From positions 359,675-423,674 of the forward strand of contig JAJDCY010000010.1 of the NCBI GenBank assembly GCA_029260595.1: a DNA stretch of 64,000 nucleotides, written 5' to 3'. This DNA comes from Phycisphaeraceae bacterium (GTDB taxonomy: Bacteria; Planctomycetota; Phycisphaerae; Phycisphaerales; Phycisphaeraceae). The notes under the pieces were generated by a model. That model made no database searches. It was given only the letters and a program-made list of their open reading frames with translations, and was not told the DNA's origin. Within the stretch, counting starts at the first letter, position 1, and each line of letters opens with the position of its first letter. A program made the position numbers and the translations under genes. Below are positions 1-64,000 of the stretch, one piece after another.

Positions 1-485
1 GGTCGTTCTTAAAGGATCTGGTTGCGCGGTATCGCGGTCGAATCCCGATTTTCGGGTCGGGTGATATCTGGCAGGCGTCGGACATCTTCACGATGATCGA
101 GCAGACCGGGGTCCAGGCTGTCAGCGTCGCCCGCGGGTGCATTGGGAATCCGTGGGTCTTCGCACAGGCCCGCGCGTTGATGGCCGGCGATGCGGAGGGT
201 GGCAGGCGACCGCCGACCGTCGCCGAGCAACGGGCGGTGTTGCTCGAGCACTTCGATTTGTCCGTGGGGCTGCACGGCGAGCGGCGTGCCGGGATGATGA
301 TGCGCAAGTTCGGGATTAAGTTTTCGCGACACCACCACGACCCGGACGTGGTCGCCAAGGCCTTCATCGCGGTCAAGAACCTGGCCGATTGGCGCGGCGT
401 GCTCGACGATCATTACGCGATCGATTCAGACCCGACCGCCACGGCAGGGACGGAGCCGTGCGCCTCGCTCGAATTGTCCGCGTAA
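1..485 (+). CDS. tRNA-dihydrouridine synthase, C-terminal part (5' end outside window)
   Basis: The reading frame is open from base 3 and enters from outside the window, so only the last 160 residues are seen. They match the end of the Dus TIM barrel: a strand reading IPIFGSGDI, then VSVARGCIGNPWVFAQA, the phosphate/FMN-binding end of the barrel, followed by the C-terminal helical tRNA-binding domain with the MMRKFGIKFSRHH stretch. Dus enzymes reduce uridine in the D-loop of tRNA using FMN and NADPH. The gene converges on the small lipoprotein gene with only nine bases between the two stop codons. Which Dus subfamily it belongs to (DusB is most likely for a bacterium of this kind) cannot be settled from the tail alone. 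Confidence 0.88.
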   Translation, partial: SFLKDLVARYRGRIPIFGSGDIWQASDIFTMIEQTGVQAVSVARGCIGNPWVFAQARALMAGDAEGGRRPPTVAEQRAVLLEHFDLSVGLHGERRAGMMMRKFGIKFSRHHHDPDVVAKAFIAVKNLADWRGVLDDHYAIDSDPTATAGTEPCASLELSA

Positions 486-494
486 TCGCCCGGC

Positions 495-740
495 CTATGG
501 CTGCGCCGGGTTGACCATCTCTTTGAAGCGTTCCTCTGAGATCTTGCGGACCTGCGAGGATTGGAGTGTGACCTCGTCGCCGGTTGCCGCGTCCTTAAAG
601 CGGATCGCGCCGCTCTGGTCGTGGCGTTTCTGGTTCCAGTTGTCGGTGTAGTACACCTTGCCGGATGCGGGGTCGGTGACGGAGTAGTACGTGCAGCCGG
701 TGGCGAGCAGGCAGGCGGCCAGGGCGAGTGTTCGCAGCAT
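495..740 (-). CDS. small lipoprotein, unknown function
   Basis: An 81-residue protein with a short hydrophobic signal peptide and a lipobox (LATGC, Cys16), so it is probably lipid-anchored in the envelope. The mature part is polar and contains TDPASGKVYYTDNW and a segment EVTLQSSQVRKISEERF. This resembles small YgdI/YgdR-like lipoproteins in size and style, but I cannot assign it to that family with certainty. The sequence AGGAG lies a few bases upstream of the ATG at 740. It stands alone: it converges with the dus gene and has 124 bases of non-coding sequence upstream. Confidence 0.72.
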   Translation of the reverse strand: MLRTLALAACLLATGCTYYSVTDPASGKVYYTDNWNQKRHDQSGAIRFKDAATGDEVTLQSSQVRKISEERFKEMVNPAQP

Positions 741-864
741 GGTTGGGTTCTCCTAAAGAGGGATTCGCACTGTTGGGTATCGTGCAGGGTCGCGGTGGGG
801 GTTGAGAAAAACTATTGCGGTGGGGCGGGAATTACGGCGTGTTGTGCCGGTTGAATCGGCTCAT

Positions 865-2007
865 TCACCGGCCAAACAGCGTCGTCGGGTGCAGCATGCC
901 TTGGGCTTCAAAGTATTCGAGTGCCTGCTCGGGCGTAGCGAACACTTTGGTCGCGGTCTCGGTGATGAACGGGCTGGGGTTCTTGGCCGGCTTCCAGACG
1001 ACGTAGACCTCCTTGCCGTGCTCGAAGGCGTGTTGCAGCTCGCGCTCGACACCGCTGGAGATCGCGGGGACGCCGGCGGTGCTCGTCTGGCCGGCGGCGG
1101 CGGGTAGCTCGGGGATCAGCGAGACGATCATGTCCGACTGGTCGATCAGCTTGAAGTCGCGCGCGTAGATCTGCCCGTCGATATCACCGGCGATGTCGAG
1201 CACCTGTTTGACGGGCACGGGGAAGTGCTCGACGCGGCCGTCCGGGTGGGACATCTGCGCCTCGACAAAATCCTCCCCGGATTTCGCGGCGGCGATGGCG
1301 GTATCGAGGAGCATTTTTTCATCGACGTCGCCGGGGTCGAACGTGATGAAGTGTTTGGCCTGCTGGTCGCGGAAGGCATCGATCTCGGCGAGCACATCGG
1401 GCAGGTCGGCCACGTGGCTCATCGGGAATGACGGGTAGACCTTGCGGGTTTGCGGGCGGCAGATCAGGCGAAATGCCGTTTCGATTGTGTCCTTGTGTCG
1501 GCCGCGTGACAGGACATAGCAGCGGTTCTCCAGCCCGAGCGCCTGGGCCAGCAACTCGGTGGCCATAATCTCTTCCTCACGCCAGACCATGACGTCTTTA
1601 AGCGTCGCGTCGATCGTGTGGTCGCGGTGCAGCCGGTGGTGGGTGACTTCGATGTTGTCAACCAGGCAGATCAGCGCATCGGGCTTGAGCGCGCGGACCA
1701 GGTCAAAATCGAACGCAGGGAACAACCCGTGCCGCCAGCGGAACGTCGCGTGTGTGTTGACGATGATGTGGGATTTGTCGGCCGAGTCGGCGATGATGTC
1801 GCGGAAGACCGCGCGGCGGACGGCTTGGAGGCGGCTAAGGGGCAGGTCGAGGATGCGGCCGGGCCGGATGCCGGAGGCCTCGCCATACATCATGTCGCCG
1901 ATGTGATACGTCTCGATCCGCTCGCCGTGGTCGGCTGCGAGCCGGGCAACGGCGTCGACGTAGGCTTTTTTGTCCATGCCCACCTGGCCGGTGACGATCG
2001 TCCGCAT
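865..2007 (-). CDS. P-loop kinase-like protein (archaeal adenylate kinase type) with nucleoside-deoxyribosyltransferase-like C-terminal half
   Basis: 380 residues, started at the ATG at 2007, where a phosphate-binding loop (VTGQVGMDKK) follows directly; the frame stays open upstream but reads as low-quality sequence. The N-terminal half has the style of AAA/archaeal-type adenylate kinases: an HIGDMM segment, SHIIVNTHATFRW (like the THA strand of AdkA), and LICLVDN. The C-terminal half (about 240-370) contains GQIYARDFKLIDQSDMIVS and a GVERELQHAFEHGKEVYVVW segment, typical of the nucleoside 2-deoxyribosyltransferase-like fold, where a base or nucleotide is handled. The P-loop lacks the usual GK[ST] end (GMDKK). 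No partner gene is evident. A nucleotide-related role is inferred; the substrate is unknown. Confidence 0.7.
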   Translation of the reverse strand: MRTIVTGQVGMDKKAYVDAVARLAADHGERIETYHIGDMMYGEASGIRPGRILDLPLSRLQAVRRAVFRDIIADSADKSHIIVNTHATFRWRHGLFPAFDFDLVRALKPDALICLVDNIEVTHHRLHRDHTIDATLKDVMVWREEEIMATELLAQALGLENRCYVLSRGRHKDTIETAFRLICRPQTRKVYPSFPMSHVADLPDVLAEIDAFRDQQAKHFITFDPGDVDEKMLLDTAIAAAKSGEDFVEAQMSHPDGRVEHFPVPVKQVLDIAGDIDGQIYARDFKLIDQSDMIVSLIPELPAAAGQTSTAGVPAISSGVERELQHAFEHGKEVYVVWKPAKNPSPFITETATKVFATPEQALEYFEAQGMLHPTTLFGR

Positions 2008-2146
2008 CGGAAAACTCCAGTGTTTCGCGTCGGCTCGGCCGGCGGGTTGTGTTGGCCGTGCCGCTTGGTCATGATAGTAGCCGCTCGCCCGATCGGGGCG
2101 GGAACCGGGAGCCTCGCCGCCGGGAATTTCACCGCAAGGAGATGCC

Positions 2147-3193
2147 ATGCCTCTGCAATCATTGATCCCAACCCTCGCCGCCACCGCCGGCCAAACGTTC
2201 TTCACCGTCATGCTGATCCTCGTCGCGCTGGCGGTGCTCGTGTTCATCATGTTCGCCGCGCAGTTCTTCGGGCTGTGGCTGCAGGCCAGGCTGTCCGGGG
2301 CGCCGGTCGGATTCGGCGACCTGATCGGGATGTGGTTTCGAAAGGTCGATCGGCGCATCATCGTGCTGTCGCGCATCCGAGCGATCAAAGCCGGGCTGCC
2401 GATCTCAACCTCGCAGATGGAGACGCATTACCTGTCGGGCGGCCGCGTGCCGACGGTGATCACCGCGATGATCGCGGCGAACCGCGCGAAGATTGACTTG
2501 CCGTGGGATACGGCCTGCGCGATCGACCTGGCCGGGCGCGACATCCTCGAAGCGGTCCAGACATCGGTGAACCCGAAGGTGATCGACGTGCCCAGCCCCG
2601 ACCTGGGGCGGACGACGATCGACGCGGTGGCGCAGGACGGGATCCAGCTCAAGGCTCGCGCCCGCGTTACCGTGCGGGCGAACATCGCACGGCTGATCGG
2701 TGGTGCGACCGAAGAAACTATCATCGCGCGCGTCGGCGAGGGCATCGTCACCACGATTGGCTCGTCGATCTCTCACAAAGCCGTTCTGGAGAACCCGGAC
2801 CGCATCTCGAAGACGGTGCTCGCCAAGGGCCTCGATGCGGCCACCGCGTTCGAGATTCTCTCGATCGATATCGCAGACATCGACGTCGGCGAGAACGTCG
2901 GCGCCAAGCTGCAGGCCGATCAGGCTGAGGCCGACAAACGCCGGTTCCAGGCCGAGGCCGAGAAGCGTCGCGCAATGGCGATCGCCCAGGAAACCGAGTT
3001 CAAAGCCGAAGCGCAGAAGAACAAGGCCCTGGTCGTCCTGGCCGAGGCGGAGGTGCCCAAGGCGATGGCCGAGGCGTTCCGCAGCGGCAACATGGGCATC
3101 ATGGACTATTACCGGATGAAGAACATCCAGTCAGACACGTCCATGCGGTCGAGCATCGCTCAGGACGGGGGTTCGGGCGACAGCGGTTCGTGA
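2147..3193 (+). CDS. floA: flotillin-like protein FloA
   Basis: 348 residues, preceded by a clear AAGGAG seven bases from the ATG. One N-terminal membrane segment (about 18-45) is followed by a cytoplasmic part that matches FloA/YqfA family proteins: [21 protein letters not shown], the [16 protein letters not shown] region, [25 protein letters not shown], and the [22 protein letters not shown] segment. The Ala/Glu/Lys-rich coiled coil (about 255-315) that drives assembly is present. In Bacillus, FloA organises membrane microdomains and affects fluidity and membrane protease activity. The partner NfeD-type gene often found next to it is missing here; the next gene is convergent and ends two bases away. 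Confidence 0.93.
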
Positions 3194-3194
3194 T

Positions 3195-4304
3195 TCAACC
3201 GCCGAGGTAGCGCTTTAACCCATCCCAATCACCCGCGGCTGTGAGGTCTCGCAGCGCGGGCGTGAACGCCCACAGGGTTTCCGGTGGTCGGCGCGACAGG
3301 TTCAGCCGGTCGAGGATCTGTTGCTGAAGTTGCTCGATGCCCTGGCCGGTGCGGGCGCTGATGGGGGTGGTGGGGTGGTCCGCGGCGAGGGCATCAGACG
3401 GCCGCGGCGAATCGATCTTGTTGATTACATACAGATCAGGGTCGCGCGGCAGTGACGATGGGGCCGGCCAATCGGTCGCCGGGTCGCGCATTGCGATGAC
3501 CACGTCGGCGTTGCGGATGATCGGTGCGGCCAACTCGATTGCTTGGAGTTCGACATGATCGGGGGCGTTGTTGGGGTTTAAGGTGCCGGCCGCATCGTCA
3601 GCCGTTCGCAGGCCCGGCGTGTCGATCCAGTGGACGGCGACGGACCAGGGGCTTTCGTTGAGCGTGCACGCGGCGACGAGTTCAGTGAGTGCGCCGACCC
3701 AATCGCGCGTCGTCCCGGGCATATCCGCGACCAGACTCGCCGATCGGCCCAGCAGGTAATTGGTCAGCGTGCTCTTGCCGACGTTGGGGCGCCCGACCAC
3801 AACGACGCAAGGCGGATCGATCAACTTGTCGAGTGTTTTGCTTTGATCGAGGACGGATGCCGGTGCTCCGCGGTCGGGTTGATCCATCCAACGCCGCCAG
3901 TTGTCGGGTTGCGCGAGTAGCAGGTCGATCGCGGCGGGGCTGGCGGCGCGTGCGATGCACACGAGCATGTCGGCCTCGATCTCGCTGGCCGCCTCGGGGA
4001 AGAGTTGCGCCGCCGGTGGGTCGGCGGTGTATTCGGCGCCGGCGTTGATGAGTTCTTCGATCAGCCGGTCCACAACACGCGGCCCGGCGTGGGGCATGAG
4101 TTGGGCACGGCGGTCGTCCAGACGGACGGCGATCCCTTGATCGACTCCGGCCAGGTCGACCAGGCGCAGGCGGCGCATCGGCCAGTCAGCGCGGTTGGTG
4201 ATCTTGCCGAGGAAACGCTCGATACCAGCCCCGCACAACTGAATAATCGCGATCGCGCCGGGGGCGGTGGCGGTGGTGAGCGTGATGCGCGGCGTATCGG
4301 TCAA
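3195..4304 (-). CDS. MnmE/TrmE-like GTPase, shortened and lacking the C-terminal Cys motif
   Basis: About 369 residues. The N-terminal part (TTATAPGAIAIIQLCGAG) matches the folate-binding domain of tRNA modification GTPase MnmE, and the G domain is complete: GRPNVGKST (about 171-179), PGTTRDW, DTPG and NKID. MnmE with MnmG modifies wobble uridines. This copy is about 80 residues shorter than usual, the helical domain is reduced, and the terminal C-x-G-K catalytic motif is absent: the protein ends KRYLGG. I chose the TTG at 4304 because it starts exactly where MnmE homology begins and avoids overlap with the upstream membrane-protein gene, which ends at 4315; an in-frame ATG at 4385 would overlap that gene by 71 bases. 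It is either a diverged MnmE or a paralogue. Confidence 0.8.
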   Translation of the reverse strand: MTDTPRITLTTATAPGAIAIIQLCGAGIERFLGKITNRADWPMRRLRLVDLAGVDQGIAVRLDDRRAQLMPHAGPRVVDRLIEELINAGAEYTADPPAAQLFPEAASEIEADMLVCIARAASPAAIDLLLAQPDNWRRWMDQPDRGAPASVLDQSKTLDKLIDPPCVVVVGRPNVGKSTLTNYLLGRSASLVADMPGTTRDWVGALTELVAACTLNESPWSVAVHWIDTPGLRTADDAAGTLNPNNAPDHVELQAIELAAPIIRNADVVIAMRDPATDWPAPSSLPRDPDLYVINKIDSPRPSDALAADHPTTPISARTGQGIEQLQQQILDRLNLSRRPPETLWAFTPALRDLTAAGDWDGLKRYLGG

Positions 4305-4314
4305 GGTCGTTGGC

Positions 4315-4785
4315 TTAGCTTGCTTTGCCGGCTTGGTACGGGTTTGGTGTCGGCGACATCGGCCGACCATGGGGGAAGTTAACACCCTGGACCAACACTG
4401 CAGCCACGGTGGATATCAGCGTCGGCCATGCACTGCCGTTGAGCACGGTGATGACCAGGCCGAACAGCCCAACCGATTCGCACACGGCAAAGAACACGAT
4501 ATTTCCGATCAGATACCCCTTCGGGGTGATCGCCTGGTCTTGCCAATGTCGCTTGTAGATCTGTGTGCGGAGCACGAAAGCGACTGGCAGCAGCATGATC
4601 GTGCCGACTATCGTGATCCAAGTTAGAGGAGCAGCAATTTCAGGTACCGCACTGACCGCTCGCCAGAGCACAGGGAGACTGGCGCCGACGGCGATCTGCG
4701 AACCGAGGGTCGCACCCCAAACCACTCGGGCAGTAAGGAGCACTTGTGTGCGCGTCGGCGCAGCGTTCACAGAGTCCGGTTCCAT
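4315..4785 (-). CDS. small integral membrane protein, unknown
   Basis: 156 residues with four hydrophobic segments (about 22-45, 52-72, 88-110, 116-137), so probably an inner-membrane protein with both ends in the cytoplasm. A polar N-terminus (MEPDSVNAAPTRTQ) precedes the first segment, and the tail is Pro-rich. I do not recognise the family. It sits between coaX (start codon 18 bases after the coaX stop) and the MnmE-like GTPase, all on the same strand, so these three may share a transcript with obg and rpmA further upstream. It has no charged residues placed in a way that would suggest a particular transport mechanism. Confidence 0.72.
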   Translation of the reverse strand: MEPDSVNAAPTRTQVLLTARVVWGATLGSQIAVGASLPVLWRAVSAVPEIAAPLTWITIVGTIMLLPVAFVLRTQIYKRHWQDQAITPKGYLIGNIVFFAVCESVGLFGLVITVLNGSAWPTLISTVAAVLVQGVNFPHGRPMSPTPNPYQAGKAS

Positions 4786-4803
4786 GCGTTGGGTTAGGTC
4801 TGC

Positions 4804-5574
4804 TTACTTCGTCTGCATCGCCGACTGCCGAGTCAGCGCGATGCCCTGGAGCGTCAGGTCGGGGACGATGCGGTCGAACAGTTCGTCGTCTTTGAAAAGA
4901 ACCTCCGCGTCGCCGCCGGTGGCGATGACGATCGGGTAGGCGCCGGCGACCTCGGCGAACTGCTCAACCAGCTCGCGGACCATCCCGCGTATCCCGTGGT
5001 ACGCGGCAGAGCGCATGGCCTGGACGGTGTTGTGGCCGATCGGCTCATCGGGTTTGGCCAGCGTGACTTCGGGCAGTTGGGCGGTGTGTTCGTGCAGGCT
5101 GCGGAGCATCAGTGGGGCGCCAGGTGCGATCGCACCGCCGTGGAATGTCCCGGCCCCATCAACAAAATCCACGGTCAGGGCCGTGCCCGCATCAACCACG
5201 ATGCACGCCTGCTTTAGCACGTCGTAGGCCGCAGCCGCGTTGAGCAAGCGGTCGTCGCCGACGATGGTCTCGGGGTCGAGCTGGCGGCCGATTGGGACGG
5301 GCACGTCCTGCTCGATCCGCTGTACAGCCAGTCCCAGGCCGACGCCGACGGCCTGGGTGATCTGCTCGGCCTGCGTCGCGTTGACCGAAGCAAGGATCAC
5401 AACCGGGTCCTGTGAATCGCGCAGCGGTTCATAGGCCGCGTTGAGTTGTTCGGTGATTTTTTCGGTGGACAGCCCGTGGTCGAAGGCGGTTCGGTCGACG
5501 AGCACCCCGTCGAGGAACGTGCCGATGCGGGTGCGGGTGTTGCCGACGCTGATGGCCAGAAGGTTCGGTTTCAT
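4804..5574 (-). CDS. coaX: type III pantothenate kinase
   Basis: 256 residues, the usual length for CoaX, which phosphorylates pantothenate in the first step of coenzyme A synthesis. The ASKHA fold motifs are visible: N-terminal AISVGNTRTRIGTF, the ETIVGDDRLLNAAAAYD segment, VVDAGTALTVDFVD followed by GGAIAPG, and a late VIATGGDAEV phosphate-binding motif. One oddity is that the first motif normally reads D-x-GNT and here the Asp is Ser (ISVGNT). It lies between obg and a small membrane-protein gene on the same strand. Confidence 0.92.
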   Translation of the reverse strand: MKPNLLAISVGNTRTRIGTFLDGVLVDRTAFDHGLSTEKITEQLNAAYEPLRDSQDPVVILASVNATQAEQITQAVGVGLGLAVQRIEQDVPVPIGRQLDPETIVGDDRLLNAAAAYDVLKQACIVVDAGTALTVDFVDGAGTFHGGAIAPGAPLMLRSLHEHTAQLPEVTLAKPDEPIGHNTVQAMRSAAYHGIRGMVRELVEQFAEVAGAYPIVIATGGDAEVLFKDDELFDRIVPDLTLQGIALTRQSAMQTK

Positions 5575-5610
5575 CGTGCTTCTCTTGAGTGCATGAGGTG
5601 ATTCTTAAAG

Positions 5611-6696
5611 CTATGCGGTCTCGGCCTCGACCGGCGGTTGGGTGTCGGGCTGAGGCTTGATTCGGATTTCAGGTTGTGGTTCGGCCCGCGCGACTTGGAG
5701 GCGTTGCCAGCAGGATTCCAGCAGCGCGGGCAGGCCATGGCCGGTCGCGGCGCTGATCACGAACACCGGCGACTCGGTTGCCCGCTCGACGGATTGGGTG
5801 AACACTTCAAGCTCGGCGTCGCCGGGCAGCAGGTCGGCTTTGCTGAGCACGACGATCTGCGGCTTGGCCGCGAGTGTGTCGGAGTAACCGGCCAACTCGC
5901 GACGCACAATGTGGTATTGCTCGATCGGTTTGGCGGGGGACTGCGGCGCCGCCGGGTCCGGCTCGACCAGGTGGACCAACAGCCGCGTCCGTTCGATGTG
6001 TCGCAGAAACTCCATCCCGAGCCCCTGGCCGCGGTGGGCGCCCTCGATCAATCCGGGGATGTCCGCGACGATGAATCGGCGGAACCCGCTTAGCTCGGCG
6101 ATGCCCAAGTTGGGCGAGAGGGTGGTGAACGGGTAGTCGGCGATCTTCGGCTTGGCCATCGAAACACGGCTAAGCAGCGTTGACTTGCCGGCGTTGGGCA
6201 TCCCGATCAGCCCGATGTCGGCGATGAGTTTCAGCTCGAGGCGCAGTGTGTGTTCGATCGGCAGTTCGCCGGGGGTCGATCGCCGCGGGGCCTGATCGTT
6301 GGCACGCTTGAAGTGCTCGTTACCCCAGCCGCCACGCCCGCCCGCGGCGACCATCAGCTCGGCACCCATCGTGTCCATGTCGGCTAACAGCTCGCCGGTG
6401 GCGTCGTCGTAGACGAGCGTGCCGGTCGGGATACGGATCCGCAGATCCTCAGCCGAGGCGCCGTGTTTTTGCTTAGTCGAGCCGGGGTGGCCGTTGCGGG
6501 CGATCCAGTGGTGTTTGCCGGCCAGGTCGAGCAGCGTGTCGACGCCCTCGGCTGTGACCAGGTACACGCTGCCACCGTCGCCGCCGTCGCCACCGTCCGG
6601 CCCGCCTTTGGGGACGTACTTCTCCCGGCGGAAGCTGACGTGGCCGTCACCCCCTTTGCCGCTGCGGACGACGATGGTGGCTTGATCGACAAGCAT
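5611..6696 (-). CDS. obg: Obg/CgtA GTPase, ribosome assembly
   Basis: 361 residues. The N-terminal Obg fold (1-158) shows its glycine-rich loops (RSGKGGDGHVSFRREKYVPKGG and GGDGGDGGSVYL), and the G domain follows with GMPNAGKSTLL, the FTTLSPNLG switch, DIPGLIEGAHRGQGLG and VLSKADLL. The tail after about 335 is short, Pro/Gln-rich and lacks a clear OCT domain. Obg binds the large ribosomal subunit and links its assembly to cell physiology. It follows rpmA (L27) on the same strand, the common rpmA-obg order, with coaX downstream. Confidence 0.97.
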   Translation of the reverse strand: MLVDQATIVVRSGKGGDGHVSFRREKYVPKGGPDGGDGGDGGSVYLVTAEGVDTLLDLAGKHHWIARNGHPGSTKQKHGASAEDLRIRIPTGTLVYDDATGELLADMDTMGAELMVAAGGRGGWGNEHFKRANDQAPRRSTPGELPIEHTLRLELKLIADIGLIGMPNAGKSTLLSRVSMAKPKIADYPFTTLSPNLGIAELSGFRRFIVADIPGLIEGAHRGQGLGMEFLRHIERTRLLVHLVEPDPAAPQSPAKPIEQYHIVRRELAGYSDTLAAKPQIVVLSKADLLPGDAELEVFTQSVERATESPVFVISAATGHGLPALLESCWQRLQVARAEPQPEIRIKPQPDTQPPVEAETA

Positions 6697-6768
6697 GATG
6701 ATCCAACCGATCCTAGACCGGTTGGGTGTGAAAGTTCCAATCGTTGTTTAACCGTCGCCGTGGGGCGG

Positions 6769-7038
6769 CTAGGCCTGCAGTTGCACCGGGGACGGACCGT
6801 TGCTGGGTTGCACGTGCACGCGGCGGCCTTGGAACCGGACGACGCCGTCGTCGAGCGCGTAAAGGGTGTTGTCCTTGCCAATGCCGACTTTGTAGCCGGG
6901 CTTAAACGGCGTGCCGCACTGTCGGATGATGATGTTGCCGGCTCGCACCGCCTGTCCGCCGTACATCTTGACCCCGCGGAACTGGGCGTTGGAGTCGCGG
7001 CCGTTCTTCGTGCTGCCTTGGCCCTTCTTGTGTGCCAT
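6769..7038 (-). CDS. rpmA: 50S ribosomal protein L27
   Basis: 89 residues starting [19 protein letters not shown], the signature N-terminus of L27, followed by [21 protein letters not shown] and [17 protein letters not shown]. The N-terminal arm reaches toward the peptidyl-transferase centre of the large subunit. There is no cleavable N-terminal extension of the Firmicutes type. L21 (rplU), which normally precedes L27, is not present: 229 bases of non-coding sequence and then the divergent pdxJ lie upstream. The transcript probably continues into obg 72 bases downstream. Confidence 0.97.
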
Positions 7039-7267
7039 GTCTGATTACCTCGGCGTCAGGGATCTGGTCGGGTGGTCCGGAACATCGTATCATACCCGTT
7101 ACCATCGCCCTGATGCAAGCCGATCGGCTCGACGCGGCACGGAATTAAGTCGGGGCGATTCTTGCGTTGATAAGTATCCGGGCCATCGATATCACTGGGC
7201 GCGACGGCGAGGCCGTGGGCGATCGGCATCACGGTCGCGTTGGCATGCATCCAAGTACACTCCTTCT

Positions 7268-8029
7268 ATGAGTCACGCCGTGGTGGGTCTTAGTGTCAAT
7301 ATCGATCACGTCGCGACGATCCGTCAGGCCCGGCGGACGTATGAGCCGGACCCGGTCTGGGCCGCGGTCGAGGCACAGCTCGGCGGGGCCGACGGGATCA
7401 CGATCCACCTGCGTGAGGACCGGCGGCATATTCAGGATGCGGATGTTGGGCGGGTGCAGTCGGCCTGCCATGTGCGGGTGAACCTGGAGATGGCCGCGAC
7501 GGACGAGATGGTGGCGATCGCCTGCCGACAGCGGCCGCACATGGCCATGCTCGTGCCGGAGGGTCGCCAGGAGGTCACCACGGAGGGCGGGTTGGATGTC
7601 GCCGGGCAACTGGCCGAACTGGGGCCGACCGTGACGCGGCTTCGAGATGCTGGGATCGCCACGAGCGTGTTCATTGATGCGGTCATCGCTCAGATCAACG
7701 CGGCCGCGAGTATTGGCGTGGACGTGTGCGAGGTTCACACCGGGCCGTATGCGCACGCATTCGACGCGGCGGGTGGGGATCTTGCCTGCGAGGCCGTCGC
7801 CGTCGAGCTAAAGAAGATCCGCGAGGCCGGCCAGCGGATTCGCACCGCGAAAATGCGATTCAATGCCGGGCATGCGCTCAACTACCGCAACGTCCAGCCG
7901 ATCGCCGAGATGACGGGTCTCGGCGAGCTTCACATTGGCCACGCGATTGTCAGCCGGGCGGTTTTTGTCGGTATCCGGGCAGCCGTCGCCGAGATGAAGC
8001 GGTTGATCGGTCGCGCGGCGGATCATTAA
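7268..8029 (+). CDS. pdxJ: pyridoxine 5'-phosphate synthase
   Basis: 253 residues started at the ATG at 7268, where family similarity begins (GLSVNIDHVATIRQARRTYEPDP). PdxJ condenses 3-amino-2-oxopropyl phosphate with 1-deoxyxylulose 5-phosphate to pyridoxine 5'-phosphate in vitamin B6 synthesis. Typical barrel motifs follow: GADGITIHLREDRRHIQD, NLEMAATDEM, TVCLVPE-like MAMLVPEGRQEVTTEGGLDV, VDVCEVHTGPYA, NAGHALNYRNV and ELHIGHAIVSRAVFVG. All catalytic-loop residues expected (His and Glu in these motifs) appear intact. It is divergent from rpmA. Confidence 0.96.
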   Translation: MSHAVVGLSVNIDHVATIRQARRTYEPDPVWAAVEAQLGGADGITIHLREDRRHIQDADVGRVQSACHVRVNLEMAATDEMVAIACRQRPHMAMLVPEGRQEVTTEGGLDVAGQLAELGPTVTRLRDAGIATSVFIDAVIAQINAAASIGVDVCEVHTGPYAHAFDAAGGDLACEAVAVELKKIREAGQRIRTAKMRFNAGHALNYRNVQPIAEMTGLGELHIGHAIVSRAVFVGIRAAVAEMKRLIGRAADH

Positions 8030-8093
8030 CCCGACCGGCCGCGGCGCTTCGAGGGTGGTTGCATCCGCCCCTTAGGCGACTAACTTTTACATC

Positions 8094-9155
8094 ATGATGC
8101 AAACCACACGACGGCCGACCGATTGGTTGTGGGTAGTTTCGCTGTTCTTCGGGTTGATCGGTGTGGGGTTGGCAGGCTTGGGCTCGCCTACCACGACGCT
8201 CGCAGCCGGGCCGCCCGATGAGCCGATCGAGTCGGTGATTCAACGCGATGCTGCGCCGGACGCCGAGCGTGGCCCGGCTATTCAGCCCGGCGATCGCGTG
8301 CTGTTTATCGGTGATGGGCTGACCCAGCAGATGTTCTACACACGGGCGACGGCTGCGGCGTTGCTCAGTGTGTATCACGACGCGGGGCTGCGGTTCTTCA
8401 ACGGCGGGATTGATGGAGCGTCGCCCGAGACCGCAGCCGAGTCGTTGGACGAGTTAGTCGAGCTATCTGACCCGACGGTGGTGTTCGTGTGTTTCGGATT
8501 CGGTGCGGTGATCAGCCCGTCGACACCGACGGTTGCGGAGGGTTTCGGCGATAGTCTCGGCGGGTTGCTCGACCGACTGGCTACGCTGGCGAAGGTGCGG
8601 CGGGTGATCGTCCTGGGCCCGCCGGCTGTCGCTGTGCGGGTGGGCGATGGCACGGACCCGGGAGGAAAAAACGCCCGATTGGCCTCGCTATCCAAAGCCG
8701 CCCGACACACCGCCGCCGACCGAGGGATGCTGTTCATCGACCTCTTCGACCACACCCTTAGCGTCTACCACGCGGCCAATCTCAGTGTTGGCGAGCCGCT
8801 CGCGCACGCCCGCGGTTGGCCGACCGAGGCCGCCCACGTCGTGATCGCCAGCGTCATTTTGCGCGGTATTGGGATCGAGGCCGCAGACCTGAATCAGGCC
8901 GATTGGTCGCCCCTGCGGCCGGTCGAAATGCGGCGGATCCGCCAAGTCCTGGCCCTGCCGCTCGACCCGGTTGACCTGGATCGGGCCGAGCTTAGTCGTA
9001 GCCTGTATCAGGCTGTGGGGCGGTTCGACGAGCGGTTTTTCAGGCTCTGGCGGCTTGGCTCACGCCGCACGACCGGTCTGCCCCCGGCCCAGCTCGAAGC
9101 CGACACGGAGGCGGCCTGGGGGCTTATTCAGAGCCATCTGGGCGAGTATCGCTAG
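8094..9155 (+). CDS. SGNH/GDSL-fold secreted protein lacking catalytic residues
   Basis: 353 residues with a signal peptide (hydrophobic 12-38, ending TTLAAG), so exported. The layout follows the planctomycete SGNH hydrolase type: GDRVLFIGDGLTQQM (block I), FFNGGIDG (block II, here GIDG), VVFVCFGFGAVI (block III) and RGWPTEAAHVVIASVIL (block V). The catalytic Ser of GDS is Gly75, the Asn of GxND is absent (GFGA), and the D-x-x-H of block V reads A-R-G-W. The esterase function is therefore probably lost; the fold may bind a ligand or carbohydrate. Two adjacent ATG codons (8094, 8097) are possible starts. It stands alone after pdxJ. Confidence 0.75.
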   Translation: MMQTTRRPTDWLWVVSLFFGLIGVGLAGLGSPTTTLAAGPPDEPIESVIQRDAAPDAERGPAIQPGDRVLFIGDGLTQQMFYTRATAAALLSVYHDAGLRFFNGGIDGASPETAAESLDELVELSDPTVVFVCFGFGAVISPSTPTVAEGFGDSLGGLLDRLATLAKVRRVIVLGPPAVAVRVGDGTDPGGKNARLASLSKAARHTAADRGMLFIDLFDHTLSVYHAANLSVGEPLAHARGWPTEAAHVVIASVILRGIGIEAADLNQADWSPLRPVEMRRIRQVLALPLDPVDLDRAELSRSLYQAVGRFDERFFRLWRLGSRRTTGLPPAQLEADTEAAWGLIQSHLGEYR

Positions 9156-9410
9156 GTTGGCTCAGCAGTGGTCTGAGCCCTGCCCCGCCAGCCGGAAGAT
9201 TGGCGGAATTCTAAATTTCAGGCAGTTTGCCACCGGGCATGACAGGCACTTGCATCAGATGGGATCGGACTTTAGACTGTTTTCGTCGTTGGGGGGAGCC
9301 ACGCGGAGTGATCCCAGTGGCATGGTACTGGCCCGGCATGGAGGCCGCACGGTCATGGCTCGCACGAGGCCTCGCAACTTGAACGCCAAGGCGTGGCTTT
9401 CGCCGCGGCC

Positions 9411-12400
9411 ATGAACCTAGGGAGACCGACTTTGCGTCGTGAATTCTTACTCATCGGCACAGTGTTGATTTTTGGTGTCGCCGCATGGCTTGGGGCCGCT
9501 GACGGGGCCCCCGAGGGGGCGCGTGACACCGCCGCAGTGCAATACTTCGATCAAGGGATGCGCAGGTACGCCGAAGGCGACCTCGCCGCAGCGCTCGCCG
9601 CATTCGACCAGGTCGAGGCGATGCAGATATCGAAAGAGCAGCGGGTCTCCATGTACGAGGCCGTCCAGGACATCAACCGCCGTATCAGCAGCTCTGCCGA
9701 CCCCGCGACACTGATCGCACAGGGGGACAAGGCCGCGTCCGTCGGGCAGTTCTCGCAGGCAGCAGGGCTGTATCAGGCCGCGATGCGGCATCCCAACGCG
9801 AGTGACGAACAGAAATCGCAAGCACAAGCCAAGCTGGAAAGTGCCCGCAAGAAGGCCCAGGCTCAGGCGGCTCGCCAGCAGCGGGAAGCGGACGCGAAGG
9901 CCAAGAAAATGGCCGAGGCTGAGGCGAAGCGTATAGCAGACGGAGCCGCCGCAGCCACGGCGAAAGCGGCCCAGAAGGCTCCGGAGCCTGCGCAGGCACC
10001 GACCGAATCGATTGCGAAACAGCCAGTCGCACCCGCCAAGACTGCTGATCCGCCTGCGAAAGCCGAGGCGCAAGAGACTGCCGCCGTGGAAACGGATGAC
10101 ACCGAAGGTGGCGAAACCGCCGCCGATCGCGGAACGGGCGTTGAAGCCGGCGACCTGCTCACCCAGGCCCGCCTGTTGCGTGCTCAGGAAAAACTCGCCG
10201 AGGGACGGGTTGCTGAACAAAACCGCCAATACCACCTCGCTGTCAGTCACTACAAGGAAGCATTAGCGCTCGACCCGGGCAGCGAACTGCTGATCCAGGC
10301 ACTTGCTGCCGCCGAAGCCAAGGCCAGCCAACAGGTGGTCGCTCAATCCGTGCTCGAAACTGAGATCCAGTCCCGGAAACTGCGGGCCAACGCGTCCGTG
10401 GCGGAGTTCGAGCAGTTGATCAACCGTGGCGTGAAGCTTCTCGAGGCCAAGAGCTACTCGGCCGCACGTGAGGCTGTCCAACAGGGCAAGATCGCGCTCG
10501 ATCTGAATCAACGCTTCCTCCCGGCCGCCCAGTACAAGACATTGCGTGAGCGCGCCGTCAACCTCGCCGCTCAGATCGCCGAAGCCGAGCGCATCGCGGT
10601 TGATGCCGAGATCCGCCGGGTCGAGTCCGAGCGGAAACAGGAAGCTGAGAAGCGCCGCGCCGAAGCGGAAAAAGCCCAACGTGACGAGGTCCAGCGGCTG
10701 CTCCGCCGTGCGGCCGATTTCAGGCGCGAACAGAAGTATGACCAGGCCCTCGAACTACTCGACCAGGCGTTGTTCCTTGAGCCCACCAATGTCGCGGCCC
10801 AGGCGATGAAGGAGATGATCGAGGACAGCCGCATCTTCCTAGAAGCCCGCGACCTGTTCCGTCAACGCAACCTGTTGGCCGCCGAGTCCAGCAACGAAAA
10901 TCTCCACGCCAGCCTGCCCTTTACCGACTTGGTCACCTACCCCGCCGATTGGCCGCAACTCACCAGCACACGGTTGGCTAGCCTGGAGCTTTCGAGTGAG
11001 TCGGAAGTCAACCGGCAGATCGCCCAGAAACTACGCGATACGGTGCCCATCAACTTTGACGGCAACAAGCTGGTCGACGTGATCGACTACCTGCGCAACA
11101 CCACGGGTGTGAACTTTTTCGTCAACTGGACCGCGCTGCAGAATGTCGGTATCGAGAAGGATCTACCGATCACCCTGCAGCTATCGAACATCCCGTTCGA
11201 GCAGGCGCTGCGGCTGGTGTTGCAGCAGGCATCGGCCGCCAACGAACTCGAGCCGGCCGGGTTCAGCATCATCGAGGGTGTCGTGACCATCTCGACCGAG
11301 CGTGACCTCAGCCGTACCACGGACGTGCGTACCTACGACATCCGCGACCTGCTGGTCCAGGTGCCAAGTTTCACGGACGCACCCGAATTTGATCTGAGGA
11401 CCGCACTCGAATTTGACGAGGGCGAGGGCGGCGAATTGTTTGATGGCGAACTTTCCGCCGAAGAGCAGATTACCCGCCCGGAACTGGTCGCCCAGATCAC
11501 CGGGCTGATCCGTGATACCGTCGGCGACTCCGCCGAGTGGGCCGAGAGCGGCGGTGATGTCAGCAGCATCAGGGAACTTAACGGCAACCTGATCATCCGC
11601 TCCACGCCCAAGAATCACACCCAGGTCGCGCAACTTTTGCGAGAACTTCGCGAGACGCGCGCCCTGCAGATCGCGATCGAAGCACGCTTCCTCCTGGTCG
11701 ATCAGAACTTCCTGGACGAAGTCGGCATGGACTTCGATGTGAATCTGCTCTCGACCCAACAGACAGGCAACTGGACGCTAAGCGGCCCGGTTCTGGCCAG
11801 GGACCCGATAACCACCGCACCGATTGCCTGGGGCCCATCTCTTGGCCAGGACTCATTCGGGCTGACGGCACGCCCGACTACTGCACTGACGCCGGATGTC
11901 TTCCGTTCCGGTGCCCGAGCGTTGGATTTTGCCGGGACCCTAAGCCTGCTTGATGACCTTGAAGTGAATTTTATGATCCGCGCTACACAGGCGTCGCGTC
12001 GGTCTATCACGCTCACCGCACCGCGGTTGACCATCTTCAACGGCCAGCGGGCTTATGTGATTGTGGCGAGGCAAATCGCGTTCGTCAGCGACCTCGAGCC
12101 TGTGCCCGATGCCGCCGGTTTTGATGTGACCGTTAGTGCCATCCAGTCCGGCGTTATCCTCGATGTCGAGGGCACGGTTAGCGCGGATCGCCGCTACGTC
12201 ACTATGACGGTGCGACCAAGCCTGGCGAATGTGATTCAGCCCCTGCGCACAATCACCATCACGGGCACGGTTATTTTGGCCGACGGTGCGGACACCACGA
12301 CGGTGACTGGGTCGGTAGAATTGCCCGAGTTGGAACTGACCGCGGTTAAGACAACCGTCAGCGTGCCCGATCGTGGCACACTTCTATTGGGTGGCCAGCG

Positions 12401-12623
12401 GCTGGTCAACGATATTGAGATCGAAGCCGGCGTCCCGGTGCTCTCGAAGGTTCCTGTGCTCAACCGTTTCTTCACCAACAAGACCACCGTCAAGGATGAG
12501 CGGACCCTGCTGGTCCTGATCAAGCCGACCATCATCGTGCAGACCGAAGAGGAAGAGGACCGGTTCCCCGGCCTACTCCAGGACCCGCACAAGTACAGCA
12601 TCGGCCAGAATCTCTCACGCTAG
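9411..12623 (+). CDS. TPR and secretin domain outer-membrane protein
   Basis: About 1070 residues. An N-terminal hydrophobic signal (LLIGTVLIFGVAAWLGAADG) is followed by TPR-like repeats (RRYAEGDLAAALAAFDQVEAM, QYHLAVSHYKEALALDPGS, QKYDQALELLDQALFLEPTN), separated by Ala/Glu/Lys-rich coiled coil. Next come a short N-domain (VPINFDGNKLVDVIDYLRNTTGV) and a C-terminal secretin beta-domain with VPDRGTLLLGGQ and VPVLSKVPVLNRFF, the usual secretin signature. Secretins form the outer-membrane ring of type II secretion or type IV pilus machines. No pilin, ATPase or other secretion gene is nearby, so its partners are elsewhere. A GTG at 9393 is an alternative start; neither start has a clear ribosome binding site. 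Confidence 0.87.
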   Translation: MNLGRPTLRREFLLIGTVLIFGVAAWLGAADGAPEGARDTAAVQYFDQGMRRYAEGDLAAALAAFDQVEAMQISKEQRVSMYEAVQDINRRISSSADPATLIAQGDKAASVGQFSQAAGLYQAAMRHPNASDEQKSQAQAKLESARKKAQAQAARQQREADAKAKKMAEAEAKRIADGAAAATAKAAQKAPEPAQAPTESIAKQPVAPAKTADPPAKAEAQETAAVETDDTEGGETAADRGTGVEAGDLLTQARLLRAQEKLAEGRVAEQNRQYHLAVSHYKEALALDPGSELLIQALAAAEAKASQQVVAQSVLETEIQSRKLRANASVAEFEQLINRGVKLLEAKSYSAAREAVQQGKIALDLNQRFLPAAQYKTLRERAVNLAAQIAEAERIAVDAEIRRVESERKQEAEKRRAEAEKAQRDEVQRLLRRAADFRREQKYDQALELLDQALFLEPTNVAAQAMKEMIEDSRIFLEARDLFRQRNLLAAESSNENLHASLPFTDLVTYPADWPQLTSTRLASLELSSESEVNRQIAQKLRDTVPINFDGNKLVDVIDYLRNTTGVNFFVNWTALQNVGIEKDLPITLQLSNIPFEQALRLVLQQASAANELEPAGFSIIEGVVTISTERDLSRTTDVRTYDIRDLLVQVPSFTDAPEFDLRTALEFDEGEGGELFDGELSAEEQITRPELVAQITGLIRDTVGDSAEWAESGGDVSSIRELNGNLIIRSTPKNHTQVAQLLRELRETRALQIAIEARFLLVDQNFLDEVGMDFDVNLLSTQQTGNWTLSGPVLARDPITTAPIAWGPSLGQDSFGLTARPTTALTPDVFRSGARALDFAGTLSLLDDLEVNFMIRATQASRRSITLTAPRLTIFNGQRAYVIVARQIAFVSDLEPVPDAAGFDVTVSAIQSGVILDVEGTVSADRRYVTMTVRPSLANVIQPLRTITITGTVILADGADTTTVTGSVELPELELTAVKTTVSVPDRGTLLLGGQRLVNDIEIEAGVPVLSKVPVLNRFFTNKTTVKDERTLLVLIKPTIIVQTEEEEDRFPGLLQDPHKYSIGQNLSR

Positions 12624-12709
12624 ATGGGCGACAGTGTTGCGAACGAAGGGTTGTCAGCCGCCGGGCGGATGTTGACGACCGGCCGTGTTGTTTCGCGCCC
12701 GACTACTTT

Positions 12710-13528
12710 TTAACGTGTCGCGAGCCAATCGGCCAAGCGCTCCGCCAGCCCCGATTCGATCGCGGCCAGCAGTTGCGGCTGCGGCGTAAACAGCTCCAGC
12801 ATTACCGCGGTATCCCCGGGTAGCGACGCGAACGACGGCTGCATCGCCGCCCAGGGAACGGTGCCCTCGCCGGGGATCAGGTGCGCATCGTCCCGCCCGT
12901 CGTTGTCGTTGATGTGCACGTACCCGATCACGTCCAGGCAGTCTCGCAGCGCCGTGTCCGCGCCACCCGTCATGTGGGCATGCCCGGTGTCAAAGCACAT
13001 CCGCACACTCGGGTGATTCAGTGCTCGGACCATCCCGGCAAGCTGTGCCGGGTCGCTGCCGAACCGGTACCCGGCCGGGATATTTTCGATCAGATACACC
13101 ACACCAAGCCCTTCCCCGATGCGGGCGAGATCCTCCAGCGATTTAGTCAACGGCCCGATCCGTTCGGCCCGGCTGGCTTCGGTTGGCGGCGAACCTTTCG
13201 CGGCCGCCGGCGCTGGGTGCACGACTACCCGCCGAGCGTCCAAACGCGCTGCCAACTCGCCTTCCGCCCGGTACGCCTCGATCGACGCCAGCCGCGTCGC
13301 CTCGTCTGTTGACGAAGGATCGAACCGATCGCCAAACCACCCGTGCAACGAATCGAATGGAAGCCCCAGGTCGTCGGCCATCCGCCGCGCCTCGTCGGCA
13401 TCCGGAGGGTTCTGCGGGTTTCGGTAGAACTGGCTGTTCACGCACCCCAGCCGCCCAAACAGCCCCAGCAGCGCCGGCGTGTCCAGATCGGGAAAGCCGA
13501 ATGCGGCAACAGAAGCGAGTCGTGCCAT
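12710..13528 (-). CDS. sugar phosphate isomerase/epimerase-like TIM barrel protein
   Basis: 272 residues from the ATG at 13528, chosen because GGAGGTG lies just upstream; the frame is open further but that part has no family-like sequence. The protein has the xylose-isomerase-like barrel: HGWFGDRF, VVVHPAP, a central YLIENIPAG strand, MCFDTGHAHMTGG (metal-binding Asp and His) and YVHINDNDGRDDAHLIPGEGTVPW, then VMLELF. These match the metal-dependent sugar isomerase/epimerase or hydroxypyruvate-isomerase-like group (AP endonuclease family 2). The substrate cannot be told. It is convergent with the secretin gene and no sugar genes lie beside it. Confidence 0.87.
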   Translation of the reverse strand: MARLASVAAFGFPDLDTPALLGLFGRLGCVNSQFYRNPQNPPDADEARRMADDLGLPFDSLHGWFGDRFDPSSTDEATRLASIEAYRAEGELAARLDARRVVVHPAPAAAKGSPPTEASRAERIGPLTKSLEDLARIGEGLGVVYLIENIPAGYRFGSDPAQLAGMVRALNHPSVRMCFDTGHAHMTGGADTALRDCLDVIGYVHINDNDGRDDAHLIPGEGTVPWAAMQPSFASLPGDTAVMLELFTPQPQLLAAIESGLAERLADWLATR

Positions 13529-13816
13529 CCACACCTCCACATGGGCCGGCCTACGGATCGATCGTGTAACGGGTCGTCGCTGCGACGGTCGCGCCGCGAC
13601 CCGATCGGTCGTCAGCGTCCGGCCGACAACCCTCAATCAGTAGGCAGCCAACGGGATCATGTCCACGTCCGGACCGCGGAAACAACCGACCGGCCACGCC
13701 AGCCATTCCAAGGCCGTGTATCAATCCACCGGTTCATGCTATAACAAGCCCCGTCAACCGCTCAAGTTGGCGGGTTGACGCGGTGGCCGTTGGGCCGGCG
13801 AGATCGAGGGCAGTCG

Positions 13817-15574
13817 ATGGGATCAGGACACACCATGTATATGATCGCCGGCGCCGGGCTGACGACCCACGAAACGGCCATGCTCCTGCTGTCGCTGGGG
13901 ATCCTGCTGGGCACCGCCCGGCTGCTGGGCGAGACCGCGCGACGCCTCGGCCAGCCGGCGGTCCTCGGTGAGCTTTTGGCCGGCATCCTGCTCGGGCCGA
14001 CCGTGCTCGGGACCATCAGCCCCGACCTATTCGCCTGGTTATTCACCGACAGCCACGCGGCCAGGATCGCGCTGGACGGGTACATTCTCATCTCGGTTGT
14101 GCTGCTGCTGCTGATCTCCGGGCTGGAGATCGAACTCACCACCGCCTACCGCCAGGGCAAAGCCGCCTTAATCATCGCGATGACCGGGATGCTGCTGCCG
14201 TTCACGATCGGCTCAGCCCTCGGTTGGCAGTTTCCGACGGCGTTCGGGCCGCTCGGCTCGGCGTATCAGCCGTTGGCGTTCGCGATCTTCCTCGGCATCG
14301 CCCTGTCGATCACCGCGCTGCCGGTCATCGCCAAGGTCCTGATGGACCTGAACATCTTCAAGTCCGACCTGGGCATGCTGATCATGAGTGCGGCCATGTT
14401 CAACGACCTGGCCGGCTGGCTGGGCTTTGCGGTGGTCATGGCGCTGATCAACCCCGGCGAGAACGGCGGCGCGTCGATCGGCGGCACCTTGCTTTTGACC
14501 ATGGGCTTCCTGGCCGGGGTCATGACGATCGGGCGCTGGCTCACCCACCGCGCACTGGTGTTCATCCAGGCGTATGGCAGTTGGCCGGGCGGCGTGATCG
14601 GGTTTGTGCTCGTGGTTGCTCTGTTGTGCGCAGCAGCAACCGAGGCGATCGGGATCCACTCGATCCTCGGGGCGTTCTTCGCAGGGATTGTGATCGGCGA
14701 CTCGAAGCACCTGCGGCAGCGGACGCGCGAAACGATTCATCAGTTCATCGCCAACATCTTCGCGCCGGTGTTCTTCGCGGGGATCGGGCTGACGGTCAAC
14801 TTTGTCGCCGCGTTCAACCCGCTGGTGGTGCTCCTGGCCGTGTTGGTGGCGTGCCTGGGCAAGGTCGCGGGCTGCTACGTCGGGTCCAAGTGGGCCGGGT
14901 TGGGCCGGCGCGACAGCTTGGCTGTGTCCAGCGGGATGCTGGCACAAGGCACGATGGGGATCATCCTTGGGCAGTTGGCACTCACGGCCGAACTAATCAC
15001 ACAGGAACTGTTCGTCGCCATTGTGTTCGTCGCCCTGCTGAGCACGGTCATCAGCGGCCCGGCGATCCAGCGGGTTCTCCAACGCGGCCAGAAGCGGTCG
15101 CTGGGCGACCTGCTGACCGAGGACCGCTTCGTATCGGTGATGAAGTCGCTCGGTGCCCGGGCGGCGATCCGCGAACTCAGCTCGGCACTCGGCCCTGACA
15201 GCCCGGTCGAGGCCGACGCGGTATTCGAATCCGTCTGGAAGCGTGAACAGACGATGCGCACCGGCCTTGGAGACGGGTTGGCGATCCCGCATGCCCGTTT
15301 GGCCGGTTTGGAGAAGACGATTGTCATCATCGGCCGCAGCCCGCACGGGGTGGATTTCGACGCGGCCGACGGCAACCCGGCCCACCTGATCTGTATGCTG
15401 CTCACGCCGTTGGATGATCAGGACAGCCAGCTTGAGGTACTGCGGCTGATCGCCGAGTGCTTCCACGACCCCGCCCGCCGCTCGGCCGCACTCAATGCGG
15501 GGACCTACACCGAGTTCCTAGCCGCAATCAAACTGCCCGGTGCGGACTCTCACGGCGGAATGGCGCACGAGTGA
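13817..15574 (+). CDS. CPA2 cation:proton antiporter fused to a PTS EIIA domain
   Basis: 585 residues from the ATG at 13817 (GAGG eight bases upstream). About twelve hydrophobic segments fill residues 10-400. They include GQPAVLGELLAGILLGPTVLG, the family's second-helix signature, and the FNDLAGWLGFAVVMAL segment with an Asp in the position of the ion-binding residue. Residues about 430-575 form a fructose-type PTS EIIA domain with GLGDGLAIPHARL, in which His492 is the phosphorylation residue. The protein probably exchanges Na+ or K+ for protons at the inner membrane and may be controlled by phosphorylation. No PTS EI or HPr gene is in the window. Confidence 0.9.
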   Translation: MGSGHTMYMIAGAGLTTHETAMLLLSLGILLGTARLLGETARRLGQPAVLGELLAGILLGPTVLGTISPDLFAWLFTDSHAARIALDGYILISVVLLLLISGLEIELTTAYRQGKAALIIAMTGMLLPFTIGSALGWQFPTAFGPLGSAYQPLAFAIFLGIALSITALPVIAKVLMDLNIFKSDLGMLIMSAAMFNDLAGWLGFAVVMALINPGENGGASIGGTLLLTMGFLAGVMTIGRWLTHRALVFIQAYGSWPGGVIGFVLVVALLCAAATEAIGIHSILGAFFAGIVIGDSKHLRQRTRETIHQFIANIFAPVFFAGIGLTVNFVAAFNPLVVLLAVLVACLGKVAGCYVGSKWAGLGRRDSLAVSSGMLAQGTMGIILGQLALTAELITQELFVAIVFVALLSTVISGPAIQRVLQRGQKRSLGDLLTEDRFVSVMKSLGARAAIRELSSALGPDSPVEADAVFESVWKREQTMRTGLGDGLAIPHARLAGLEKTIVIIGRSPHGVDFDAADGNPAHLICMLLTPLDDQDSQLEVLRLIAECFHDPARRSAALNAGTYTEFLAAIKLPGADSHGGMAHE

Positions 15575-15685
15575 CCGATGATCCCCTGCGTCGTACCGGT
15601 CGCGGCGACAACGAACCGTGACATACGGTAAGACGGATCGCGTCGGGCCCACAGCCTGCGAGGGCGGGCACCGTTATGGCACCAT

Positions 15686-15722
15686 AGAAAAACCCGCCGT
15701 GCCTGATCGGGCACGGCGGGCA
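15686..15722 (-). terminator. intrinsic terminator of the PEP-CTERM gene
   Basis: Read on the minus strand, an 11-bp GC-rich stem (arms 15710-15720 and 15693-15703, perfectly paired) with a six-base loop is followed directly by five T residues. It lies 63 bases beyond the stop codon of the PEP-CTERM protein gene. On the plus strand the stem is not followed by T residues, so it does not serve the antiporter gene. Confidence 0.85.
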
Positions 15723-15782
15723 TCGAATCAATCGAGTATCGGTTGACGGGTCAGGCGACCCGCCGGATGGTTGTCTTGATGA

Positions 15783-17186
15783 CTAGCTGCGGCGACCGGT
15801 CAGCCGGATACCAAGGGCACCGAGGCCGAGCATCCCAAGCGAAGCCGAGATCGGCTCGGGGATCACGCCGCCGCCGGTGACGCCGTTAGTAACGCCATTG
15901 GTCACACCGTTGGTAACGCCGTTTGTCACACCATTGGTAACACCGCTGGTCGTCGTGTTGCCGCCCGGACGGGGGAACGCGATCGAGGCCGGAGCACCCC
16001 ACCCGAAGATCGTGTGGGTGGTGAACATCACGGATTCACCCGGCTTGAGCGTGAACAGGTTCCGCATCGCCAGTGCGACGTCGTAGCCGGCCAAGCCGTC
16101 GTTCTGGTTCTGCACCGACGAGAAGTAGTCGTTGTCGATGAACTCATTGTCGTCCATGTCAGGATTGTTGGCTCCATCCTGGATATCGTTCGCCAGCGAC
16201 GGGAGCCCGACCAGGTCAACGTTCAACGCACCCTGGAGGTTACCAACCTGATCCAACAGGTACCGACCGCCCTCGCCACCCGGCACGGGGTTGGCTGGCG
16301 ACTCCTGTGTGCCGCCCAGGCCTGTGATCCCGATGAACGTGTTGTTCACGTTGCTGTCGACCGGCAAGTCGGTTTCGAAGAGGATGTCTTCGTCCGGCTG
16401 CAGGGCGTCTGGGACGATACGGCCACCACCGTCGAGGCGGGCGTTCTCACTCTCATTCGCATTTTGGGTTTCAAATGTCATGTCCGCGTCCGCAAACCGG
16501 ATCGCGGCGAAGGTCACATCGAACGCGTCGGGATCCACACCGGTAGGCGGCACCGGAAACGGGTTCGTAATGGTGTACTTCTGGGTAAGGATCGCATCGT
16601 TAATGCTGCCGCCGAAGTCGGACGCTTTGGCGACAGACTGGGTCAACTCGATCGCTAACGGCAACTGGGCGGAGCCGGTCAGGCCTCCGGCCGACAGGTC
16701 AACCATCGTCGTGATGGAGGTATCGTTGGGAACCCCGACCACGGTGGGGGCCGGGAGGCTGCTAAATCCCAAGTTCTGGATCGCCCCGATCCCTGCGCCG
16801 CCGATGCCGGCTGAGGTCAGCCACATCCGCTCGCCCGTGATATCCAACGGGGTGCCGCTGGAGTTGACGCCGACGCCGTCGAGGAACTCGATGGCCACGG
16901 CCGACTCACGCACGGTTTTCTTGGCAGTTGCGAAGTCGCCGCCGCCCACGGGGTTGAAGTGGGCACCGACGCCGTTAGCAGCCATGAAGAAGGTCGGCTC
17001 ACTGAGGCGCTCGCCGTACGAGCCGTAGTAGCCCACATTCACGTGCAGATCGCCATCATTGCTCAAATCACCGATTTTGAGCGTGTGGTGGGGAATGGCC
17101 GCCATGCTGGGGCTGGTAACGCCAAGCGCTAAGCCCGCAGCGATCACCGCCGAGTAGTTTTTATTACGGAATAACTCAAATGCCAT
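15783..17186 (-). CDS. PEP-CTERM sorting domain protein with GVTN repeat linker
   Basis: 467 residues, with AGGAGG seven bases before the ATG. A signal peptide (about 12-29, SPSMAA) starts it, and a classical PEP-CTERM tail ends it: IPEPIS, a hydrophobic LGMLGLGALG stretch and RLTGRRS. Exosortase probably cuts the tail and the protein is exported to the surface or biofilm matrix. The middle is an acidic, beta-rich domain without a recognised fold. Just before the tail, six copies of the four-residue unit GVTN form a linker encoded by a 12-base repeat. No exosortase gene is in the window. The gene stands alone with its own terminator. Confidence 0.9.
   Translation of the reverse strand: MAFELFRNKNYSAVIAAGLALGVTSPSMAAIPHHTLKIGDLSNDGDLHVNVGYYGSYGERLSEPTFFMAANGVGAHFNPVGGGDFATAKKTVRESAVAIEFLDGVGVNSSGTPLDITGERMWLTSAGIGGAGIGAIQNLGFSSLPAPTVVGVPNDTSITTMVDLSAGGLTGSAQLPLAIELTQSVAKASDFGGSINDAILTQKYTITNPFPVPPTGVDPDAFDVTFAAIRFADADMTFETQNANESENARLDGGGRIVPDALQPDEDILFETDLPVDSNVNNTFIGITGLGGTQESPANPVPGGEGGRYLLDQVGNLQGALNVDLVGLPSLANDIQDGANNPDMDDNEFIDNDYFSSVQNQNDGLAGYDVALAMRNLFTLKPGESVMFTTHTIFGWGAPASIAFPRPGGNTTTSGVTNGVTNGVTNGVTNGVTNGVTGGGVIPEPISASLGMLGLGALGIRLTGRRS
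15877..15950 (-). repeat. 12-base tandem repeat coding for GVTN units
   Basis: Six consecutive, slightly diverged copies of a 12-base unit (consensus ACACCATTGGTA or its variants on the plus strand) encode Gly-Val-Thr-Asn repeats just before the PEP-CTERM tail. Every second copy is more alike, suggesting a 24-base expansion unit. The repeat keeps the frame, so copy number changes would only lengthen or shorten the linker. Confidence 0.85.
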
Positions 17187-17593
17187 CGTAACCCTCCTGC
17201 CTTTAACGATTAAGGCCGATCATCCCTCAGGTCCATCAAAACGAGTCAACAAGTTATGCAGTCGGAAAAACAATGCGTCGGCGGGCAGCACGCCTGATCA
17301 AAGGCTAGCCGCGACGGCGGGTTGTTCCTCCTCCTATCGAGCAACACCCATAGGGGCGGGCACTGCTCTACTCCTGGCAATATCATACTACAATCCGGGT
17401 CTGATGCAAGACCCAGAGATAAAAATTTCCGAACAAAGTAAAAAAAATCTTGTTGGTAGTGGGCCCAAGGGAGCCTGATGGGGCTATTTTACGCCTAGGT
17501 ATTTTCACTCCTTGAGTTAGCGTCGGTTGGTGATTCGAGGCGGCGATCAGCGTTCGCTTGCGGCCGGGGCCTATTGGGGTCAGAATCCGCCCT
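17187..17593. other. non-coding stretch between divergent genes
   Basis: 407 bases between the PEP-CTERM gene (minus) and the ABC ATPase gene (plus). It should hold both promoters. The part at about 17380-17460 is AT-richer than the surroundings (runs of A around 17438-17450). I find no convincing -35/-10 pair, tRNA or hairpin terminator, and no plausible small gene. Confidence 0.5.
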
Positions 17594-18496
17594 GTGAACT
17601 TGACCGACACCACCGAGCTGGCCCCGGAATACGCGATCCAGGTCCGAGGACTTATAAAGAGGTTCAGCGGCCACACCGTGCTGGATGGGGTGGATCTGGC
17701 GATATCGCCGGGGCAGACGGTCGTGATCATGGGCGGGTCGGGGTCGGGCAAAAGCACCCTGCTGCGGACAATGATCGGATCGATTCAGCCGGATGAGGGG
17801 GCGATCGAGCTTTTCGGCCAGGATATCGCCCGTCTGGACGAGGATGGGCTGAATGAAATCCGCAAGAAGATCGGGATCCTGTTCCAATCCGGGGCGTTAT
17901 TTAACTCGATGTCGATCCGGGACAACGTGGCGTTGCCGATGCGCGAGCACACCCCACTGCCGTCTGAGACGATCGACATCATGGTCAAGATCAAGCTGGA
18001 ACTTGTCGGGCTGCGCGAACACGCGGACAAGTACCCGGCCCAGATCTCCGGGGGGATGAAGAAGCGGGCGGGGCTGGCCCGGGCGCTGGCGCTGGACCCG
18101 CAGATCCTCTTTTATGACGAGCCCTCAGCCGGGCTGGACCCGGTGACGAGCGCACAACTCGACCAGTTGATCATCAGCCTGACGAAGCAGCTTGGGGTGA
18201 CCAGTGTGGTGGTGACGCACGAGATGGACTCGGCATTCACGATCGCGGACCGGATGGCCATGCTGGACCACGGGCGGATCCTGGTTGAGCAGTCGCGTGA
18301 CTACTTCGATCGGCTGCGCGGGGAGGGGGTTGACCCGAGCGGCCTGTCGCCTAAGGAGGCGTTGGTGCGGCAGTTCCTGCGCGGCGACGCGGATGGGCCG
18401 ATCACGGATCGGCAGCAGACCAGCGGTTTCGCTGAGGACCTGCTTGGTGCGGCCGGGCCGTCGTTGCAGAGAGCGGCGGTACAGGCGACCCGCTGA
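17594..18496 (+). CDS. MlaF-like ABC transporter ATP-binding protein
   Basis: About 300 residues with all ABC ATPase motifs: Walker A GGSGSGKST (47-55), Q-loop region ILFQSGALFNSMSIRDNV (typical of the MlaF/Mkl type), signature ISGGMKKR, Walker B ILFYDEPSAGLDP and the H-loop THEMD. These match the ATPase of Mla/MCE phospholipid transport systems, which move lipids between inner and outer membrane. The MCE substrate-binding gene follows 52 bases later, but the permease gene (MlaE) that normally sits between them is missing. The start is uncertain: GTG 17594 fits the family length, and TTG 17558 is possible. Confidence 0.9.
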   Translation: MNLTDTTELAPEYAIQVRGLIKRFSGHTVLDGVDLAISPGQTVVIMGGSGSGKSTLLRTMIGSIQPDEGAIELFGQDIARLDEDGLNEIRKKIGILFQSGALFNSMSIRDNVALPMREHTPLPSETIDIMVKIKLELVGLREHADKYPAQISGGMKKRAGLARALALDPQILFYDEPSAGLDPVTSAQLDQLIISLTKQLGVTSVVVTHEMDSAFTIADRMAMLDHGRILVEQSRDYFDRLRGEGVDPSGLSPKEALVRQFLRGDADGPITDRQQTSGFAEDLLGAAGPSLQRAAVQATR

Positions 18497-18548
18497 CGGT
18501 ATGCTGTGCGTCACGGTCCCTTCATGAAGCCCGCATGACGAGCGCCCC

Positions 18549-19820
18549 ATGAACCAGCAACGCGACAATATCAAAGCCGGCCTGTTCGTCCTCGGCGGCG
18601 CGGTGTTGATGCTGGTTTGCGTTCTTATTCTGTCCGACCTGGAGCACCTGATCGAAGGGCGGCAGTCGGTGACGGTTTACTACCCGCTGGGCGATGGGCT
18701 GCGCGGGCTTAAGGTCGGGGCGCCGGTCACACTCGGGGACGAGTCGGTCGGCACGGTGACCACCATTCGCGACCGGGTTGAGAGCGAAGCCGGTGGGCCG
18801 CAGCGCGTGGTGGGCAAGGTCGTCGTTGTGTCGATCCCCGAGCGATACCAAATTTACGACAACGCGTGGGTCGAGATGGTGGTGCCGGCATTGGGGTCGG
18901 GGACGCGGTTGAATATTCGGAGTGTGGGCGATGGGCGGCCTTACGATCCGCAGGAGGCGCTCGAGGGGCGGTTGGCGGGGAGTTTGCTGACCGAAAACCT
19001 TGTGCGGGACATGGGAATCGAGGACCGCCAGCGTGAGCAGATCCGCGGGATCATCGCGAATGTCGAGGCGATCACCGCGACGATCCGTCAGGACCTGCCG
19101 GGGATCACCGCGGCCGGGCGGAAGCTGCTTGAAGACGCCGGGCCGCTGATCACCGATGCACGCGCGATCACGGCGCGCACCAACGACGCGGTGGACGATA
19201 TTGCCGAGCTCACCGCCGAGGTTCGCAAACGTGCGACGCCGTGGCTGGAGCGGATCGACACGATCACGGTCGCGGTCGAGCGGTCGCTGGTGTCGTTGCG
19301 CGGGCTGATCGAGGACAAGGGCCCGGCGCTTGGTGAGACGATCGACAACGCCAAGGCGATCACGGCCGGGGTGAAAGATCGGGCGCTCGATCAGGTGATC
19401 ACAGCGCTCGAGTCCGCGGCGGTGGCGTTGGCTCACTTCCGCGAGAGCGCCGGCGAGGTGCGGGCGTTGGCGGCGGGGCAGCGGCCGGTGATCGAGCGGG
19501 CGTTGGCCAACGCCCAACTGACGACGGCACAGCTCAAACTTGCCGCGATCGAGATTCGCCGGTCACCGTGGCGGCTGCTGTATGAGCCGGACGATCACGA
19601 GTTGGATACGGACAATCTATATGACGCGGCACGGTCGTTCGCGTTGGCTGCGGGGGCACTCGACGCGGCGGCCCAGAGCCTTCAAGCTGTCAGTGCGTTG
19701 GAGGGCGGCGAGGATCAGGTTCGTGAGAAACTGGCCTACCTCCAGGCGATATTCGAGCGGTTCGAGCAGGCTGAAAAGGGCTTTTGGAAGGCGTTGGAAG
19801 ACCTATCGCCGCCGAAGTAG
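18549..19820 (+). CDS. MCE/MlaD-family lipid transport protein
   Basis: 423 residues. One N-terminal membrane anchor (about 10-30, GLFVLGGAVLMLVCVLIL) precedes an MCE domain (about 38-120) with VYYPLGDGLRGLKVGAPVTLGDESVGTV, then a long helical region (about 150-330) rich in heptads that likely forms a periplasmic tube or bundle with other subunits, as in MCE proteins. It is the substrate-binding part of a Mla-type lipid transporter and follows the MlaF-like ATPase in the same direction. The C-terminal 90 residues are helical and polar. Confidence 0.87.
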   Translation: MNQQRDNIKAGLFVLGGAVLMLVCVLILSDLEHLIEGRQSVTVYYPLGDGLRGLKVGAPVTLGDESVGTVTTIRDRVESEAGGPQRVVGKVVVVSIPERYQIYDNAWVEMVVPALGSGTRLNIRSVGDGRPYDPQEALEGRLAGSLLTENLVRDMGIEDRQREQIRGIIANVEAITATIRQDLPGITAAGRKLLEDAGPLITDARAITARTNDAVDDIAELTAEVRKRATPWLERIDTITVAVERSLVSLRGLIEDKGPALGETIDNAKAITAGVKDRALDQVITALESAAVALAHFRESAGEVRALAAGQRPVIERALANAQLTTAQLKLAAIEIRRSPWRLLYEPDDHELDTDNLYDAARSFALAAGALDAAAQSLQAVSALEGGEDQVREKLAYLQAIFERFEQAEKGFWKALEDLSPPK

Positions 19821-20018
19821 GGCGGATCGGGCTGTCGGGGTGGGAGTCGGAAACTTCCCACGGCGGGTTGACAGTAATCCAAGGCAGCGACACAATATAC
19901 TGGCCAAGGATCGGCGAGAGCGGCGGTTGGACCGACGCCGGATGGGTCGCGGGTCACGGACGATCGCAAGGTGTCAATCTAGTAGTCGGCGAACCAGGAT
20001 CTGCGAAAGGCGGGTGCG

Positions 20019-20291
20019 ATGATTAATCAGAAGTCCATGCTGAGCGTCGTGTGGCTGGTAGGGGCCGCGACATTGCTCGGCGGGTGCGAGTCGCAGCATG
20101 CGAAATTGAGCCCGGATCATGTCCGCAGCGAGATGAGCCCTGAGCTAGAGACGATCGCTCTGACCGCTCAGCAGCGCAAGAACCGCAATGCCCGGGCGGC
20201 CGACGAGACCATGCGTCAGCTCCACGACGACTGGGACGCGATCTGGTTCCTCGATCATCCGCTACGCCTTAGCCGCTACCCGGTGCCCTAA
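20019..20291 (+). CDS. small lipoprotein, unknown function
   Basis: 90 residues with a signal peptide and lipobox (LLGGC, Cys23), so lipid-anchored. The mature part is charged and helical, ending in WDAIWFLDHPLRLSRYPVP. AAAGG lies nine bases before the ATG. It follows the MCE gene at a distance of 198 bases on the same strand and could serve the same envelope system, but this is only a guess from position. I do not recognise the family. Confidence 0.68.
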   Translation: MINQKSMLSVVWLVGAATLLGGCESQHAKLSPDHVRSEMSPELETIALTAQQRKNRNARAADETMRQLHDDWDAIWFLDHPLRLSRYPVP

Positions 20292-20360
20292 TTCGGCAAT
20301 CTTTCATCGCGCGCTCTGTTAGTTAATTGAGCGCTATCGGTGCGCCGCGCGTGCGCCCCT

Positions 20361-20858
20361 TTACACCTTTGATTCGAAGGCACCCAGGTGGTGGCGGATC
20401 ACGGGCTTGGTGCCGCGGGGCATGTCGATGCCGATCACGTCGAAGCGGATGGGGCGGTCGGTGTAGCCGTACTTTAGGGCGATGTACGACGCCATCGTGA
20501 TGATTCGTCGTTGCTTGTGATAGCCGACGCGGTTCTCGGGCCGGTACTCGTTGTTGGTGTCTTTGTCGCGATCCTTGGTATTGCGGCCTTTTACCTCGAT
20601 GAATACGACGGTCTGCCGGTCGGGCGCTTCGGCGAGGATGTCGATCTCACCCATCGGCGTTCGCAGGTTGCGGGCGATGATGCGGTATCCGGCTTTGCGC
20701 AGGTGGCGCGCGGCGAGGCGTTCGGCCGTCGCGCCGCGGAGGTTCGCGGCGGGCAGTGTGATCTTGTTGATCAGGTTCGCGAGGGCGACGCGGAGTTTGG
20801 TGGCGCGGGCGATAGGGGTGCGCGAAGTGGGGACGCGGGAAACGGGGGTGCGCCTCAT
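20361..20858 (-). CDS. YraN/UPF0102 family nuclease-fold protein
   Basis: 165 residues. After a basic N-terminal extension of about 40 residues, the YraN domain is clear: RGATAERLAARHLRKAGYRIIARNLRTPMGEIDILAE, then VVFIEVKGR and ENRVGYHKQRRI, with the E-D-EVK pattern of the restriction-endonuclease-like fold (Glu and Asp in GEIDIL, and EVK). The cellular role of YraN proteins is poorly known; links to DNA repair or competence have been proposed. It overlaps the upstream PpiC-type gene by four bases (ATGA), so the two are translationally coupled. Confidence 0.9.
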   Translation of the reverse strand: MRRTPVSRVPTSRTPIARATKLRVALANLINKITLPAANLRGATAERLAARHLRKAGYRIIARNLRTPMGEIDILAEAPDRQTVVFIEVKGRNTKDRDKDTNNEYRPENRVGYHKQRRIITMASYIALKYGYTDRPIRFDVIGIDMPRGTKPVIRHHLGAFESKV

Positions 20859-22042
20859 AACGGCTGTGCGTAGCGGCTGACGGCGATCTCGACGAGCGCT
20901 TCGCCCATCTGATCGAGCGGGTGGTAGCTGCCGTTTTCGAACAACTCGCGCCGGTAGTCAGACGTCAGCGCCTGGAATTGCTGGCGGCGGAGCAGTTCCT
21001 CGATCTCAAGCTGGACCTCCCGCAGCGGCCGACTGGGCGGCTGATCGATCGACTCGACGTAGATCCACCAGAAACCGCCCATCGCTTCAACCCGCTGCGA
21101 CCATTGGCCGGGTTGGAGCCCGAGCATGGCTTGGTTGAGCACGGCTGCGCCGAATACCTCGTCGCCGACGGCAATCTCCGACATGCGACCGCCCTGGTCG
21201 GAGCGGTAGCGGTTGCGCTGGTCGGACGCGACAGTGGCGAAGTCGGCCGAGGGTTTGAGCAGGGATTCGATCTGGTCGGCGGTCTCGGGTGTGTTGACGC
21301 GGATCAGGCGCAGGGTTCGGTTGGGCGGGGGGTTGAACTTCGTGGGGTTGTCGTGGTAGTAGCGCTCGATGTGTTTGCGGCTGACGTTGATCTTGGGGAA
21401 TAGCTTGCGCTGCAGGTATCGCTGGACAAGCATGCGCTGGCGGGTGTCCTGGAGGGTTTGATCGAGTGTCCGGTCGGTCTCATCGAGCAAGCTCGTTTCG
21501 GCCAGGGCGATCGAGCCCTTGCCCCAGCGGCGAATCAGTTCTTCTCGCTCGACTTTGAGCATGTTTGCCAAGCCGGCTTGTTCCTGGGCGGAGAGGTCGC
21601 GTTCGGCTTCGCCGAGGATCAGGGCGTCGATGACGATCTGGCGGAGCCGCCCGGCGATTAACTGATTAGCGAGCGCGCGGAACTCGGTGCGCGTCTGGTT
21701 GCGGCCGAGCGCGGCGAGCTGGTCGTCGATCGGTTCGAGGGTCGAGCCGGCGTAGACCGGTTGGCCGTTGACCTGGCCGACCATGGCATCGACCGTGTAC
21801 GTCGGGCCGTGGCTGGGTGCGGCTGGCTGTTCGGGTGGGGCCTGGGGGGTCGGCTGTGCCGTCGCAACCGGTGCCGCGGGGGTGGGGCCAGGTGCGGGAT
21901 AGTGGGCCTGCTGGGTGGGCTTGTCGCCTGCACACCCACCGATTGTCCCCAGCGTGACTACGGTTGCGGTAACCGTAACGGTGCGGCCGAGCCGAGCGGC
22001 GAAGCATAGGGCGTGGGAGATTGGGCTAGGTCTGGGTTTCAT
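20855..22042 (-). CDS. PpiC/SurA-type peptidyl-prolyl isomerase lipoprotein
   Basis: 395 residues. A signal peptide ends in a lipobox (TIGGC, Cys37), followed by a Pro/Ala/Gln-rich linker. A SurA-like helical N-domain (about 85-200) precedes a parvulin domain (about 220-320) with the sequence LRLIRVNT, ADFATVASDQRNR, GGRMSEIAVGDEVFGAAVLNQAMLGLQPGQWSQRVEAMGGFWWIYVESI. It probably helps fold outer-membrane proteins in the periplasm. Its stop overlaps the start of the YraN gene by four bases. The anchor by a lipid rather than free periplasmic location differs from classical SurA and resembles PrsA. Confidence 0.87.
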   Translation of the reverse strand: MKPRPSPISHALCFAARLGRTVTVTATVVTLGTIGGCAGDKPTQQAHYPAPGPTPAAPVATAQPTPQAPPEQPAAPSHGPTYTVDAMVGQVNGQPVYAGSTLEPIDDQLAALGRNQTRTEFRALANQLIAGRLRQIVIDALILGEAERDLSAQEQAGLANMLKVEREELIRRWGKGSIALAETSLLDETDRTLDQTLQDTRQRMLVQRYLQRKLFPKINVSRKHIERYYHDNPTKFNPPPNRTLRLIRVNTPETADQIESLLKPSADFATVASDQRNRYRSDQGGRMSEIAVGDEVFGAAVLNQAMLGLQPGQWSQRVEAMGGFWWIYVESIDQPPSRPLREVQLEIEELLRRQQFQALTSDYRRELFENGSYHPLDQMGEALVEIAVSRYAQPL

Positions 22043-22226
22043 CTTGGGTTGGCGTATAGCCGGGGTGACCTCGGCGAGAAGTTATCCCCATTCTACTCCA
22101 ACAGGGTATCCACCGCGAGGGCGGGGTCGGTTTCTCGAACCAAGCCGCAGTGGTAGACTGCCCCCGTAGAAGGGGGGATGATCGTATTTGGCATCTGGTG
22201 GTCGAGCGGCTTTGCCGGAGTCATAA

Positions 22227-23750
22227 ATGCTGTTTCCAATTAGACTAACAGGCGCTTCGGCGCCTGGCGCGGGCTCGGTGACGCCCGATAATCGTGCCGA
22301 TCACAGTAGTGCCGGCGTTGCTGGGCCAGCGGCGAGGTTGCCCTTGGGGCAGGGTCGGCGCGCATTGCGCTGGCTATGCCCGTTGGTGGTGTTGGCCTGC
22401 GTGCTGCCGGTCGGCGCGCAGGGCCAGTCCCTGGACGTGCGCGATGCTGGCGAGGCGGCTCAAGCGGTGGCGGACGTCGTCGCGGCAGAGCCGACGGTGA
22501 TGGATGCGATATTCACGGCCAACAACATCTGGATGATGTTGTGCACGACGCTGGTGTTTGTGATGCACCTGGGGTTCGCGACGGTCGAGTCCGGCCTGAC
22601 GCGGGCCAAGAACACGATCAACATCCTGTTTAAGAACACGATGATCCCGTGTATCGGGCTGCTGACGTATGCGGTGATCGGATTCAATCTGATGTACCCC
22701 GGCGAAGGCAACGGGTGGATCGCGTTCGGTGGGTTCGGGATCGGGACGGATGCAGCGGGGTTGGCGCCCGGGTATGCGGACGGCGGGTACACGTATTGGA
22801 CCGATTTTTTGTTCCAGGGGATGTTCGCGGCGACGGCGGCGACGATCGTGTCCGGTGCGGTGGCTGAGCGGATCCGGCTGGGGCCGTTTCTAATCTTCTC
22901 GACGCTGTTCGTCGCGATCGCGTACCCGATCACGGGGTATTGGCACTGGGGTGGGGGTTGGCTGAAGGGCCTTGGCTTTATCGATTTTGCCGGCTCGACG
23001 CTGGTGCATTCGGTCGGAGGGTGGGGGGCGTTGGTCGGGGCGATGGTCCTTGGGCCGCGGCTAGGCAAGTTTTCCGCCGATGGCGCGGTCAACCCGATCC
23101 CCGGGCACAACCTGCCGCTAACGACGATCGGTGTGTTTCTGCTGTGGTTAGGCTGGTTCGGGTTCAACGGCGGGTCGGTATTAAGTGCCGACCCCGGACT
23201 GGTATCGCTGGTGTTGGTGACCACCTGCCTGGCTGGGGCGGCTGGGTCCGTCGGGGCGACGACGGTGTCGTGGTTCCTGGCCGGGAAGCCGGACCTGACC
23301 ATGGCGCTCAATGGCGTGTTGGCCGGGCTGGTTGGGATCACGGCCGGGGCGGACATCATGGGCCCGACGGAAGCGATTATCGTCGGCAGCGTCGCGGGGA
23401 TCCTGGTGGTGTTCGCGGTGATTGGGTTCGATCGGCTGCGCATCGATGATCCGGTGGGGGCGATCTCGGTCCACCTGGTGTGTGGGATCTGGGGGACGCT
23501 GGCGTGTGGGCTGCTTGGTTCGGCGCTGGGGGTGAGGCAGTTCTTTGTGCAACTGGTCGGCGTGGTGGCGATCGGGGCGTTTACCGTCGCGTTCGCCGCG
23601 TTGGTGTTCATCGTGATTGATCGGACGAAGGGCCTGCGGGTGAGCGAGCGTGAAGAGCTCGAGGGCCTGGACCTGAGCGAGCACGATATGGCTGCGTATC
23701 CGGACTTTCAGCAGACGTACATCAAGAGTTATCACAGCCGCGAGATCTAG
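22227..23750 (+). CDS. amt: ammonium transporter
   Basis: 507 residues starting at an ATG with GGAG eight bases before it. A long N-terminal part (about 1-68) ends in a signal-peptide-like stretch (VVLACVLPVGAQGQ), as in many Amt proteins. Eleven membrane segments follow, with family motifs NIWMMLCTTLVFVMHLGFATVESG, FLFQGMFAATAATIVSGAVAER, YWHWGGGWL, DFAGSTLVHSVGGWGALVGA and IWGTLACGLLG; the pore histidines (HSVGG and VHLVCGIWG) are present. It takes up ammonium at the inner membrane. The PII gene follows 53 bases later, the usual amt-glnK arrangement for nitrogen control. Confidence 0.96.
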   Translation: MLFPIRLTGASAPGAGSVTPDNRADHSSAGVAGPAARLPLGQGRRALRWLCPLVVLACVLPVGAQGQSLDVRDAGEAAQAVADVVAAEPTVMDAIFTANNIWMMLCTTLVFVMHLGFATVESGLTRAKNTINILFKNTMIPCIGLLTYAVIGFNLMYPGEGNGWIAFGGFGIGTDAAGLAPGYADGGYTYWTDFLFQGMFAATAATIVSGAVAERIRLGPFLIFSTLFVAIAYPITGYWHWGGGWLKGLGFIDFAGSTLVHSVGGWGALVGAMVLGPRLGKFSADGAVNPIPGHNLPLTTIGVFLLWLGWFGFNGGSVLSADPGLVSLVLVTTCLAGAAGSVGATTVSWFLAGKPDLTMALNGVLAGLVGITAGADIMGPTEAIIVGSVAGILVVFAVIGFDRLRIDDPVGAISVHLVCGIWGTLACGLLGSALGVRQFFVQLVGVVAIGAFTVAFAALVFIVIDRTKGLRVSEREELEGLDLSEHDMAAYPDFQQTYIKSYHSREI

Positions 23751-23803
23751 CCTCGTCGCCGGCTCGGGATCGGGCTCAGGGTCAGTGCGACAGGAGCGCA
23801 GCC

Positions 23804-24142
23804 ATGCATATGATCGAATGCGTCGTCAAACCCGCGGCGTTGGACCGCGTGAAGTCCCGCCTGGCCCAACTCGGCATCCTGGGTGTGACGGCGCTGGAAT
23901 GCAAGGGGTACGGCCGACAGAAGGGGCACACCGAGCGCTACCGCGGGGCGCGGATGGACGTGGGGTTCATCCCCAAGGTGCTGTTGAAGATCGCCGTGCG
24001 CGACGACGATCGCGACAAGGCCATCGATGCGATCGTCGAGGCAGCCCGCACCGGCGAGATCGGCGACGGGAAGCTGTTCGTCTATCCGCTGACCAAGGTC
24101 GTCCGCATCCGCACCGGCGAGACGGACGACGAAGCGCTGTAG
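23804..24142 (+). CDS. nitrogen regulatory protein PII, without the T-loop tyrosine
   Basis: 112 residues colinear with PII without gaps through the T-loop: GRQKGHTERYRG (37-48), FIPKVLLKI and TGEIGDGKLFVYPL, with TGE at the end. GlnK-type PII proteins bind ATP, ADP and 2-oxoglutarate and plug the Amt channel when nitrogen is plentiful. Tyr51, the residue uridylylated in proteobacteria, is Met here (GARMDVGF), so this modification is not possible at that site; Tyr46 is kept. AGGAG lies seven bases before the ATG. It follows amt directly and should act on it. Confidence 0.95.
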   Translation: MHMIECVVKPAALDRVKSRLAQLGILGVTALECKGYGRQKGHTERYRGARMDVGFIPKVLLKIAVRDDDRDKAIDAIVEAARTGEIGDGKLFVYPLTKVVRIRTGETDDEAL

Positions 24143-24183
24143 CGGGGCGGGGCACTTTCAGAATCTGTCTAGTCGAGGTCGTG

Positions 24184-24594
24184 CTAGCCGGCGAGCAGCG
24201 TGAAGATCAGCGTCGCGGCGAGCATCTTCATGACGAAGATGACCGCTGAGCAGACCACCGCTTCGAACCACTCGATCTCGAACAGCCAAACCATCAATCC
24301 CAAGTAGAGCACGGGTTCTAGGAAGAACAGTTGCGTGATTGGCGCGATCGCGGAGATGCCCGTCGGGAAGATGATCACGGCGGCGAGCTTGATCACCGCG
24401 CTGAAGAGCCCGCCGAATGAGATCTTTAGTAGGCCGGCGGTGATGAAGCATCCAGCCAGCGCGAAGGCGACGTGAACCACCATCGCCAGCGCGAGGCCTA
24501 CGATCGTGGTGCCTTCCTCGCCGGGTGCGAGCAGGTGCATCGCGACGCCGGCGATGATCATTGCTTCGGGGATGTATAGTTCCTTGGCGTTCAT
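24184..24594 (-). CDS. small integral membrane protein, unknown
   Basis: 136 residues with four hydrophobic segments (about 8-28, 34-60, 68-92, 100-135), so an inner-membrane protein. I chose the ATG at 24594, seven bases after AAGGA; another ATG six bases upstream sits too close to that site. It is convergent with the PII gene and divergent from the acidic lipoprotein gene at 24673. I do not recognise the family. Confidence 0.68.
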   Translation of the reverse strand: MNAKELYIPEAMIIAGVAMHLLAPGEEGTTIVGLALAMVVHVAFALAGCFITAGLLKISFGGLFSAVIKLAAVIIFPTGISAIAPITQLFFLEPVLYLGLMVWLFEIEWFEAVVCSAVIFVMKMLAATLIFTLLAG

Positions 24595-24672
24595 CGGCAT
24601 GTCCTTTTTGTGAGGCCCCGTGGCCGAGGGTATAGTGGCCGCTGACCCATGGTATTTTACGGAGTCAGCGGT

Positions 24673-25443
24673 ATGCGACATTTCTCCTGTCACGCGGTGA
24701 TCGGATTGGCGGCGGCTTGTGGGTGGGTGTTCACCGGGTGTGCCGGGCACGGGGGGGCCGCGGGCGAGCCGTCGGGGACTACGGGTGAGCCGTCGGCCGA
24801 AGTGGATGTTGCCACAGACCCATCGACGATCGCCCATGAATCGGCATCTGATATCGACGCCGACGCCGACGCCGAGGTTGAAGTTGAGGTTGAGGTTGAA
24901 ACGGAGGTCGAGGCCGACCCGATGTCCGAGGCTGCCTCATCGGATGCGGGGCAGATTGTTGAGTTGACTGACGCGGCCGGGAGCGAAACTGGCGACGAGG
25001 CCGGTGAGATCGCGGCGGACCAGTCGGACACAGCGGTCCAGTCGGTTGAACTGGCCGGCGCCGTGGATCAGACGCACGAGGAAACTGAGGACGCTGCGGA
25101 GGAAGTGGTCGTCGTGGTGATCGCGCCGGATGAGCCTTCGCTTCGCGGGCTGGATAGGTCGCATTGGCCCGCGGTATCGGTCGCCGTGGCCGACGGCCGC
25201 ACGCCCCATTGGCCGCATTATTTTTCTGACGCCGTCGCGCCGACACTGCCGCCCAAGTCCGACGCCGACAAGCCGCTCGATCGCCCGTTGACCGCTGCGC
25301 TCGAGGGGGCGGACGCCGCAGGTTGGTCCGGCGCGAATCTGACGGACATGTGGTTTCAGCCGATCGGGTTCGGGCTGGACGCGGTGCTGGTGGCCCCGAG
25401 GCAATTGGTACAGCCCGTGTGGCAGCAAACCACCACGCCGTGA
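24673..25443 (+). CDS. acidic low-complexity lipoprotein, unknown
   Basis: 256 residues from the ATG at 24673, with GGAG eight bases upstream. A signal peptide ends in a lipobox (VFTGC, Cys20). Residues about 25-150 are extremely acidic and repetitive, including alternating DADADAEVEVEVEVE, encoded by short GAGGTTGA repeats around 24858-24920. The C-terminal 100 residues are more ordinary (SLRGLDRSHWPAVSVAVADG and a PHWPHYFSD segment). The acidic arm may be a flexible stalk or bind cations. No family is recognised. It converges with the HlyD-type gene. Confidence 0.72.
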   Translation: MRHFSCHAVIGLAAACGWVFTGCAGHGGAAGEPSGTTGEPSAEVDVATDPSTIAHESASDIDADADAEVEVEVEVETEVEADPMSEAASSDAGQIVELTDAAGSETGDEAGEIAADQSDTAVQSVELAGAVDQTHEETEDAAEEVVVVVIAPDEPSLRGLDRSHWPAVSVAVADGRTPHWPHYFSDAVAPTLPPKSDADKPLDRPLTAALEGADAAGWSGANLTDMWFQPIGFGLDAVLVAPRQLVQPVWQQTTTP

Positions 25444-25486
25444 CCGCCGGACTGATGCAGCGAGTTGGTTTGTTTAAGACTGTCCG

Positions 25487-27001
25487 CTACGAACGATCCA
25501 CCTCGCCGGGCTTTGGTTCCCGCAGCAGTACCCGGGCACCGCTGGATAGGCCGTCGATCACTTCCACCAACGATTCACCGGTCCTGCCGATCCGGATGAT
25601 TTGTTTGCGGACGCGCCGGCCGTTGCTCGACGCGACGTAACAGTAGCGCTCGACCCCCTTGGATCGCACGGCCTGGATGGGCACGGCGAGCACGTCGCGC
25701 GCATGATCCACCATGATGCGCCCGGAGCATCGCATGGCCGGCTTCAACGACGGGTCGAAATCGGGCGGGAGGTCGACGCGCACGACATACTCGCGCAGCT
25801 CGGGGTTCAGCCAACCCCCGTCCTCCGCCATCACGCCGATCTGACTCACGACGCCCTGTACGGCTGTACCGGGCCTGGCATCGATGTTGACCTCGACCCG
25901 CTGCGCGGCTGCGACCTGTGGGAGCATCGACTCGTGCACCTTCAGCGCCGCGACCATCTGCCGTGTGTCCGGGAGGATCAGCATTGTTTCGTTGAACTTG
26001 ACCTGCCGCCCAGTGGTGATCGGGCTGTCCCGCCGCCAGTGTGGGCCGATGGAGGTGGCGTAGACCACGATCCCCGCTTGCGGTGCGCGGACGACGGTGT
26101 TGGCCAACTGCTCTCGCAGCTTTTCGAGCTTCGTCTGGCGGATGCTCAGTGCGCGCTGCTTGCTCTGTAGCTGTGCGCGCGCCTGGGCGACTTCGCTTTG
26201 GTTGCTTTGGATCGTGCGGTCGAGTTCGGCCTGTGCTTGCTCGAGCGCCGACTGGACGCGCCTGTGCTCCATTGGACGTGTGTAATCGTCGTAAACCTGG
26301 ATATCCAACTCAGCCGTCGCCAGTGTATTTTCCGCGTCGATCACGGCGATCTCGTCGTCTTCCAACTCGCCGAGGCTGATGAACTTTTCCTGGTAGAGCT
26401 GGCGGCTAAGCTCCAGGTCGCGCTCCGATCGAACGACGTTGCGCTTGGCTTTTTCCAGCAGCAGCCGCAACTCGCGGACGCGTTGCGGGTCGACGCCTTG
26501 CTCCCACCGGGCCAGGTCCAGGCGGGCCAGGTCGCGGGCGAGTTCGGCGGCACCGCGTCGGCTGGTGGACTGGCTGTCCTGTATCGCGAGTTGCTGCTCG
26601 GCTGCGACGTGCTCGGCACGGGCCTGCTCGACCTGCAACTCCTCCTGTTCGATCTTCTCGGAGATCGCATCGTCAGCCAACCGCATCAGGACATCGCCCT
26701 CGGCGACGGGCGTCCCTTCCTCGATCACCTCGGTAATGGTGGTGTCGCCATCAACCTGACACTTGATCTCGACAACGCGTTTGGCTTCGAGCTCACCGGA
26801 CGCGAGGACGGTGACGGGGAAGGATCGCGGCTGAACTTCGAAATACTGCGACGACGGGTCGAATCCGGTATTGGGATTCGTTGTACCCGTGTCGGGCGAG
26901 CTATCACGGTCGCCGAGACGGCCGATGCCTAGCGCGACAGCGAACATCAGCGCCACAGCGCCGAGCGTCACCCCCACCGCGATGGTCCGGCGCTTCGTCA
27001 T
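25487..27001 (-). CDS. HlyD/RND-type periplasmic adaptor protein
   Basis: 504 residues from the ATG at 27001. One membrane anchor (about 6-24) precedes a lipoyl/barrel-sandwich half (VLASGELEAKRVVEIKCQVDGDTTITEVIEEGTPVAEGDVLMRLAD), a very long coiled-coil hairpin (about 115-320), the second lipoyl half (NTVVRAPQAGIVVYA), a beta barrel and a C-terminal membrane-proximal domain ending ARVLLREPKPGEV. Such adaptors connect an inner-membrane pump with TolC. The start overlaps the end of the TolC-family gene by four bases (ATGA). The pump itself is not encoded here: the next gene downstream is convergent. Confidence 0.88.
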   Translation of the reverse strand: MTKRRTIAVGVTLGAVALMFAVALGIGRLGDRDSSPDTGTTNPNTGFDPSSQYFEVQPRSFPVTVLASGELEAKRVVEIKCQVDGDTTITEVIEEGTPVAEGDVLMRLADDAISEKIEQEELQVEQARAEHVAAEQQLAIQDSQSTSRRGAAELARDLARLDLARWEQGVDPQRVRELRLLLEKAKRNVVRSERDLELSRQLYQEKFISLGELEDDEIAVIDAENTLATAELDIQVYDDYTRPMEHRRVQSALEQAQAELDRTIQSNQSEVAQARAQLQSKQRALSIRQTKLEKLREQLANTVVRAPQAGIVVYATSIGPHWRRDSPITTGRQVKFNETMLILPDTRQMVAALKVHESMLPQVAAAQRVEVNIDARPGTAVQGVVSQIGVMAEDGGWLNPELREYVVRVDLPPDFDPSLKPAMRCSGRIMVDHARDVLAVPIQAVRSKGVERYCYVASSNGRRVRKQIIRIGRTGESLVEVIDGLSSGARVLLREPKPGEVDRS

Positions 27002-28764
27002 GATGCCTCCATCATGCGCTGGGCATTGTCTGGGGCCGCGGCCGGATCGATCGGTTCGAGCTTGGCGGGCAGTTGCCACTGGCCCTGCGGCGTGACGCGC
27101 ATCTGCCCCGTTGCGACGAGGTATTGCAGCAGGCTTACGCGGACGTCGCGCAGCGCCTCGTCGCGGCTGTTCATCGCGTCGAGGAGATCTTCCTGCGCCT
27201 CGATGAAGTCGCGTGGGCCCAGGGCGCGCAGGCGTAGCACGACGCCGCGCAGTCGCTTTTGCGCGAGATCAATGTTCCGGTTCTGCAGGCCCAGCGTGGC
27301 TTTCGCCTGCTCGAGGCTGCGGATGGCGGAGCGGACCTGTAGCGCGATGGCATCGCGTTGTTGCGCGTAGTCGCGGTGCGCACGTTCCATTTCGATCAAA
27401 GACTCGCGGTGGTCGAGGCTCTCGATGCGGCGGTCGAGCGGCACACCGAAGGTAACACCCGCGGTGTAGGCGGCTGACCCGGCGTCCACGTCGAGCCCCG
27501 CGTACTTTTTGTCCGGATCGCTCGGGAGCGTGACATCAGCAAACAGGTCCAGATCGGGCAGCAACTGGTTTGATGCGACCCGGACGCGTCGCCGCGCATC
27601 ATTAACACGGTCGCCGGTCGTCTGCAGGTCCAGCCGCAGGCGGTAGGCCGACTGAACCGATCGCACCGGGTCGAGCACCGGGTCGGCAACGTTCACATCG
27701 GCGGGCACGACAACCAACGGATCGGTTGTCCGCATGCCTAATTGGATCTTGAATCGGTCGAGGGCGTTGGCGTAGCGCTCGCGGGCGTTGAGCAGGTTGT
27801 TTCGGGCGAATACTGCCTGGGCTTCGGACCGCTGGACTTCGAAGTACGGTTCGCGTCCGGCCTCGGCCAGCGCGGTGATGCGTCGGCTGAGCCAGTCGAG
27901 GTTGTCGACCTGGTGTTTAAGGTTCTCGATCTCGGCCTGGCTGCGGAGCAACTCGTAGTACGATGTCGAGATGTCTACGAGGAACTCGCGGCGGTACCGC
28001 TCGAACGCGCGCACAGCGTAGACAAGACCGCGCTTGGCTTGGATGAGGTCTTCACGCGCCGCCCACCCGGCGCCGCGCAGCAGCGGGATCGCGGCCTCAA
28101 GAACCAACTCCGCGTCCTGCTGGTCGGTCGCGGTGCTGCCGCTGGCGGCGCGCAGTTGATCCACCAACGTCACCAGCGCGCTGGCTGACACCTCGCCACC
28201 GTAAGGGAGGCGTTGGGTGACGCGAAGCTCGTTAATCAACTCGAACGCCTGGTCGTGATCGCCCGATTCGGGTGTGCCGGCGAATTGGCTGGTCACCGTG
28301 TCGAAGAAGCGCGGCCCCCATAGGTGCTCCTCACGGAGGAACGCGAGCGTCGCCAGGAACAGGTTCTCTTTCTCTCGCCGATACTCACGGCTGTGCGCGA
28401 TCGCGTACGCCAGGGCGCCTTCGATATCGAGCGAGAGCGCGTCAGTTGTTTGCGCGTCTACTTGTTGGTTCCGATCTGCTTTCGGCAGGTGTTGCTGGTC
28501 GGGTGCCGAAGTGTTCTCAACGGCCAAGTGCTTGGCGGCGGGGTTGACCGTCGTGGGGATAGGGTCATAAAGGTCTTGGCCGATCGCAGTCGTCCGGTCG
28601 GGCGGCAGTGGGCTGGTGTCGTTCTGCGACCCTTGGCCGAGGGCTTGGGCCTGCCGGTCGCGTATGAGTGAGTCGACCTGCTGATCGATCAGGCTCAGGC
28701 GGTCCGGGCCAGCGCATCCGATCGCTGAGCTGGCCAAGAGTAGCAATAGAAACCTAACTGCCAT
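26998..28764 (-). CDS. TolC-family outer-membrane efflux lipoprotein
   Basis: 588 residues. The signal peptide ends in a lipobox (SSAIGC, Cys17). A Gln/Asp-rich linker leads to the TolC helical barrel from about residue 115, with long coiled-coil helices and repeated motifs such as AGREPYFEVQRSEAQAVFARNNLLNARERYANALDRFKIQLG and, in the second half, ERAHRDYAQQRDAIALQVRSAIR. TolC-type proteins form the outer-membrane channel of efflux or type I secretion systems. It is the first gene of a two-gene unit with the HlyD-type adaptor. A GTG codon three bases upstream is an alternative start. Confidence 0.87.
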   Translation of the reverse strand: MAVRFLLLLLASSAIGCAGPDRLSLIDQQVDSLIRDRQAQALGQGSQNDTSPLPPDRTTAIGQDLYDPIPTTVNPAAKHLAVENTSAPDQQHLPKADRNQQVDAQTTDALSLDIEGALAYAIAHSREYRREKENLFLATLAFLREEHLWGPRFFDTVTSQFAGTPESGDHDQAFELINELRVTQRLPYGGEVSASALVTLVDQLRAASGSTATDQQDAELVLEAAIPLLRGAGWAAREDLIQAKRGLVYAVRAFERYRREFLVDISTSYYELLRSQAEIENLKHQVDNLDWLSRRITALAEAGREPYFEVQRSEAQAVFARNNLLNARERYANALDRFKIQLGMRTTDPLVVVPADVNVADPVLDPVRSVQSAYRLRLDLQTTGDRVNDARRRVRVASNQLLPDLDLFADVTLPSDPDKKYAGLDVDAGSAAYTAGVTFGVPLDRRIESLDHRESLIEMERAHRDYAQQRDAIALQVRSAIRSLEQAKATLGLQNRNIDLAQKRLRGVVLRLRALGPRDFIEAQEDLLDAMNSRDEALRDVRVSLLQYLVATGQMRVTPQGQWQLPAKLEPIDPAAAPDNAQRMMEAS

Positions 28765-28995
28765 CACTGCATTCTATTCGGCTCAAGTGCCCGCGGCATG
28801 AAGGCCGCGACAATCTCACCTAGCGTCTCTACGCCCCACGGCGTTGCGTAGTTCGTTTAGAACGCCTAATTTCTAGTGCTAATCGGCGGGACGTGATCCG
28901 ATGATCCGGCGGGCCGCGTCGATCAGGGTGCGTCGATCAGGCGCCTCAACTAAACACCCTTTCCGTGTACCCAGCCGCGGCTCGATTGGACTTTT

Positions 28996-31761
28996 ATGCC
29001 AAGCATCAGTTACGACGGGCAAAGCCTGATCATCGGCGGGCACCGGGTCTGGCTGGTCAGCGGCTCGATCCAATACGCGCGGGTGCCACACCAGCTATGG
29101 CGTCAGCGCATCCGCGCGGCGAAGCAGGCGGGGCTGAACTGTATCCGCACGTGCGTCTTCTGGAACTACCACGAGCGCAATCCGGGTGAATTCGATTTCG
29201 AGGGCGATCGCGATATCCGCCGCTTTATCGAGATCGTCGCCGAGGAGGGTATGAGCTGCGTTCTTTGCCCCGGGCCGTACGTCGGCGCGCGATGGGACAT
29301 GGGCGGGTTGCCGCCATGGCTGTTGAATGTCCCGGGGATGGCGCTGCGCGAGAACAATGGGCCGTTCAAGGAGGCGTGCGCACGGTACATCAGCGCGCTG
29401 TTAGCGCAGGTGTCGGACCTGCAGGCCACGTCAACATCGGCTCGCGTTGGGCCCGGGGCCGACAGCGGGTTCGGCGGGTATCCGATTGTGATGATGCAGA
29501 TCGAGAACCACTGGCAATGCGATGAGCCGACCAAGCCGCGGAGTTACCTGACCGAGCTGACACGATTCCTACGCGAGCACGGCTGCACGGTCCCGATCAG
29601 CGAGTGCAACAACCTTTGGGCGTCGACCGACGGCGTGATCCCCTGCTGGAGCGGGGCAGACTTACTGACGGGCGACCTGCGACAGTTGCATCTGGTGCGT
29701 CCGGAGACTCCCCGCATCGTCGCGGAGTTTCCCTGCGGCGAGCCCGACCGTTGGGGCAAGCGGCTCGGCGGCGGGACTGGCCCCGATCGATTGCTTTATC
29801 GGTTGGCCGGGATCCTCGCGGCTGGTGCGCAGTACAACACCGACCCGTTCTACGCGGGCACGAACTTCGCGTTTTCGGCAGGGCGCGGGATCGGAGATAC
29901 AAGCGATTTCTTTGCCACTTCGTTTGGTGAAGGCGCGCTGCTTGGCGAGGCGGGCACACGCGGACCACACTATGCCGCGCTCAAACGCATCAGCGTGTTT
30001 GCCAGTCAGTTCGCCCAGCTTTTCGCCCACCTTGACCCGGACGATCACCACCCGTGCGTCGCCCTGACCGAGGGCGAGCATGCGCTGAGTGTCATCCGAC
30101 AGCGCGGGTCGCAAGGCCGTGTTGTGTTCCTCTTCAGGGGCGACGGCGACCGCAAGGGCGAAACGGCCGATGTCCTGCTACCCAACGGCATCACGTTGCC
30201 CGTTCCGTTGGGTAGTGATCCGGTGACGTGGTTCCTGTTTGACGCCGACTTGTCCGGGGTTGCCAGACTCACCTACACCAACCTGCGCCCGTGGGCTTTC
30301 CTGGGTGGTCGCCTGCTGGTTGTATTCGGCCCGGCCGGCGCGGCGGGGCAGGTCTGTATCAACGACTCGACGCTGTTCATCGACGTACCCAAGGGGCGTA
30401 CGCCGGCCGTCGAGCATCACGACCCGGTGACGGTGGTCGTGCTGAATGAGCAGCAGGTCGACGCGGCCTTGCTCTCGCCGGACGGGTTGTTGATCGGCGC
30501 CGACGGATTGGATGAGCAGGACCGGCCCATCGAGCTTGCCGGCTGGTCGCGCGCGACAGTGATCGATCACGACGGGAAAGTGCGCCGACGGACGCCGGTC
30601 GAGCGTGCGCGCACGACGCCGCCGAAGCTAACGGGTTGGCAGCAGGCGCGCCTCGGTGACGTTCTAGACGGGTCGAGCCCGGCGTATGAGGCGATTGATG
30701 GGCCGGCGTCGCTCGAGGCGCTCGGTCACGGCAGTGGCTATGGGTGGTACCGGGTCTCTAATAAAGCCGCGGCGGCCGGGCCAATGGTGATTGCGCCCGA
30801 GTCCGGAGATCGGCTACATCTATACAGGGATGGCAAGCTCAGCGACCTGCTGGGCGAGGGGCCGGGCGCAACGGACGGTGCGACGAAACTGGATTTGTCA
30901 GGCGATACGGTGATCCTTGCGGATAACCTCGGGCGATACAGCCTCGGCTGGCAGATGGGCGAATCCAAGGGTTTGTTCGGGCATTTCTACGCGGTCGAAT
31001 CGATCAAGCTGGGTAAGCCAAAGACGGTGCCTGTCGGGGATGCGGACCTTTTCAAGCTGCGCGAGTTCTTTCCCGAGGCGCGCCAGACTGAGCGGCCGAT
31101 CGCCAGGGCGCTCTCGTGGACTGTTCGTCCCAAGGGCAAGCAACCGTTGATCATCGAGTTCGACCACCTGCCCGCGCGCGTTTTGCTCTTGGTGAACGAT
31201 CAACCCGTCGCGGCCTACGACCCGATTCAGAGCGCCGGCTTTGCGAGGTTCGTGCTCCACAGCGACAGCGAAACGGCTGCGCTCAAAGCCGGCAACAACC
31301 AGTTGACGCTGGCGATCTACGACCCGAGCCCCGACCCACCGCTCGCAGCGATCGCCAAGGGCGTATCTGTCCATCACGCGACGGCGAATCTGACTAAGAG
31401 TGCACGCTGGTCGTTCGCGCCGTGGTCGATGCCCGATGAGAAGGCGTTTCGTCGGTTGACCAAGTCGGCTGAGCGCAAGCCGATCTGGTTTCGCTGCAGC
31501 TTCAAACTCGCCGCGGCTGATGCTCCGGTGTGGTTGGTGCCCGAGGGGATGTCAAAGGGTCAGGTTTTCATCAACGGCCACAATGCAGGGCGATATTTTG
31601 TCGCTACCCATACCGGTAAATCCGTCGCCCCGCAGACGCGCTACTACCTCCCCGAGCCGTGGCTATGCACCGATCGCCCGAACGAGCTACTTCTGTTTGA
31701 TGAGCACGGCCGACCGCCGACCAAGTGTCGGTTGGTCACGGTCCCCGGCGATCCTGCGTGA
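28996..31761 (+). CDS. GH35 beta-galactosidase-like protein with altered acid/base site
   Basis: 921 residues with no obvious signal peptide. The N-terminal TIM barrel (about 5-330) matches glycoside hydrolase family 35: GHRVWLVSGSIQYARVPHQLW, AGLNCIRTCVFWNYHE, CVLCPGPYVGARWDMGGLPPWLL, and TDPFYAGTNFAF. In family 35 the acid/base Glu is the last residue of an E-N-E motif on strand 4. Here it reads Glu170-Asn171-His172. The nucleophile is probably Glu244 in VAEFPCGE. Beta-rich jelly-roll domains fill the rest, including a late GMSKGQVFINGHNAGRY motif typical of the family's C-terminal domain. It is divergent from the TolC gene and stands alone. Whether it still cleaves galactosides is doubtful. 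Confidence 0.83.
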   Translation: MPSISYDGQSLIIGGHRVWLVSGSIQYARVPHQLWRQRIRAAKQAGLNCIRTCVFWNYHERNPGEFDFEGDRDIRRFIEIVAEEGMSCVLCPGPYVGARWDMGGLPPWLLNVPGMALRENNGPFKEACARYISALLAQVSDLQATSTSARVGPGADSGFGGYPIVMMQIENHWQCDEPTKPRSYLTELTRFLREHGCTVPISECNNLWASTDGVIPCWSGADLLTGDLRQLHLVRPETPRIVAEFPCGEPDRWGKRLGGGTGPDRLLYRLAGILAAGAQYNTDPFYAGTNFAFSAGRGIGDTSDFFATSFGEGALLGEAGTRGPHYAALKRISVFASQFAQLFAHLDPDDHHPCVALTEGEHALSVIRQRGSQGRVVFLFRGDGDRKGETADVLLPNGITLPVPLGSDPVTWFLFDADLSGVARLTYTNLRPWAFLGGRLLVVFGPAGAAGQVCINDSTLFIDVPKGRTPAVEHHDPVTVVVLNEQQVDAALLSPDGLLIGADGLDEQDRPIELAGWSRATVIDHDGKVRRRTPVERARTTPPKLTGWQQARLGDVLDGSSPAYEAIDGPASLEALGHGSGYGWYRVSNKAAAAGPMVIAPESGDRLHLYRDGKLSDLLGEGPGATDGATKLDLSGDTVILADNLGRYSLGWQMGESKGLFGHFYAVESIKLGKPKTVPVGDADLFKLREFFPEARQTERPIARALSWTVRPKGKQPLIIEFDHLPARVLLLVNDQPVAAYDPIQSAGFARFVLHSDSETAALKAGNNQLTLAIYDPSPDPPLAAIAKGVSVHHATANLTKSARWSFAPWSMPDEKAFRRLTKSAERKPIWFRCSFKLAAADAPVWLVPEGMSKGQVFINGHNAGRYFVATHTGKSVAPQTRYYLPEPWLCTDRPNELLLFDEHGRPPTKCRLVTVPGDPA

Positions 31762-31832
31762 GGCAGCGAACCGCCGCGCAACGGTTTGCGTTCGATTGAC
31801 GCCTCACCGTCGATCGCCGATACAATGTGACT

Positions 31833-32153
31833 ATGAGCGAGTCCACCCAGAGCAAGACCGTGCTGGAGGTCGTCGAACCGATCGGCAAGCGCGTCCTGAT
31901 CCGCAAGGACCAGGACAAAAAGCAGACCAAATCCGGCATCCACCTGCCGGACAAGATCGAGATCCCGACGCTGACGGGGCGGATCGTCTCGGTCTCCGCG
32001 GAGATCGAGACGGACGAGAACTACCCGCTGACGCAGTACGACCGCGTGTTGTTCAACCCGAAGGACGCCGTCCCCGTGGACTTCGAGGGCGACAACCGCT
32101 TGTTCGTGATCCCGATCGAGAACATCGTCGCGGTGATCCGCAAAGCCAAGTAA
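31833..32153 (+). CDS. GroES-type co-chaperonin
   Basis: 106 residues. The Cpn10 fold is visible: VVEPIGKRVLIRKDQDKKQTKSGIHLPD, GRIVSVSAE, YPLTQYDRVLFNPKDAVPVDFEGDNRLFVIPIENIVAVI. The mobile loop region (KKQTKSGIHLP) matches GroES loops in position and in the hydrophobic IHL that contacts GroEL. There is no groEL gene beside it, so it is probably one of several copies. The GTG at 31827 is an alternative start. aroA follows 83 bases later. Confidence 0.85.
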   Translation: MSESTQSKTVLEVVEPIGKRVLIRKDQDKKQTKSGIHLPDKIEIPTLTGRIVSVSAEIETDENYPLTQYDRVLFNPKDAVPVDFEGDNRLFVIPIENIVAVIRKAK

Positions 32154-32236
32154 CCGGCCTGTTCAATGCCGCGCGGTGTCGGGCGACTCGACGCCGACTG
32201 CCCGACCGATTGGCCGAGCGCCTGGAGCCCGCCGCC

Positions 32237-33538
32237 GTGACCGACAGCCAACTGATCACCCCGATTCATGCCTTCGACGTGACGCTGACTCCGCCGGGCT
32301 CGAAGAGCCTGACCAACCGCGCGCTGCTGCTAGCCGCGCTGGCGGACGGCGAGTCGACACTGCGCAACGTGCTCGTCGCGGAAGACACCAACCATATGTT
32401 GGGCGCGTTGCAGTCGGTCGGGGTCGAGATGCGCGAGGGACCGGAGGCGGGGTCGGTGCTGGTCAAGGGGCTCGGTGGGCGGGTCGGACCCGCAGCCGGA
32501 GCGTTGCACCTGGGCAATGCGGGGACGGCGTACCGCTTCCTGACGGCGGCGTGTTGCTTGGGGCGCGGCGACTACCGTCTCGACGGGATCGCGCGTATGC
32601 ACGAGCGGCCGATCGGGCAACTCGTCGACGCCCTACAGGCGATCGGCGCGTTGATCGACTACATGGGTGAGGACGGTTTCCCACCGTTGCGTGTTGCTGG
32701 GACCGGCCTGGTCGGTGGCGAGGTCACCATGCCACCAACGCTTTCCAGCCAGTACATCAGCGCATTGCTGCAGATCGGGCCGTGCTGTGAACACGGCCTG
32801 ACACTGAGTTTTGACGGGCCGGTAACGAGCCAGCCTTACGTGCGGATGACGGTTGAACTGATGAACCACTTCGATGGGATTGCGATCGTCAGCCCGCGGT
32901 TTACCCGGATCCGCGTCGAGCCGGGGCGGTACCGAGCCAAGGATTACACGATCGAGCCGGACGCATCGAGCGCCAGCTACTTCCTCGCGGCGGCGGCGAT
33001 CGTGCCCGGCAGCAAGTGCACGATCCAGGGGCTGGGCAAGCAGTCGCTGCAGGGCGATATCGCGTTCGCCGACACGCTGCATGAGATGGGTGCCGGGCTG
33101 ACGTATGGCTCTGACTTCATCACCGTCATCGGCCCGCCCGAGGACAAACCGCTGCGAGGCATCGACACGGACCTTAGCGCGATACCCGACACGGCGCAGA
33201 CGCTCGCTATCGCCGCGCTGTTCGCGCAAAGCCCGACGACAATGCGCGGGATCGGAACGCTGCGGATCAAAGAAACCGACCGCGTCGCCGCTCTCGAAGC
33301 CGAGCTCACCAAACTCGGTGCGAACGTCACGGTGGACGGCGACGACATGACGATCGAACCGCCGCCCGGCAACCAGCTCACACCAACCACGATCGACACA
33401 TACGACGATCACCGCATGGCGATGAGCTTCGCGATCGCCGGGCTGCGGGCCCCCGGCATCACGATCAACGATCCCGATTGCGTCGCCAAGACTTTTCCCG
33501 ATTATTTCAGCTATCTTGCGCGTCTAAGCCATGCGTAA
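32237..33538 (+). CDS. aroA: 3-phosphoshikimate 1-carboxyvinyltransferase (EPSP synthase)
   Basis: 433 residues started at the GTG at 32237; GGAG lies about ten bases upstream, and the frame stays open far upstream only by chance. EPSP synthase joins PEP and shikimate 3-phosphate in aromatic amino acid synthesis. Motifs present: PPGSKSLTNRALLLAALADG (shikimate/PEP-binding Lys and Ser), LGNAGTAYRFLTA (normally GNAGTxxR), DGIARMHERPIGQLVDAL, SSQYISALL, EPDASSASYFLAAAAI, and KETDRVAALEAELTKLGA, DDHRMAMSFA. The overall length is standard. It overlaps the downstream ABC exporter gene by eight bases. Confidence 0.96.
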   Translation: MTDSQLITPIHAFDVTLTPPGSKSLTNRALLLAALADGESTLRNVLVAEDTNHMLGALQSVGVEMREGPEAGSVLVKGLGGRVGPAAGALHLGNAGTAYRFLTAACCLGRGDYRLDGIARMHERPIGQLVDALQAIGALIDYMGEDGFPPLRVAGTGLVGGEVTMPPTLSSQYISALLQIGPCCEHGLTLSFDGPVTSQPYVRMTVELMNHFDGIAIVSPRFTRIRVEPGRYRAKDYTIEPDASSASYFLAAAAIVPGSKCTIQGLGKQSLQGDIAFADTLHEMGAGLTYGSDFITVIGPPEDKPLRGIDTDLSAIPDTAQTLAIAALFAQSPTTMRGIGTLRIKETDRVAALEAELTKLGANVTVDGDDMTIEPPPGNQLTPTTIDTYDDHRMAMSFAIAGLRAPGITINDPDCVAKTFPDYFSYLARLSHA

Positions 33539-35417
33539 CCCGTTTCTAAAAACCGCCGGTGTCTTGTTCAACTACAAGCGGCAACTGGCCGTCGCTTTCT
33601 CGGGCGCGGCGGTGTCCGCGGTGTGTTTCGGCGGCGGGATCACCATGATCCTCCCGGTGCTCCAGCTCCTGCTGCAAGAAAAGCAGGCCCTCCAGGAGTT
33701 GATCACCAACCAACTCGCCGGCCCGGACCGCCCGTTGGCTGTCCAGGATTTCGGCAACTGGTTGGCCGCGCAGGTGCCGACTGACCCGTTCTATGCGTTC
33801 CTCGCCGTGGTCGGCATCATCATGGCGCTGACGCTGATCAGCAACGTCGGGCGTTACATTCACGAGTTGCTTACGCTCACCGTGGTCGCGCGGGCGGTGA
33901 TGCTTTGGCGCGCACGGCTGTTCAATCGGTTGATCCAGGCCGAGCTTGTTCAGTTGATGGTGACCAGCCAGGCCGACCAGATCAGCCGTGTGCTGGCTGA
34001 TGCGCGGCTGCTCGGGCGTGGGTATCACGCGGTGCTCGGCAAGGCCCTGCCCAAGATCCTCAACGGGATCGGTGCGCTGGGCGTCGCGTTGTGGTTGGAC
34101 TGGCGGCTGTCGATGATCGCGCTGATCTCCGCTCCGATCGGCACGTCGCTGCTGCGCACATTCGGGCGCAAGATCCGTCGGGCGTCCAAGCGCCTGCTCC
34201 GCCAGCACGGGCATATGCAAGCGATCCTCCACGAGGTGCTCGCCGGGTTGCGCATCGTGAAGGTCCACCACGCCGAGGGGTATGAGCGCCGCCGATTCGC
34301 CCGGATCAACCGCGGGCTCTACGCCGAGGAAATGTCGCTGCGACAGGTGCGTGCGATCGCTGCACCCGTGATCGAAACCCTGGGGTTGCTGGGTGTTCTG
34401 AGCGTTGCGTCGATCGCGGCGTGGTACATCTTCCGCCGAGACATCGCGCCCGAGCGGTTCCTGACGGTGTTGATCGCGTTGGCGGGCGCGGCGAGCAGCC
34501 TCAAGCCGCTGTCAACCCTGAACAACAACCTGCGTGAGGCTGAGGCCGCGGCGTCGCGGATTTTGGAGACGGTTGAGATACCCATCGAACCGCGCCCGGC
34601 TGACGCGATCGAACAGGGACAGATGTTGCCGCGGCACGCGCGTGAGATTGTTTTCGACAACGTCTGCTTTAGCTATCCGGAGCAATCCGAGCCGGCGCTC
34701 AGTGACGTGAGCCTGCGCGCACAGTTCGGCCAGACGGTAGCGATAGTCGGGCCGAACGGCTGCGGGAAGACGACGCTATTGAGCTTGTTGCCGCGATTGA
34801 TCGTCACCGGTAGCGGGCGGATCGAGATCGACGGACACGATATCGCTAACGTTCGGCTGCGCACGCTGCGCGCACAGATCGCGATGGTGACGCAACAGAC
34901 GGTGCTATTTGAAGGGACGATCGCGCAGAACATCGCGTACGGGCGATCGCACACCAGCCGAGCGGACATCACCGCAGCGGCAAAAGCGGCCTACGCCGAC
35001 GACTTTGTGCGCCGTCTCCCCGAGGGGTACGACACGGCTCTCGGTGAGAACGGCGAGGGGCTGTCCGGCGGTCAGGGCCAGCGGCTGTGCATCGCACGGG
35101 CGGTGTTGCGCGACCCGTCGATTCTGATCCTGGACGAGGCGACCAGCCAGGTGGATGCGGACAGCGAGCAGAAGATCAACCAGGCGCTCAAGTCTCTGCG
35201 GGCCGGGCGCACGACGTTCGTGATCGCCCACCGGCTAAGCACGGTGATCGACGCGGATCTGATTGTCGTGATGGCGGGCGGTAGGGTGGTCGATCAAGGC
35301 ACGCACAACGACTTGCTCGCTCGATGCGAGACCTATCAAACACTGACGCGGACGCAGATGAGCGCGGCGGTTCCCACCGTGGTGACGGCTCCGGGAACGC
35401 CGGCGCTCGGCAGTTGA
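33531..35417 (+). CDS. MsbA-like ABC exporter (fused permease and ATPase)
   Basis: 628 residues. The N-terminal half holds six membrane segments (about 18-330), and the ATPase half has Walker A GPNGCGKTTL (about 407), signature LSGGQGQR, Walker B ILILDEAT and the H-loop IAHRLST. The layout is that of homodimeric type IV exporters such as MsbA, which flips lipid A core across the inner membrane; a lipid or multidrug substrate is equally possible. It starts inside the end of aroA (eight-base overlap), suggesting coupled translation. Confidence 0.9.
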   Translation: MRNPFLKTAGVLFNYKRQLAVAFSGAAVSAVCFGGGITMILPVLQLLLQEKQALQELITNQLAGPDRPLAVQDFGNWLAAQVPTDPFYAFLAVVGIIMALTLISNVGRYIHELLTLTVVARAVMLWRARLFNRLIQAELVQLMVTSQADQISRVLADARLLGRGYHAVLGKALPKILNGIGALGVALWLDWRLSMIALISAPIGTSLLRTFGRKIRRASKRLLRQHGHMQAILHEVLAGLRIVKVHHAEGYERRRFARINRGLYAEEMSLRQVRAIAAPVIETLGLLGVLSVASIAAWYIFRRDIAPERFLTVLIALAGAASSLKPLSTLNNNLREAEAAASRILETVEIPIEPRPADAIEQGQMLPRHAREIVFDNVCFSYPEQSEPALSDVSLRAQFGQTVAIVGPNGCGKTTLLSLLPRLIVTGSGRIEIDGHDIANVRLRTLRAQIAMVTQQTVLFEGTIAQNIAYGRSHTSRADITAAAKAAYADDFVRRLPEGYDTALGENGEGLSGGQGQRLCIARAVLRDPSILILDEATSQVDADSEQKINQALKSLRAGRTTFVIAHRLSTVIDADLIVVMAGGRVVDQGTHNDLLARCETYQTLTRTQMSAAVPTVVTAPGTPALGS

Positions 35418-35437
35418 CCGCTTGCGGGAATCGGTGA

Positions 35438-36634
35438 TCAGCCGCGGCATTTCGTGCGCACGGATCGAGATCCAGCCAGCGCCAGCAGCGACGGCAACAG
35501 GATCATTGCAGTCGCCGGCGTGGGGATGAGCCGGATCGTCGCCGAGCTGTGAAAGCGCTCGAAGCTGTAGGTGAACGGAGTCCCGTCGCGCAGCGTGCCG
35601 CTGACTGATCCGCTCAGGTCGCTGATCGTGCCGAGTGGGCGGTCAAAGTCCGTGCCGAAGATGCGGATGACCGAGGTGTTGATCGCGCGGATGTCGAACA
35701 GGGAGCCGCTGATCTGCCCGCCGCGGATATTGGCCTGCCCGCTAAGTGACGTCTGTACACCATAGCTGTCTCCCGTGATCATCCCGCCGGTGATCTCGAT
35801 GGAGCTGTTGAACGAGCTGTTGACCGCGGTGTTTCCGGTGACTGTCCCGCCCTCAATGCTGACATCGGCAGTGAAAATCGCGTCAATGCCCTGGCTGAGC
35901 GACCCCGCGCCGCCGGCAATCGTCCCGCCGGTGACGGTCGCGTTACCACTTGAGACTTCCAGGCCCGTTCCGCCGAATGTGCCCGACCCGGTCAGTGAGC
36001 CGCCGGAGATGTTGATCGACGCGGTGTCGAAGATGCGTACCGCATCGCCCGAGTCGCCGGTCGTCGATATCGTCCCGCCGGTCATCTCGACGTGGGAGTC
36101 GCCCCGGAGGGTCAACGCCCCGACGCTGAAACCATCGGCGCTGATGGTCCCATTCGAGATCGTCGCCGTAGCGGTATCGGCCAGCGCCAGGCCCGAACTG
36201 CCGATCCCGATCGAACTAAGCGCACCACCCGTGACATCGATCACGCTCTGGCCGACCGCGGCCAGCGCCATACTGGTGCCGCCGCGTGCGCCGATCTGCC
36301 CGCCGGATACGTTCACGGCGGAGTTCTCCTGCGCGTGGACGCCGATGCTGTTGTCCTGATCCGTCGGCGGGGTGTTGATCTCGGCGCCGGCTTGCACGTT
36401 CAACGTCGTTACGTCCGGGGCCGCACCGGGTCCGTCTTGCAGCACCAACATGTCGGCCGCGTGCGTCGCGTCGTTGATGTCGTGCGGCGATCCGTCGTCA
36501 AAGGTGATCACGGCTGCGCTTGTGGCAGCGGGTGCCGCAGCCAACGCGACTACCGAGAGCACCGTGCCGAGCCGGCGCCTGATCGTCGGCGTACGATTTG
36601 AGCGGACCACCGATTGAGCGGAGCGAACAACCAT
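35438..36634 (-). CDS. secreted beta-helix surface protein with PEP-CTERM-like tail
   Basis: 398 residues with an unusually long signal peptide (hydrophobic 22-40, ending ATSAA). The body is a series of short beta-helix turns with repeated elements such as INISGGSLTGSG, TVTGGTIAGGAG, IEITGGMITGD and NIRGGQISGS, about one per 18-25 residues, as in autotransporter passenger domains. There is no autotransporter barrel. The C-terminus ends with PTPATAMILLPSLLALAGSR followed by a basic tail, a variant of the PEP-CTERM sorting signal. It is probably displayed on the cell surface. It converges with the ABC exporter gene. Confidence 0.78.
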   Translation of the reverse strand: MVVRSAQSVVRSNRTPTIRRRLGTVLSVVALAAAPAATSAAVITFDDGSPHDINDATHAADMLVLQDGPGAAPDVTTLNVQAGAEINTPPTDQDNSIGVHAQENSAVNVSGGQIGARGGTSMALAAVGQSVIDVTGGALSSIGIGSSGLALADTATATISNGTISADGFSVGALTLRGDSHVEMTGGTISTTGDSGDAVRIFDTASINISGGSLTGSGTFGGTGLEVSSGNATVTGGTIAGGAGSLSQGIDAIFTADVSIEGGTVTGNTAVNSSFNSSIEITGGMITGDSYGVQTSLSGQANIRGGQISGSLFDIRAINTSVIRIFGTDFDRPLGTISDLSGSVSGTLRDGTPFTYSFERFHSSATIRLIPTPATAMILLPSLLALAGSRSVRTKCRG

Positions 36635-36790
36635 GGGATTTCTCCTTCTTCCAATGCCTGCGCTGAGGATTACAGGTCATGACGAGTATACCGTCAGGAC
36701 AGTTTTTGAGTAGTGTTCGCACGATGGGCTCTGGGCCGGGGTCCGCTGAGGTCACGACAACGATCAAGCATTAGAGAGCGTTAATTGTTG

Positions 36791-37789
36791 TCAACGCACG
36801 GTTAACCAACCGGACCGTTGGCTCTGGTCGCTGAGGGTGACCCGAGCGGCGAGTTGGGGGTTGTGGCTGAGCACACGGTGGATGGCGTCGGGGTGGTTGC
36901 ATTGGCGGCTGCGGTGAAGGAGGACGATCCGGCGAGGTCCGCCGCGTGGGCAGCGGCCGGCCAGCGTCTGAATCGCGTCGAATGCCTGCTCGTTAGACAG
37001 GTGGCCCCACCCGCCCATGACCCGACGTTTGAGCGACTCGGGGCGGGCGCTGTTTTGCTGCATCGCCGGGTCGTAGTTGCTCTCGATCGCTAGCAGGTCG
37101 ACGCCGGTGAGGTGGTCAAGCATCGCGTCGGTGACGCGGCCGACGTCGGTGGCGTAGCCGATGCGGGTGGGCTGATTCGTGTTCGATCGAGTCGTTTCGA
37201 CGAGTTCAAACACGTAGCCCGCGGAGCCGGTGCGGTCGTGGGGGAGCAACGCGGTTCGTGCGCGCAGCCCGGCTGCGATGTCAACGGTGACACCGTCTTG
37301 ATCGATCGCTTCGATCAACCCGGCGGCGATCAGCCGTTCCGATCCGGGGACACGTTCGAGTTGCCGCAGGTGCCCGCGGTGAACAAACACCGTGATGCGT
37401 TCGCGCACGAGCGTTGAAATCCACGTGGGCGAAAAATGATCTCGATCGAGATGCGTCACGCACAGCGCTTGAATATCCTGGACAGTCGCGCCCGTGCCGG
37501 CAAGGCGTTTGGCGACGGTTCGCGGCCCCAGCCCGGCGTCGATCAACAGCAGCCGGGCGGGTTCCGTATCGTCCGCGATATTCAGCACGGATGCGTTGCC
37601 CGACGACCCGCTGCCAAGCACGCACAGCCGCGCCTGGCGGGTCGGTGGGTTGGGGTCGAATAACTCGGGAATAACCGCTTGATTCGAGGTGAATCGGTCG
37701 CGTGGCGTTGTGCGGGTTCGGCCGCGGCCCTTCCGTGGCGCGGTTGCCTGCGGGAACAATAGCATCTGGCCGGAGCCTTGCCACGACAT
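36791..37789 (-). CDS. MBL-fold metallo-hydrolase (YycJ/WalJ-like)
   Basis: 332 residues from the ATG at 37789, which follows AGGAG by six bases; a TTG 21 bases further upstream lacks such a site. After a basic, low-complexity N-terminus of about 60 residues, the metallo-beta-lactamase fold begins: LCVLGSGSSGNASVL, LLIDAGLG, the metal motif THLDRDH, and later GYATDVGRV and LLAIESNYDP with GHLSNEQAFDAI, typical of YycJ-type enzymes that act on nucleic acids or small phosphoesters. The C-terminal metal His is in LLHRSRQCNHP. Its exact substrate is unknown. Confidence 0.87.
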   Translation of the reverse strand: MSWQGSGQMLLFPQATAPRKGRGRTRTTPRDRFTSNQAVIPELFDPNPPTRQARLCVLGSGSSGNASVLNIADDTEPARLLLIDAGLGPRTVAKRLAGTGATVQDIQALCVTHLDRDHFSPTWISTLVRERITVFVHRGHLRQLERVPGSERLIAAGLIEAIDQDGVTVDIAAGLRARTALLPHDRTGSAGYVFELVETTRSNTNQPTRIGYATDVGRVTDAMLDHLTGVDLLAIESNYDPAMQQNSARPESLKRRVMGGWGHLSNEQAFDAIQTLAGRCPRGGPRRIVLLHRSRQCNHPDAIHRVLSHNPQLAARVTLSDQSQRSGWLTVR

Positions 37790-38002
37790 CCTTGTCTCCT
37801 GCTGATCCAATCCCGCAGCTTCGAAGTCTCGCGGAAGTCTCGCGACGCGGAGCCATACCGTAACCGATCCCGGACGATCAGTCGGGCCGTGCTCGCGGCG
37901 GGCTTTGCGAATGTCGCCCGAGTTGCGGGTAGAGTTCGGTTATAATGATCTATTGGTCCGTGCCTGCTGTGGCGCGATCGATTCCGTTCACCAAGGGCCG
38001 CG

Positions 38003-38551
38003 ATGGAGTCGCAGGAGTTCCGACAACTCGCGTTGGCCGAGATCGATGCTGTCTATCGGATGGCGTTGCACCTGACCCGCCACCCCGATGAGGCGTCCGA
38101 TCTGGTGCAGGACACGTATGTGCGCGCGCTGGGCGCGGAGGCGGGGTTCGAGCTGCGTGACCGCGGGATCCGCCCGTGGTTGTTCAAGATCCTCCGCAAC
38201 GTTTTTTACACGAAGATCAGCCGCAAGCGGCGTGAGCCGACGCTGGCGGACGATCTGCAGCACGAGGCGGCCGCGGCTGAGCTTGAGACGCCCCCGCCCG
38301 CATGGGACATGGGGAGTCTGAATTGGGAGCACGTTGATGAGCGTCTCAAGCACGCGATCGAGGAGTTGGCTGAGCCGTATCGGCTGGTGCTGCTGCTGTG
38401 GGCGGTCGAGGGGCTCAAGTACCGCGAGATCGCCGATGTGCTGGATATCGCGCTGGGGACGGTGATGAGCCGGCTGTACCGGGCGCGGGTGATCTTATCG
38501 GAGAAATTGGCCGGATTAGCGGCTGAACACGGGATCAAGGTTGGGGAATGA
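38003..38551 (+). CDS. ECF-type RNA polymerase sigma factor
   Basis: 182 residues. Region 2 (about 12-75) contains HPDEASDLVQDTYVRAL and RPWLFKILRNVFYTKISRKRR; region 4 (about 118-172) contains LAEPYRLVLLLWAVEGLKYREIADVLDIALGTVMSRLYRAR, the helix-turn-helix that reads the -35 element. A TATAAT-like hexamer occurs at about 37941 but without a clear -35 partner. The next gene, 80 bases downstream, is a likely anti-sigma factor with one membrane segment, so the pair probably responds to an envelope signal. Confidence 0.92.
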   Translation: MESQEFRQLALAEIDAVYRMALHLTRHPDEASDLVQDTYVRALGAEAGFELRDRGIRPWLFKILRNVFYTKISRKRREPTLADDLQHEAAAAELETPPPAWDMGSLNWEHVDERLKHAIEELAEPYRLVLLLWAVEGLKYREIADVLDIALGTVMSRLYRARVILSEKLAGLAAEHGIKVGE

Positions 38552-38631
38552 AATTAGCCGATCAGAGGTTTATTCCAGGGGACGGTGGAGTTTATTGGAG
38601 GCGGGGTCATTAGAAGATCGGGTGGAGTGTG

Positions 38632-39501
38632 ATGGATCGGAAGCTAGATCATGATGAGGTCCGCGGCTATCTCGCGGCATTCGCGGACGGGGAACTGGAC
38701 GTCGAGCAGAATCTGCGTGTGCTAGAGCACATGGCGATGGACCCGCAGTCGACGCGCAGGGTCATGCACCAGCAGCAGTTGCGCCAGGCAGTCGGGCGGG
38801 TGATCCGCGGCGATGCGCCGGGGGCGCCGGCGGATCTTCGTGGGAAGGTCGAGGCTGCGTTGGCGGATGTGCCTGCGACGAATACTCCTCGGTCCACGCG
38901 GGCGCCCCGATCGGTCCTCGCGGTGATCGGGCGGTGGGCTCCGGCTGCGGTCGCGGCGGTGTTGCTGGTCTCGGCGTTGACGGTTTTGCGGACGGCGGAT
39001 TCTTCCGGGCCGGCGGTCGCTGGGGCGGACGTGCTTTTTTCTGCGGCGAAGGTCCAGGAATTTGGCCGGCGTCACGTCAGTTGCTCGCGGATGCTGGATC
39101 GCCTGCACGGGTCTGAATTGTTCCCGCGGCAGGTTTCGCAACTGCCCGGTGCGCTCACGGCCTACCTTGGCGATAGCGGGCCGGTTCTGGGTTCGCTGGA
39201 TCTGACGGGGCTGGGGTATCGGTTCGTCGGCGCGGGTAAGTGCCTTGTGCCGGGGACCGGGTCGGTGCACCTGGTCTATGAGGCCGCTGAGCGGACGGCT
39301 CGGAGCGATTCGTTGAGCCTCTGGATCCGGGCGTACGATGGGAAAACAGACATCGAGCCGGGCAAGCTATACACGGCGAGCGGTCCGAGTGCCGTCCATC
39401 CCGTCCTGGTCTGGCGGGTGGGGGATGTGGTCTACTATCTCGTGGGCGATGGCCCGGAGCAGACGCGGGTGGCGGCGGAGCGGCTTCGGTCGGTCGGGTA
39501 G
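38632..39501 (+). CDS. membrane-anchored anti-sigma factor
   Basis: 289 residues. The N-terminal cytoplasmic part (1-85) with EVRGYLAAFADGELDVEQNLRVLEHM resembles anti-sigma domains of ECF partners but lacks the zinc-binding H-x3-C-x2-C motif. One membrane segment (about 98-118, WAPAAVAAVLLVSALTVL) is followed by a 170-residue periplasmic domain with LGYRFVGAGKCLVPGTGSVHLVYE. It follows the sigma factor directly, so it most likely holds it at the membrane. GGAG lies four bases before the ATG; a GTG at 38629 is an alternative start. Confidence 0.85.
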   Translation: MDRKLDHDEVRGYLAAFADGELDVEQNLRVLEHMAMDPQSTRRVMHQQQLRQAVGRVIRGDAPGAPADLRGKVEAALADVPATNTPRSTRAPRSVLAVIGRWAPAAVAAVLLVSALTVLRTADSSGPAVAGADVLFSAAKVQEFGRRHVSCSRMLDRLHGSELFPRQVSQLPGALTAYLGDSGPVLGSLDLTGLGYRFVGAGKCLVPGTGSVHLVYEAAERTARSDSLSLWIRAYDGKTDIEPGKLYTASGPSAVHPVLVWRVGDVVYYLVGDGPEQTRVAAERLRSVG

Positions 39502-40030
39502 GGGGGCCGGGGGTAGAGCGGATCGGTGGCGGCGCTTGATTTTCTGAGCGTTCAGTCCTGACTGAAATCCGTAAAATCAATTTCTAAAAGATATTGTGTC
39601 GATGCGGCTGTCCTAAGGGTGCCTTGCGGCCCGGCCGATCCTGCCGACTCTGCCAGATCTGCTGGGGTTTTGGTTGAAACATCACGGGTTTCTAACGCGT
39701 CACATACCACAGGCGGCGTATGATATGTAAGATCAAGTGCGGTAGTGGATTAGTAAGAATGCAGGTAAGTTGTTCTTGGAAAATAAGTTAAGTTGATTTA
39801 TTGATGGGGGATTGGCAAAGAATGGACACTGCGGCATCGCAGGCGTATAGTTCTGCTCGCTTCGAGCCGGGGGAGCCGGGGCCCGGAGAGATAGGACGGC
39901 GAAGAGACCATGATTAGTTCGACCTGCCAATCCGTGATCGTTACCGAGTAACAACCGAACCATACGGCCAATGGGCGGCGTCAGGGTGGTTCATCGAACC
40001 GCCCGGCTTGCCGACCGTAAGGACACCGCC
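39502..40030. other. long non-coding stretch, possibly an RNA gene or leader
   Basis: Over 500 bases without a convincing gene. An open frame of 76 codons on the minus strand (39733-39963) has no ribosome binding site and no family-like sequence. The part around 39720-39830 is AT-rich and might hold a promoter (TTGGAA at about 39776, weak -10 TTATTG), and the following 200 bases are GC-rich with hairpins, the clearest a nine-base stem GGGTGGTTC/GAACCGCCC with a three-base loop at about 39985-40005. The run ends in the terminator at 40031. I cannot match it to a known RNA family. Confidence 0.45.
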
Positions 40031-40062
40031 GGCGGTGGGTGCGGATGATCCGCCGCCTTTTT
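40031..40062 (+). terminator. intrinsic terminator 44 bases before the HAD gene
   Basis: A stem of ten pairs (arms 40031-40040 and 40048-40057, including two G-T pairs) with a seven-base loop is followed by five T residues (40058-40062). It sits in front of, not behind, a gene, so it ends either a small RNA, the sigma/anti-sigma transcript, or acts as an attenuator of the phosphatase gene. Confidence 0.75.
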
Positions 40063-40105
40063 CAGAGAGACCGCGAGCCGAGGGCTTGCAAGAAAGGACC
40101 GAACG

Positions 40106-40903
40106 ATGAGTCAGGGATATTTGATCGACATGGATGGTGTGATCTACCGCGGCAGCGAGCTGATCCCCGGTGCGGACCGGTTTATCGGCCTGCTGCGCGA
40201 GCGGGACATCCCGTTCCTGTTTTTGACGAACAACAGCCAGCGTACGCGCCGCGACGTGGCGACGAAGATCCAGCGGATGGGCATCGATGCCGACTGGGAT
40301 GACGTGTTTACGTGTGCGGATGCGACCGCGCGGTTTTTAGCCATGCAGGACCCGGAGGGCACGGCCTTCGTGATCGGTGAGGGCGGGCTGCTCAACGCGC
40401 TGCACAGCAACCGCTACGCGATCGTCGACAGCGACCCGGATTATGTGGTCGTCGGCGAGGGCCGGACCGTGACCTTCGAGATGGTCGAGAAGGCCGTGCG
40501 CATGATCCAAAACGGCGCGAAGCTGATCGCGACCAACATGGACCCGAACTGCCCGACCGAGCACGGCCTGCGGCCCGGCTGCGGCGCGATCGTCGCGATG
40601 CTCGAAAAAGCGACCGGGACCGAGGCGTTTTCCGTCGGCAAACCCAGCCCCGTGATGATGCGGATGGCGCGTAAGCAGTTGGGCTTGCGTACCGCGGACG
40701 TGACCATGATCGGCGACACGATGGAGACGGACATCCTAGGCGGCGTCCAGATGGGCTACCGCACCGCGTTGGTTCTGTCCGGCGGCACCAGCCGCGAGGA
40801 CCTGTCCCGCTTCGCCTACCGCCCGGACCTGGTCGTCGATTCGATCAACGATTTGTGCGCGGAAGTCGAAACGGCCGAGGAGCCGGTGTTGGCTGGGGTG
40901 TAG
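40106..40903 (+). CDS. HAD-IIA family phosphatase (NagD type)
   Basis: 265 residues. Motif I GYLIDMDGVIYRG, then LFLTNNSQRTR (motif II Thr), the C2 cap region and GKPSPVMMRMARKQLGL, then MIGDTMETDILGGVQMGYRTALVLSG (motif IV Asp pair) define the HAD subclass IIA with sugar or nucleotide monophosphates and phosphoglycolate as possible substrates. AAAGGA lies eight bases before the ATG. A strong terminator 44 bases upstream suggests its own regulation. Downstream, after a palindromic repeat, lies an unrelated gene on the other strand. Confidence 0.92.
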   Translation: MSQGYLIDMDGVIYRGSELIPGADRFIGLLRERDIPFLFLTNNSQRTRRDVATKIQRMGIDADWDDVFTCADATARFLAMQDPEGTAFVIGEGGLLNALHSNRYAIVDSDPDYVVVGEGRTVTFEMVEKAVRMIQNGAKLIATNMDPNCPTEHGLRPGCGAIVAMLEKATGTEAFSVGKPSPVMMRMARKQLGLRTADVTMIGDTMETDILGGVQMGYRTALVLSGGTSREDLSRFAYRPDLVVDSINDLCAEVETAEEPVLAGV

Positions 40904-40957
40904 GCACCAGCCCGACTGCCACCCATCAGGCTGGATACACAGTCAGTGCGTTTGTAC

Positions 40958-41076
40958 AAGTAGGGTGGGATAAGCGCTAGCGCATCCCACCACGCGGGCA
41001 AACCGATCAGCCGGCCATCCGCCGTGTCACGGCGACGCGGAATGGTGGGTTTCGCTTCGCTCAACCCACCCTACTT
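40958..41076. repeat. palindromic interspersed repeat (REP/BIME-like), two hairpins
   Basis: A 12-base perfect inverted repeat (AAGTAGGGTGGG at 40958-40969 and CCCACCCTACTT at 41065-41076) bounds the element. Each arm also forms its own hairpin: GGTGGGAT/ATCCCACC (40964-40971, 40984-40991) around a palindromic GCGCTAGCGC, and GGTGGGTT/AACCCACC (41044-41051, 41063-41070). The GTAGGGTGGG core is a pattern that recurs as interspersed repeats in many bacteria. It separates the HAD gene from the AT-richer gene at 41101. Confidence 0.85.
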
Positions 41077-41100
41077 ACTACAGCACTATGGTTGCAGCTG

Positions 41101-41853
41101 CTACTCATCGTCTCCAGCGCAACCGATAGGCCGATACTCAGGGACAGTTATTTTACTCAGTTGTTCTTTCTTTTGGTTGAGCTGTTTCTCAGACTCAACG
41201 CATGCTCTTGCCGTGCGTTCCTTGAGGTCTTGCCCTGCCCACAATCCATATAGGGTCAACGTGTTAGTAAAGTGCTTGTCCGTATCGTTAGCAATTATCA
41301 CGTAGGGTAGGAATAACGTGACTAGGCCGCAAAAACTTTTGCTGAGGGGCGCGTATGCAACCTTTGCATCCGCGATTCCACAGATAAAGTGCATGGCGAT
41401 GCCTTCCATCGTATTAAGTATTTCCTGAACTAACCCATCATTCGACTTAATCTCTTCAACTAAACCTGGGCCATCACTTACGCGGCATTCGAGATTAGGC
41501 CATTCGCCTGCAATTTTACAGCTATTCAAAATTGGATATTTGCCATCATTGCGAAGCTGGTTGAATGCATTTGCGCTAGGTACTACTTTGTCCGCGTATG
41601 CGATTGCTTGCTCAATAGCGATGCGGATTGATTCGCGTTGTGCGATCACTTGTGTGGCCTTCTTTGTGGCAGTCACTTGTGCCGCCCCGACCTTAATCTG
41701 TTTAAGCGCTTGCCATGCACAAATGGCGATGATTGGCCCCGATAGAAAATATAAGATCTCAAGCACCGATCGACCTATCGACAGACTAGTGCATATAGCG
41801 CTATCCTTGTCAGCAAGTTGTACCCACCAATGACTGTCCATATTGGTAGACAT
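41101..41853 (-). CDS. membrane-anchored protein, unknown, low GC
   Basis: About 250 residues from the ATG at 41853, which has GGGGA five bases upstream; a second ATG at 41841 and a longer frame to 41934 are possible. One membrane segment (about 28-48, SVLEILYFLSGPIIAICAWQ) is followed by a helical region (QIKVGAAQVTATKKATQVIAQ), then a mixed domain with several cysteines. GC content and codon use are clearly lower than in neighbours, suggesting transfer. The style recalls small one-helix proteins of unknown function in defence or mobile islands, but I have no family match. Confidence 0.65.
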   Translation of the reverse strand: MSTNMDSHWWVQLADKDSAICTSLSIGRSVLEILYFLSGPIIAICAWQALKQIKVGAAQVTATKKATQVIAQRESIRIAIEQAIAYADKVVPSANAFNQLRNDGKYPILNSCKIAGEWPNLECRVSDGPGLVEEIKSNDGLVQEILNTMEGIAMHFICGIADAKVAYAPLSKSFCGLVTLFLPYVIIANDTDKHFTNTLTLYGLWAGQDLKERTARACVESEKQLNQKKEQLSKITVPEYRPIGCAGDDE

Positions 41854-41965
41854 TATATCCCCGGTCGCAAGGTGCAGCCATTCCCTACTCGCGCTGCGGC
41901 CCACTCGTCCGAAGGAGTGTCGGAAGGCCGACACGATAGATTAAGTATAGTTGCTGAGGTGCCAG

Positions 41966-43018
41966 CTATGCGGCGAAGACCTGGTTGAATTCTCGGTTGG
42001 CGCGTTCGAGGTCGTCGTAGCGGCCTATGTCCAGCCAGTATTCGCGGATGGGGAAGACGGCGGTTTCGGCGTTGTTGTCCATGAGCTGGCGGAAGACGGT
42101 GGTCATGTCGGTGCGCTGGCCCGGGTGGATCAGGCTGAGGGTGCTCGGTTCGAGGACGTAGACGCCGGCGTTGATGAAGTAGCGCTGGACGGGTTTCTCT
42201 TCGAGCGCGACCAGGCGCTGCTCGTCCAGCTTGACGACGCCGAAGGGGACCTGGAAGTCGTACTCGCGCACACCCATTGTGGCGGTGGCGGACTGTTCGT
42301 TGTGAAAATCGAGCATCTGGTTGAAGTTCACCAGTGTCAGTAAATCGCCGTTCATCACGACCATGGGGAGGGTGGGTGTTTCGGGCAGCAGGCTCAGGGC
42401 GCCGGCGGTGCCGAGTTGTTCGTCTTCGCGCAGGTATTCGATCTGTGCGCCCCACTTGCTGCCGTCGGCGAAGTAGCGCTGGACCATCTCGGCTTTGTAG
42501 TTGACGGAGATAAAGAAGCGGTTAAAGCCCTGCTCGATGAAGTTGACGAGGATCGATTCGAGCAGCGGGCGGCTACCGATCTGCAGCATCGGCTTGGGGC
42601 AGCCGTCGGTGAGGGGCTTGAGGCGCGACCCGAGCCCGCCGGCTTGGAGCACGACCCAGTTGTCGCGCTGGGTCGGCTGAATGAGGTCGTTGAGCAGGTA
42701 GAGACCGGCGACGCGGCCATGGGCGTCGACGACGGGGATCTGGTTGATCTTGCGTTGGCGCATCACGGCTAACACCTGTTGGCGGGTGTCGGTTGGTGAT
42801 GCGGTGGTCGGGTGCGCGTTCATGATCCGGTTGACCGGGTCTTCGAGCGCGACGCGCTTGAGCAGCCCGCGTCGGACATCGCCGTCGGTCACCGTGCCGA
42901 GCAGCTTGCGGTCTTCGGTGACGACCAGCGCGACCTGCAGGCTGGACGCGTTGATCACCGCGACGGCGTCGAGGATCGGCGATGCGGGCGCGACGAGGCT
43001 TTGTGTCCAATCTGTCAT
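41966..43018 (-). CDS. CBS-domain nucleotidyltransferase (PtmE/LegX-like)
   Basis: 350 residues from the ATG at 43018, which overlaps the NeuD-like gene by four bases (ATGA). Two CBS domains (about 5-120) precede a sugar-phosphate nucleotidyltransferase with VLQAGGLGSRLKPLTDGCPKPML (about 126-148) and later VVMNGDLLT. This CBS-plus-transferase layout is that of PtmE/LegX, which makes GDP-glucosamine in legionaminic acid synthesis. The gene is the last of the neuC-neuD-ptmE unit. The CBS pair may sense a nucleotide. Confidence 0.87.
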   Translation of the reverse strand: MTDWTQSLVAPASPILDAVAVINASSLQVALVVTEDRKLLGTVTDGDVRRGLLKRVALEDPVNRIMNAHPTTASPTDTRQQVLAVMRQRKINQIPVVDAHGRVAGLYLLNDLIQPTQRDNWVVLQAGGLGSRLKPLTDGCPKPMLQIGSRPLLESILVNFIEQGFNRFFISVNYKAEMVQRYFADGSKWGAQIEYLREDEQLGTAGALSLLPETPTLPMVVMNGDLLTLVNFNQMLDFHNEQSATATMGVREYDFQVPFGVVKLDEQRLVALEEKPVQRYFINAGVYVLEPSTLSLIHPGQRTDMTTVFRQLMDNNAETAVFPIREYWLDIGRYDDLERANREFNQVFAA

Positions 43019-43656
43019 CTGGTTTTGACCACCTTTGCCGGCACGCCAACGACGGTGGCGTTGTCCGGGACGTCTTCGATCACTGCCGAGCCGGCGCCGA
43101 CCAGGCACGATCGGCCGAGCGTTACCGCCTGAATCACCGATGCCCCGGTGCCCACGTGTGCGCCGGGTCCGACCCGCACACCGCCGCTGAGCGTCGCCCC
43201 CGGGGCGATGTGGGCGTGCTCGCCGATCCGGGCGTCGTGGTCGATCGAGGCCCGGGTGTTCACCAACGCGTTGGCTGCGATCCGGGAGCCCGGTTGGATC
43301 ACCACGCCGGCCATCACCTGGGCGCCCTCGCCGAGCGTTACGTCCAGCCCGATCACCGCGGACGGGTGGGTGACCGTGGCGAAGCTGTATCCCTCATCAG
43401 CGAACGCCTCGTACACGCTACGCCGCTTGTCGGTCGACCCGGTTCCGCCCAGCCCATTGACCAGGTGGATCTCGTCCGCGCGGTAGCCGAGCACAACACG
43501 GTCGTCGCCGATGACCTCGACGCCGAGCACCTTCTGGCCCACGCGCGACGGGTCCAGGTCGGTTACGCCGAGGATCCGTTCGCCGGCGGCTCGCAACGCG
43601 CCCAGGAGCACTTTGGCGTGCCCGCCGGCTCCAAGCACAATCACGGGTCGATTCAT
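43015..43656 (-). CDS. NeuD-family sugar O/N-acetyltransferase
   Basis: 213 residues. An N-terminal Rossmann-like part with VIVLGAGGHAKVLLGAL (PglD/NeuD type) is followed by a left-handed beta-helix of hexapeptide repeats (VIGLDVTLGEGAQVMAGVVIQPGSRIA and so on, about 105-205) ending in NATVVGVPAKVV. Such enzymes acetylate nonulosonic acids or their UDP-sugar precursors using acetyl-CoA. The catalytic His is probably in the IDHDARIGEHAHIAPG segment. It overlaps both neighbours by four bases, so the three genes form a tight operon. Confidence 0.92.
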   Translation of the reverse strand: MNRPVIVLGAGGHAKVLLGALRAAGERILGVTDLDPSRVGQKVLGVEVIGDDRVVLGYRADEIHLVNGLGGTGSTDKRRSVYEAFADEGYSFATVTHPSAVIGLDVTLGEGAQVMAGVVIQPGSRIAANALVNTRASIDHDARIGEHAHIAPGATLSGGVRVGPGAHVGTGASVIQAVTLGRSCLVGAGSAVIEDVPDNATVVGVPAKVVKTR

Positions 43657-44915
43657 ACGCTCAGGGGCTTATCGGCAGGAACGGGCGATTCGCCGCAGTG
43701 ATCGGTGGGGGTTGGGGTGGGCGACGGGGCGCTGTCGGACCCAGCCAGGGCGGGTACGTCGTAGAAATGCTTGGTGGTTAGCGAGGCGAGGTCGGTGGTC
43801 TTGAGGATCTCGATGATCTGGCTGGAGGTATTGCCGCGGCCGTAGGGGTGGTCGATCGACGCGAGTTGCCGCTGGAACGGGTCGGAAAGGGCTTGGCGGA
43901 TCGCGTCGGTGATCGCGTCGGTGTCGGCGGGGCAGTCGATGACAGACGACGCGCGGAGTCGGCCTAGCTGGCGGTCGCCGATGTTGACGGTTGGCTTGCT
44001 CAGTGCCGGGACCTCGATCAGGCCGCTGGATGAGTTGCCGATCACGGCGTCGGCGTGAGTGATGCAGCTTAGATAGAGGTGCGTGCCGAGCGAGGCGTGG
44101 GCGGTGACGCGGTCGGGGTGGTTCGCGGCGTACTGGTCGATCATCGCGTTGATCGTGCGGCCGCCGGCGTCGGCGTTGGCTCGGGTGAGGATGATGCGTG
44201 TATCCGAGAACCGGTCCAACGCGGCGAGCAGGTTGGAGAAGGCTGATTCGGGCGGTTGCTGGCCTTGGATCACCGGGTGGTAGGTCACCAGGAAGTTCTG
44301 TTTGCCCAGCGGTAGGCCGAGGGCTTGATCGACTTTGGCGCGGCTAAGCGGGTCGAGCCGGGCGACGGATTCGAGGCCGGTGGCACCTACGTTGAATACC
44401 CGGTCGGGCTGCTCGCCGAGTTGGATGACGCGTTGGCGGTACGGCTCGGCCGCGACGAAGTGCAGGTGGGACAGCTTGGTGATGCTGTGGCGGGCGGCGT
44501 CGTCGAAGACGCCCTCGCTCAGCTCGCCGCCGTGAAGGTGGGCGATCGGGATCCCGGCGACCGCGGCGGCGGTTGTCGCGGCGAGGATCTCATATCGATC
44601 GCCGAGCACCACCACGATGTCCGGCGCGAGCTCGGCGAAGGTGTCGGCGAAACCGATCATCCCCAGGCCCATCGATTTGGTGATCTCGACCGGCGAGTCG
44701 CCCGTGAGGAGCATCCCGACCTTTTGGTCGATCGTGAATCCGTCCTTCTCGATCGTCTGATAGGTCTGCCCAAACTGCGCCGACAGGTGCGCCCCGGTTA
44801 CGACCAGTTGCAGGGCCAGTTGCGGGTCTTGATCGATGCGCTTGATCAGCCAATAAAGCAGCCCGTATTCCGCACGCGAGCCGGTGACGACGCAGATCTT
44901 GGGCTTGTGACTCAT
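43653..44915 (-). CDS. UDP-N-acetylglucosamine 2-epimerase, hydrolysing (NeuC type)
   Basis: 420 residues. The N-terminus KICVVTGSRAEYGLLYWLIK and later VVLGDRYEILAATTAAAVAGIPIAHLHGGELSEGVFDDAARHSITKLSHLHFVA are characteristic of NeuC-type epimerases, which convert UDP-sugars to free ManNAc or related sugars for sialic or legionaminic acid synthesis. The C-terminal half keeps GNSSSGLIEVPALSKPTVNIGDRQLGR. A 30-residue Ser/Thr/Pro-rich tail is unusual. It is the first gene of the neuC-neuD-ptmE operon. The NeuB synthase and NeuA/CMP transferase are not in the window. Confidence 0.93.
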   Translation of the reverse strand: MSHKPKICVVTGSRAEYGLLYWLIKRIDQDPQLALQLVVTGAHLSAQFGQTYQTIEKDGFTIDQKVGMLLTGDSPVEITKSMGLGMIGFADTFAELAPDIVVVLGDRYEILAATTAAAVAGIPIAHLHGGELSEGVFDDAARHSITKLSHLHFVAAEPYRQRVIQLGEQPDRVFNVGATGLESVARLDPLSRAKVDQALGLPLGKQNFLVTYHPVIQGQQPPESAFSNLLAALDRFSDTRIILTRANADAGGRTINAMIDQYAANHPDRVTAHASLGTHLYLSCITHADAVIGNSSSGLIEVPALSKPTVNIGDRQLGRLRASSVIDCPADTDAITDAIRQALSDPFQRQLASIDHPYGRGNTSSQIIEILKTTDLASLTTKHFYDVPALAGSDSAPSPTPTPTDHCGESPVPADKPLSV

Positions 44916-44976
44916 CGCGGAGCCAGCTTACCCGGATCGACAGGGTTGGGGTAGGGCTGATCGAGCAGGGCGTCGG

Positions 44977-45843
44977 TTAGCAGGTTCCGCCGGAGCAGCA
45001 GGATGATTGGGGCATCTCGACACTCGTGGGCTTGACCGCGAGCAGGTCGAGGCTGGAAACGTGGGCCGCGCCGTCGAAGTCTTTGGGGAGTTTTTCGAGC
45101 AGCTTGCCCGCCTCCGGGCTGCAGCCGAGCACCGAGAGCACGTCGTAGCCTTTGCGATCGGCTTTGGCGATGTTCAGGCCGGCGGCGACAGTGTGCGCGA
45201 GGTACTCGTTGATCAGCACCGCGCCGGAGATGCAGCCGATGTAGGCTTCAAGGTCCTGGGTGATCGCTTCGGGCAGTTCTTTGAGCAGGACGATGTCGCT
45301 GATCGCTGCTTGGCCGCCGGGCTTGAGCACGCGCTCGATCTCGGCGAAGACGCGGGGTTTTTGCGGCGAGAGGTTGACGACGCAGTTGCTGATGACCAGA
45401 TCGACGCAGTTGTCGTCGATCGGCAGGTCCTCGATCACTCCCTTACGGAACTCGACGTTGTCGTAGCCGTGGTCGGCGGCGAAACGGCGGGCTTTTTCGA
45501 GCATCGCGTCGGTCATATCGACACCGATCACGCGGCCCGATGGGCCGACCTTCTTCGCCGCGATGAAGCAATCGACGCCGGCACCGCTGCCCAGGTCGAG
45601 GACGGTCATGCCCTCGGCGATCAACGTCAGGCTGGTGGGGCTGCCGCAGCCGAGGCCGAGATTCGCCCCGTCGGGAAGCGATGCGAGGTCTTGCTCGCTG
45701 TAGCCGATCGCCTGGCCGTGTTCCTTGATGGACCCGCTGTCGCTGGGCCCGCAGCAGCAGGCGCCGCCGCTCTGGGCGATCTGTCCGTAACGCTGGGAAA
45801 CCTGGTCACGGATATCAACACACGAACTATTCTCTGAGGACAT
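44977..45843 (-). CDS. arsM: arsenite S-adenosylmethyltransferase
   Basis: 288 residues from the ATG at 45843, with GGAG eight bases upstream. ArsM methylates arsenite with SAM to volatile or less bound species. The SAM motif VLDLGSGAGVDCFIAAKKVG and the following IGVDMTDAMLEKA are clear, along with VISNCVVNLSPQKPRVFAEIERVLKPGG and YIGCISGA, whose cysteines (VISNC and YIGC) are the arsenic-binding residues. A Cys cluster near the N-terminus (GGACCCG) and SSCCSGGTC at the end add further metal ligands. It has no arsR or arsenite pump beside it. Confidence 0.95.
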   Translation of the reverse strand: MSSENSSCVDIRDQVSQRYGQIAQSGGACCCGPSDSGSIKEHGQAIGYSEQDLASLPDGANLGLGCGSPTSLTLIAEGMTVLDLGSGAGVDCFIAAKKVGPSGRVIGVDMTDAMLEKARRFAADHGYDNVEFRKGVIEDLPIDDNCVDLVISNCVVNLSPQKPRVFAEIERVLKPGGQAAISDIVLLKELPEAITQDLEAYIGCISGAVLINEYLAHTVAAGLNIAKADRKGYDVLSVLGCSPEAGKLLEKLPKDFDGAAHVSSLDLLAVKPTSVEMPQSSCCSGGTC

Positions 45844-46196
45844 CGGGGTTTCTCCGGTCAAGGTCCAGTCAGTGGCCGCTAGCCAGCGGCGTCGAACACG
45901 CGCATGATACACACCGACCGAATTAACCGGCAAACGCGGCGGGTTATTCCGTTGGGTGGGTCGAGCGGACCGACTGGTCGGGTTTCTTAGGCGGATTTGC
46001 CGGAAATATTCCGTCGTGGGAGTTTTTTTGTGAACCCATTGGCGACTGGTGCGTCGTATTGGCTTGACCATCGATGACTGGCCCCGGCGAACAACCGCGC
46101 GGTGTGACGCGGCTGCGCGGTGTTGCGCGGATGCGTCGCGGGCGAGACTGAACCGGACTTGATGCGGATCCGACATGAACTAATAAGGATACCCCG
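45844..46196. other. intergenic region between arsM and the giant envelope genes
   Basis: 353 bases between divergent genes. The giant gene has AAGGA seven bases before its ATG. No ArsR operator, tRNA or clear promoter is recognised. A short palindrome (CGGAA-ATA-TTCCG, about 46001-46013) is followed eight bases later by a T-run (46023-46029), which is too weak to call a terminator. Confidence 0.5.
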
Positions 46197-49100
46197 ATGC
46201 CGATGACCACAGTGCGGAGCACCTGCGGCGGTGCGATGACCATTCTCGCGGCGTTGATCCTGCTTCTGACGATTACCGGTCCGACACAAGCCGAACGATC
46301 CTTGCCGCCCGACGCCGTCGATTCGGTTGTGGGAGCGCCGCCCGAAGCGCTGGCTGAACAGAGCATCTACATTCCTTACAAGAAGCTCCGCGAGGTGTTT
46401 GAACGCGAAGGCCGCGGCGTCTTCATCCCCTACGAGCAGTTTCGCACGCTGTGGGAAGCCGCCCGCCGGGCAACGCCGGATCCGCAGAACGATGCGACGC
46501 CGGCTGATGCCCTGATATTGACGACACAGAACGAAGCCGAGGTTGTCGGCGATGCCGTTCGCGTCAGCAGCATGATCCATATCGAGGTATTCAAAAAGGG
46601 TTGGGTGCGTGTCCCGCTGCGGCTGCGCGACGCGGCGATTATTCGGGCGACCATCGCGGATCAGCCCGCACGCGTGGTATTCGATCCCGCGCACGGGCAC
46701 GAACTTATTTATCAGCATCAAGAAGATGGGCCGGCGGACATTCAGCTCCGTCTCGAATACGCCAAAGCGGTCAATAAGTCGCCGGGGCGACACGGCGTGG
46801 CGTTTGGGCCGCCGCAGGCGCCGGTGAGCCGCTGGCGGATCACGGTCCCCGAGCCCGACGCGAAGGTCGAGCTTGAGCCGATGATCGCGACAACGCAGAC
46901 GGCTAGCGACAAGCACACGATCAAGCCGGCGGGTACGGGCGATGACGGGCGGACGACGGTGTTGGCGTTTGTCGGCGCTGCGCCGCTGGTCCGGATCCAT
47001 TGGACGCCCAAATCTGAGGGCGCGGTGGGGATGGCTGCGTTGGCCGAGCTGCGCCTGCGGCAGCGGGTTTGGGTCGAGGAGGGCGTCGCCCGTGTGCGCG
47101 CCGATCTGCACTATCAGATCAGCCGGGCGGAGTTGACGAGCCTGACGCTTGATCTGCCGAGTGACTACAAGATCACCGACGTGATCGATGCCAACGCCAG
47201 GAGGTGGTCTGTTGAGACCAATGGCGATGGGCAACGGCTCACGGTTGATCTATTCGAGCCGGCGGACGAGTCGCAAGCGCTCACGATTTTACTGGAGCGG
47301 CTGATTGGTGATTCGCCGCGGCAGGAGTTGGTCACGCCGGTGATCAAGGCACACGGCGTCGCCCGGCAGCGCGGGGTGATCGCGGTCCACAGTGGGGCGG
47401 GGCTGGTGTGTGAGGTTGCGAGCAGCAGGGGCGTGTTGCAGGTCGGTGTCGATGAGTTGACCGCGGATTGGCGAGCCGGCGGGTGGGACTTCGCATACCG
47501 GTACGCGGCGTTGCCGTACAGCCTCGTCGTGTCAGTTGAGAAGATTGAGCCCGTCGTCAGGGCGCGGGTGTTGAGCGAAGCGCACATTCAGCCGCGTTCG
47601 CTTCGGCTGGTCTCAAATGTGGTTTTCGATGTGCAGCGGACGGGTGTTTTTCAGTTCGAGCTGGTCGTTCCAAGCGGATTTGATGTTGAGAGCGTTCGCG
47701 GTGTCGCGCTGGCGGGATCCGCCGCCGCAACCGTCGAGACGCACCACTTAGACGAGGCATCGCGGCGCTTGACGGTGAACCTCTCGCGCAGAGCAATGGG
47801 CGAAACCGGGCTAGTCGTAGATCTGTCGCGGCCGCTTGACGAGCCGAATCTGCTGGCGCCCACCGGCGAATCGGCGCAGATCAGCTTGCCGGCGGCCCGG
47901 GCGCCGGCGTCGTTTGTCGAGAGTCAGACCGGCCGGGTTGTGATCCGCGTGCCTGAGTCGTTGCGCGTGATGCCGCAGGATGCGAGCGGGTACCGCGCGG
48001 TGCCGGTCCGTGAAGCGTTGGAGCATCTGATGCCGCAACAGGCCGGGATCGTGACGGGTGATCCGGTGCTCGCGTTTGCGTACGAGCCAACCGCCGGTGC
48101 GTTGCCGCTTCGGGTTGACCGGCGTCAGCCTCATGCGGTGGTGCGTCAACTGCTTGTGGCGGGGATCAAACCCGGCGCGGTCGAGTACCGCGCGCGTTTT
48201 TCCTACGACATTCGTTACAGCCCGCTTGAGACACTGCGCATCGATGTTCCTGCGGAAGTTGCGCCGCGCATCCGCAACCTTTCCACTGAGATCCGCGTTC
48301 AGCCGTTGGACCCGCAGCCCGAAGATCTCGCGGCTGATACTGTCGCCTGGGGGTTCGTTGGGCGCGATCAGTTCCTCGGTAACGTGGTGATTCAACTCGC
48401 GTGGGAGGATCGGCTTGATGATACCGAAACCGGTAAGCCGGTGCTGGTCCGCGTCCCGAAGCTGTCGCCGTCTGGGACGCAGCGCGCGTGGGGTCAGGTT
48501 GTGTTGACGCGGGCCGAGGGCATCGACGTGCAGCCGACCGAGGGTGTCTTGAAGCTCTGGCCAATCGACCCGCGACACGACCTGATGCCCGACGCTGGTG
48601 TGTCCGATGCGGCGCGTGCGTTCGAGTTTCACGACGCGGGCTGGTCGCTGGAGTTGGCTGCGACCCACTACGAGCTCGAGCGCATCAAGCGCACCAGCAT
48701 CGAGCGGGCCGTCGTCAGGATGGTTCTGACCCGCAGCGACCAGATCGCGGTTCAGGCGCTGTATCGGATGCGCAGTGCCCGTCAGCGCCTGCGGCTGAGG
48801 CTGCCGGACGAAGCGCGTTTCGACACGCACCCGCTGCGCATCAATGGCGCGACGACGCCCCTTGAACGCGGCGATCAGAACGAGTTCATGGTCCCGCTGG
48901 TCGGGCGGAGCGCGGAAACCCCGTTCATCCTGGAGGTCCGGTACACGGTGCCCGATGCGACCTCTCTGTTGGACTTGCCGCAGTTCGTCGACGATCCGGC
49001 GGCACAGAACGTTTACTTGTCGGTCTATCTGCCGCGCAAACGCGCACTGATCGGTACAGCCGGGCCGTGGACCGGTCACAGCGGCGGCTGGCTGGGGCGC

Positions 49101-49670
49101 CTCGACGGTGAAGCCTCGGCACGCAACAAGCCGGACGAGTCATTGATCCGATGGGTCATCGAGAACGTGCCGGTGTCGTCCGATCCCGTCGTTGGATTCC
49201 AAACAGACGGACGGCGGTATTTGTTCTCGACATTGAGCCCGCAGCCACCGCCGGACGGATCGTTACGGCTGGTGACGATCAACCGAACGGTATTGCGGAT
49301 GGCGACGCTGATTCTGATCCCGGGCTGTGGGTTGGTGTTGTTGCTAACCGGGGCGCTGTCGCGGTGTGTTGCGGTGGGGGTTGCCGCGGTTGGGCTGCTG
49401 TTGTCAGGTGTCTTCGCGCCGAGGTTCGCCGCGGAGATATCCAGTGTGACGGCCTTGGTCGCGGCGCTCGTTGTGCTGATTATCTGGGCAGTTCATTACC
49501 GCGGATGGGTACGGCCTCGGCTGCTCGCCGAGCGGCGCGCCTGGCTCGCCAATGCGGTTGCGGCCGCGTCGGTGGGCACTGACCCGCCGACATCGCCGGG
49601 GACATCGAAGGACGTCGCGGCAGGCGGCGCCGACTCGCCAAAGGAATCCGGAGGGGCGAGCCATGACTAA
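46197..49670 (+). CDS. giant exported protein, module A of a three-module family
   Basis: 1157 residues. A signal peptide (hydrophobic about 14-27, cut after TQA) is followed by a motif SIYIPYKKLREVFEREGRG then FIPYEQFRTLW (about 56-84), then a long chain of beta-sandwich-like segments. Residues about 1020-1120 contain three hydrophobic segments (VLRMATLILIPGCGLVLLL, VAAVGLLLSGVF, VTALVAALVVLIIW) and a basic cytoplasmic tail, so the bulk lies in the periplasm or paryphoplasm. The VPY-x-YE-x-F-x-LW opening and the strand pattern recur twice in the next gene. I know no function. The ATG follows AAGGA by seven bases. Its stop overlaps the next start by eight bases. Confidence 0.85.
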   Translation: MPMTTVRSTCGGAMTILAALILLLTITGPTQAERSLPPDAVDSVVGAPPEALAEQSIYIPYKKLREVFEREGRGVFIPYEQFRTLWEAARRATPDPQNDATPADALILTTQNEAEVVGDAVRVSSMIHIEVFKKGWVRVPLRLRDAAIIRATIADQPARVVFDPAHGHELIYQHQEDGPADIQLRLEYAKAVNKSPGRHGVAFGPPQAPVSRWRITVPEPDAKVELEPMIATTQTASDKHTIKPAGTGDDGRTTVLAFVGAAPLVRIHWTPKSEGAVGMAALAELRLRQRVWVEEGVARVRADLHYQISRAELTSLTLDLPSDYKITDVIDANARRWSVETNGDGQRLTVDLFEPADESQALTILLERLIGDSPRQELVTPVIKAHGVARQRGVIAVHSGAGLVCEVASSRGVLQVGVDELTADWRAGGWDFAYRYAALPYSLVVSVEKIEPVVRARVLSEAHIQPRSLRLVSNVVFDVQRTGVFQFELVVPSGFDVESVRGVALAGSAAATVETHHLDEASRRLTVNLSRRAMGETGLVVDLSRPLDEPNLLAPTGESAQISLPAARAPASFVESQTGRVVIRVPESLRVMPQDASGYRAVPVREALEHLMPQQAGIVTGDPVLAFAYEPTAGALPLRVDRRQPHAVVRQLLVAGIKPGAVEYRARFSYDIRYSPLETLRIDVPAEVAPRIRNLSTEIRVQPLDPQPEDLAADTVAWGFVGRDQFLGNVVIQLAWEDRLDDTETGKPVLVRVPKLSPSGTQRAWGQVVLTRAEGIDVQPTEGVLKLWPIDPRHDLMPDAGVSDAARAFEFHDAGWSLELAATHYELERIKRTSIERAVVRMVLTRSDQIAVQALYRMRSARQRLRLRLPDEARFDTHPLRINGATTPLERGDQNEFMVPLVGRSAETPFILEVRYTVPDATSLLDLPQFVDDPAAQNVYLSVYLPRKRALIGTAGPWTGHSGGWLGRLDGEASARNKPDESLIRWVIENVPVSSDPVVGFQTDGRRYLFSTLSPQPPPDGSLRLVTINRTVLRMATLILIPGCGLVLLLTGALSRCVAVGVAAVGLLLSGVFAPRFAAEISSVTALVAALVVLIIWAVHYRGWVRPRLLAERRAWLANAVAAASVGTDPPTSPGTSKDVAAGGADSPKESGGASHD

Positions 49671-52600
49671 GCAGACTTATTGTCGGGTAATGTCGGTAGT
49701 GATACTGATGGCGTCTTTGGTGGGGCATGCCGCCGTGGCGTCGGCGGTTCAGCCACCGTCGGAACTGCGGGTAGATCGGGAATTGCACGTCCCGTACGAC
49801 GACCTGAACATCCTGCTGGAAGGCGGTGTCGAGCGCGTGCTCATGACCCGTCAGGAATACGAGTCGCTGCTGGCCCACTCGAAGCGACAGCCGGTGGACG
49901 CCGCGCCGCTGAGGGCCGCGCTGATCGCCGGCGACTACGAGATCGCGATTGATGACGCACGGGCAGTGATCCGCGCAACGCTAACAATCGACGGGCTCGA
50001 GGACGGGTTGCATCCGGTTCCGCTGGACTTTAGCGGTGTCGGGATCCGCGGTGCGGTCATCGACGGTGTCGATGCGCCGATCGCGATCGGCGACGACGGT
50101 CGGCCTGTTGTTTTTGTTCGTGATGTCGGGCGGCGTGAGTTGCGCGTCGAAGCTGTCGCCCCGCTGCGACCGGTCGATGCCCACCGGGCACTGCAGATAA
50201 AGATTCCGACCCCGGCGTCGACGCGAATCAGTGTGACGGCTGTGGGGGATGTCGAGATCCGCAGCGGGCTGACGGTGATCCGACGGGACTACGACGCCGC
50301 TGCCGGGGTTACGCGATTCGAACTGCTGCCCGAGCGCGGGCCGGTCTCTCTGGTGGTATCGATGAACCACCGCTTTGAGCAATCGCAGGCCACGCTGCTC
50401 TCGCGATCCGTAACCGTCGCGACCGTGCAGGGAACCACCGAACAGATCGAGACGACGGCGTCGATCAGCGTCCTGCACCGCGCCGTCGAGCGGTTGCGCT
50501 TCAGTGTGCCGCAGGGATTCGAGGTGACGCGTGTGACTTGCCCACACCTGGCGAGTTGGACGGTTGCCGAGACCGGGGCATCGAAGGTGCTGGAGATTGA
50601 GCTGAGCGAGCCTGTTGCCGATACGGAGGTCGTTCGGATCACGGCGAATCGCCAGGTTCCTACGCCGGCTGAATGGTCGCTGCAACGCATCGCGCCGCTT
50701 GGTGTTGTCAGCGATGTTTCAATTGTCGGCTTGGTGCTCGATCAGCGTTTGAGTGTGCGCGCGGCGATGCCGGAGGGGTTGATCCCGCTTGACACCGCTG
50801 TGATCGACGCGGTGGTCGCAGGCGACAGGCCCGCCGGCGTGCCGGTTGTGTCAGCGACGCGACCGGTGCTCGCGTTCTATGCACCGCAAGGTGGGTTCGG
50901 ATTGAAGGCCGAGATTGAGAAAGCGCCGGCCGAGTTGCGGGTCGCGGCGACGTTGTCGATGACACTTGATCGTTCGACGCAGCGCGTGCGCGGCGGGTTG
51001 ACGCTGGCACCGCTGGGGGAGGCGTGCTACGGGTTTGATCTACTCGTGCCCGGCGGTTGGCGGGTCACGGCGTTGACTGACAGCGACCGCGCGCCGCTGC
51101 GGTTCGATCCGGTGCGCGAGGGGGCGGGCGGACAGACGCACGAACGACTGCGGGTGCGATTGCCCGCGGGGATCCTGCCGGGCGAGCAGCGGATCGTGTA
51201 TTTCGAAGCCGAGGCCCTGCCTCAAGGCTGGCTCGGTGGATGGCGTGACATTCAGGTTGCGATGCCAAACTTTGCGGTCGCGGGCGCGTCGGCCCAGACG
51301 GGTGTGGTGATGGTGATCGGAGACGATGATCTGGCGGTCGTGCCGGATCGGTTGGTTGGCCTAGCCGCGCTCGATGAGAACGAAAAGGCTGAGTACGGGC
51401 TCGGCGGCGGCGATGCGACGGCGTACCGGTACGACGAACCGGGTTACGAAGGCGTCTTCCGAGTCAGTCGATACCAGCCGCGTCTGTCGGCCGAGACGGT
51501 GTCGAGCTTTCGGCTTAACCCGGACACGCTCGATGCGCATTATGAGTTGGTGTTTCGGATCGACCGGGCCCGGACCGATCGGCTGGCGTTGTTGCTTCCG
51601 CAGAGCACACCAATAGCGATTTCAATCACCAGCGTCAGCGGTGCGACGGTCAAGGAGTTCACCGATCACCCGGCCGAAGGGGGAATGCGGCATTGGTCCG
51701 TCACACTGGCTGAACCGGTGCGAGGGAGCGTCCGACTTGCCGTCGATTTTCAGCAACGGATCACCGGCAACGGTGAGAGTGAGCTGACGCTGCCTGTGGT
51801 TGTCGCCGATGCGGTGGAGTATCAGTCGGGCCTCGTATCGATCGAGGGCAGCGACGAATTGGATATCGAGGTCACGGCGCACCCGCGGCGTGTTGATGTC
51901 GGCGAGCTGGTCGATGCGACCTATCAGCCGGGCCCGCGGCTGCTGGGTGTGTATCAGTTCGTTGGGCACCCGGATGCGGTCACCGTGGTGCACGAACGAA
52001 GCGGCGGGTACGGCTTGCCGCCGGCGGTCATCCAGCATGCGGGGTTGAGGACGGCGGTATCGGCGAACGGGCTAGCGCAGACTGTCGCCGCGTATCGGTT
52101 GCGCGCACAAGCGCTGTTTCTTGAGGTCCGCCTGCCGGATCAATCACGTCTGTGGACTGCGACGCTTGATGGCGAGCCGATTAAGCCGCAGCGCGAGTCG
52201 GGGCGTATTTTGCTGGATCTGCCTGCGTCACCTTACTCCGTTGATCGGGAGCTTGTGATCGTCTACGAAACACCGGTCGATGCGATCGGCGCTTACGGTG
52301 ATCTAGCTCTGGGTGCACCGGGGATGGTGTTTCATAGTGGTATGCCAGCAGATTCAGGCGATTACAGCCCGGCTGCGGCTGTGCCTGTCACCGAGTTCGA
52401 ATGGATTCTGTACCCACCGCGTGGTTACCGAATGGTCGCTTCACATGGGACCGTCACCACGGAGGCCGCGGCGTGGCCGCGCGGAAGCGGTGCCGTGCTG
52501 TTTGGCGGCTCTGCAGGCACGGCGTCACGGGCGAGTCCATCGGACCACAGCCATCTCGAGCGCGCGCTATCTAAGCTTTCGGTGCCGGACGGGCGCAGTG

Positions 52601-55600
52601 GCTTCAAGGTAACCGCCAAGAAATCATCAAAGAAGTCAGCCGACGAGCTTCTGGGTGTTCGTGGTTTAGACATCGCGTTGGATGCCGAAGGTGATCCCAT
52701 CCGTTTTCACAGCCTGGGTGCATCGCCGCGGTTGCAGGTCACGCTTGTGGACCATCGGCGTATTGATGCGTTCGCGCGTGCCGTCGGGTTGCTGGTATTT
52801 ACGATCGGGGTTGCGTTGGTGACCAGAACGCCGATCACGAAAGTACGGTACTTGCTGGTGACGAGTTTTGTCGCCACAGTGCCGCTGCTGTTTAGCCGGC
52901 CTGATTTGGCGCAGGTTGGTTACGCGGGGCTGATGGGCGTGATGTGTTTGGTGCCGTTCTATGCGTGTGCAGGCGTCATCGCATTCATCGCGCGGCGTGT
53001 GCGGACGCCGCGGCTGCCGGTCGGGGCGGTTGCCACGGGCGCGGTCGTCGTGGCGGTGCTGATCGGGTTGGGCGTCAACCCCGCATCGGCCGCTGACGAG
53101 CCAGAGGACGTCGGCCCGCCGGTCGTGGTGCCGGATGACGCGGTTGTCGTCCCCTATGACCCGGCGGATGCTTCGAGCGATCCGGCGGACGACCGGCTGT
53201 TGGTGCCTTATGAGCGATTCGTCGAGCTGTGGAACCTGGCCTATCCAAATGAGGCGATCGAAGCAGTCGATCTGGTGGTGCCGTATGCCTTGGCGGGCAC
53301 GGCGTTCACCGCGACGCTGACGAGTCAATCACATCTGGTATTTGAGGGCGGGTTTGAGGTAGAGGTTTTTACGGATGGTGTTGTTTCGGTCCCGCTGGCG
53401 TTGGTGGGGGGGGTGTTCGCGTCGGCGACGCTCGACGGGCAGCCGGCACCGGTGCGAACGGTTGGGCTCGATCTCGTGGCCGATCGACAAGCCCGATTTT
53501 TGCCACAGGACGCGGGCAACGAGTTGTCGGTTTTGCAGGTGCGCGGGCGTGGGCGACATCGGGTTGGGTTGCAGGTTCATGTCCCGCTAACGCGGCAGGG
53601 CGGGTGGCGCATCGCGGCGTGCCGTCTGCCGTCGGGTGTCGCGGCGTCGCTTGCGCTGACGGTCCCCGATGCGGGTACTGAGGTGCGTCTCACGGACGTA
53701 ACGGATCAGAGTTTGGTTGAGACCAAGGAGACCGGGCAGCGGATTGAGACCGCGGTTGGGCGTGATGGGCGGGTCGCGATCCATTGGCGGGCGAAGGTTG
53801 ATCTGGGTGGCGTTGATCGCGGGCTCAAAGCCGACTGCCACGCCATCGTCGAGGTTGAGCACGGGCGCGTACGATCGACCTGGTCGTTTGATCTGGCGTT
53901 TCCGCGCGGTGAGCGCGAGGGGTTCGAGGTGCGGATTCCCGATGGTTACCTGGTCGAGTCAGTTGAGGGGGCCAATATCCGCGGGTGGCGGGCTGACGAT
54001 TCTCAGGAGTCGACGGTACGCATCAGCCTTCTGCGGCCGGCGAAGGATCGAGAGAGTTTTGTGGTTCGGGTGCGCCGCGAGCAGGGCGACGGGTATGGCG
54101 AGGCGACGGAGATCGACGCGCCAAGTCTGGTCGTCACCGGTGCGGCGGTTCAGAGCGGGACGCTTGTGATCCGTCGGAGCCCCGGCTTAACGGTTCGCAC
54201 GCTGGCCGCGACCGGTGCATCGCGCACGGATATGCCCCAGGCCGCCTCCCATCATGCCGCGGCCCGCGAATCCGGCGGGGTGATGCGGACGACGCCTCAT
54301 GAGGCTTACCGTTTTGCGTCGTCGGGGTTGGGTATTCGCATGGCGGTTTCGCCCACGCCGATCCGTCGGTCGGCCCGGGTCCAGACTTTGGTCCGCCTTG
54401 GCAGCAACGAGCACACGGTTGAGTCGCGTGTGGTGATGAACGTGAAACAGGGCGTTGTACACGCAGCAACGGTCGATGTTCCGCGAGGGTTCACCACCGA
54501 CGCCGTCTCGGCACCGATGCCGTTTGAGTGGGCGATCGTGCCCAGTCGGGACGGGCAGCGGATCACGGTATCGCTTGGGGTTGGGCAGCGCGATGAGTTC
54601 GCGATTGTGATCAAGGGCGCGCTGTCCAGTGACGGTGCGGCTACGAAGTTGCCACTGCCTCGGATCGTGGTGGGAGACGTCGAGGACCAGCGGGGCGACA
54701 TTGTTATCCAGACCGACCCCGGTACGGACGCCGCGATGGAAGGCCTGGCCGGGTGTCGATCAATCGCGCTTGCCCGCGCCGACTCGTGGTTAAGCCCGGC
54801 ACAGCGCCCATTGGCCCGGCTTGCGCTGACGTACGAGAAGGCGGCCTATCGCGGGACGATCGTGTTGTCACAACGAGGGGCGGAGGTGTCGTGCAGCACG
54901 GTCACCAGTATCCGCGTTACGGATCGCGCGATCGAAGAGACGATCCTTTTCGACTTTCAAGTCAGCAACGCCGGGCTGCGCGAGGTTGCGTTTCTCCTAC
55001 CCGATCGACTGGCCGATGCACGCGTTTCCGTTCCGCTGCTTCGTCGCAAGACGGTGATGTCGGCCGAGGGCAATGCCGGTTGGGTACGGGTGCGGTTGCA
55101 ATTACAGGACAGCGTGATCGGCCCGCTGCGTGTCCTGGTCGAGCATGATCGACCGCTCAGCCACGAGGTGCAGGATGGGCCGATCCCCATCGTTGAGACC
55201 GGCCTCGTGGAACAGCGGCTGATGTCACTGGAGAACACCGGGTCGGACGAAGCCGTTATCGAATCGTACGCGGGCATGCAGCCGCTGACGGATCGATTGG
55301 CCAAGCACCACGGGTTAAGCCGATTGCTCGCGCTGGGGTCGGCCCAGTCTTACGAAGCGACGGGGCCGGACGTTGAGCCTAAGTTCACGTTTCGGATGAA
55401 GTCGCGGGAGACTGTCAGAACGGTCGATGCGCGGATTGGGTTGGCGCAGACGGTGTTCGTGCTTGACGCGGCGGGGGCCTACCGGGCGGCGCAGTCGTAT
55501 CGGATCGACAACGGCACCGAGCAGTATTTGGAGATTGAGCTTCCGGGTGGTGCGGAGCTTTGGGCTGCGACCGTCGCCGGCAACCCGGTCAAGCCGGTTC

Positions 55601-56931
55601 GGCCGCCCGGCGCTGCTTCGGCGGGGCTTATCCGCATCCCGCTGATCAAGACCGCGCCGGGCGATCTCGATTACGAAGTCACGGTGACGTATGCGGGCGA
55701 GCTAGGCCGGCTGCACCGCCTTGCCTCGATGGATTTTCCGATGATCCGCGCGACCAATATCGGTGTTGAGCTTAGCCAGGCGCGGCTGTTCCTTCCGGAC
55801 ACGCACCGGTGGTTCGGGTTCGAAGGGAGCATGCGTCGCGTCACCCGTGCCGGCGATCTCGAAGCGGGTTACCTGTCCTACACGTCCAAGCAAGTCGAGC
55901 GGCTGACACACACACTTAAGGATTCGAACCCCTATGCGCAGGCCCGTGCGTCTCACAACATCGCGGACCTGAAGGGGCAGATCGGGGCGTATCAGGATCA
56001 GCTCGGGCGTGTCGGTGGGAATGAGGAGCTTCGCCGCCAACAGGCATCCAACGCGGCGATCCTCGAGCAGGCTGAGCGCGAAGCCAAGCGTGTCGAGGCC
56101 GACGAGGCCGCGCCTGTTTACGCCGGTGGGCGTGCGCGGCTTAATGAGGTTTGGGCGACACAAAAAAACGTGCGATCAGGCAAAGCGATCGAGCAACTCG
56201 ACGCGAATTTTCGCGCGGTGCCGTCGCCGCAACCAAAAACTGAAGGCACCGATCCCGGTGTCGGCGGGGAGTTTTCCTACCAGTGGCTCGCGGATCACGG
56301 GTTGGCGAAGCAGGCTGACAATGCTCCGGGGTTGGATCAGGTCGGCCAGCCTCGGCCAACCGGTCGACCGACCGCTCGGCCGACCGGGCCGCTCGAGATC
56401 GGTGACCAGCGCATCAATCAGCAGCCGCAAGCGCCCCGATGGGACCGCCTCACAGAGAGCGAGAGCGTGCAGTTGCATCGGCCGGACGATGAAGAGCAGT
56501 CACAAGCTTCGCGCGAGTCGGGCAACAAGCCGGCCCTCACCAAGAGAGACCTCTATCGACGCAAGCTGAATCGGGCTCGCGGTGATCGCACGGACGATGA
56601 GCTTGTTGAAGCATTCAGTAGTGACGGTTTGCTCCGCGATACGGTCACTCTGCACGATCGCGACATGCTGAGCTCGGTGGTTCGCGGTGGTGGCGGCGAG
56701 TGGGAGGCGGGCGGTTTCGCCAATGGGATCGCGAGCCTTGATGTGCAGATCGTGACGGCTGGGACGGAGTATCGGTTCACCACGCCACGCGGTCAGGTTC
56801 AATTAAGTGGGCGTGCGGTCGCCGAGTCGTCGGTAACGATTGTTCGTCGCTTGCTCGCGTACCTCACCATTTTGGTTGTGGTCGGCTGGCTGATGTGGAT
56901 GTATCAGCGACAGGCGGCACGGGCCGGCTGA
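49663..56931 (+). CDS. giant two-module exported membrane protein (modules B and C fused)
   Basis: 2422 residues from the ATG at 49663 (GGAGGGG shortly before it). It opens with a signal peptide (cut about VASA) and HVPYDDLNILL, module B, ending near residue 1115 with membrane segments (RAVGLLVFTIGVALV, YLLVTSFVATVPLLF, GLMGVMCLVPFYACAGVIAFI). Then a second signal-like stretch ends in NPASAADEP at about 1146, and module C starts VVVPYDPADASSDPADDRLLVPYERF. Both modules share strand motifs and a LWAATVAGNPVKP/LWTATLDGEPIKP pair. The end (about 2080-2400) has a coiled coil, a disordered Gln/Pro-rich region and one final membrane segment. It reads as two paralogous genes fused. Confidence 0.85.
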   Translation: MTKQTYCRVMSVVILMASLVGHAAVASAVQPPSELRVDRELHVPYDDLNILLEGGVERVLMTRQEYESLLAHSKRQPVDAAPLRAALIAGDYEIAIDDARAVIRATLTIDGLEDGLHPVPLDFSGVGIRGAVIDGVDAPIAIGDDGRPVVFVRDVGRRELRVEAVAPLRPVDAHRALQIKIPTPASTRISVTAVGDVEIRSGLTVIRRDYDAAAGVTRFELLPERGPVSLVVSMNHRFEQSQATLLSRSVTVATVQGTTEQIETTASISVLHRAVERLRFSVPQGFEVTRVTCPHLASWTVAETGASKVLEIELSEPVADTEVVRITANRQVPTPAEWSLQRIAPLGVVSDVSIVGLVLDQRLSVRAAMPEGLIPLDTAVIDAVVAGDRPAGVPVVSATRPVLAFYAPQGGFGLKAEIEKAPAELRVAATLSMTLDRSTQRVRGGLTLAPLGEACYGFDLLVPGGWRVTALTDSDRAPLRFDPVREGAGGQTHERLRVRLPAGILPGEQRIVYFEAEALPQGWLGGWRDIQVAMPNFAVAGASAQTGVVMVIGDDDLAVVPDRLVGLAALDENEKAEYGLGGGDATAYRYDEPGYEGVFRVSRYQPRLSAETVSSFRLNPDTLDAHYELVFRIDRARTDRLALLLPQSTPIAISITSVSGATVKEFTDHPAEGGMRHWSVTLAEPVRGSVRLAVDFQQRITGNGESELTLPVVVADAVEYQSGLVSIEGSDELDIEVTAHPRRVDVGELVDATYQPGPRLLGVYQFVGHPDAVTVVHERSGGYGLPPAVIQHAGLRTAVSANGLAQTVAAYRLRAQALFLEVRLPDQSRLWTATLDGEPIKPQRESGRILLDLPASPYSVDRELVIVYETPVDAIGAYGDLALGAPGMVFHSGMPADSGDYSPAAAVPVTEFEWILYPPRGYRMVASHGTVTTEAAAWPRGSGAVLFGGSAGTASRASPSDHSHLERALSKLSVPDGRSGFKVTAKKSSKKSADELLGVRGLDIALDAEGDPIRFHSLGASPRLQVTLVDHRRIDAFARAVGLLVFTIGVALVTRTPITKVRYLLVTSFVATVPLLFSRPDLAQVGYAGLMGVMCLVPFYACAGVIAFIARRVRTPRLPVGAVATGAVVVAVLIGLGVNPASAADEPEDVGPPVVVPDDAVVVPYDPADASSDPADDRLLVPYERFVELWNLAYPNEAIEAVDLVVPYALAGTAFTATLTSQSHLVFEGGFEVEVFTDGVVSVPLALVGGVFASATLDGQPAPVRTVGLDLVADRQARFLPQDAGNELSVLQVRGRGRHRVGLQVHVPLTRQGGWRIAACRLPSGVAASLALTVPDAGTEVRLTDVTDQSLVETKETGQRIETAVGRDGRVAIHWRAKVDLGGVDRGLKADCHAIVEVEHGRVRSTWSFDLAFPRGEREGFEVRIPDGYLVESVEGANIRGWRADDSQESTVRISLLRPAKDRESFVVRVRREQGDGYGEATEIDAPSLVVTGAAVQSGTLVIRRSPGLTVRTLAATGASRTDMPQAASHHAAARESGGVMRTTPHEAYRFASSGLGIRMAVSPTPIRRSARVQTLVRLGSNEHTVESRVVMNVKQGVVHAATVDVPRGFTTDAVSAPMPFEWAIVPSRDGQRITVSLGVGQRDEFAIVIKGALSSDGAATKLPLPRIVVGDVEDQRGDIVIQTDPGTDAAMEGLAGCRSIALARADSWLSPAQRPLARLALTYEKAAYRGTIVLSQRGAEVSCSTVTSIRVTDRAIEETILFDFQVSNAGLREVAFLLPDRLADARVSVPLLRRKTVMSAEGNAGWVRVRLQLQDSVIGPLRVLVEHDRPLSHEVQDGPIPIVETGLVEQRLMSLENTGSDEAVIESYAGMQPLTDRLAKHHGLSRLLALGSAQSYEATGPDVEPKFTFRMKSRETVRTVDARIGLAQTVFVLDAAGAYRAAQSYRIDNGTEQYLEIELPGGAELWAATVAGNPVKPVRPPGAASAGLIRIPLIKTAPGDLDYEVTVTYAGELGRLHRLASMDFPMIRATNIGVELSQARLFLPDTHRWFGFEGSMRRVTRAGDLEAGYLSYTSKQVERLTHTLKDSNPYAQARASHNIADLKGQIGAYQDQLGRVGGNEELRRQQASNAAILEQAEREAKRVEADEAAPVYAGGRARLNEVWATQKNVRSGKAIEQLDANFRAVPSPQPKTEGTDPGVGGEFSYQWLADHGLAKQADNAPGLDQVGQPRPTGRPTARPTGPLEIGDQRINQQPQAPRWDRLTESESVQLHRPDDEEQSQASRESGNKPALTKRDLYRRKLNRARGDRTDDELVEAFSSDGLLRDTVTLHDRDMLSSVVRGGGGEWEAGGFANGIASLDVQIVTAGTEYRFTTPRGQVQLSGRAVAESSVTIVRRLLAYLTILVVVGWLMWMYQRQAARAG

Positions 56932-56945
56932 TACTCGACCGTGGA

Positions 56946-57479
56946 TCACTCGTCGACCGGTCGCAACGGCTTGGCTTTGCGGCGCGACGCAGGCTGTTGG
57001 CTGATCTCCGACAACACCCGCAGCCCCGTCGCGATCTGTTCGATCGCCTGGTATCCGTCCGGGACGATCCGTGTTAGCTGATCGTTGTTGATGTGGTCGT
57101 CCTGGATCGCGGCTTCGACTTTGGTGAGTGTTTCGCTGAGGTTCTGGAACGCCATCACCATTGCGCGCAGCGCATCGAATCGATCCACCTTGCCGTCGCG
57201 ATTCACATCCAGGTCGGAGTTGGTCCAGATCTGGCGGATCGGTGTGCCCGCGGTGAGCGCTTGTGCCAGCCGCAGCTTCACTTCGCGTTCGGGGTGATGC
57301 CTGATCCATTGACGAACCGTCTCGAACTTCGGTTGGCCTTCGTTGTTGACGTAGCGTCCGACGGCGCTGTCGCTGACGCCGGCCAGCTCGGCCAACTCGA
57401 TACCGGTCGCGAGCTTCTCGCTGATCAGTTGTTGCAGCGTCTCGCTGAGCAGATTGCCTTTCCCGCTTTTGTTAGTCAT
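56946..57479 (-). CDS. HTH DNA-binding protein with dockerin-type calcium loop
   Basis: 177 residues from the ATG at 57479. A Cro/C1-like helix-turn-helix lies at about 28-50 (GIELAELAGVSDSAVGRYVNN). After a helical linker, residues 91-102 form a perfect 12-residue dockerin/EF-hand loop with Asp1, Asn3, Asp5, Gly6, Asp9 and Asp12 (LDVNRDGKVDRFDALRAMVMAF). The rest is helical. There is no signal peptide, so the loop, usually found in secreted dockerins, would be in the cytoplasm. It is convergent with the giant gene (14 bases) and divergent from the Cys-rich/FeeM pair, which it could control. Confidence 0.82.
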   Translation of the reverse strand: MTNKSGKGNLLSETLQQLISEKLATGIELAELAGVSDSAVGRYVNNEGQPKFETVRQWIRHHPEREVKLRLAQALTAGTPIRQIWTNSDLDVNRDGKVDRFDALRAMVMAFQNLSETLTKVEAAIQDDHINNDQLTRIVPDGYQAIEQIATGLRVLSEISQQPASRRKAKPLRPVDE

Positions 57480-57612
57480 GGCTGATGGGTTCCCGCCATT
57501 GCCCCCGCTCGCTGGACATACGATCAGAATGTGAACCGGCAACGTAGACCGGGCACCGCGGCCACTGCCGTTGAATTGTACCCGCAACGCGATCGAAAGG
57601 AGCGATGACCCA

Positions 57613-57957
57613 GTGACAAACTCAAGTGGTTCCAAGTGCTGCACCGAGCCCTGCCGGGGGTTGAAATGCGGAAGGAGCCGCCGGAACGAGTCCAAGGCCA
57701 CAACTGCGGCCACACACGTGGGTACACCCGAGGGCGACGCTCGCCTGGCCGATCAGCTCATGCTGTTGGTCGCTCGGCTGTTCGGGGTGTCGTCACACCA
57801 GTCTCGCCATCAGCCGGTGGCTCTGACGCTGGGCGCAAGTGAGCCTCATGCGTGCGGCGGCGCCTGCGGCCGGCCCGGCGCCGGCGGTTGCCCCTGCCGC
57901 AAGAAACATGGCCGTCCGCGCCCTGCAGTCGGACAGAGTTTGGAGGTGTCGTTGTGA
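57613..57957 (+). CDS. small Cys-rich protein coupled to the FeeM-like gene
   Basis: About 114 residues from a GTG at 57613, ten bases after AAAGGAG. The stop overlaps the GTG start of the next gene (GTGA, four bases), which supports that it is translated. It has eight cysteines in two groups, SKCCTEPCRGLKCG at the start and HACGGACGRPGAGGCPCRKK near the end, suggesting metal binding. The middle is a short helix (RLADQLMLLVARLFG). I do not know a family for it. An upstream TTG at 57571 is less likely. Confidence 0.6.
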   Translation: MTNSSGSKCCTEPCRGLKCGRSRRNESKATTAATHVGTPEGDARLADQLMLLVARLFGVSSHQSRHQPVALTLGASEPHACGGACGRPGAGGCPCRKKHGRPRPAVGQSLEVSL

Positions 57958-58820
57958 TCCTAGCCGCTGAAAAATCACCCGATCTGGATCGCCAGTTGGC
58001 TGACGTGGCTGTCGATGCGTTGGCGACCGAGCCACGTATGTCGCAGCGCTTCCGCCCGGTGCGGTCGGTTCATGAGATCAGCCGAGCGTGGCACCTGGTC
58101 TACCGCGCATACCACCATGCCGGGTTGATTTACTCCAATCCGTACCTCCTGCATACGACGCCGGCCGCGACCGGTGAGGGGGCGATGGTGTTGATCGATC
58201 AGCCTGGCGATGATGTCAGTGGGACGCTGACGGTGGTTGAGGATTCGCCCCAAGGCCTCTCGCTCGACCGCTGGTTCCGTCCCGAGTTGGATCGGTTGCG
58301 TGAGCAGGGCGGGCACTTGATGGAGGTCGGGCTGTTCGCGCATGCCGGGCAGCTACCTGAGCCTGTCGATGAGTCGCCCGGTTCCGGCTATCCACGATGT
58401 GGCGCCATCCCCGCCGCACAACGGTCGGCCGAGATGGGGGCGAGCTTGTTCGGGATGCTGCGGATTGCATTTTGGTACGGCATTCACCATGGCGTGACGG
58501 ACTTCGTCGTCGCGGCACACCCCGCACAGGCCCGCTACTTTTCGGTTGCGTTTGGCTTATTGCAGATCGGATTGCCACGGGACGGTGATGCGCCGCGGCG
58601 GCGTCCGATGGTGCTGATGCGTGTGAATGTGGAAGCGATGCTCGACCGCGGCCCGCTTCCCGCGACCTGGCGCGCGATGCTTGATGACCCGATCAATCCT
58701 GATTGCTTCGCCAGCCGCCACACCCTCCGCCCGGCCCGCCCGCACTCGTTAGCCGTGCTCGCCGGGCATATCGACGAGTACCTGTGGTTCCAGTACCCGG
58801 GGTCACGGGTGGCGAACTAA
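57954..58820 (+). CDS. FeeM-like N-acyl amino acid synthase (GNAT fold)
   Basis: 288 residues from the GTG at 57954, which has GGAGGT six bases upstream and overlaps the previous gene by four bases. The core matches the FeeM acyltransferase family: a segment HLVYRAYHHAGLIYSNPYLLHTT, then VSGTLTVVEDSPQGL, RLREQGGHLMEVGLFA, and later GIHHGVTDFVVAAHPAQARYFSVAFGLLQIG. FeeM-type enzymes move long acyl chains from acyl carrier protein onto amino acids, making N-acyl amino acid signals or lipids. The acceptor here is unknown. It forms a unit with the Cys-rich gene. Confidence 0.8.
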   Translation: MILAAEKSPDLDRQLADVAVDALATEPRMSQRFRPVRSVHEISRAWHLVYRAYHHAGLIYSNPYLLHTTPAATGEGAMVLIDQPGDDVSGTLTVVEDSPQGLSLDRWFRPELDRLREQGGHLMEVGLFAHAGQLPEPVDESPGSGYPRCGAIPAAQRSAEMGASLFGMLRIAFWYGIHHGVTDFVVAAHPAQARYFSVAFGLLQIGLPRDGDAPRRRPMVLMRVNVEAMLDRGPLPATWRAMLDDPINPDCFASRHTLRPARPHSLAVLAGHIDEYLWFQYPGSRVAN

Positions 58821-58920
58821 CGCGGTGATTGTTGGGGTTTTCGGTGCGGCCGGCAAGGTGTCGCCGGGTGGCTGCATCGGGTGTCATCGATAAGTAGCGT
58901 GCGGTAGACTGGCCGGCCGC

Positions 58921-60435
58921 ATGGCAATACGGTTCTACAACACACTCTCACACGGGCTGGAAGACTTTCTCCCCGTCGATCCGCCTAAGGTTTACATCTA
59001 CAACTGCGGCCCGACCGTTTACGACTTCGCCCATATCGGCAACTTCCGGGCGTTCGTTTTTGCCGATCTGTTGCGGCGATTTCTGGAGTTTGCCGAGCAC
59101 GATGTGCAGCAGGTGATGAACATCACGGACGTCGGGCACATGACCGAGGACCAGCTCGCCGATGGCGGGGGGCAGGACAAGATGCACGTCGCGGTGGAGC
59201 GGGTCAAGACCGCGAAGAAGTCAGGCAAGCTGCCGGATAACGCGGTTACTGATCCGAGCGACCCATACCAGGTCGCCAGGTATTACGCGGGTGCATTTGT
59301 GGACGATGCGAAACTGCTCGGTCTGAAGATCGCCGATGAGGCGGCCGATCACATGCCGCGCGCGACCGACCACATCCCGGCGATGCAGGATCTGATCGGC
59401 AAACTGATCGAGAACGACCATGCATACCTCGCCGCGGACGGGGCGGTGTACTACAGCGTTCAATCGTTCCCCGACTACGGGCGGCTTAGCGGCAACACGC
59501 TCGAACGCCTGCGCGCCGGGGCGGGTGGCCGCGTTCAGGGCGAGCATCAGGCCGTCAAACGCCACCCGGCCGACTTCCTTTTATGGAAGCCCGACCCGCA
59601 CCACTTGATGAAGTGGGACTCGCCGTGGGGCGCGGGCTACCCGGGTTGGCACATCGAGTGTTCAGCCATGGCGATGAAGCTGCTTGGCCGCTCGACCATC
59701 GACATCCACACCGGTGGTGAGGACAACATATTCCCGCACCACGAGTGTGAAATCGCGCAATCCACGGCGGCAACCGGTCAGCCGTTCGCGCGGTTCTGGA
59801 TGCACACTCGGTTCCTGCTGGTCGACGGGCAGAAGATGTCCAAATCCAAGGGCAACTTCTATACGGTGCGCGAGATTCTTGCCGGGAAGCTAACCGGCTC
59901 GCCGGTCGACCCGAGGGTTTTGCGCTACGAACTATTAAAGGCTCACTACCGGTCAAACCTGAACCTCTCGGCGAAAAGCATCGAAGAATCGGCGATCCAG
60001 GTCCAACGGCTCCGCGTGACAGCCGGCGCTTTGCGAAAGAAACTCGCCGCACTCGATGCGCCCGCGGCCGTCGAGGTGGATCCGGCCCACCCCGCGCTCG
60101 CCGCATTCGCCGAAGCGTTGTCTGACGACCTGAACATTGGCGGTGCGCTCGGCGTTGTTTTCGACTGGCTTGGCCGACACGACCGGGAAGGCCCGGCGCA
60201 GGCGCTTGCTGTGATTGAGAGACTTGACAGCGTGCTAGCGGTTCTTGACAGCGACACCGAGCAGGGCGGCGAGGGCGACGCCACCGCCAAGTGCCGCGCC
60301 ATCGATGCCGCTCGTGATGCCAAGGATTTTGAAACCGCCGATCGCCTGCGCGACGAGCTGCGTGATGCCGGCTACGTCGTGTTGAACACCGCGTCGGGCA
60401 CGGTGGTCGAACGCCGTCTGACCAGCCCGTCCTGA
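58921..60435 (+). CDS. cysS: cysteinyl-tRNA synthetase
   Basis: 504 residues, starting with the ATG at 58921. The class I signature HIGN is at 38-41, Cys29 (NCGPTVYD) and the His/Glu set of the zinc site (GWHIECSAM and HHECEIAQS) are present, and KMSKS is at 305-309. The DALR-like helical end is normal length. It charges tRNA-Cys. It follows the FeeM-like gene by 100 bases and precedes the DUF4914 gene by 182 bases on the same strand. No T-box or other leader is visible. Confidence 0.97.
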
Positions 60436-60617
60436 CCCGAAATCTAATCGCACGCATCCTCTTGCACGGCGGACGGCGCCACCGCCGATTGGTGGTGGGG
60501 CGTGCGTTTGCTAAGGTTTATCGGTGGGCGACCCGCCCAATAGCGGTGACGTTTGCCGCTCAAACGCATTCAGCCGCGGCGATATCAGCCGCTTGGCATC
60601 AGGAAGGACGTCACGCC

Positions 60618-62498
60618 GTGACCACCGCGAATTGGCCATCACTGAACCCGCCACCCCAACTGAAAAAAGCGCTCGAGAGTTGCCGCCACGTCACCGTCGC
60701 GGCCAACGTCGAGCAGCTCACCGCCGCCGCTTGTGGCCGCCCCGAGGACGACCTGCTCGAAGTCACCTACGACCTGCCCGACGGGCGCACCGAGTCCGAA
60801 GCCACCGTCGCCCGTGTCCGCAACGGCATCGTCGCAAACTACCCCGATCCCTACATGAGGCGGCGCGACCCCGACTGCATGGTCATCGCCGACGACCAGC
60901 CGACCGACAAAGCGCGCTACCGCGACCGCTTCGGCAAGTCGTTCGACTCGTTGCGCACGGAAACATTCGATTGGCTGGCGAAACAAGAACTCACTGTTTT
61001 CGCGTTCCAGGCCGGTCAACCCGGGATGGGCACCGATGCGATCGCCGTCGCCCCGACCAACGCCGCGTTTTTCGCGCTCGGCCTGGCGCTGCTCCAGGGA
61101 ATCCGCGACCCGGCCGACCTTCCGTCCGGGTTCAACCCGCAGACGATTATTTACGTGGCCCCGCCGTTTCGACACACGCATTTCGCCGGCAAGCAGGTCG
61201 TCGTTCATGACCGCACCGGCGGGCTGCACGAGATCTTCGCGTACAACCTGTACCCCGGCCCCAGCGCGAAGAAAGGCATCTACGGTGCGCTGATCCGCCA
61301 GGGTGCGGAGGAAGGCTGGATCACCGCGCACTGCTCGGCCGTCCAGGTCGTCACCCCTTACGACAACGTCGTCACCATCATGCACGAGGGGGCCAGCGGT
61401 GGCGGCAAGAGCGAGATGCTCGAACAGCCGCACCGCCTGCCCGACGGCCAACTCCTCGTCGGCCACAATTTTATCTCCGGCGAAGAACGCTACGTTGAAA
61501 TCCCCCGCACGTGCGAGCTGCACCCGGTCTGCGACGACATGGCCCTGTGCCACCCCGCGATCCAGCAGGCCAACCGCAAGCTCTGGCTGACCGATGCCGA
61601 AGACTCCTGGTTTGTCCGCGTCAACCACATCACCGGCTACGGCACCGACATCGACATCGAGCGCCTCACCGCCAATCCGCCGCGCCCGCTGTTGTTCCTG
61701 AACATCGACTCGGTCCCCAACAGCCGCGCCCTGATCTGGGAGCACATCGAGGACGAACCCGGCAAGCCGTGCCCCAACCCGCGCGTCGTCATCCCGCGCA
61801 CCATCATCCCCAACATCGTCAATGAACCGGTGAGCATCGACATCCGCAGCATCGGCATCCGCACGCCACCGTTCACGCAGGAAAAGCCCAGCTACGGGAT
61901 CATCGGGATCTGCCACATTCTTCCGCCGGCGTTGGCGTGGGTATGGCGGTTGGTCGCCCCGCGCGGCTACGCCAACCCGAGCATCGTCGGCTCGGACAAA
62001 ATGTCCAGCGAGGGTGTCGGCAGCTATTGGCCGTTCGCCACCGGCCGACGAGTCGACCAGGCCAACCTCATCCTCCGCCAGATCGAACAAACCCCCGCGA
62101 CGCGCTACGTCGTGATCCCCAACCAGCACATCGGCGCATGGGAGGTCGGTTTCATGCCCCAGTGGCTCGCACGCGACTACCTCGCCCGACGCGGCAGCGC
62201 CAAGTTTTCCGACGCCCAGATCAGCCCAGCCGTCTGCCCGCTGCTCGGCTACACCCTCAACTCGATGCGCATCGAGGGTGTTCGCATGCCCCGCCGTTTG
62301 CTCGATGTCGCCCTCCAGCCGGAGGTCGGCCCGGAAGGCTACGCCAAGGGCGCCGCGATCCTCCGCGACTTCTTCACCGAAAACCTCATGCAATACCTCG
62401 AGCCCGATCTGTCACCGCTCGGCCGCGAGATCATCCAGGCCACGCTCGACGGTGCCGCCGTCACTGACTACGAACGCCTGCTGCCGCAATCGCGATGA
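60618..62498 (+). CDS. DUF4914 family PEPCK-like P-loop protein
   Basis: 626 residues from the GTG at 60618, with AGGAAGGA about nine bases upstream; the frame is open further upstream without family-like sequence. The sequence shows the DUF4914 pattern known from Planctomycetes and Bacteroidetes: VTYDLPDGRTESEATVARVRNGIVANYPDPYMRRRDPDCMV, IIYVAPPFRHTHFAGKQVVVHDR and FAYNLYPGPSAKKGIYG, with a phosphate-binding loop HEGASGGGKSEM (P-loop about 258-266) like that of PEP carboxykinase and HPr kinase. Its reaction is unknown; an ATP- or PP-dependent kinase or carboxykinase is the reasonable guess. A small RNA gene lies 133 bases downstream. Confidence 0.85.
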   Translation: MTTANWPSLNPPPQLKKALESCRHVTVAANVEQLTAAACGRPEDDLLEVTYDLPDGRTESEATVARVRNGIVANYPDPYMRRRDPDCMVIADDQPTDKARYRDRFGKSFDSLRTETFDWLAKQELTVFAFQAGQPGMGTDAIAVAPTNAAFFALGLALLQGIRDPADLPSGFNPQTIIYVAPPFRHTHFAGKQVVVHDRTGGLHEIFAYNLYPGPSAKKGIYGALIRQGAEEGWITAHCSAVQVVTPYDNVVTIMHEGASGGGKSEMLEQPHRLPDGQLLVGHNFISGEERYVEIPRTCELHPVCDDMALCHPAIQQANRKLWLTDAEDSWFVRVNHITGYGTDIDIERLTANPPRPLLFLNIDSVPNSRALIWEHIEDEPGKPCPNPRVVIPRTIIPNIVNEPVSIDIRSIGIRTPPFTQEKPSYGIIGICHILPPALAWVWRLVAPRGYANPSIVGSDKMSSEGVGSYWPFATGRRVDQANLILRQIEQTPATRYVVIPNQHIGAWEVGFMPQWLARDYLARRGSAKFSDAQISPAVCPLLGYTLNSMRIEGVRMPRRLLDVALQPEVGPEGYAKGAAILRDFFTENLMQYLEPDLSPLGREIIQATLDGAAVTDYERLLPQSR

Positions 62499-62597
62499 GG
62501 GCAGGCTCCGATCCAACCACCAGGCCGGAGCAAGATCGCCAATGGCTTGTTTACGTTCGTTACTGTTGAGCAAGCTAGCGGCAGTATGCGACAGCTC

Positions 62598-62625
62598 TTG
62601 AAATCAGGCAAAATGTAGCTATAAT
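62598..62625 (+). promoter_or_regulatory. near-consensus sigma-70 promoter
   Basis: TTGAAA (62598-62603) and a perfect TATAAT (62620-62625) are separated by 16 bases. No protein gene starts downstream on this strand; a hairpin-rich region follows and ends in an intrinsic terminator. A transcript would start at about 62632. Confidence 0.82.
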
Positions 62626-62631
62626 AGACAA

Positions 62632-62760
62632 GAATCCCGAGGATGGCCGCTAAGCCATCCCCGGGCAAGCACTGTCTTGCCGAACGGATCCTGCTTGATT
62701 GTGAATCCGTTCGACTAAGAGGTCATCGCTCCCGCCGCTCGACAGCGTGGCGGGAGCTTT
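62632..62760 (+). ncRNA. predicted small RNA with three hairpins and a terminator
   Basis: About 129 bases between a near-consensus promoter and an intrinsic terminator, in a gap with no gene on this strand. Hairpins: 62636-62665 (GGATGGC/GCCATCC with a CCCG/CGGG extension and one mismatch), 62664-62681 (GGCAAG/CTTGCC), and 62681-62713 (perfect nine-base stem CGAACGGAT/ATCCGTTCG with a 15-base loop). The first two share their outer two bases, so they may alternate. No open frame of note is inside. I cannot match it to 6S, SRP, tmRNA or RNase P RNA. It lies between the DUF4914 gene and the convergent DUF5343-like gene. Confidence 0.7.
62728..62760 (+). terminator. intrinsic terminator of the small RNA
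   Basis: A perfect nine-base stem (GCTCCCGCC at 62728-62736, GGCGGGAGC at 62749-62757) with a twelve-base loop that can pair further (GCT/AGC) is followed by TTT. On the minus strand the stem lacks a T-run, so it does not serve the DUF5343-like gene. Confidence 0.8.
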
Positions 62761-62772
62761 CGTCTATCCTCA

Positions 62773-63474
62773 TCAAACGACACCTCCTTCCTGATCTACG
62801 TTCTGCTTCGCATACTGCTCAACAGCAGCGAACATCGCCTTCAACATAGGCAGATCGGCTTCAGTCAAGTTCTTGGGCACCGAAATCTCGCCAGCCAGTT
62901 TGCCCGCAATCGGAATCGGAAATCGCACCGTTTCTGACAGAGTCTTAGTCGTGTGCCCCCCTCCACTACCATTGCTAGTTTGCGGCGTGGGGGCCTTTTT
63001 TTTCCTTCGGTTCAGTGGCGGCGCGCTCCCAAACTTGCCCTTTGCAATCGACGGCGATACCGGCAGCCCAACGTCTTGTGCTGCTTGCATTAGAAACCGG
63101 CAGGCCGGAGATACAATCGAGGGCCCGATTTCATCGCCGAACGAACGTTTCAGGGATGCGACAGTACCACTCTTAAGAAAGGAGAGCTGGTCGGCATAGT
63201 GCCGCTCAATCAAGGATTTCAATGTGCCGTTCCATGCCTCGCCTTCACCCCCGGCAAGACGGCGGAACTCTTGAGACGGCTTCTCTTTGTCGTCGATCAA
63301 CTCAAAGAATTTCAGTGCCCCGAACAAGAGCGTACGTGCGCTACCATTCATGCGGTCGTACATGGAGTAGTCGATTGTGTCCGGCACGTGGTCGAGCCCG
63401 GCGATGGAACTTTTGAAAGTCTTATAGGCGACATATGGCGGGGTTCGTTTCTTCAATTTCTGGTCGCTGGCCAT
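62773..63474 (-). CDS. DUF5343-like protein, unknown function
   Basis: 233 residues from the ATG at 63474, which follows AAGGAG by eight bases; a longer frame to 63615 lacks such a site. The N-terminal 150 residues (PPYVAYKTFKSSIAGLDHVPD, then SARTLLFGALKFFELIDDKEKPSQEF) match the two-winged-helix pattern of DUF5343 proteins. A Lys/Pro/Gly-rich linker leads to a C-terminal segment with FPIPIAGKLAGEISVPKNLTEADLPMLKAMFAAVEQYA. GC content is lower than average, and DUF5343 genes often occur in mobile or defence islands. The gene stands alone. Confidence 0.7.
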   Translation of the reverse strand: MASDQKLKKRTPPYVAYKTFKSSIAGLDHVPDTIDYSMYDRMNGSARTLLFGALKFFELIDDKEKPSQEFRRLAGGEGEAWNGTLKSLIERHYADQLSFLKSGTVASLKRSFGDEIGPSIVSPACRFLMQAAQDVGLPVSPSIAKGKFGSAPPLNRRKKKAPTPQTSNGSGGGHTTKTLSETVRFPIPIAGKLAGEISVPKNLTEADLPMLKAMFAAVEQYAKQNVDQEGGVV

Positions 63475-64000
63475 TTCTGGGCTCCTTATTGGGGGGGGGC
63501 TCCAAAAACTGTAGTCCGCCCATGGAAAAAATGCAACTGTCCAAGATGCGAAAAAAGCAAAAGGCGTTTTTGCGCTAATTTGATCGGGGCTTGTTTGGTG
63601 CATTCTGGAACGCAAGAATAGGTGATTTCGGCATTGTATAAATGATTATGGTTGTTCTTGGCCTCTCGGGGCTCGCGGAGATATGGGGTTTTTTGATCGA
63701 GCGATTTTATCGAAAGGGCGAAAATTTAAAATCAAGAGGCGATATTGGGTGGTTTGCCGGCCTGCCCATTGCTTGGCAAGGCCGGGCTAACGAGAACGTC
63801 AATGACATGCCATGTGCGACCAAAGATTGCTGGCAAATAGTGTTGTGACTGACAACAAAAAGGGGGGAGAGGCAGCCGATAATTCCGCCGGGTGGCACCG
63901 CAGGCTTGCCCCGCAGTGCCGTATGACGAGCGCCAGCCGGTGTGATCTCCGGCAACTCGACCTCTATCCGTCCACATGTCTAACTCACCCAGTTAGCTCA
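63475..64000. other. gene-poor end region
   Basis: No convincing gene is seen. A 68-codon frame on the plus strand (63642-63848) and an 82-codon frame on the minus strand (63707-63955) overlap each other, lack good ribosome binding sites and have no family-like sequence; the latter may be the edge of a gene outside the window. The part 63600-63740 is AT-rich. A strong hairpin is marked separately. Confidence 0.5.
63894..63920. repeat. strong hairpin, probably a palindromic repeat unit
   Basis: An 11-base stem (GGCACCGCAGG at 63894-63904 and CCCGCAGTGCC at 63910-63920, with two wobble pairs) encloses a five-base loop CTTGC. No T-run follows on either strand, so it is more like an interspersed palindrome than a terminator. 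No second copy occurs in the window. Confidence 0.55.

Follow-up and report, generated by a model that had tools for sequence, protein, structure and literature searches.

The described systems closest to the gene pair presented here are the lumenal domain of ribophorin I (Ost1) of the oligosaccharyltransferase, the legs of integrin alpha chains, ECF sigma factors with zf-HC2/VWA/YfbK_C anti-sigma proteins, and the fbcH cytochrome b/c1 precursor, a bacterial polyprotein that is cut at an internal signal peptide. Membership of a catalogued family is ruled out for the three modules encoded by the pair, designated A, B and C: no family in Pfam, NCBIfam or PADLOC was matched above its curated cut-off, a profile of 45 A proteins found nothing meaningful among PDB sequences, and a plasmid search was empty. 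Among 62 B and C rows, accessory matches were confined to single members, apart from one weak STN match in two members. Likewise, neither the family nor an association of VWA anti-sigma proteins with module genes was found described in open-licence papers. In the libraries searched, this conserved pair, which occupies about 10.7 kb, is covered by no family model and carries neither a name nor a function; its relatives occur in about one in three of the Planctomycetota genomes sampled and extend to several further phyla.

Module A is encoded on the + strand at 46197..49670 of the window (the whole 64,000 nt stretch of Phycisphaeraceae DNA that was analysed) by an ORF of 1157 aa, with A-clade orthologues in five phyla and an AlphaFold2 (AF2) model of pLDDT 83. 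Modules B and C are fused in a second + strand ORF, BC (49663..56931; 2422 aa). Its ATG, at 49663, has a GGAGGGG ribosome-binding site ahead of it, and the first 8 nt of BC overlap the stop of A (ATGACTAA). An alternative BC start at 49552, giving a longer ORF of 2459 aa, is not the likely one. Because the outer neighbours of A and BC both lie on the opposite strand, the two genes constitute a two-gene unit. The initial annotation, made from the sequence of this region, had placed them in one operon; this is borne out by the overlap and by the presence of a module gene at most 250 bp downstream, mostly overlapping, in 40 of 49 complete A genes.

Divergent from A is a methyltransferase gene (44977-46176) whose actual start codon is probably some distance into the ORF, and whose Cys-rich ends resemble those of an arsenite methyltransferase. 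Just past BC, at 56946-58820, a gene for an HTH protein on the − strand is divergent from one for a FeeM-like N-acyl amino acid synthase (PF21926, E 2.4e-21). A DUF4914 protein (E 9e-299) is encoded at 60462-62498, directly after a cysteinyl-tRNA synthetase gene.

Full-length profile homology connects the three modules. Comparison of separate orthologue alignments by hhalign (45 rows for A, 31 for B and 31 for C) gave E = 1.8e-108 over 1,023 columns for A and B, E = 2.6e-103 over 871 columns for A and C, and E = 7.5e-97 over 866 columns for B and C. The homology of the modules had been proposed from shared motifs, with a profile alignment of more than 500 residues as its mark; all three pairs exceed that length. 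The match is co-linear, beginning at the N-terminal motif and extending across the beta region. In single-sequence searches (tblastn/phmmer), window A matches window C over residues 28-673 with E ~1e-15, and window B with E ~1e-7. The (I/V)PY...PYxxF..LW opening that had been noticed as common to the modules falls inside the hhalign-matched region and is conserved among orthologues, with the strictest conservation in A and C. The earlier proposal of a duplicated, very large secreted and membrane-anchored protein without a described family is strongly supported, the event being a triplication; the profile comparisons show A, B and C, at the level of sequence, to be three paralogous modules.

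In all three modules a signal peptide is followed by a PY/LW hairpin, then by tandem beta units and finally by a C-terminal membrane anchor. In A, the signal peptide is encoded at 46197..46292 (hydrophobic segment at aa 12, probable cleavage after ...GPTQA) and is followed by the conserved N-terminal motif YIPYKKLREVFEREGRGVFIPYEQFRTLW at 46356..46469, by about five tandem beta units of ~180 aa at 46509..49232, and by three membrane helices at 49284..49541 that are evident both in the model and in the hydropathy profile. In BC, the signal peptide of B, recognized from its sequence, lies at 49663..49746 and the mature part of the module at 49747..53004, as delimited by hydropathy and by hhalign to A and C, with three membrane segments (hydropathy) at about 52753-52971. 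Module C (53092..56931; AF2, hhalign and hydropathy) consists of the N-terminal PY/LW motif at about 53143-53247, tandem beta units at about 53284-55791, a helical hairpin at about 55849-56103 and a single C-terminal membrane helix at about 56839-56901; all of these features are on the + strand. Present, then, are the signal peptides previously noted on A and B, the internal one at the start of C that had been called a possible relic, and the roughly three membrane segments said to end both A and B.

Within A, self-hhalign aligned residues 280-452, 450-645 and 643-828 (R1-R3) pairwise (E from 1e-21 to 1e-26); for the first and last units the alignment was weaker. Judging from these internal repeats, each module comprises about five tandem beta units of ~180 residues, and the AF2 models agree. 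The A model is beta from residue 105 to 1012, with membrane helices at 1030-1123, and that of C (pLDDT 78.5) has the same layout with the helical hairpin in addition. For both models pTM is below 0.5, so that the relative positions of the domains are unreliable and a rod shape is not established. The N-terminal motif of A is modelled as two short helices with low confidence and is possibly a partner-binding element; the N-terminal hairpin, strongly conserved though modelled with low confidence, may be where the modules contact one another.

Several members of the family depart from this layout. The C module at L132:12429-17243 carries a squalene-hopene-cyclase-like helical domain near its end (PF13243, E 1.3e-8), which other scanned C modules do not have, and a C module from Verrucomicrobiota (L152:17451-21494) matches the autotransporter passenger repeat PATR (E 2.2e-9). 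A 3321-aa relative of BC (L101:12028-21993) has about 500 extra N-terminal residues ahead of its B module, with no Pfam match.

The joint between B and C, located after the membrane segments of B and near the start of C, reads VGAVATGAVVVAVLIGLGVNPASA followed by ADEPED in the window. The internal signal peptide itself, TPRLPVGAVATGAVVVAVLIGLGVNPASA before ADEPED, is encoded at 52999..53091 on the + strand, with a probable signal-peptidase cut near 53091. A signal-peptide-like hydrophobic segment and a signal-peptidase-like site are kept at the joint in 35/35 BC fusions compared. A strict form of the site (small-x-A then Q/E/D) occurs in 26 of 33 junction segments, compared with 10 of 208 other hydrophobic segments of the same proteins (Fisher p about 1.5e-20, a nominal value as the rows are related and the pattern was chosen after viewing the sequences); the loose form occurs in 31/33 and 76/208, respectively. 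Apart from its signal-peptide features the joint is poorly conserved, and the site contrast is still large. When signal-peptidase sites were ranked across whole proteins, the junction came first in only 21 of 35 fusions because ordinary membrane segments score too; the matched-segment test is the better control. B and C are encoded by separate genes in L056/L125 (one locus), L063, L150 and L153. On these sequence features, BC is probably a polyprotein that signal peptidase would cut into two proteins, which is likelier than one continuous chain of two modules in which the central signal peptide survives only as a relic. The internal signal peptide might also serve only as an uncut membrane crossing.

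Relatives were detected with the C-module profile in 103 of 294 Planctomycetota genomes (51 of the 154 of good quality) and in 21 of 145 Verrucomicrobiota genomes, counts that include related two-module proteins. The genome scan yielded 67 named loci, among them loci in Omnitrophota, Desulfobacterales HSG16 and Wallbacteria. The initial annotation was thus wrong in suggesting a system special to planctomycetes, as the Verrucomicrobiota matches and the triplets in Omnitrophota, Desulfobacterales and Wallbacteria assemblies attest. Within the window's own family and order, 8 of 41 genomes match the BC query, and the distribution is therefore patchy. When 65 modules were placed in one joint tree, three clades resulted, one each for A, B and C (SH-aLRT 100, 97 and 99), and each spans Planctomycetota, Verrucomicrobiota, Omnitrophota, Thermodesulfobacteriota and Walliibacteriota with a similar inner order; a second, smaller tree again recovers A and C as clades, with B as one clade but for one long-branch row. 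Recent local duplication is ruled out by the joint tree. Since each clade extends across five phyla, the triplication predates the spread of the family and the divergence of its present hosts, and the three specialized paralogues have been lastingly retained together. The phylogeny shows the ABC triplet to travel together, kept as a unit since the ancient triplication.

In several lineages a gene encoding zf-HC2, a membrane segment, VWA and YfbK_C lies directly upstream of the module gene and is itself preceded by a gene for an ECF sigma factor; in some ABC loci the VWA gene is directly upstream of A. In the loci read, 16 of 18 VWA-type genes are directly upstream of a module gene, and the two exceptions are one locus (L142/L066) at which A was dropped by the gene caller. 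VWA/anti-sigma genes occupy 16 of the 44 directly upstream positions versus 2 of the 631 other ORFs (675 ORFs in total), a count that includes the duplicates L057/L128, L060/L138 and L065/L157 and leaves about 13 distinct adjacent cases. A related two-module protein of about 2,090-2,340 aa is without the PY/LW motif, and its halves form clades of their own, D1 and D2. The operon of ECF sigma factor, VWA/YfbK_C anti-sigma-like protein and two-module giant (L163:2494-15085, L166, L170, L171, L172, L174 and L177) is conserved in Verrucomicrobiota and Planctomycetota and is a sister system to the ABC triplet; the complete genome CP036272.1 carries both this operon (L163) and an ABC locus. A lipoprotein-type cut at the joint of the two-module proteins was considered but is not claimed, the Cys contexts in L165, L077 and L086 not being canonical lipoboxes. 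Most ABC loci, that of the window included, have no sigma/VWA neighbours. No YfbK_C (PF12034)/VWA anti-sigma protein was found in the window genome, which is 88 % complete, and the sigma/VWA link therefore belongs to the wider family, not to the window locus. About 7 kb upstream of A, at 38003-39501, the window encodes an ECF sigma factor of 182 aa and, after it, a 290-aa protein that matches zf-HC2 weakly; this is an ordinary-looking sigma/anti-sigma pair for which no link to A and BC is claimed.

The favoured reading, to which we give a probability of about 40 %, is that A, B and C assemble in the envelope as a hetero-complex of paralogous, membrane-anchored rods, three in all, that acts as a scaffold and/or sensor. 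Translational coupling and the shared BC polyprotein would provide the three modules in equal amounts. Signal peptidase would split BC at the internal signal peptide, leaving B with its three membrane helices and C with its own anchor, and the products would assemble 1:1:1 into a hetero-oligomer standing in the envelope as a structural and/or sensing element. In relatives, the ECF sigma/VWA pair of the same operon may monitor the complex or control its production; in the window's organism, the complex would work without this regulator. As no neighbour beyond the sigma/VWA pair is conserved, the functional guess rests on anatomy. The initial annotation had proposed an envelope scaffold or a transport system; the regulatory genes found beside relatives accord better with a scaffold or a sensor than with transport.

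A less probable possibility, and the one among the alternatives that holds up best, is that the modules are chiefly the ectodomain sensor half of an ECF sigma/VWA anti-sigma system, with loci of the window's type having lost or re-wired the regulator. A periplasmic VWA domain would dock on the modules via its metal site, and strain, damage or a ligand would release it, so freeing the sigma factor. The conserved sister operon, present as a second locus in CP036272.1, and the VWA genes that immediately precede A at several ABC loci favour this reading, as do the VWA proteins themselves: the DxSGS metal-site motif occurs in 28/28 of those examined (in L079 its first occurrence is outside the VWA domain), and most have a single N-terminal membrane segment. 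However, the scarcity of such neighbours at ABC loci and the lack of a PF12034 protein in the window genome count against it, and operon neighbours may control expression only.

That the modules form a surface adhesin or fibre, projecting from the cell to bind surfaces or other cells, is improbable. The tandem beta units and the fold-level likeness to integrin alpha legs, and for C also to staphylococcal fibrinogen-binding adhesins, would suit such a role, but these matches are of a generic beta-sandwich kind, the anchors are multi-helix and lie in the inner membrane as the signal-peptide topology implies, and no dedicated surface-export signal was recognized. A more speculative reading, similarly unlikely, is an integrin-like bacterial envelope sensor built from co-evolved sets of two or three beta-rods, partly delivered as a signal-peptidase-cut polyprotein and with ABC as a specialized branch; here the metal-site VWA of the anti-sigma factor would engage the rods and report envelope strain or contact to the ECF sigma factor. 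A transport or secretion apparatus spanning the inner and outer membranes is more doubtful again: the modules could be long enough to cross the periplasm and would supply three anchored subunits, but a channel-like membrane domain is absent, and in about 100 neighbourhoods only the sigma/VWA cluster recurs alongside, with no conserved transport component. Chance or compositional likeness of motifs among unrelated beta proteins is refuted by the hhalign comparisons, all three of which give E below 1e-96 across 866 columns or more. Relative to these alternatives, the envelope hetero-complex is retained as the working interpretation. The module boundaries, ancient triplication, internal signal peptide and sigma/VWA link turn anonymous giant genes into a definable family, from which testable predictions on envelope architecture in planctomycetes and verrucomicrobia follow.

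Among known systems, the lumenal domain of ribophorin I is the top structural match of A (all-beta, ~430 columns, Foldseek E 1.7e-9), with about 10 % identity and a TM-score, computed on whole chains only, of at most 0.40, below the 0.5 expected of a common whole-chain fold; by sequence, A matches neither the Ribophorin_I Pfam model nor the PDB chains. Unlike ribophorin I, the window system has five units per module and three paralogous modules, and it is bacterial. Lower-ranked matches of A are M1-aminopeptidase (LTA4 hydrolase) and the inter-alpha-inhibitor heavy chain, and its matches also include integrin alpha legs; C matches ribophorin I, fibrinogen-binding adhesins and, at the top, integrins. 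Integrin alpha-chain legs resemble the modules in being a row of beta-sandwiches followed by a membrane anchor, whereas the TM-score is under 0.2, there is no sequence match, and the anchors of A and B are multi-helix. With whole-chain TM-scores of 0.1-0.4, the structural matches suggest a general kind of fold rather than membership. In Planctomycetota and Verrucomicrobiota, genes for the ECF sigma factor and its zf-HC2/VWA/YfbK_C anti-sigma protein sit in the same operon as those for related modules, but not at the window locus. A polyprotein of the fbcH type, like BC, joins a multi-helix membrane protein to an in-frame signal peptide and a second exported protein; the proteins themselves are unrelated, and the cleavage of BC is a predicted one. 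The protein family is undescribed in the libraries searched, while the principles invoked for it, namely beta-sandwich rods, ECF signalling and internal signal peptides, have precedents.

What the first reader, a model, noticed from the sequence alone, without database searches (positions are those of the whole stretch)
62598..62760. Candidate new small RNA with textbook promoter and terminator
TTGAAA, 16 bases, TATAAT, then three stable hairpins and an intrinsic terminator within 130 bases, in an intergenic gap. The third stem is nine perfect pairs with a 15-base loop, which could be a target-binding loop. Hairpins 1 (extended) and 2 compete for two bases, which would allow a switch. The promoter is by far the best sigma-70 match seen in the window.
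Basis: seen in the sequence. Interest (0 to 1): 0.7.

Follow-up and report, generated by a model that had tools for sequence, protein, structure and literature searches.

The report
Candidate small RNA between converging genes
A bacterial genome of the planctomycete class Phycisphaerae has a gap between two genes that face each other; it carries a convincing start signal, four strong RNA hairpins and a stop signal, so it may well make a short RNA of about 130 bases, but nothing like it was found in any relative and its function is unproven, so it is a plausible but ordinary lead.

Summary
TTGAAA-N16-TATAAT (62598-62625) and four hairpins (62636-62757), the last a weak terminator, lie between two converging genes. 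The promoter is the best match in the window. Sites this good (16/17-base spacers, at most one mismatch) number 15 in the genome against 1 in the reversed control, so it is probably real; of those 15 it has the most strongly folded downstream RNA (z -4.5; next -3.0). The gap separates a DUF4914 gene (+) from a lower-GC, DUF5343-like gene (-), and hairpin 1 is itself terminator-like on the minus strand, so two opposed terminators explain half of the structure without any sRNA. The predicted RNA would be antisense along its whole length to the 3' UTR of the minus gene. No relative was found in Rfam, plasmids, phages, 397 class genomes (single-sequence covariance model) or downstream of homologues of either gene, so conservation could not be tested. 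Best reading: a lineage-specific, probably cis-antisense sRNA candidate, unproven. Interest is low.

The parts
62598..62625 (+). sigma-70-type promoter TTGAAA-N16-TATAAT
62632..62765 (+). predicted sRNA (start and end inferred from promoter and terminator)
   Evidence: fold z -4.9 (for 62630-62764); no transcript data
62636..62665 (.). hairpin 1; 5' stem of the sRNA on +, terminator-like with tail ATTCTTGTCT on -
62664..62681 (+). hairpin 2 (6 pairs)
62681..62713 (+). hairpin 3 (9 pairs, 15-nt loop); 8 pairs in the MFE when hairpin 2 is complete
62728..62765 (+). hairpin 4 plus TTTCGTCT tail: intrinsic-terminator-like
60462..62498 (+). DUF4914 gene upstream (true start probably further in); could share the terminator
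   Evidence: Pfam PF16260 E 8.9e-299
62773..63474 (-). convergent DUF5343-like gene, 233 aa, in a lower-GC stretch; proposed cis target
62555..62591 (+). left arm of a diverged inverted repeat
62808..62833 (-). right arm of that inverted repeat, inside the minus gene

Best explanation
A lineage-specific intergenic small RNA gene. A housekeeping-type promoter at 62598-62625 starts a transcript of about 130 nt near 62632, directly before a stable 5' stem, and it ends at the hairpin 62728-62757. The same DNA is the convergent 3' UTR of the minus-strand DUF5343-like gene, whose own mRNA most likely ends at hairpin 1 read leftward, so the two RNAs are complementary over the whole sRNA. The most likely effect, which is inferred, is in cis: base pairing (the 15-nt HP3 loop is the obvious contact point) with the 3' UTR of this probably acquired gene lowers its mRNA level or translation, as in known convergent antisense pairs. 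Shown: promoter, hairpins, tail, convergent layout, complementarity. Inferred: transcription, start and end, mRNA end, duplex formation, regulation.
For: The promoter is the only 11/12 site of the window; one-mismatch sites are 15 against 1 in the reversed control genome-wide, and only 7 of 5000 shuffles of the gap reach that score. Downstream structure is strong and is the strongest among the 15 such promoters of the genome. HP2+HP3, which neither terminator needs, are themselves unusually stable (z -4.7). Both terminators are in place and the genes converge. No Hfq was found and the loop has no target near a start codon, which favours cis over trans action.
Against: No transcript data. No homologue anywhere searched. 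Two opposed terminators would give HP1 and HP4 anyway. The AT-rich tail of the leftward terminator makes a TATAAT there somewhat less surprising. Both U-tracts are weak. Regulation of the minus gene rests on position alone.
Confidence: 0.45

Rival explanations
1. Only a terminator region. Two opposed intrinsic terminators (HP4 for the DUF4914 transcript on +, HP1 for the DUF5343-like transcript on -) separate convergent genes; the promoter match is fortuitous or weakly used and no functional RNA exists.
For: Both hairpins score as terminators in the right directions. DUF4914 orthologues in the family are often followed by plain terminators. The covariance-model hits outside ORFs are A-tract hairpins of terminator type. 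Terminators are over-represented between convergent genes in Zymomonas (PMC7566282).
Against: Does not explain the promoter, unusual genome-wide, nor HP2 and HP3. HP1 and HP4 lie 62 nt apart instead of forming one shared bidirectional hairpin.
Confidence: 0.35
2. A trans-acting sRNA that binds distant mRNAs through the 15-nt HP3 loop.
For: Own promoter, 5' stem, large loop. 7 other sites in the genome match the loop's complement with at most 2 mismatches, against 1 in the control.
Against: All of those sites lie inside coding sequence or antisense to it, none just before a gene start. No Hfq found in the (88% complete) genome. The U-tail is short.
Confidence: 0.08
3. A decayed inverted duplication: the left part of the gap is a degenerate, inverted copy of the 3' end of the minus gene, left by the event that brought the gene in, and the hairpins are relics of that palindrome centred on HP3.
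For: Core arms 62555-62591 / 62808-62833 beat all 3000 shuffles and the whole mirror alignment beats 2000 shuffles under three of four scoring schemes. The gene is low in GC and sporadic.
Against: Parts outside the core arms are weak (p 0.02-0.07), and 29 of 1268 other window positions score as high in the same test. No second copy in the genome. It leaves the promoter unexplained and does not exclude transcription.
Confidence: 0.12

Closest known systems
Convergent 3'-overlapping cis-antisense RNAs (RatA/txpA, SR4/bsrG, SR5/bsrE of Bacillus subtilis; PMC7430163)
   Same: sRNA of 100-220 nt with its own promoter and terminator, transcribed towards the partner gene and complementary to its mRNA 3' end, Hfq-independent for SR4; partner on a probably acquired stretch.
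   Different: Partners there are small toxins of 30-59 aa; here a 233-aa DUF5343-like protein. The RNA here would lie wholly in the 3' UTR. No expression data, no sequence relation.
sRNAs transcribed from an own promoter at the 3' end of an upstream gene and sharing its terminator (reviewed in PMC9438474)
   Same: Promoter 100 nt downstream of the DUF4914 stop; no + terminator-like site between the two, so HP4 could serve both transcripts.
   Different: Not conserved with DUF4914; no Hfq found.
Opposed or bidirectional intrinsic terminators between convergent genes (PMC7566282)
   Same: Strong GC stems with U-rich tails facing both ways between convergent genes.
   Different: Two further hairpins between the terminators and a strong + promoter just outside.

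Membership tests
Any Rfam family | score at or above the family's gathering threshold | tested here: not met
Independent intergenic sRNA gene | own promoter | tested here: met
   sequence level only:
Independent intergenic sRNA gene | stable structure and intrinsic terminator | tested here: met
   U-tract is weak
Independent intergenic sRNA gene | discrete transcript | not testable with these tools
   no RNA data
Independent intergenic sRNA gene | conservation or covariation of stems in relatives | tested here: inconclusive
   no homologue found to align; no congener among the relatives searched
Type I toxin-antitoxin pair | partner is a small toxic protein (known ones about 30-85 aa) | tested here: not met
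   partner 233 aa, DUF5343-like
Cis-antisense RNA | complementary to an mRNA transcribed from the opposite strand | tested here: inconclusive
   position and complementarity by sequence; whether the mRNA extends there is inferred
Hfq-dependent trans sRNA | Hfq present | tested here: not met
   no PF17209 match, positive in 5 control genomes; the MAG is 88% complete
Hfq-dependent trans sRNA | seed complementary to translation start regions | tested here: not met
   HP3 loop only

The most novel reading that the evidence does not exclude
The sRNA is a dedicated, antitoxin-like cis regulator of a mobile DUF5343-family gene with a toxic or defence role, that is, an RNA-controlled module with a large protein partner; the opposed hairpin pair beside the homologue in L090 would be a distant parallel.
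Probability: 0.05. Interest if true: 0.5.

Novelty: new member of a known kind. Interest (0 to 1): 0.2.

Why it matters
If transcribed, it would be a sequence-level candidate for a regulatory RNA in Phycisphaerae; two literature searches here brought up no paper devoted to planctomycete sRNAs, though the library held is partial. It would point to a testable antisense control of a probably acquired gene. The genome-wide promoter test also indicates that this lineage uses TTGACA/TATAAT-type promoters. Nothing here changes a general view.

Tried and rejected
Rfam at gathering and at a lax threshold: nothing. DNA similarity in 60 relatives: only short fragments at chance level. Plasmids and phages: none. 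Single-sequence covariance model over 397 class genomes: all other hits at or below 24.8 bits (the element's own reverse complement scores 24.5), in ORFs or plain terminators where examined. Synteny with DUF4914 orthologues: no equivalent. 3' flanks of six DUF5343-like homologues: no common RNA; L090 has an opposed terminator pair but no sequence match. Mobile-element ends around the inserted gene: no convincing terminal repeats, no second copy in the genome. Whole-region palindrome: considered and demoted to a relic hypothesis because its outer and inner parts are weak. HP3 loop as a trans seed: no site just before a gene start. Known RNAs beside the other 14 strong promoters: only a tRNA-Val in one of the loci. 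Viral contigs with an HP2-HP3 pattern: none.

Full report
What is there. On + at 62598-62625 lies TTGAAA-N16-TATAAT, followed by hairpins at 62636-62665, 62664-62681, 62681-62713 and 62728-62757, the last with tail TTTCGTCT. The 135-nt RNA folds at -64.9 kcal/mol with z -4.9, no shuffle as stable; 0 of 150 random window segments reach that z. Separately, HP1, HP3 and HP4 have z of -5.0, -4.4 and -5.1, HP2 -2.2, and HP2+HP3 -4.7. The 9-pair stem with a 15-nt loop is correct. The contested bases exist (62664-62665; also 62681 between HP2 and HP3), but the fold with extended HP1 is only 1.6 kcal/mol above the MFE, which is routine alternative pairing rather than evidence for a switch.

Is the promoter more than chance? 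In the window it is the only 11/12 site; four reach 10/12 when spacers of 15-19 are allowed. Seven of 5000 shuffles of the gap reach 11/12. Genome-wide (2.88 Mb, 88% complete) it is the sole TTGA[AC]A-N16-18-TATAAT. Sites with at most one mismatch are 7 (N16) and 8 (N17), against 0 and 1 for the reversed pattern. The genome thus appears to use this promoter type, and this site is probably functional. Of the 15 sites it has the most strongly structured downstream 135 nt (z -4.5; next -3.0, the others between -1.1 and +1.5). Its inferred +1 (about 62632) lies four bases before HP1.

Context. The gap 62499-62772 separates a DUF4914 gene on + from a 233-aa gene on - (62773-63474). The latter has no Pfam match itself, but its homologues L090 (37% identity) and L091 match DUF5343 below the curated cut-off. 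It lies in a lower-GC stretch (0.48-0.58 against about 0.64) that ends at a YajQ-like gene, named from the ORF sequence only. It is sporadic: 4 other genomes of 397 in the class and 2 more, distant ones, among 392 in the phylum. Most likely it is an acquired single gene. The scanner scores HP1 as a terminator on - (tail ATTCTTGTCT) and HP4 on +. The predicted sRNA therefore occupies just the interval between two opposed terminators and is complementary over its whole length to the 3' UTR expected for the minus gene. Terminators between convergent genes are common (PMC7566282), and DUF4914 orthologues in this family are often followed directly by plain terminators.

Conservation. No Rfam match. 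No DNA match in 60 relatives beyond chance-level fragments, nor in plasmids or phages. A covariance model from the single sequence finds itself at 186 bits; the next best in 397 class genomes is 24.8 bits, comparable to the 24.5 bits of its own reverse complement, and the hits examined lie in ORFs or in plain terminators. Homologues of the minus gene have no matching RNA downstream; L090 has an opposed hairpin pair of its own (z -8.3). A negative with a single-sequence model is weak evidence.

Mechanism. The best-supported reading is a lineage-specific sRNA acting in cis on the minus gene, by analogy with convergent 3'-overlapping antisense RNAs such as RatA/txpA and SR4/bsrG (PMC7430163). It is not a type I toxin-antitoxin pair by membership, since the partner has 233 aa. 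A trans role is less likely: no Hfq was found (positive in control genomes), and the loop's near-complements lie in or antisense to coding sequence. The main rival is that only two terminators matter and the promoter is fortuitous.

Inverted repeat. 62555-62591 matches the reverse complement of 62808-62833, inside the minus gene, and a weaker mirror similarity spans 62500-62896 around HP3. The core arms beat all 3000 shuffles; the remaining parts have p 0.02-0.07, and 29 of 1268 other positions of the window score as high. A decayed inverted duplication of the gene's 3' end is possible; it would explain how the hairpins arose, not what they do.

Verdict. Whether a functional RNA exists is undecided (about even odds), and the novelty is that of one more unassigned sRNA candidate.

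Noticed in passing
window 62555-62591 and 62808-62833: Diverged inverted repeat: the stretch upstream of the promoter resembles the 3' end of the minus-strand gene in mirror orientation, with an 11-nt insertion.
   Followed up: partly
window 62500-64000 and on to L129:2330: A lower-GC single-gene insertion (DUF5343-like, sporadic in the class) between a DUF4914 gene and a YajQ-like gene.
   Followed up: partly
L144 (G000:C10:766928-766956): Another strong promoter of this genome, TTGACA-N17-TTTAAT, followed by a fairly structured 135-nt stretch (z -3.0) with no long ORF close downstream: a second sRNA candidate.
   Followed up: no
L090:1154-1243: Downstream of a DUF5343-like homologue: two strong opposed terminator hairpins (z -8.3) with no + strand gene obvious upstream and a loose promoter-like TTGCGG-N16-TACAAT before them.
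   Followed up: partly
L009 (JAJRPE010000070.1): The closest DUF4914 relative (73%) is in a MAG labelled Hydrogenedentota, closer than the orthologues in the window's own family (up to 63%): transfer, misbinning or misnaming.
   Followed up: no
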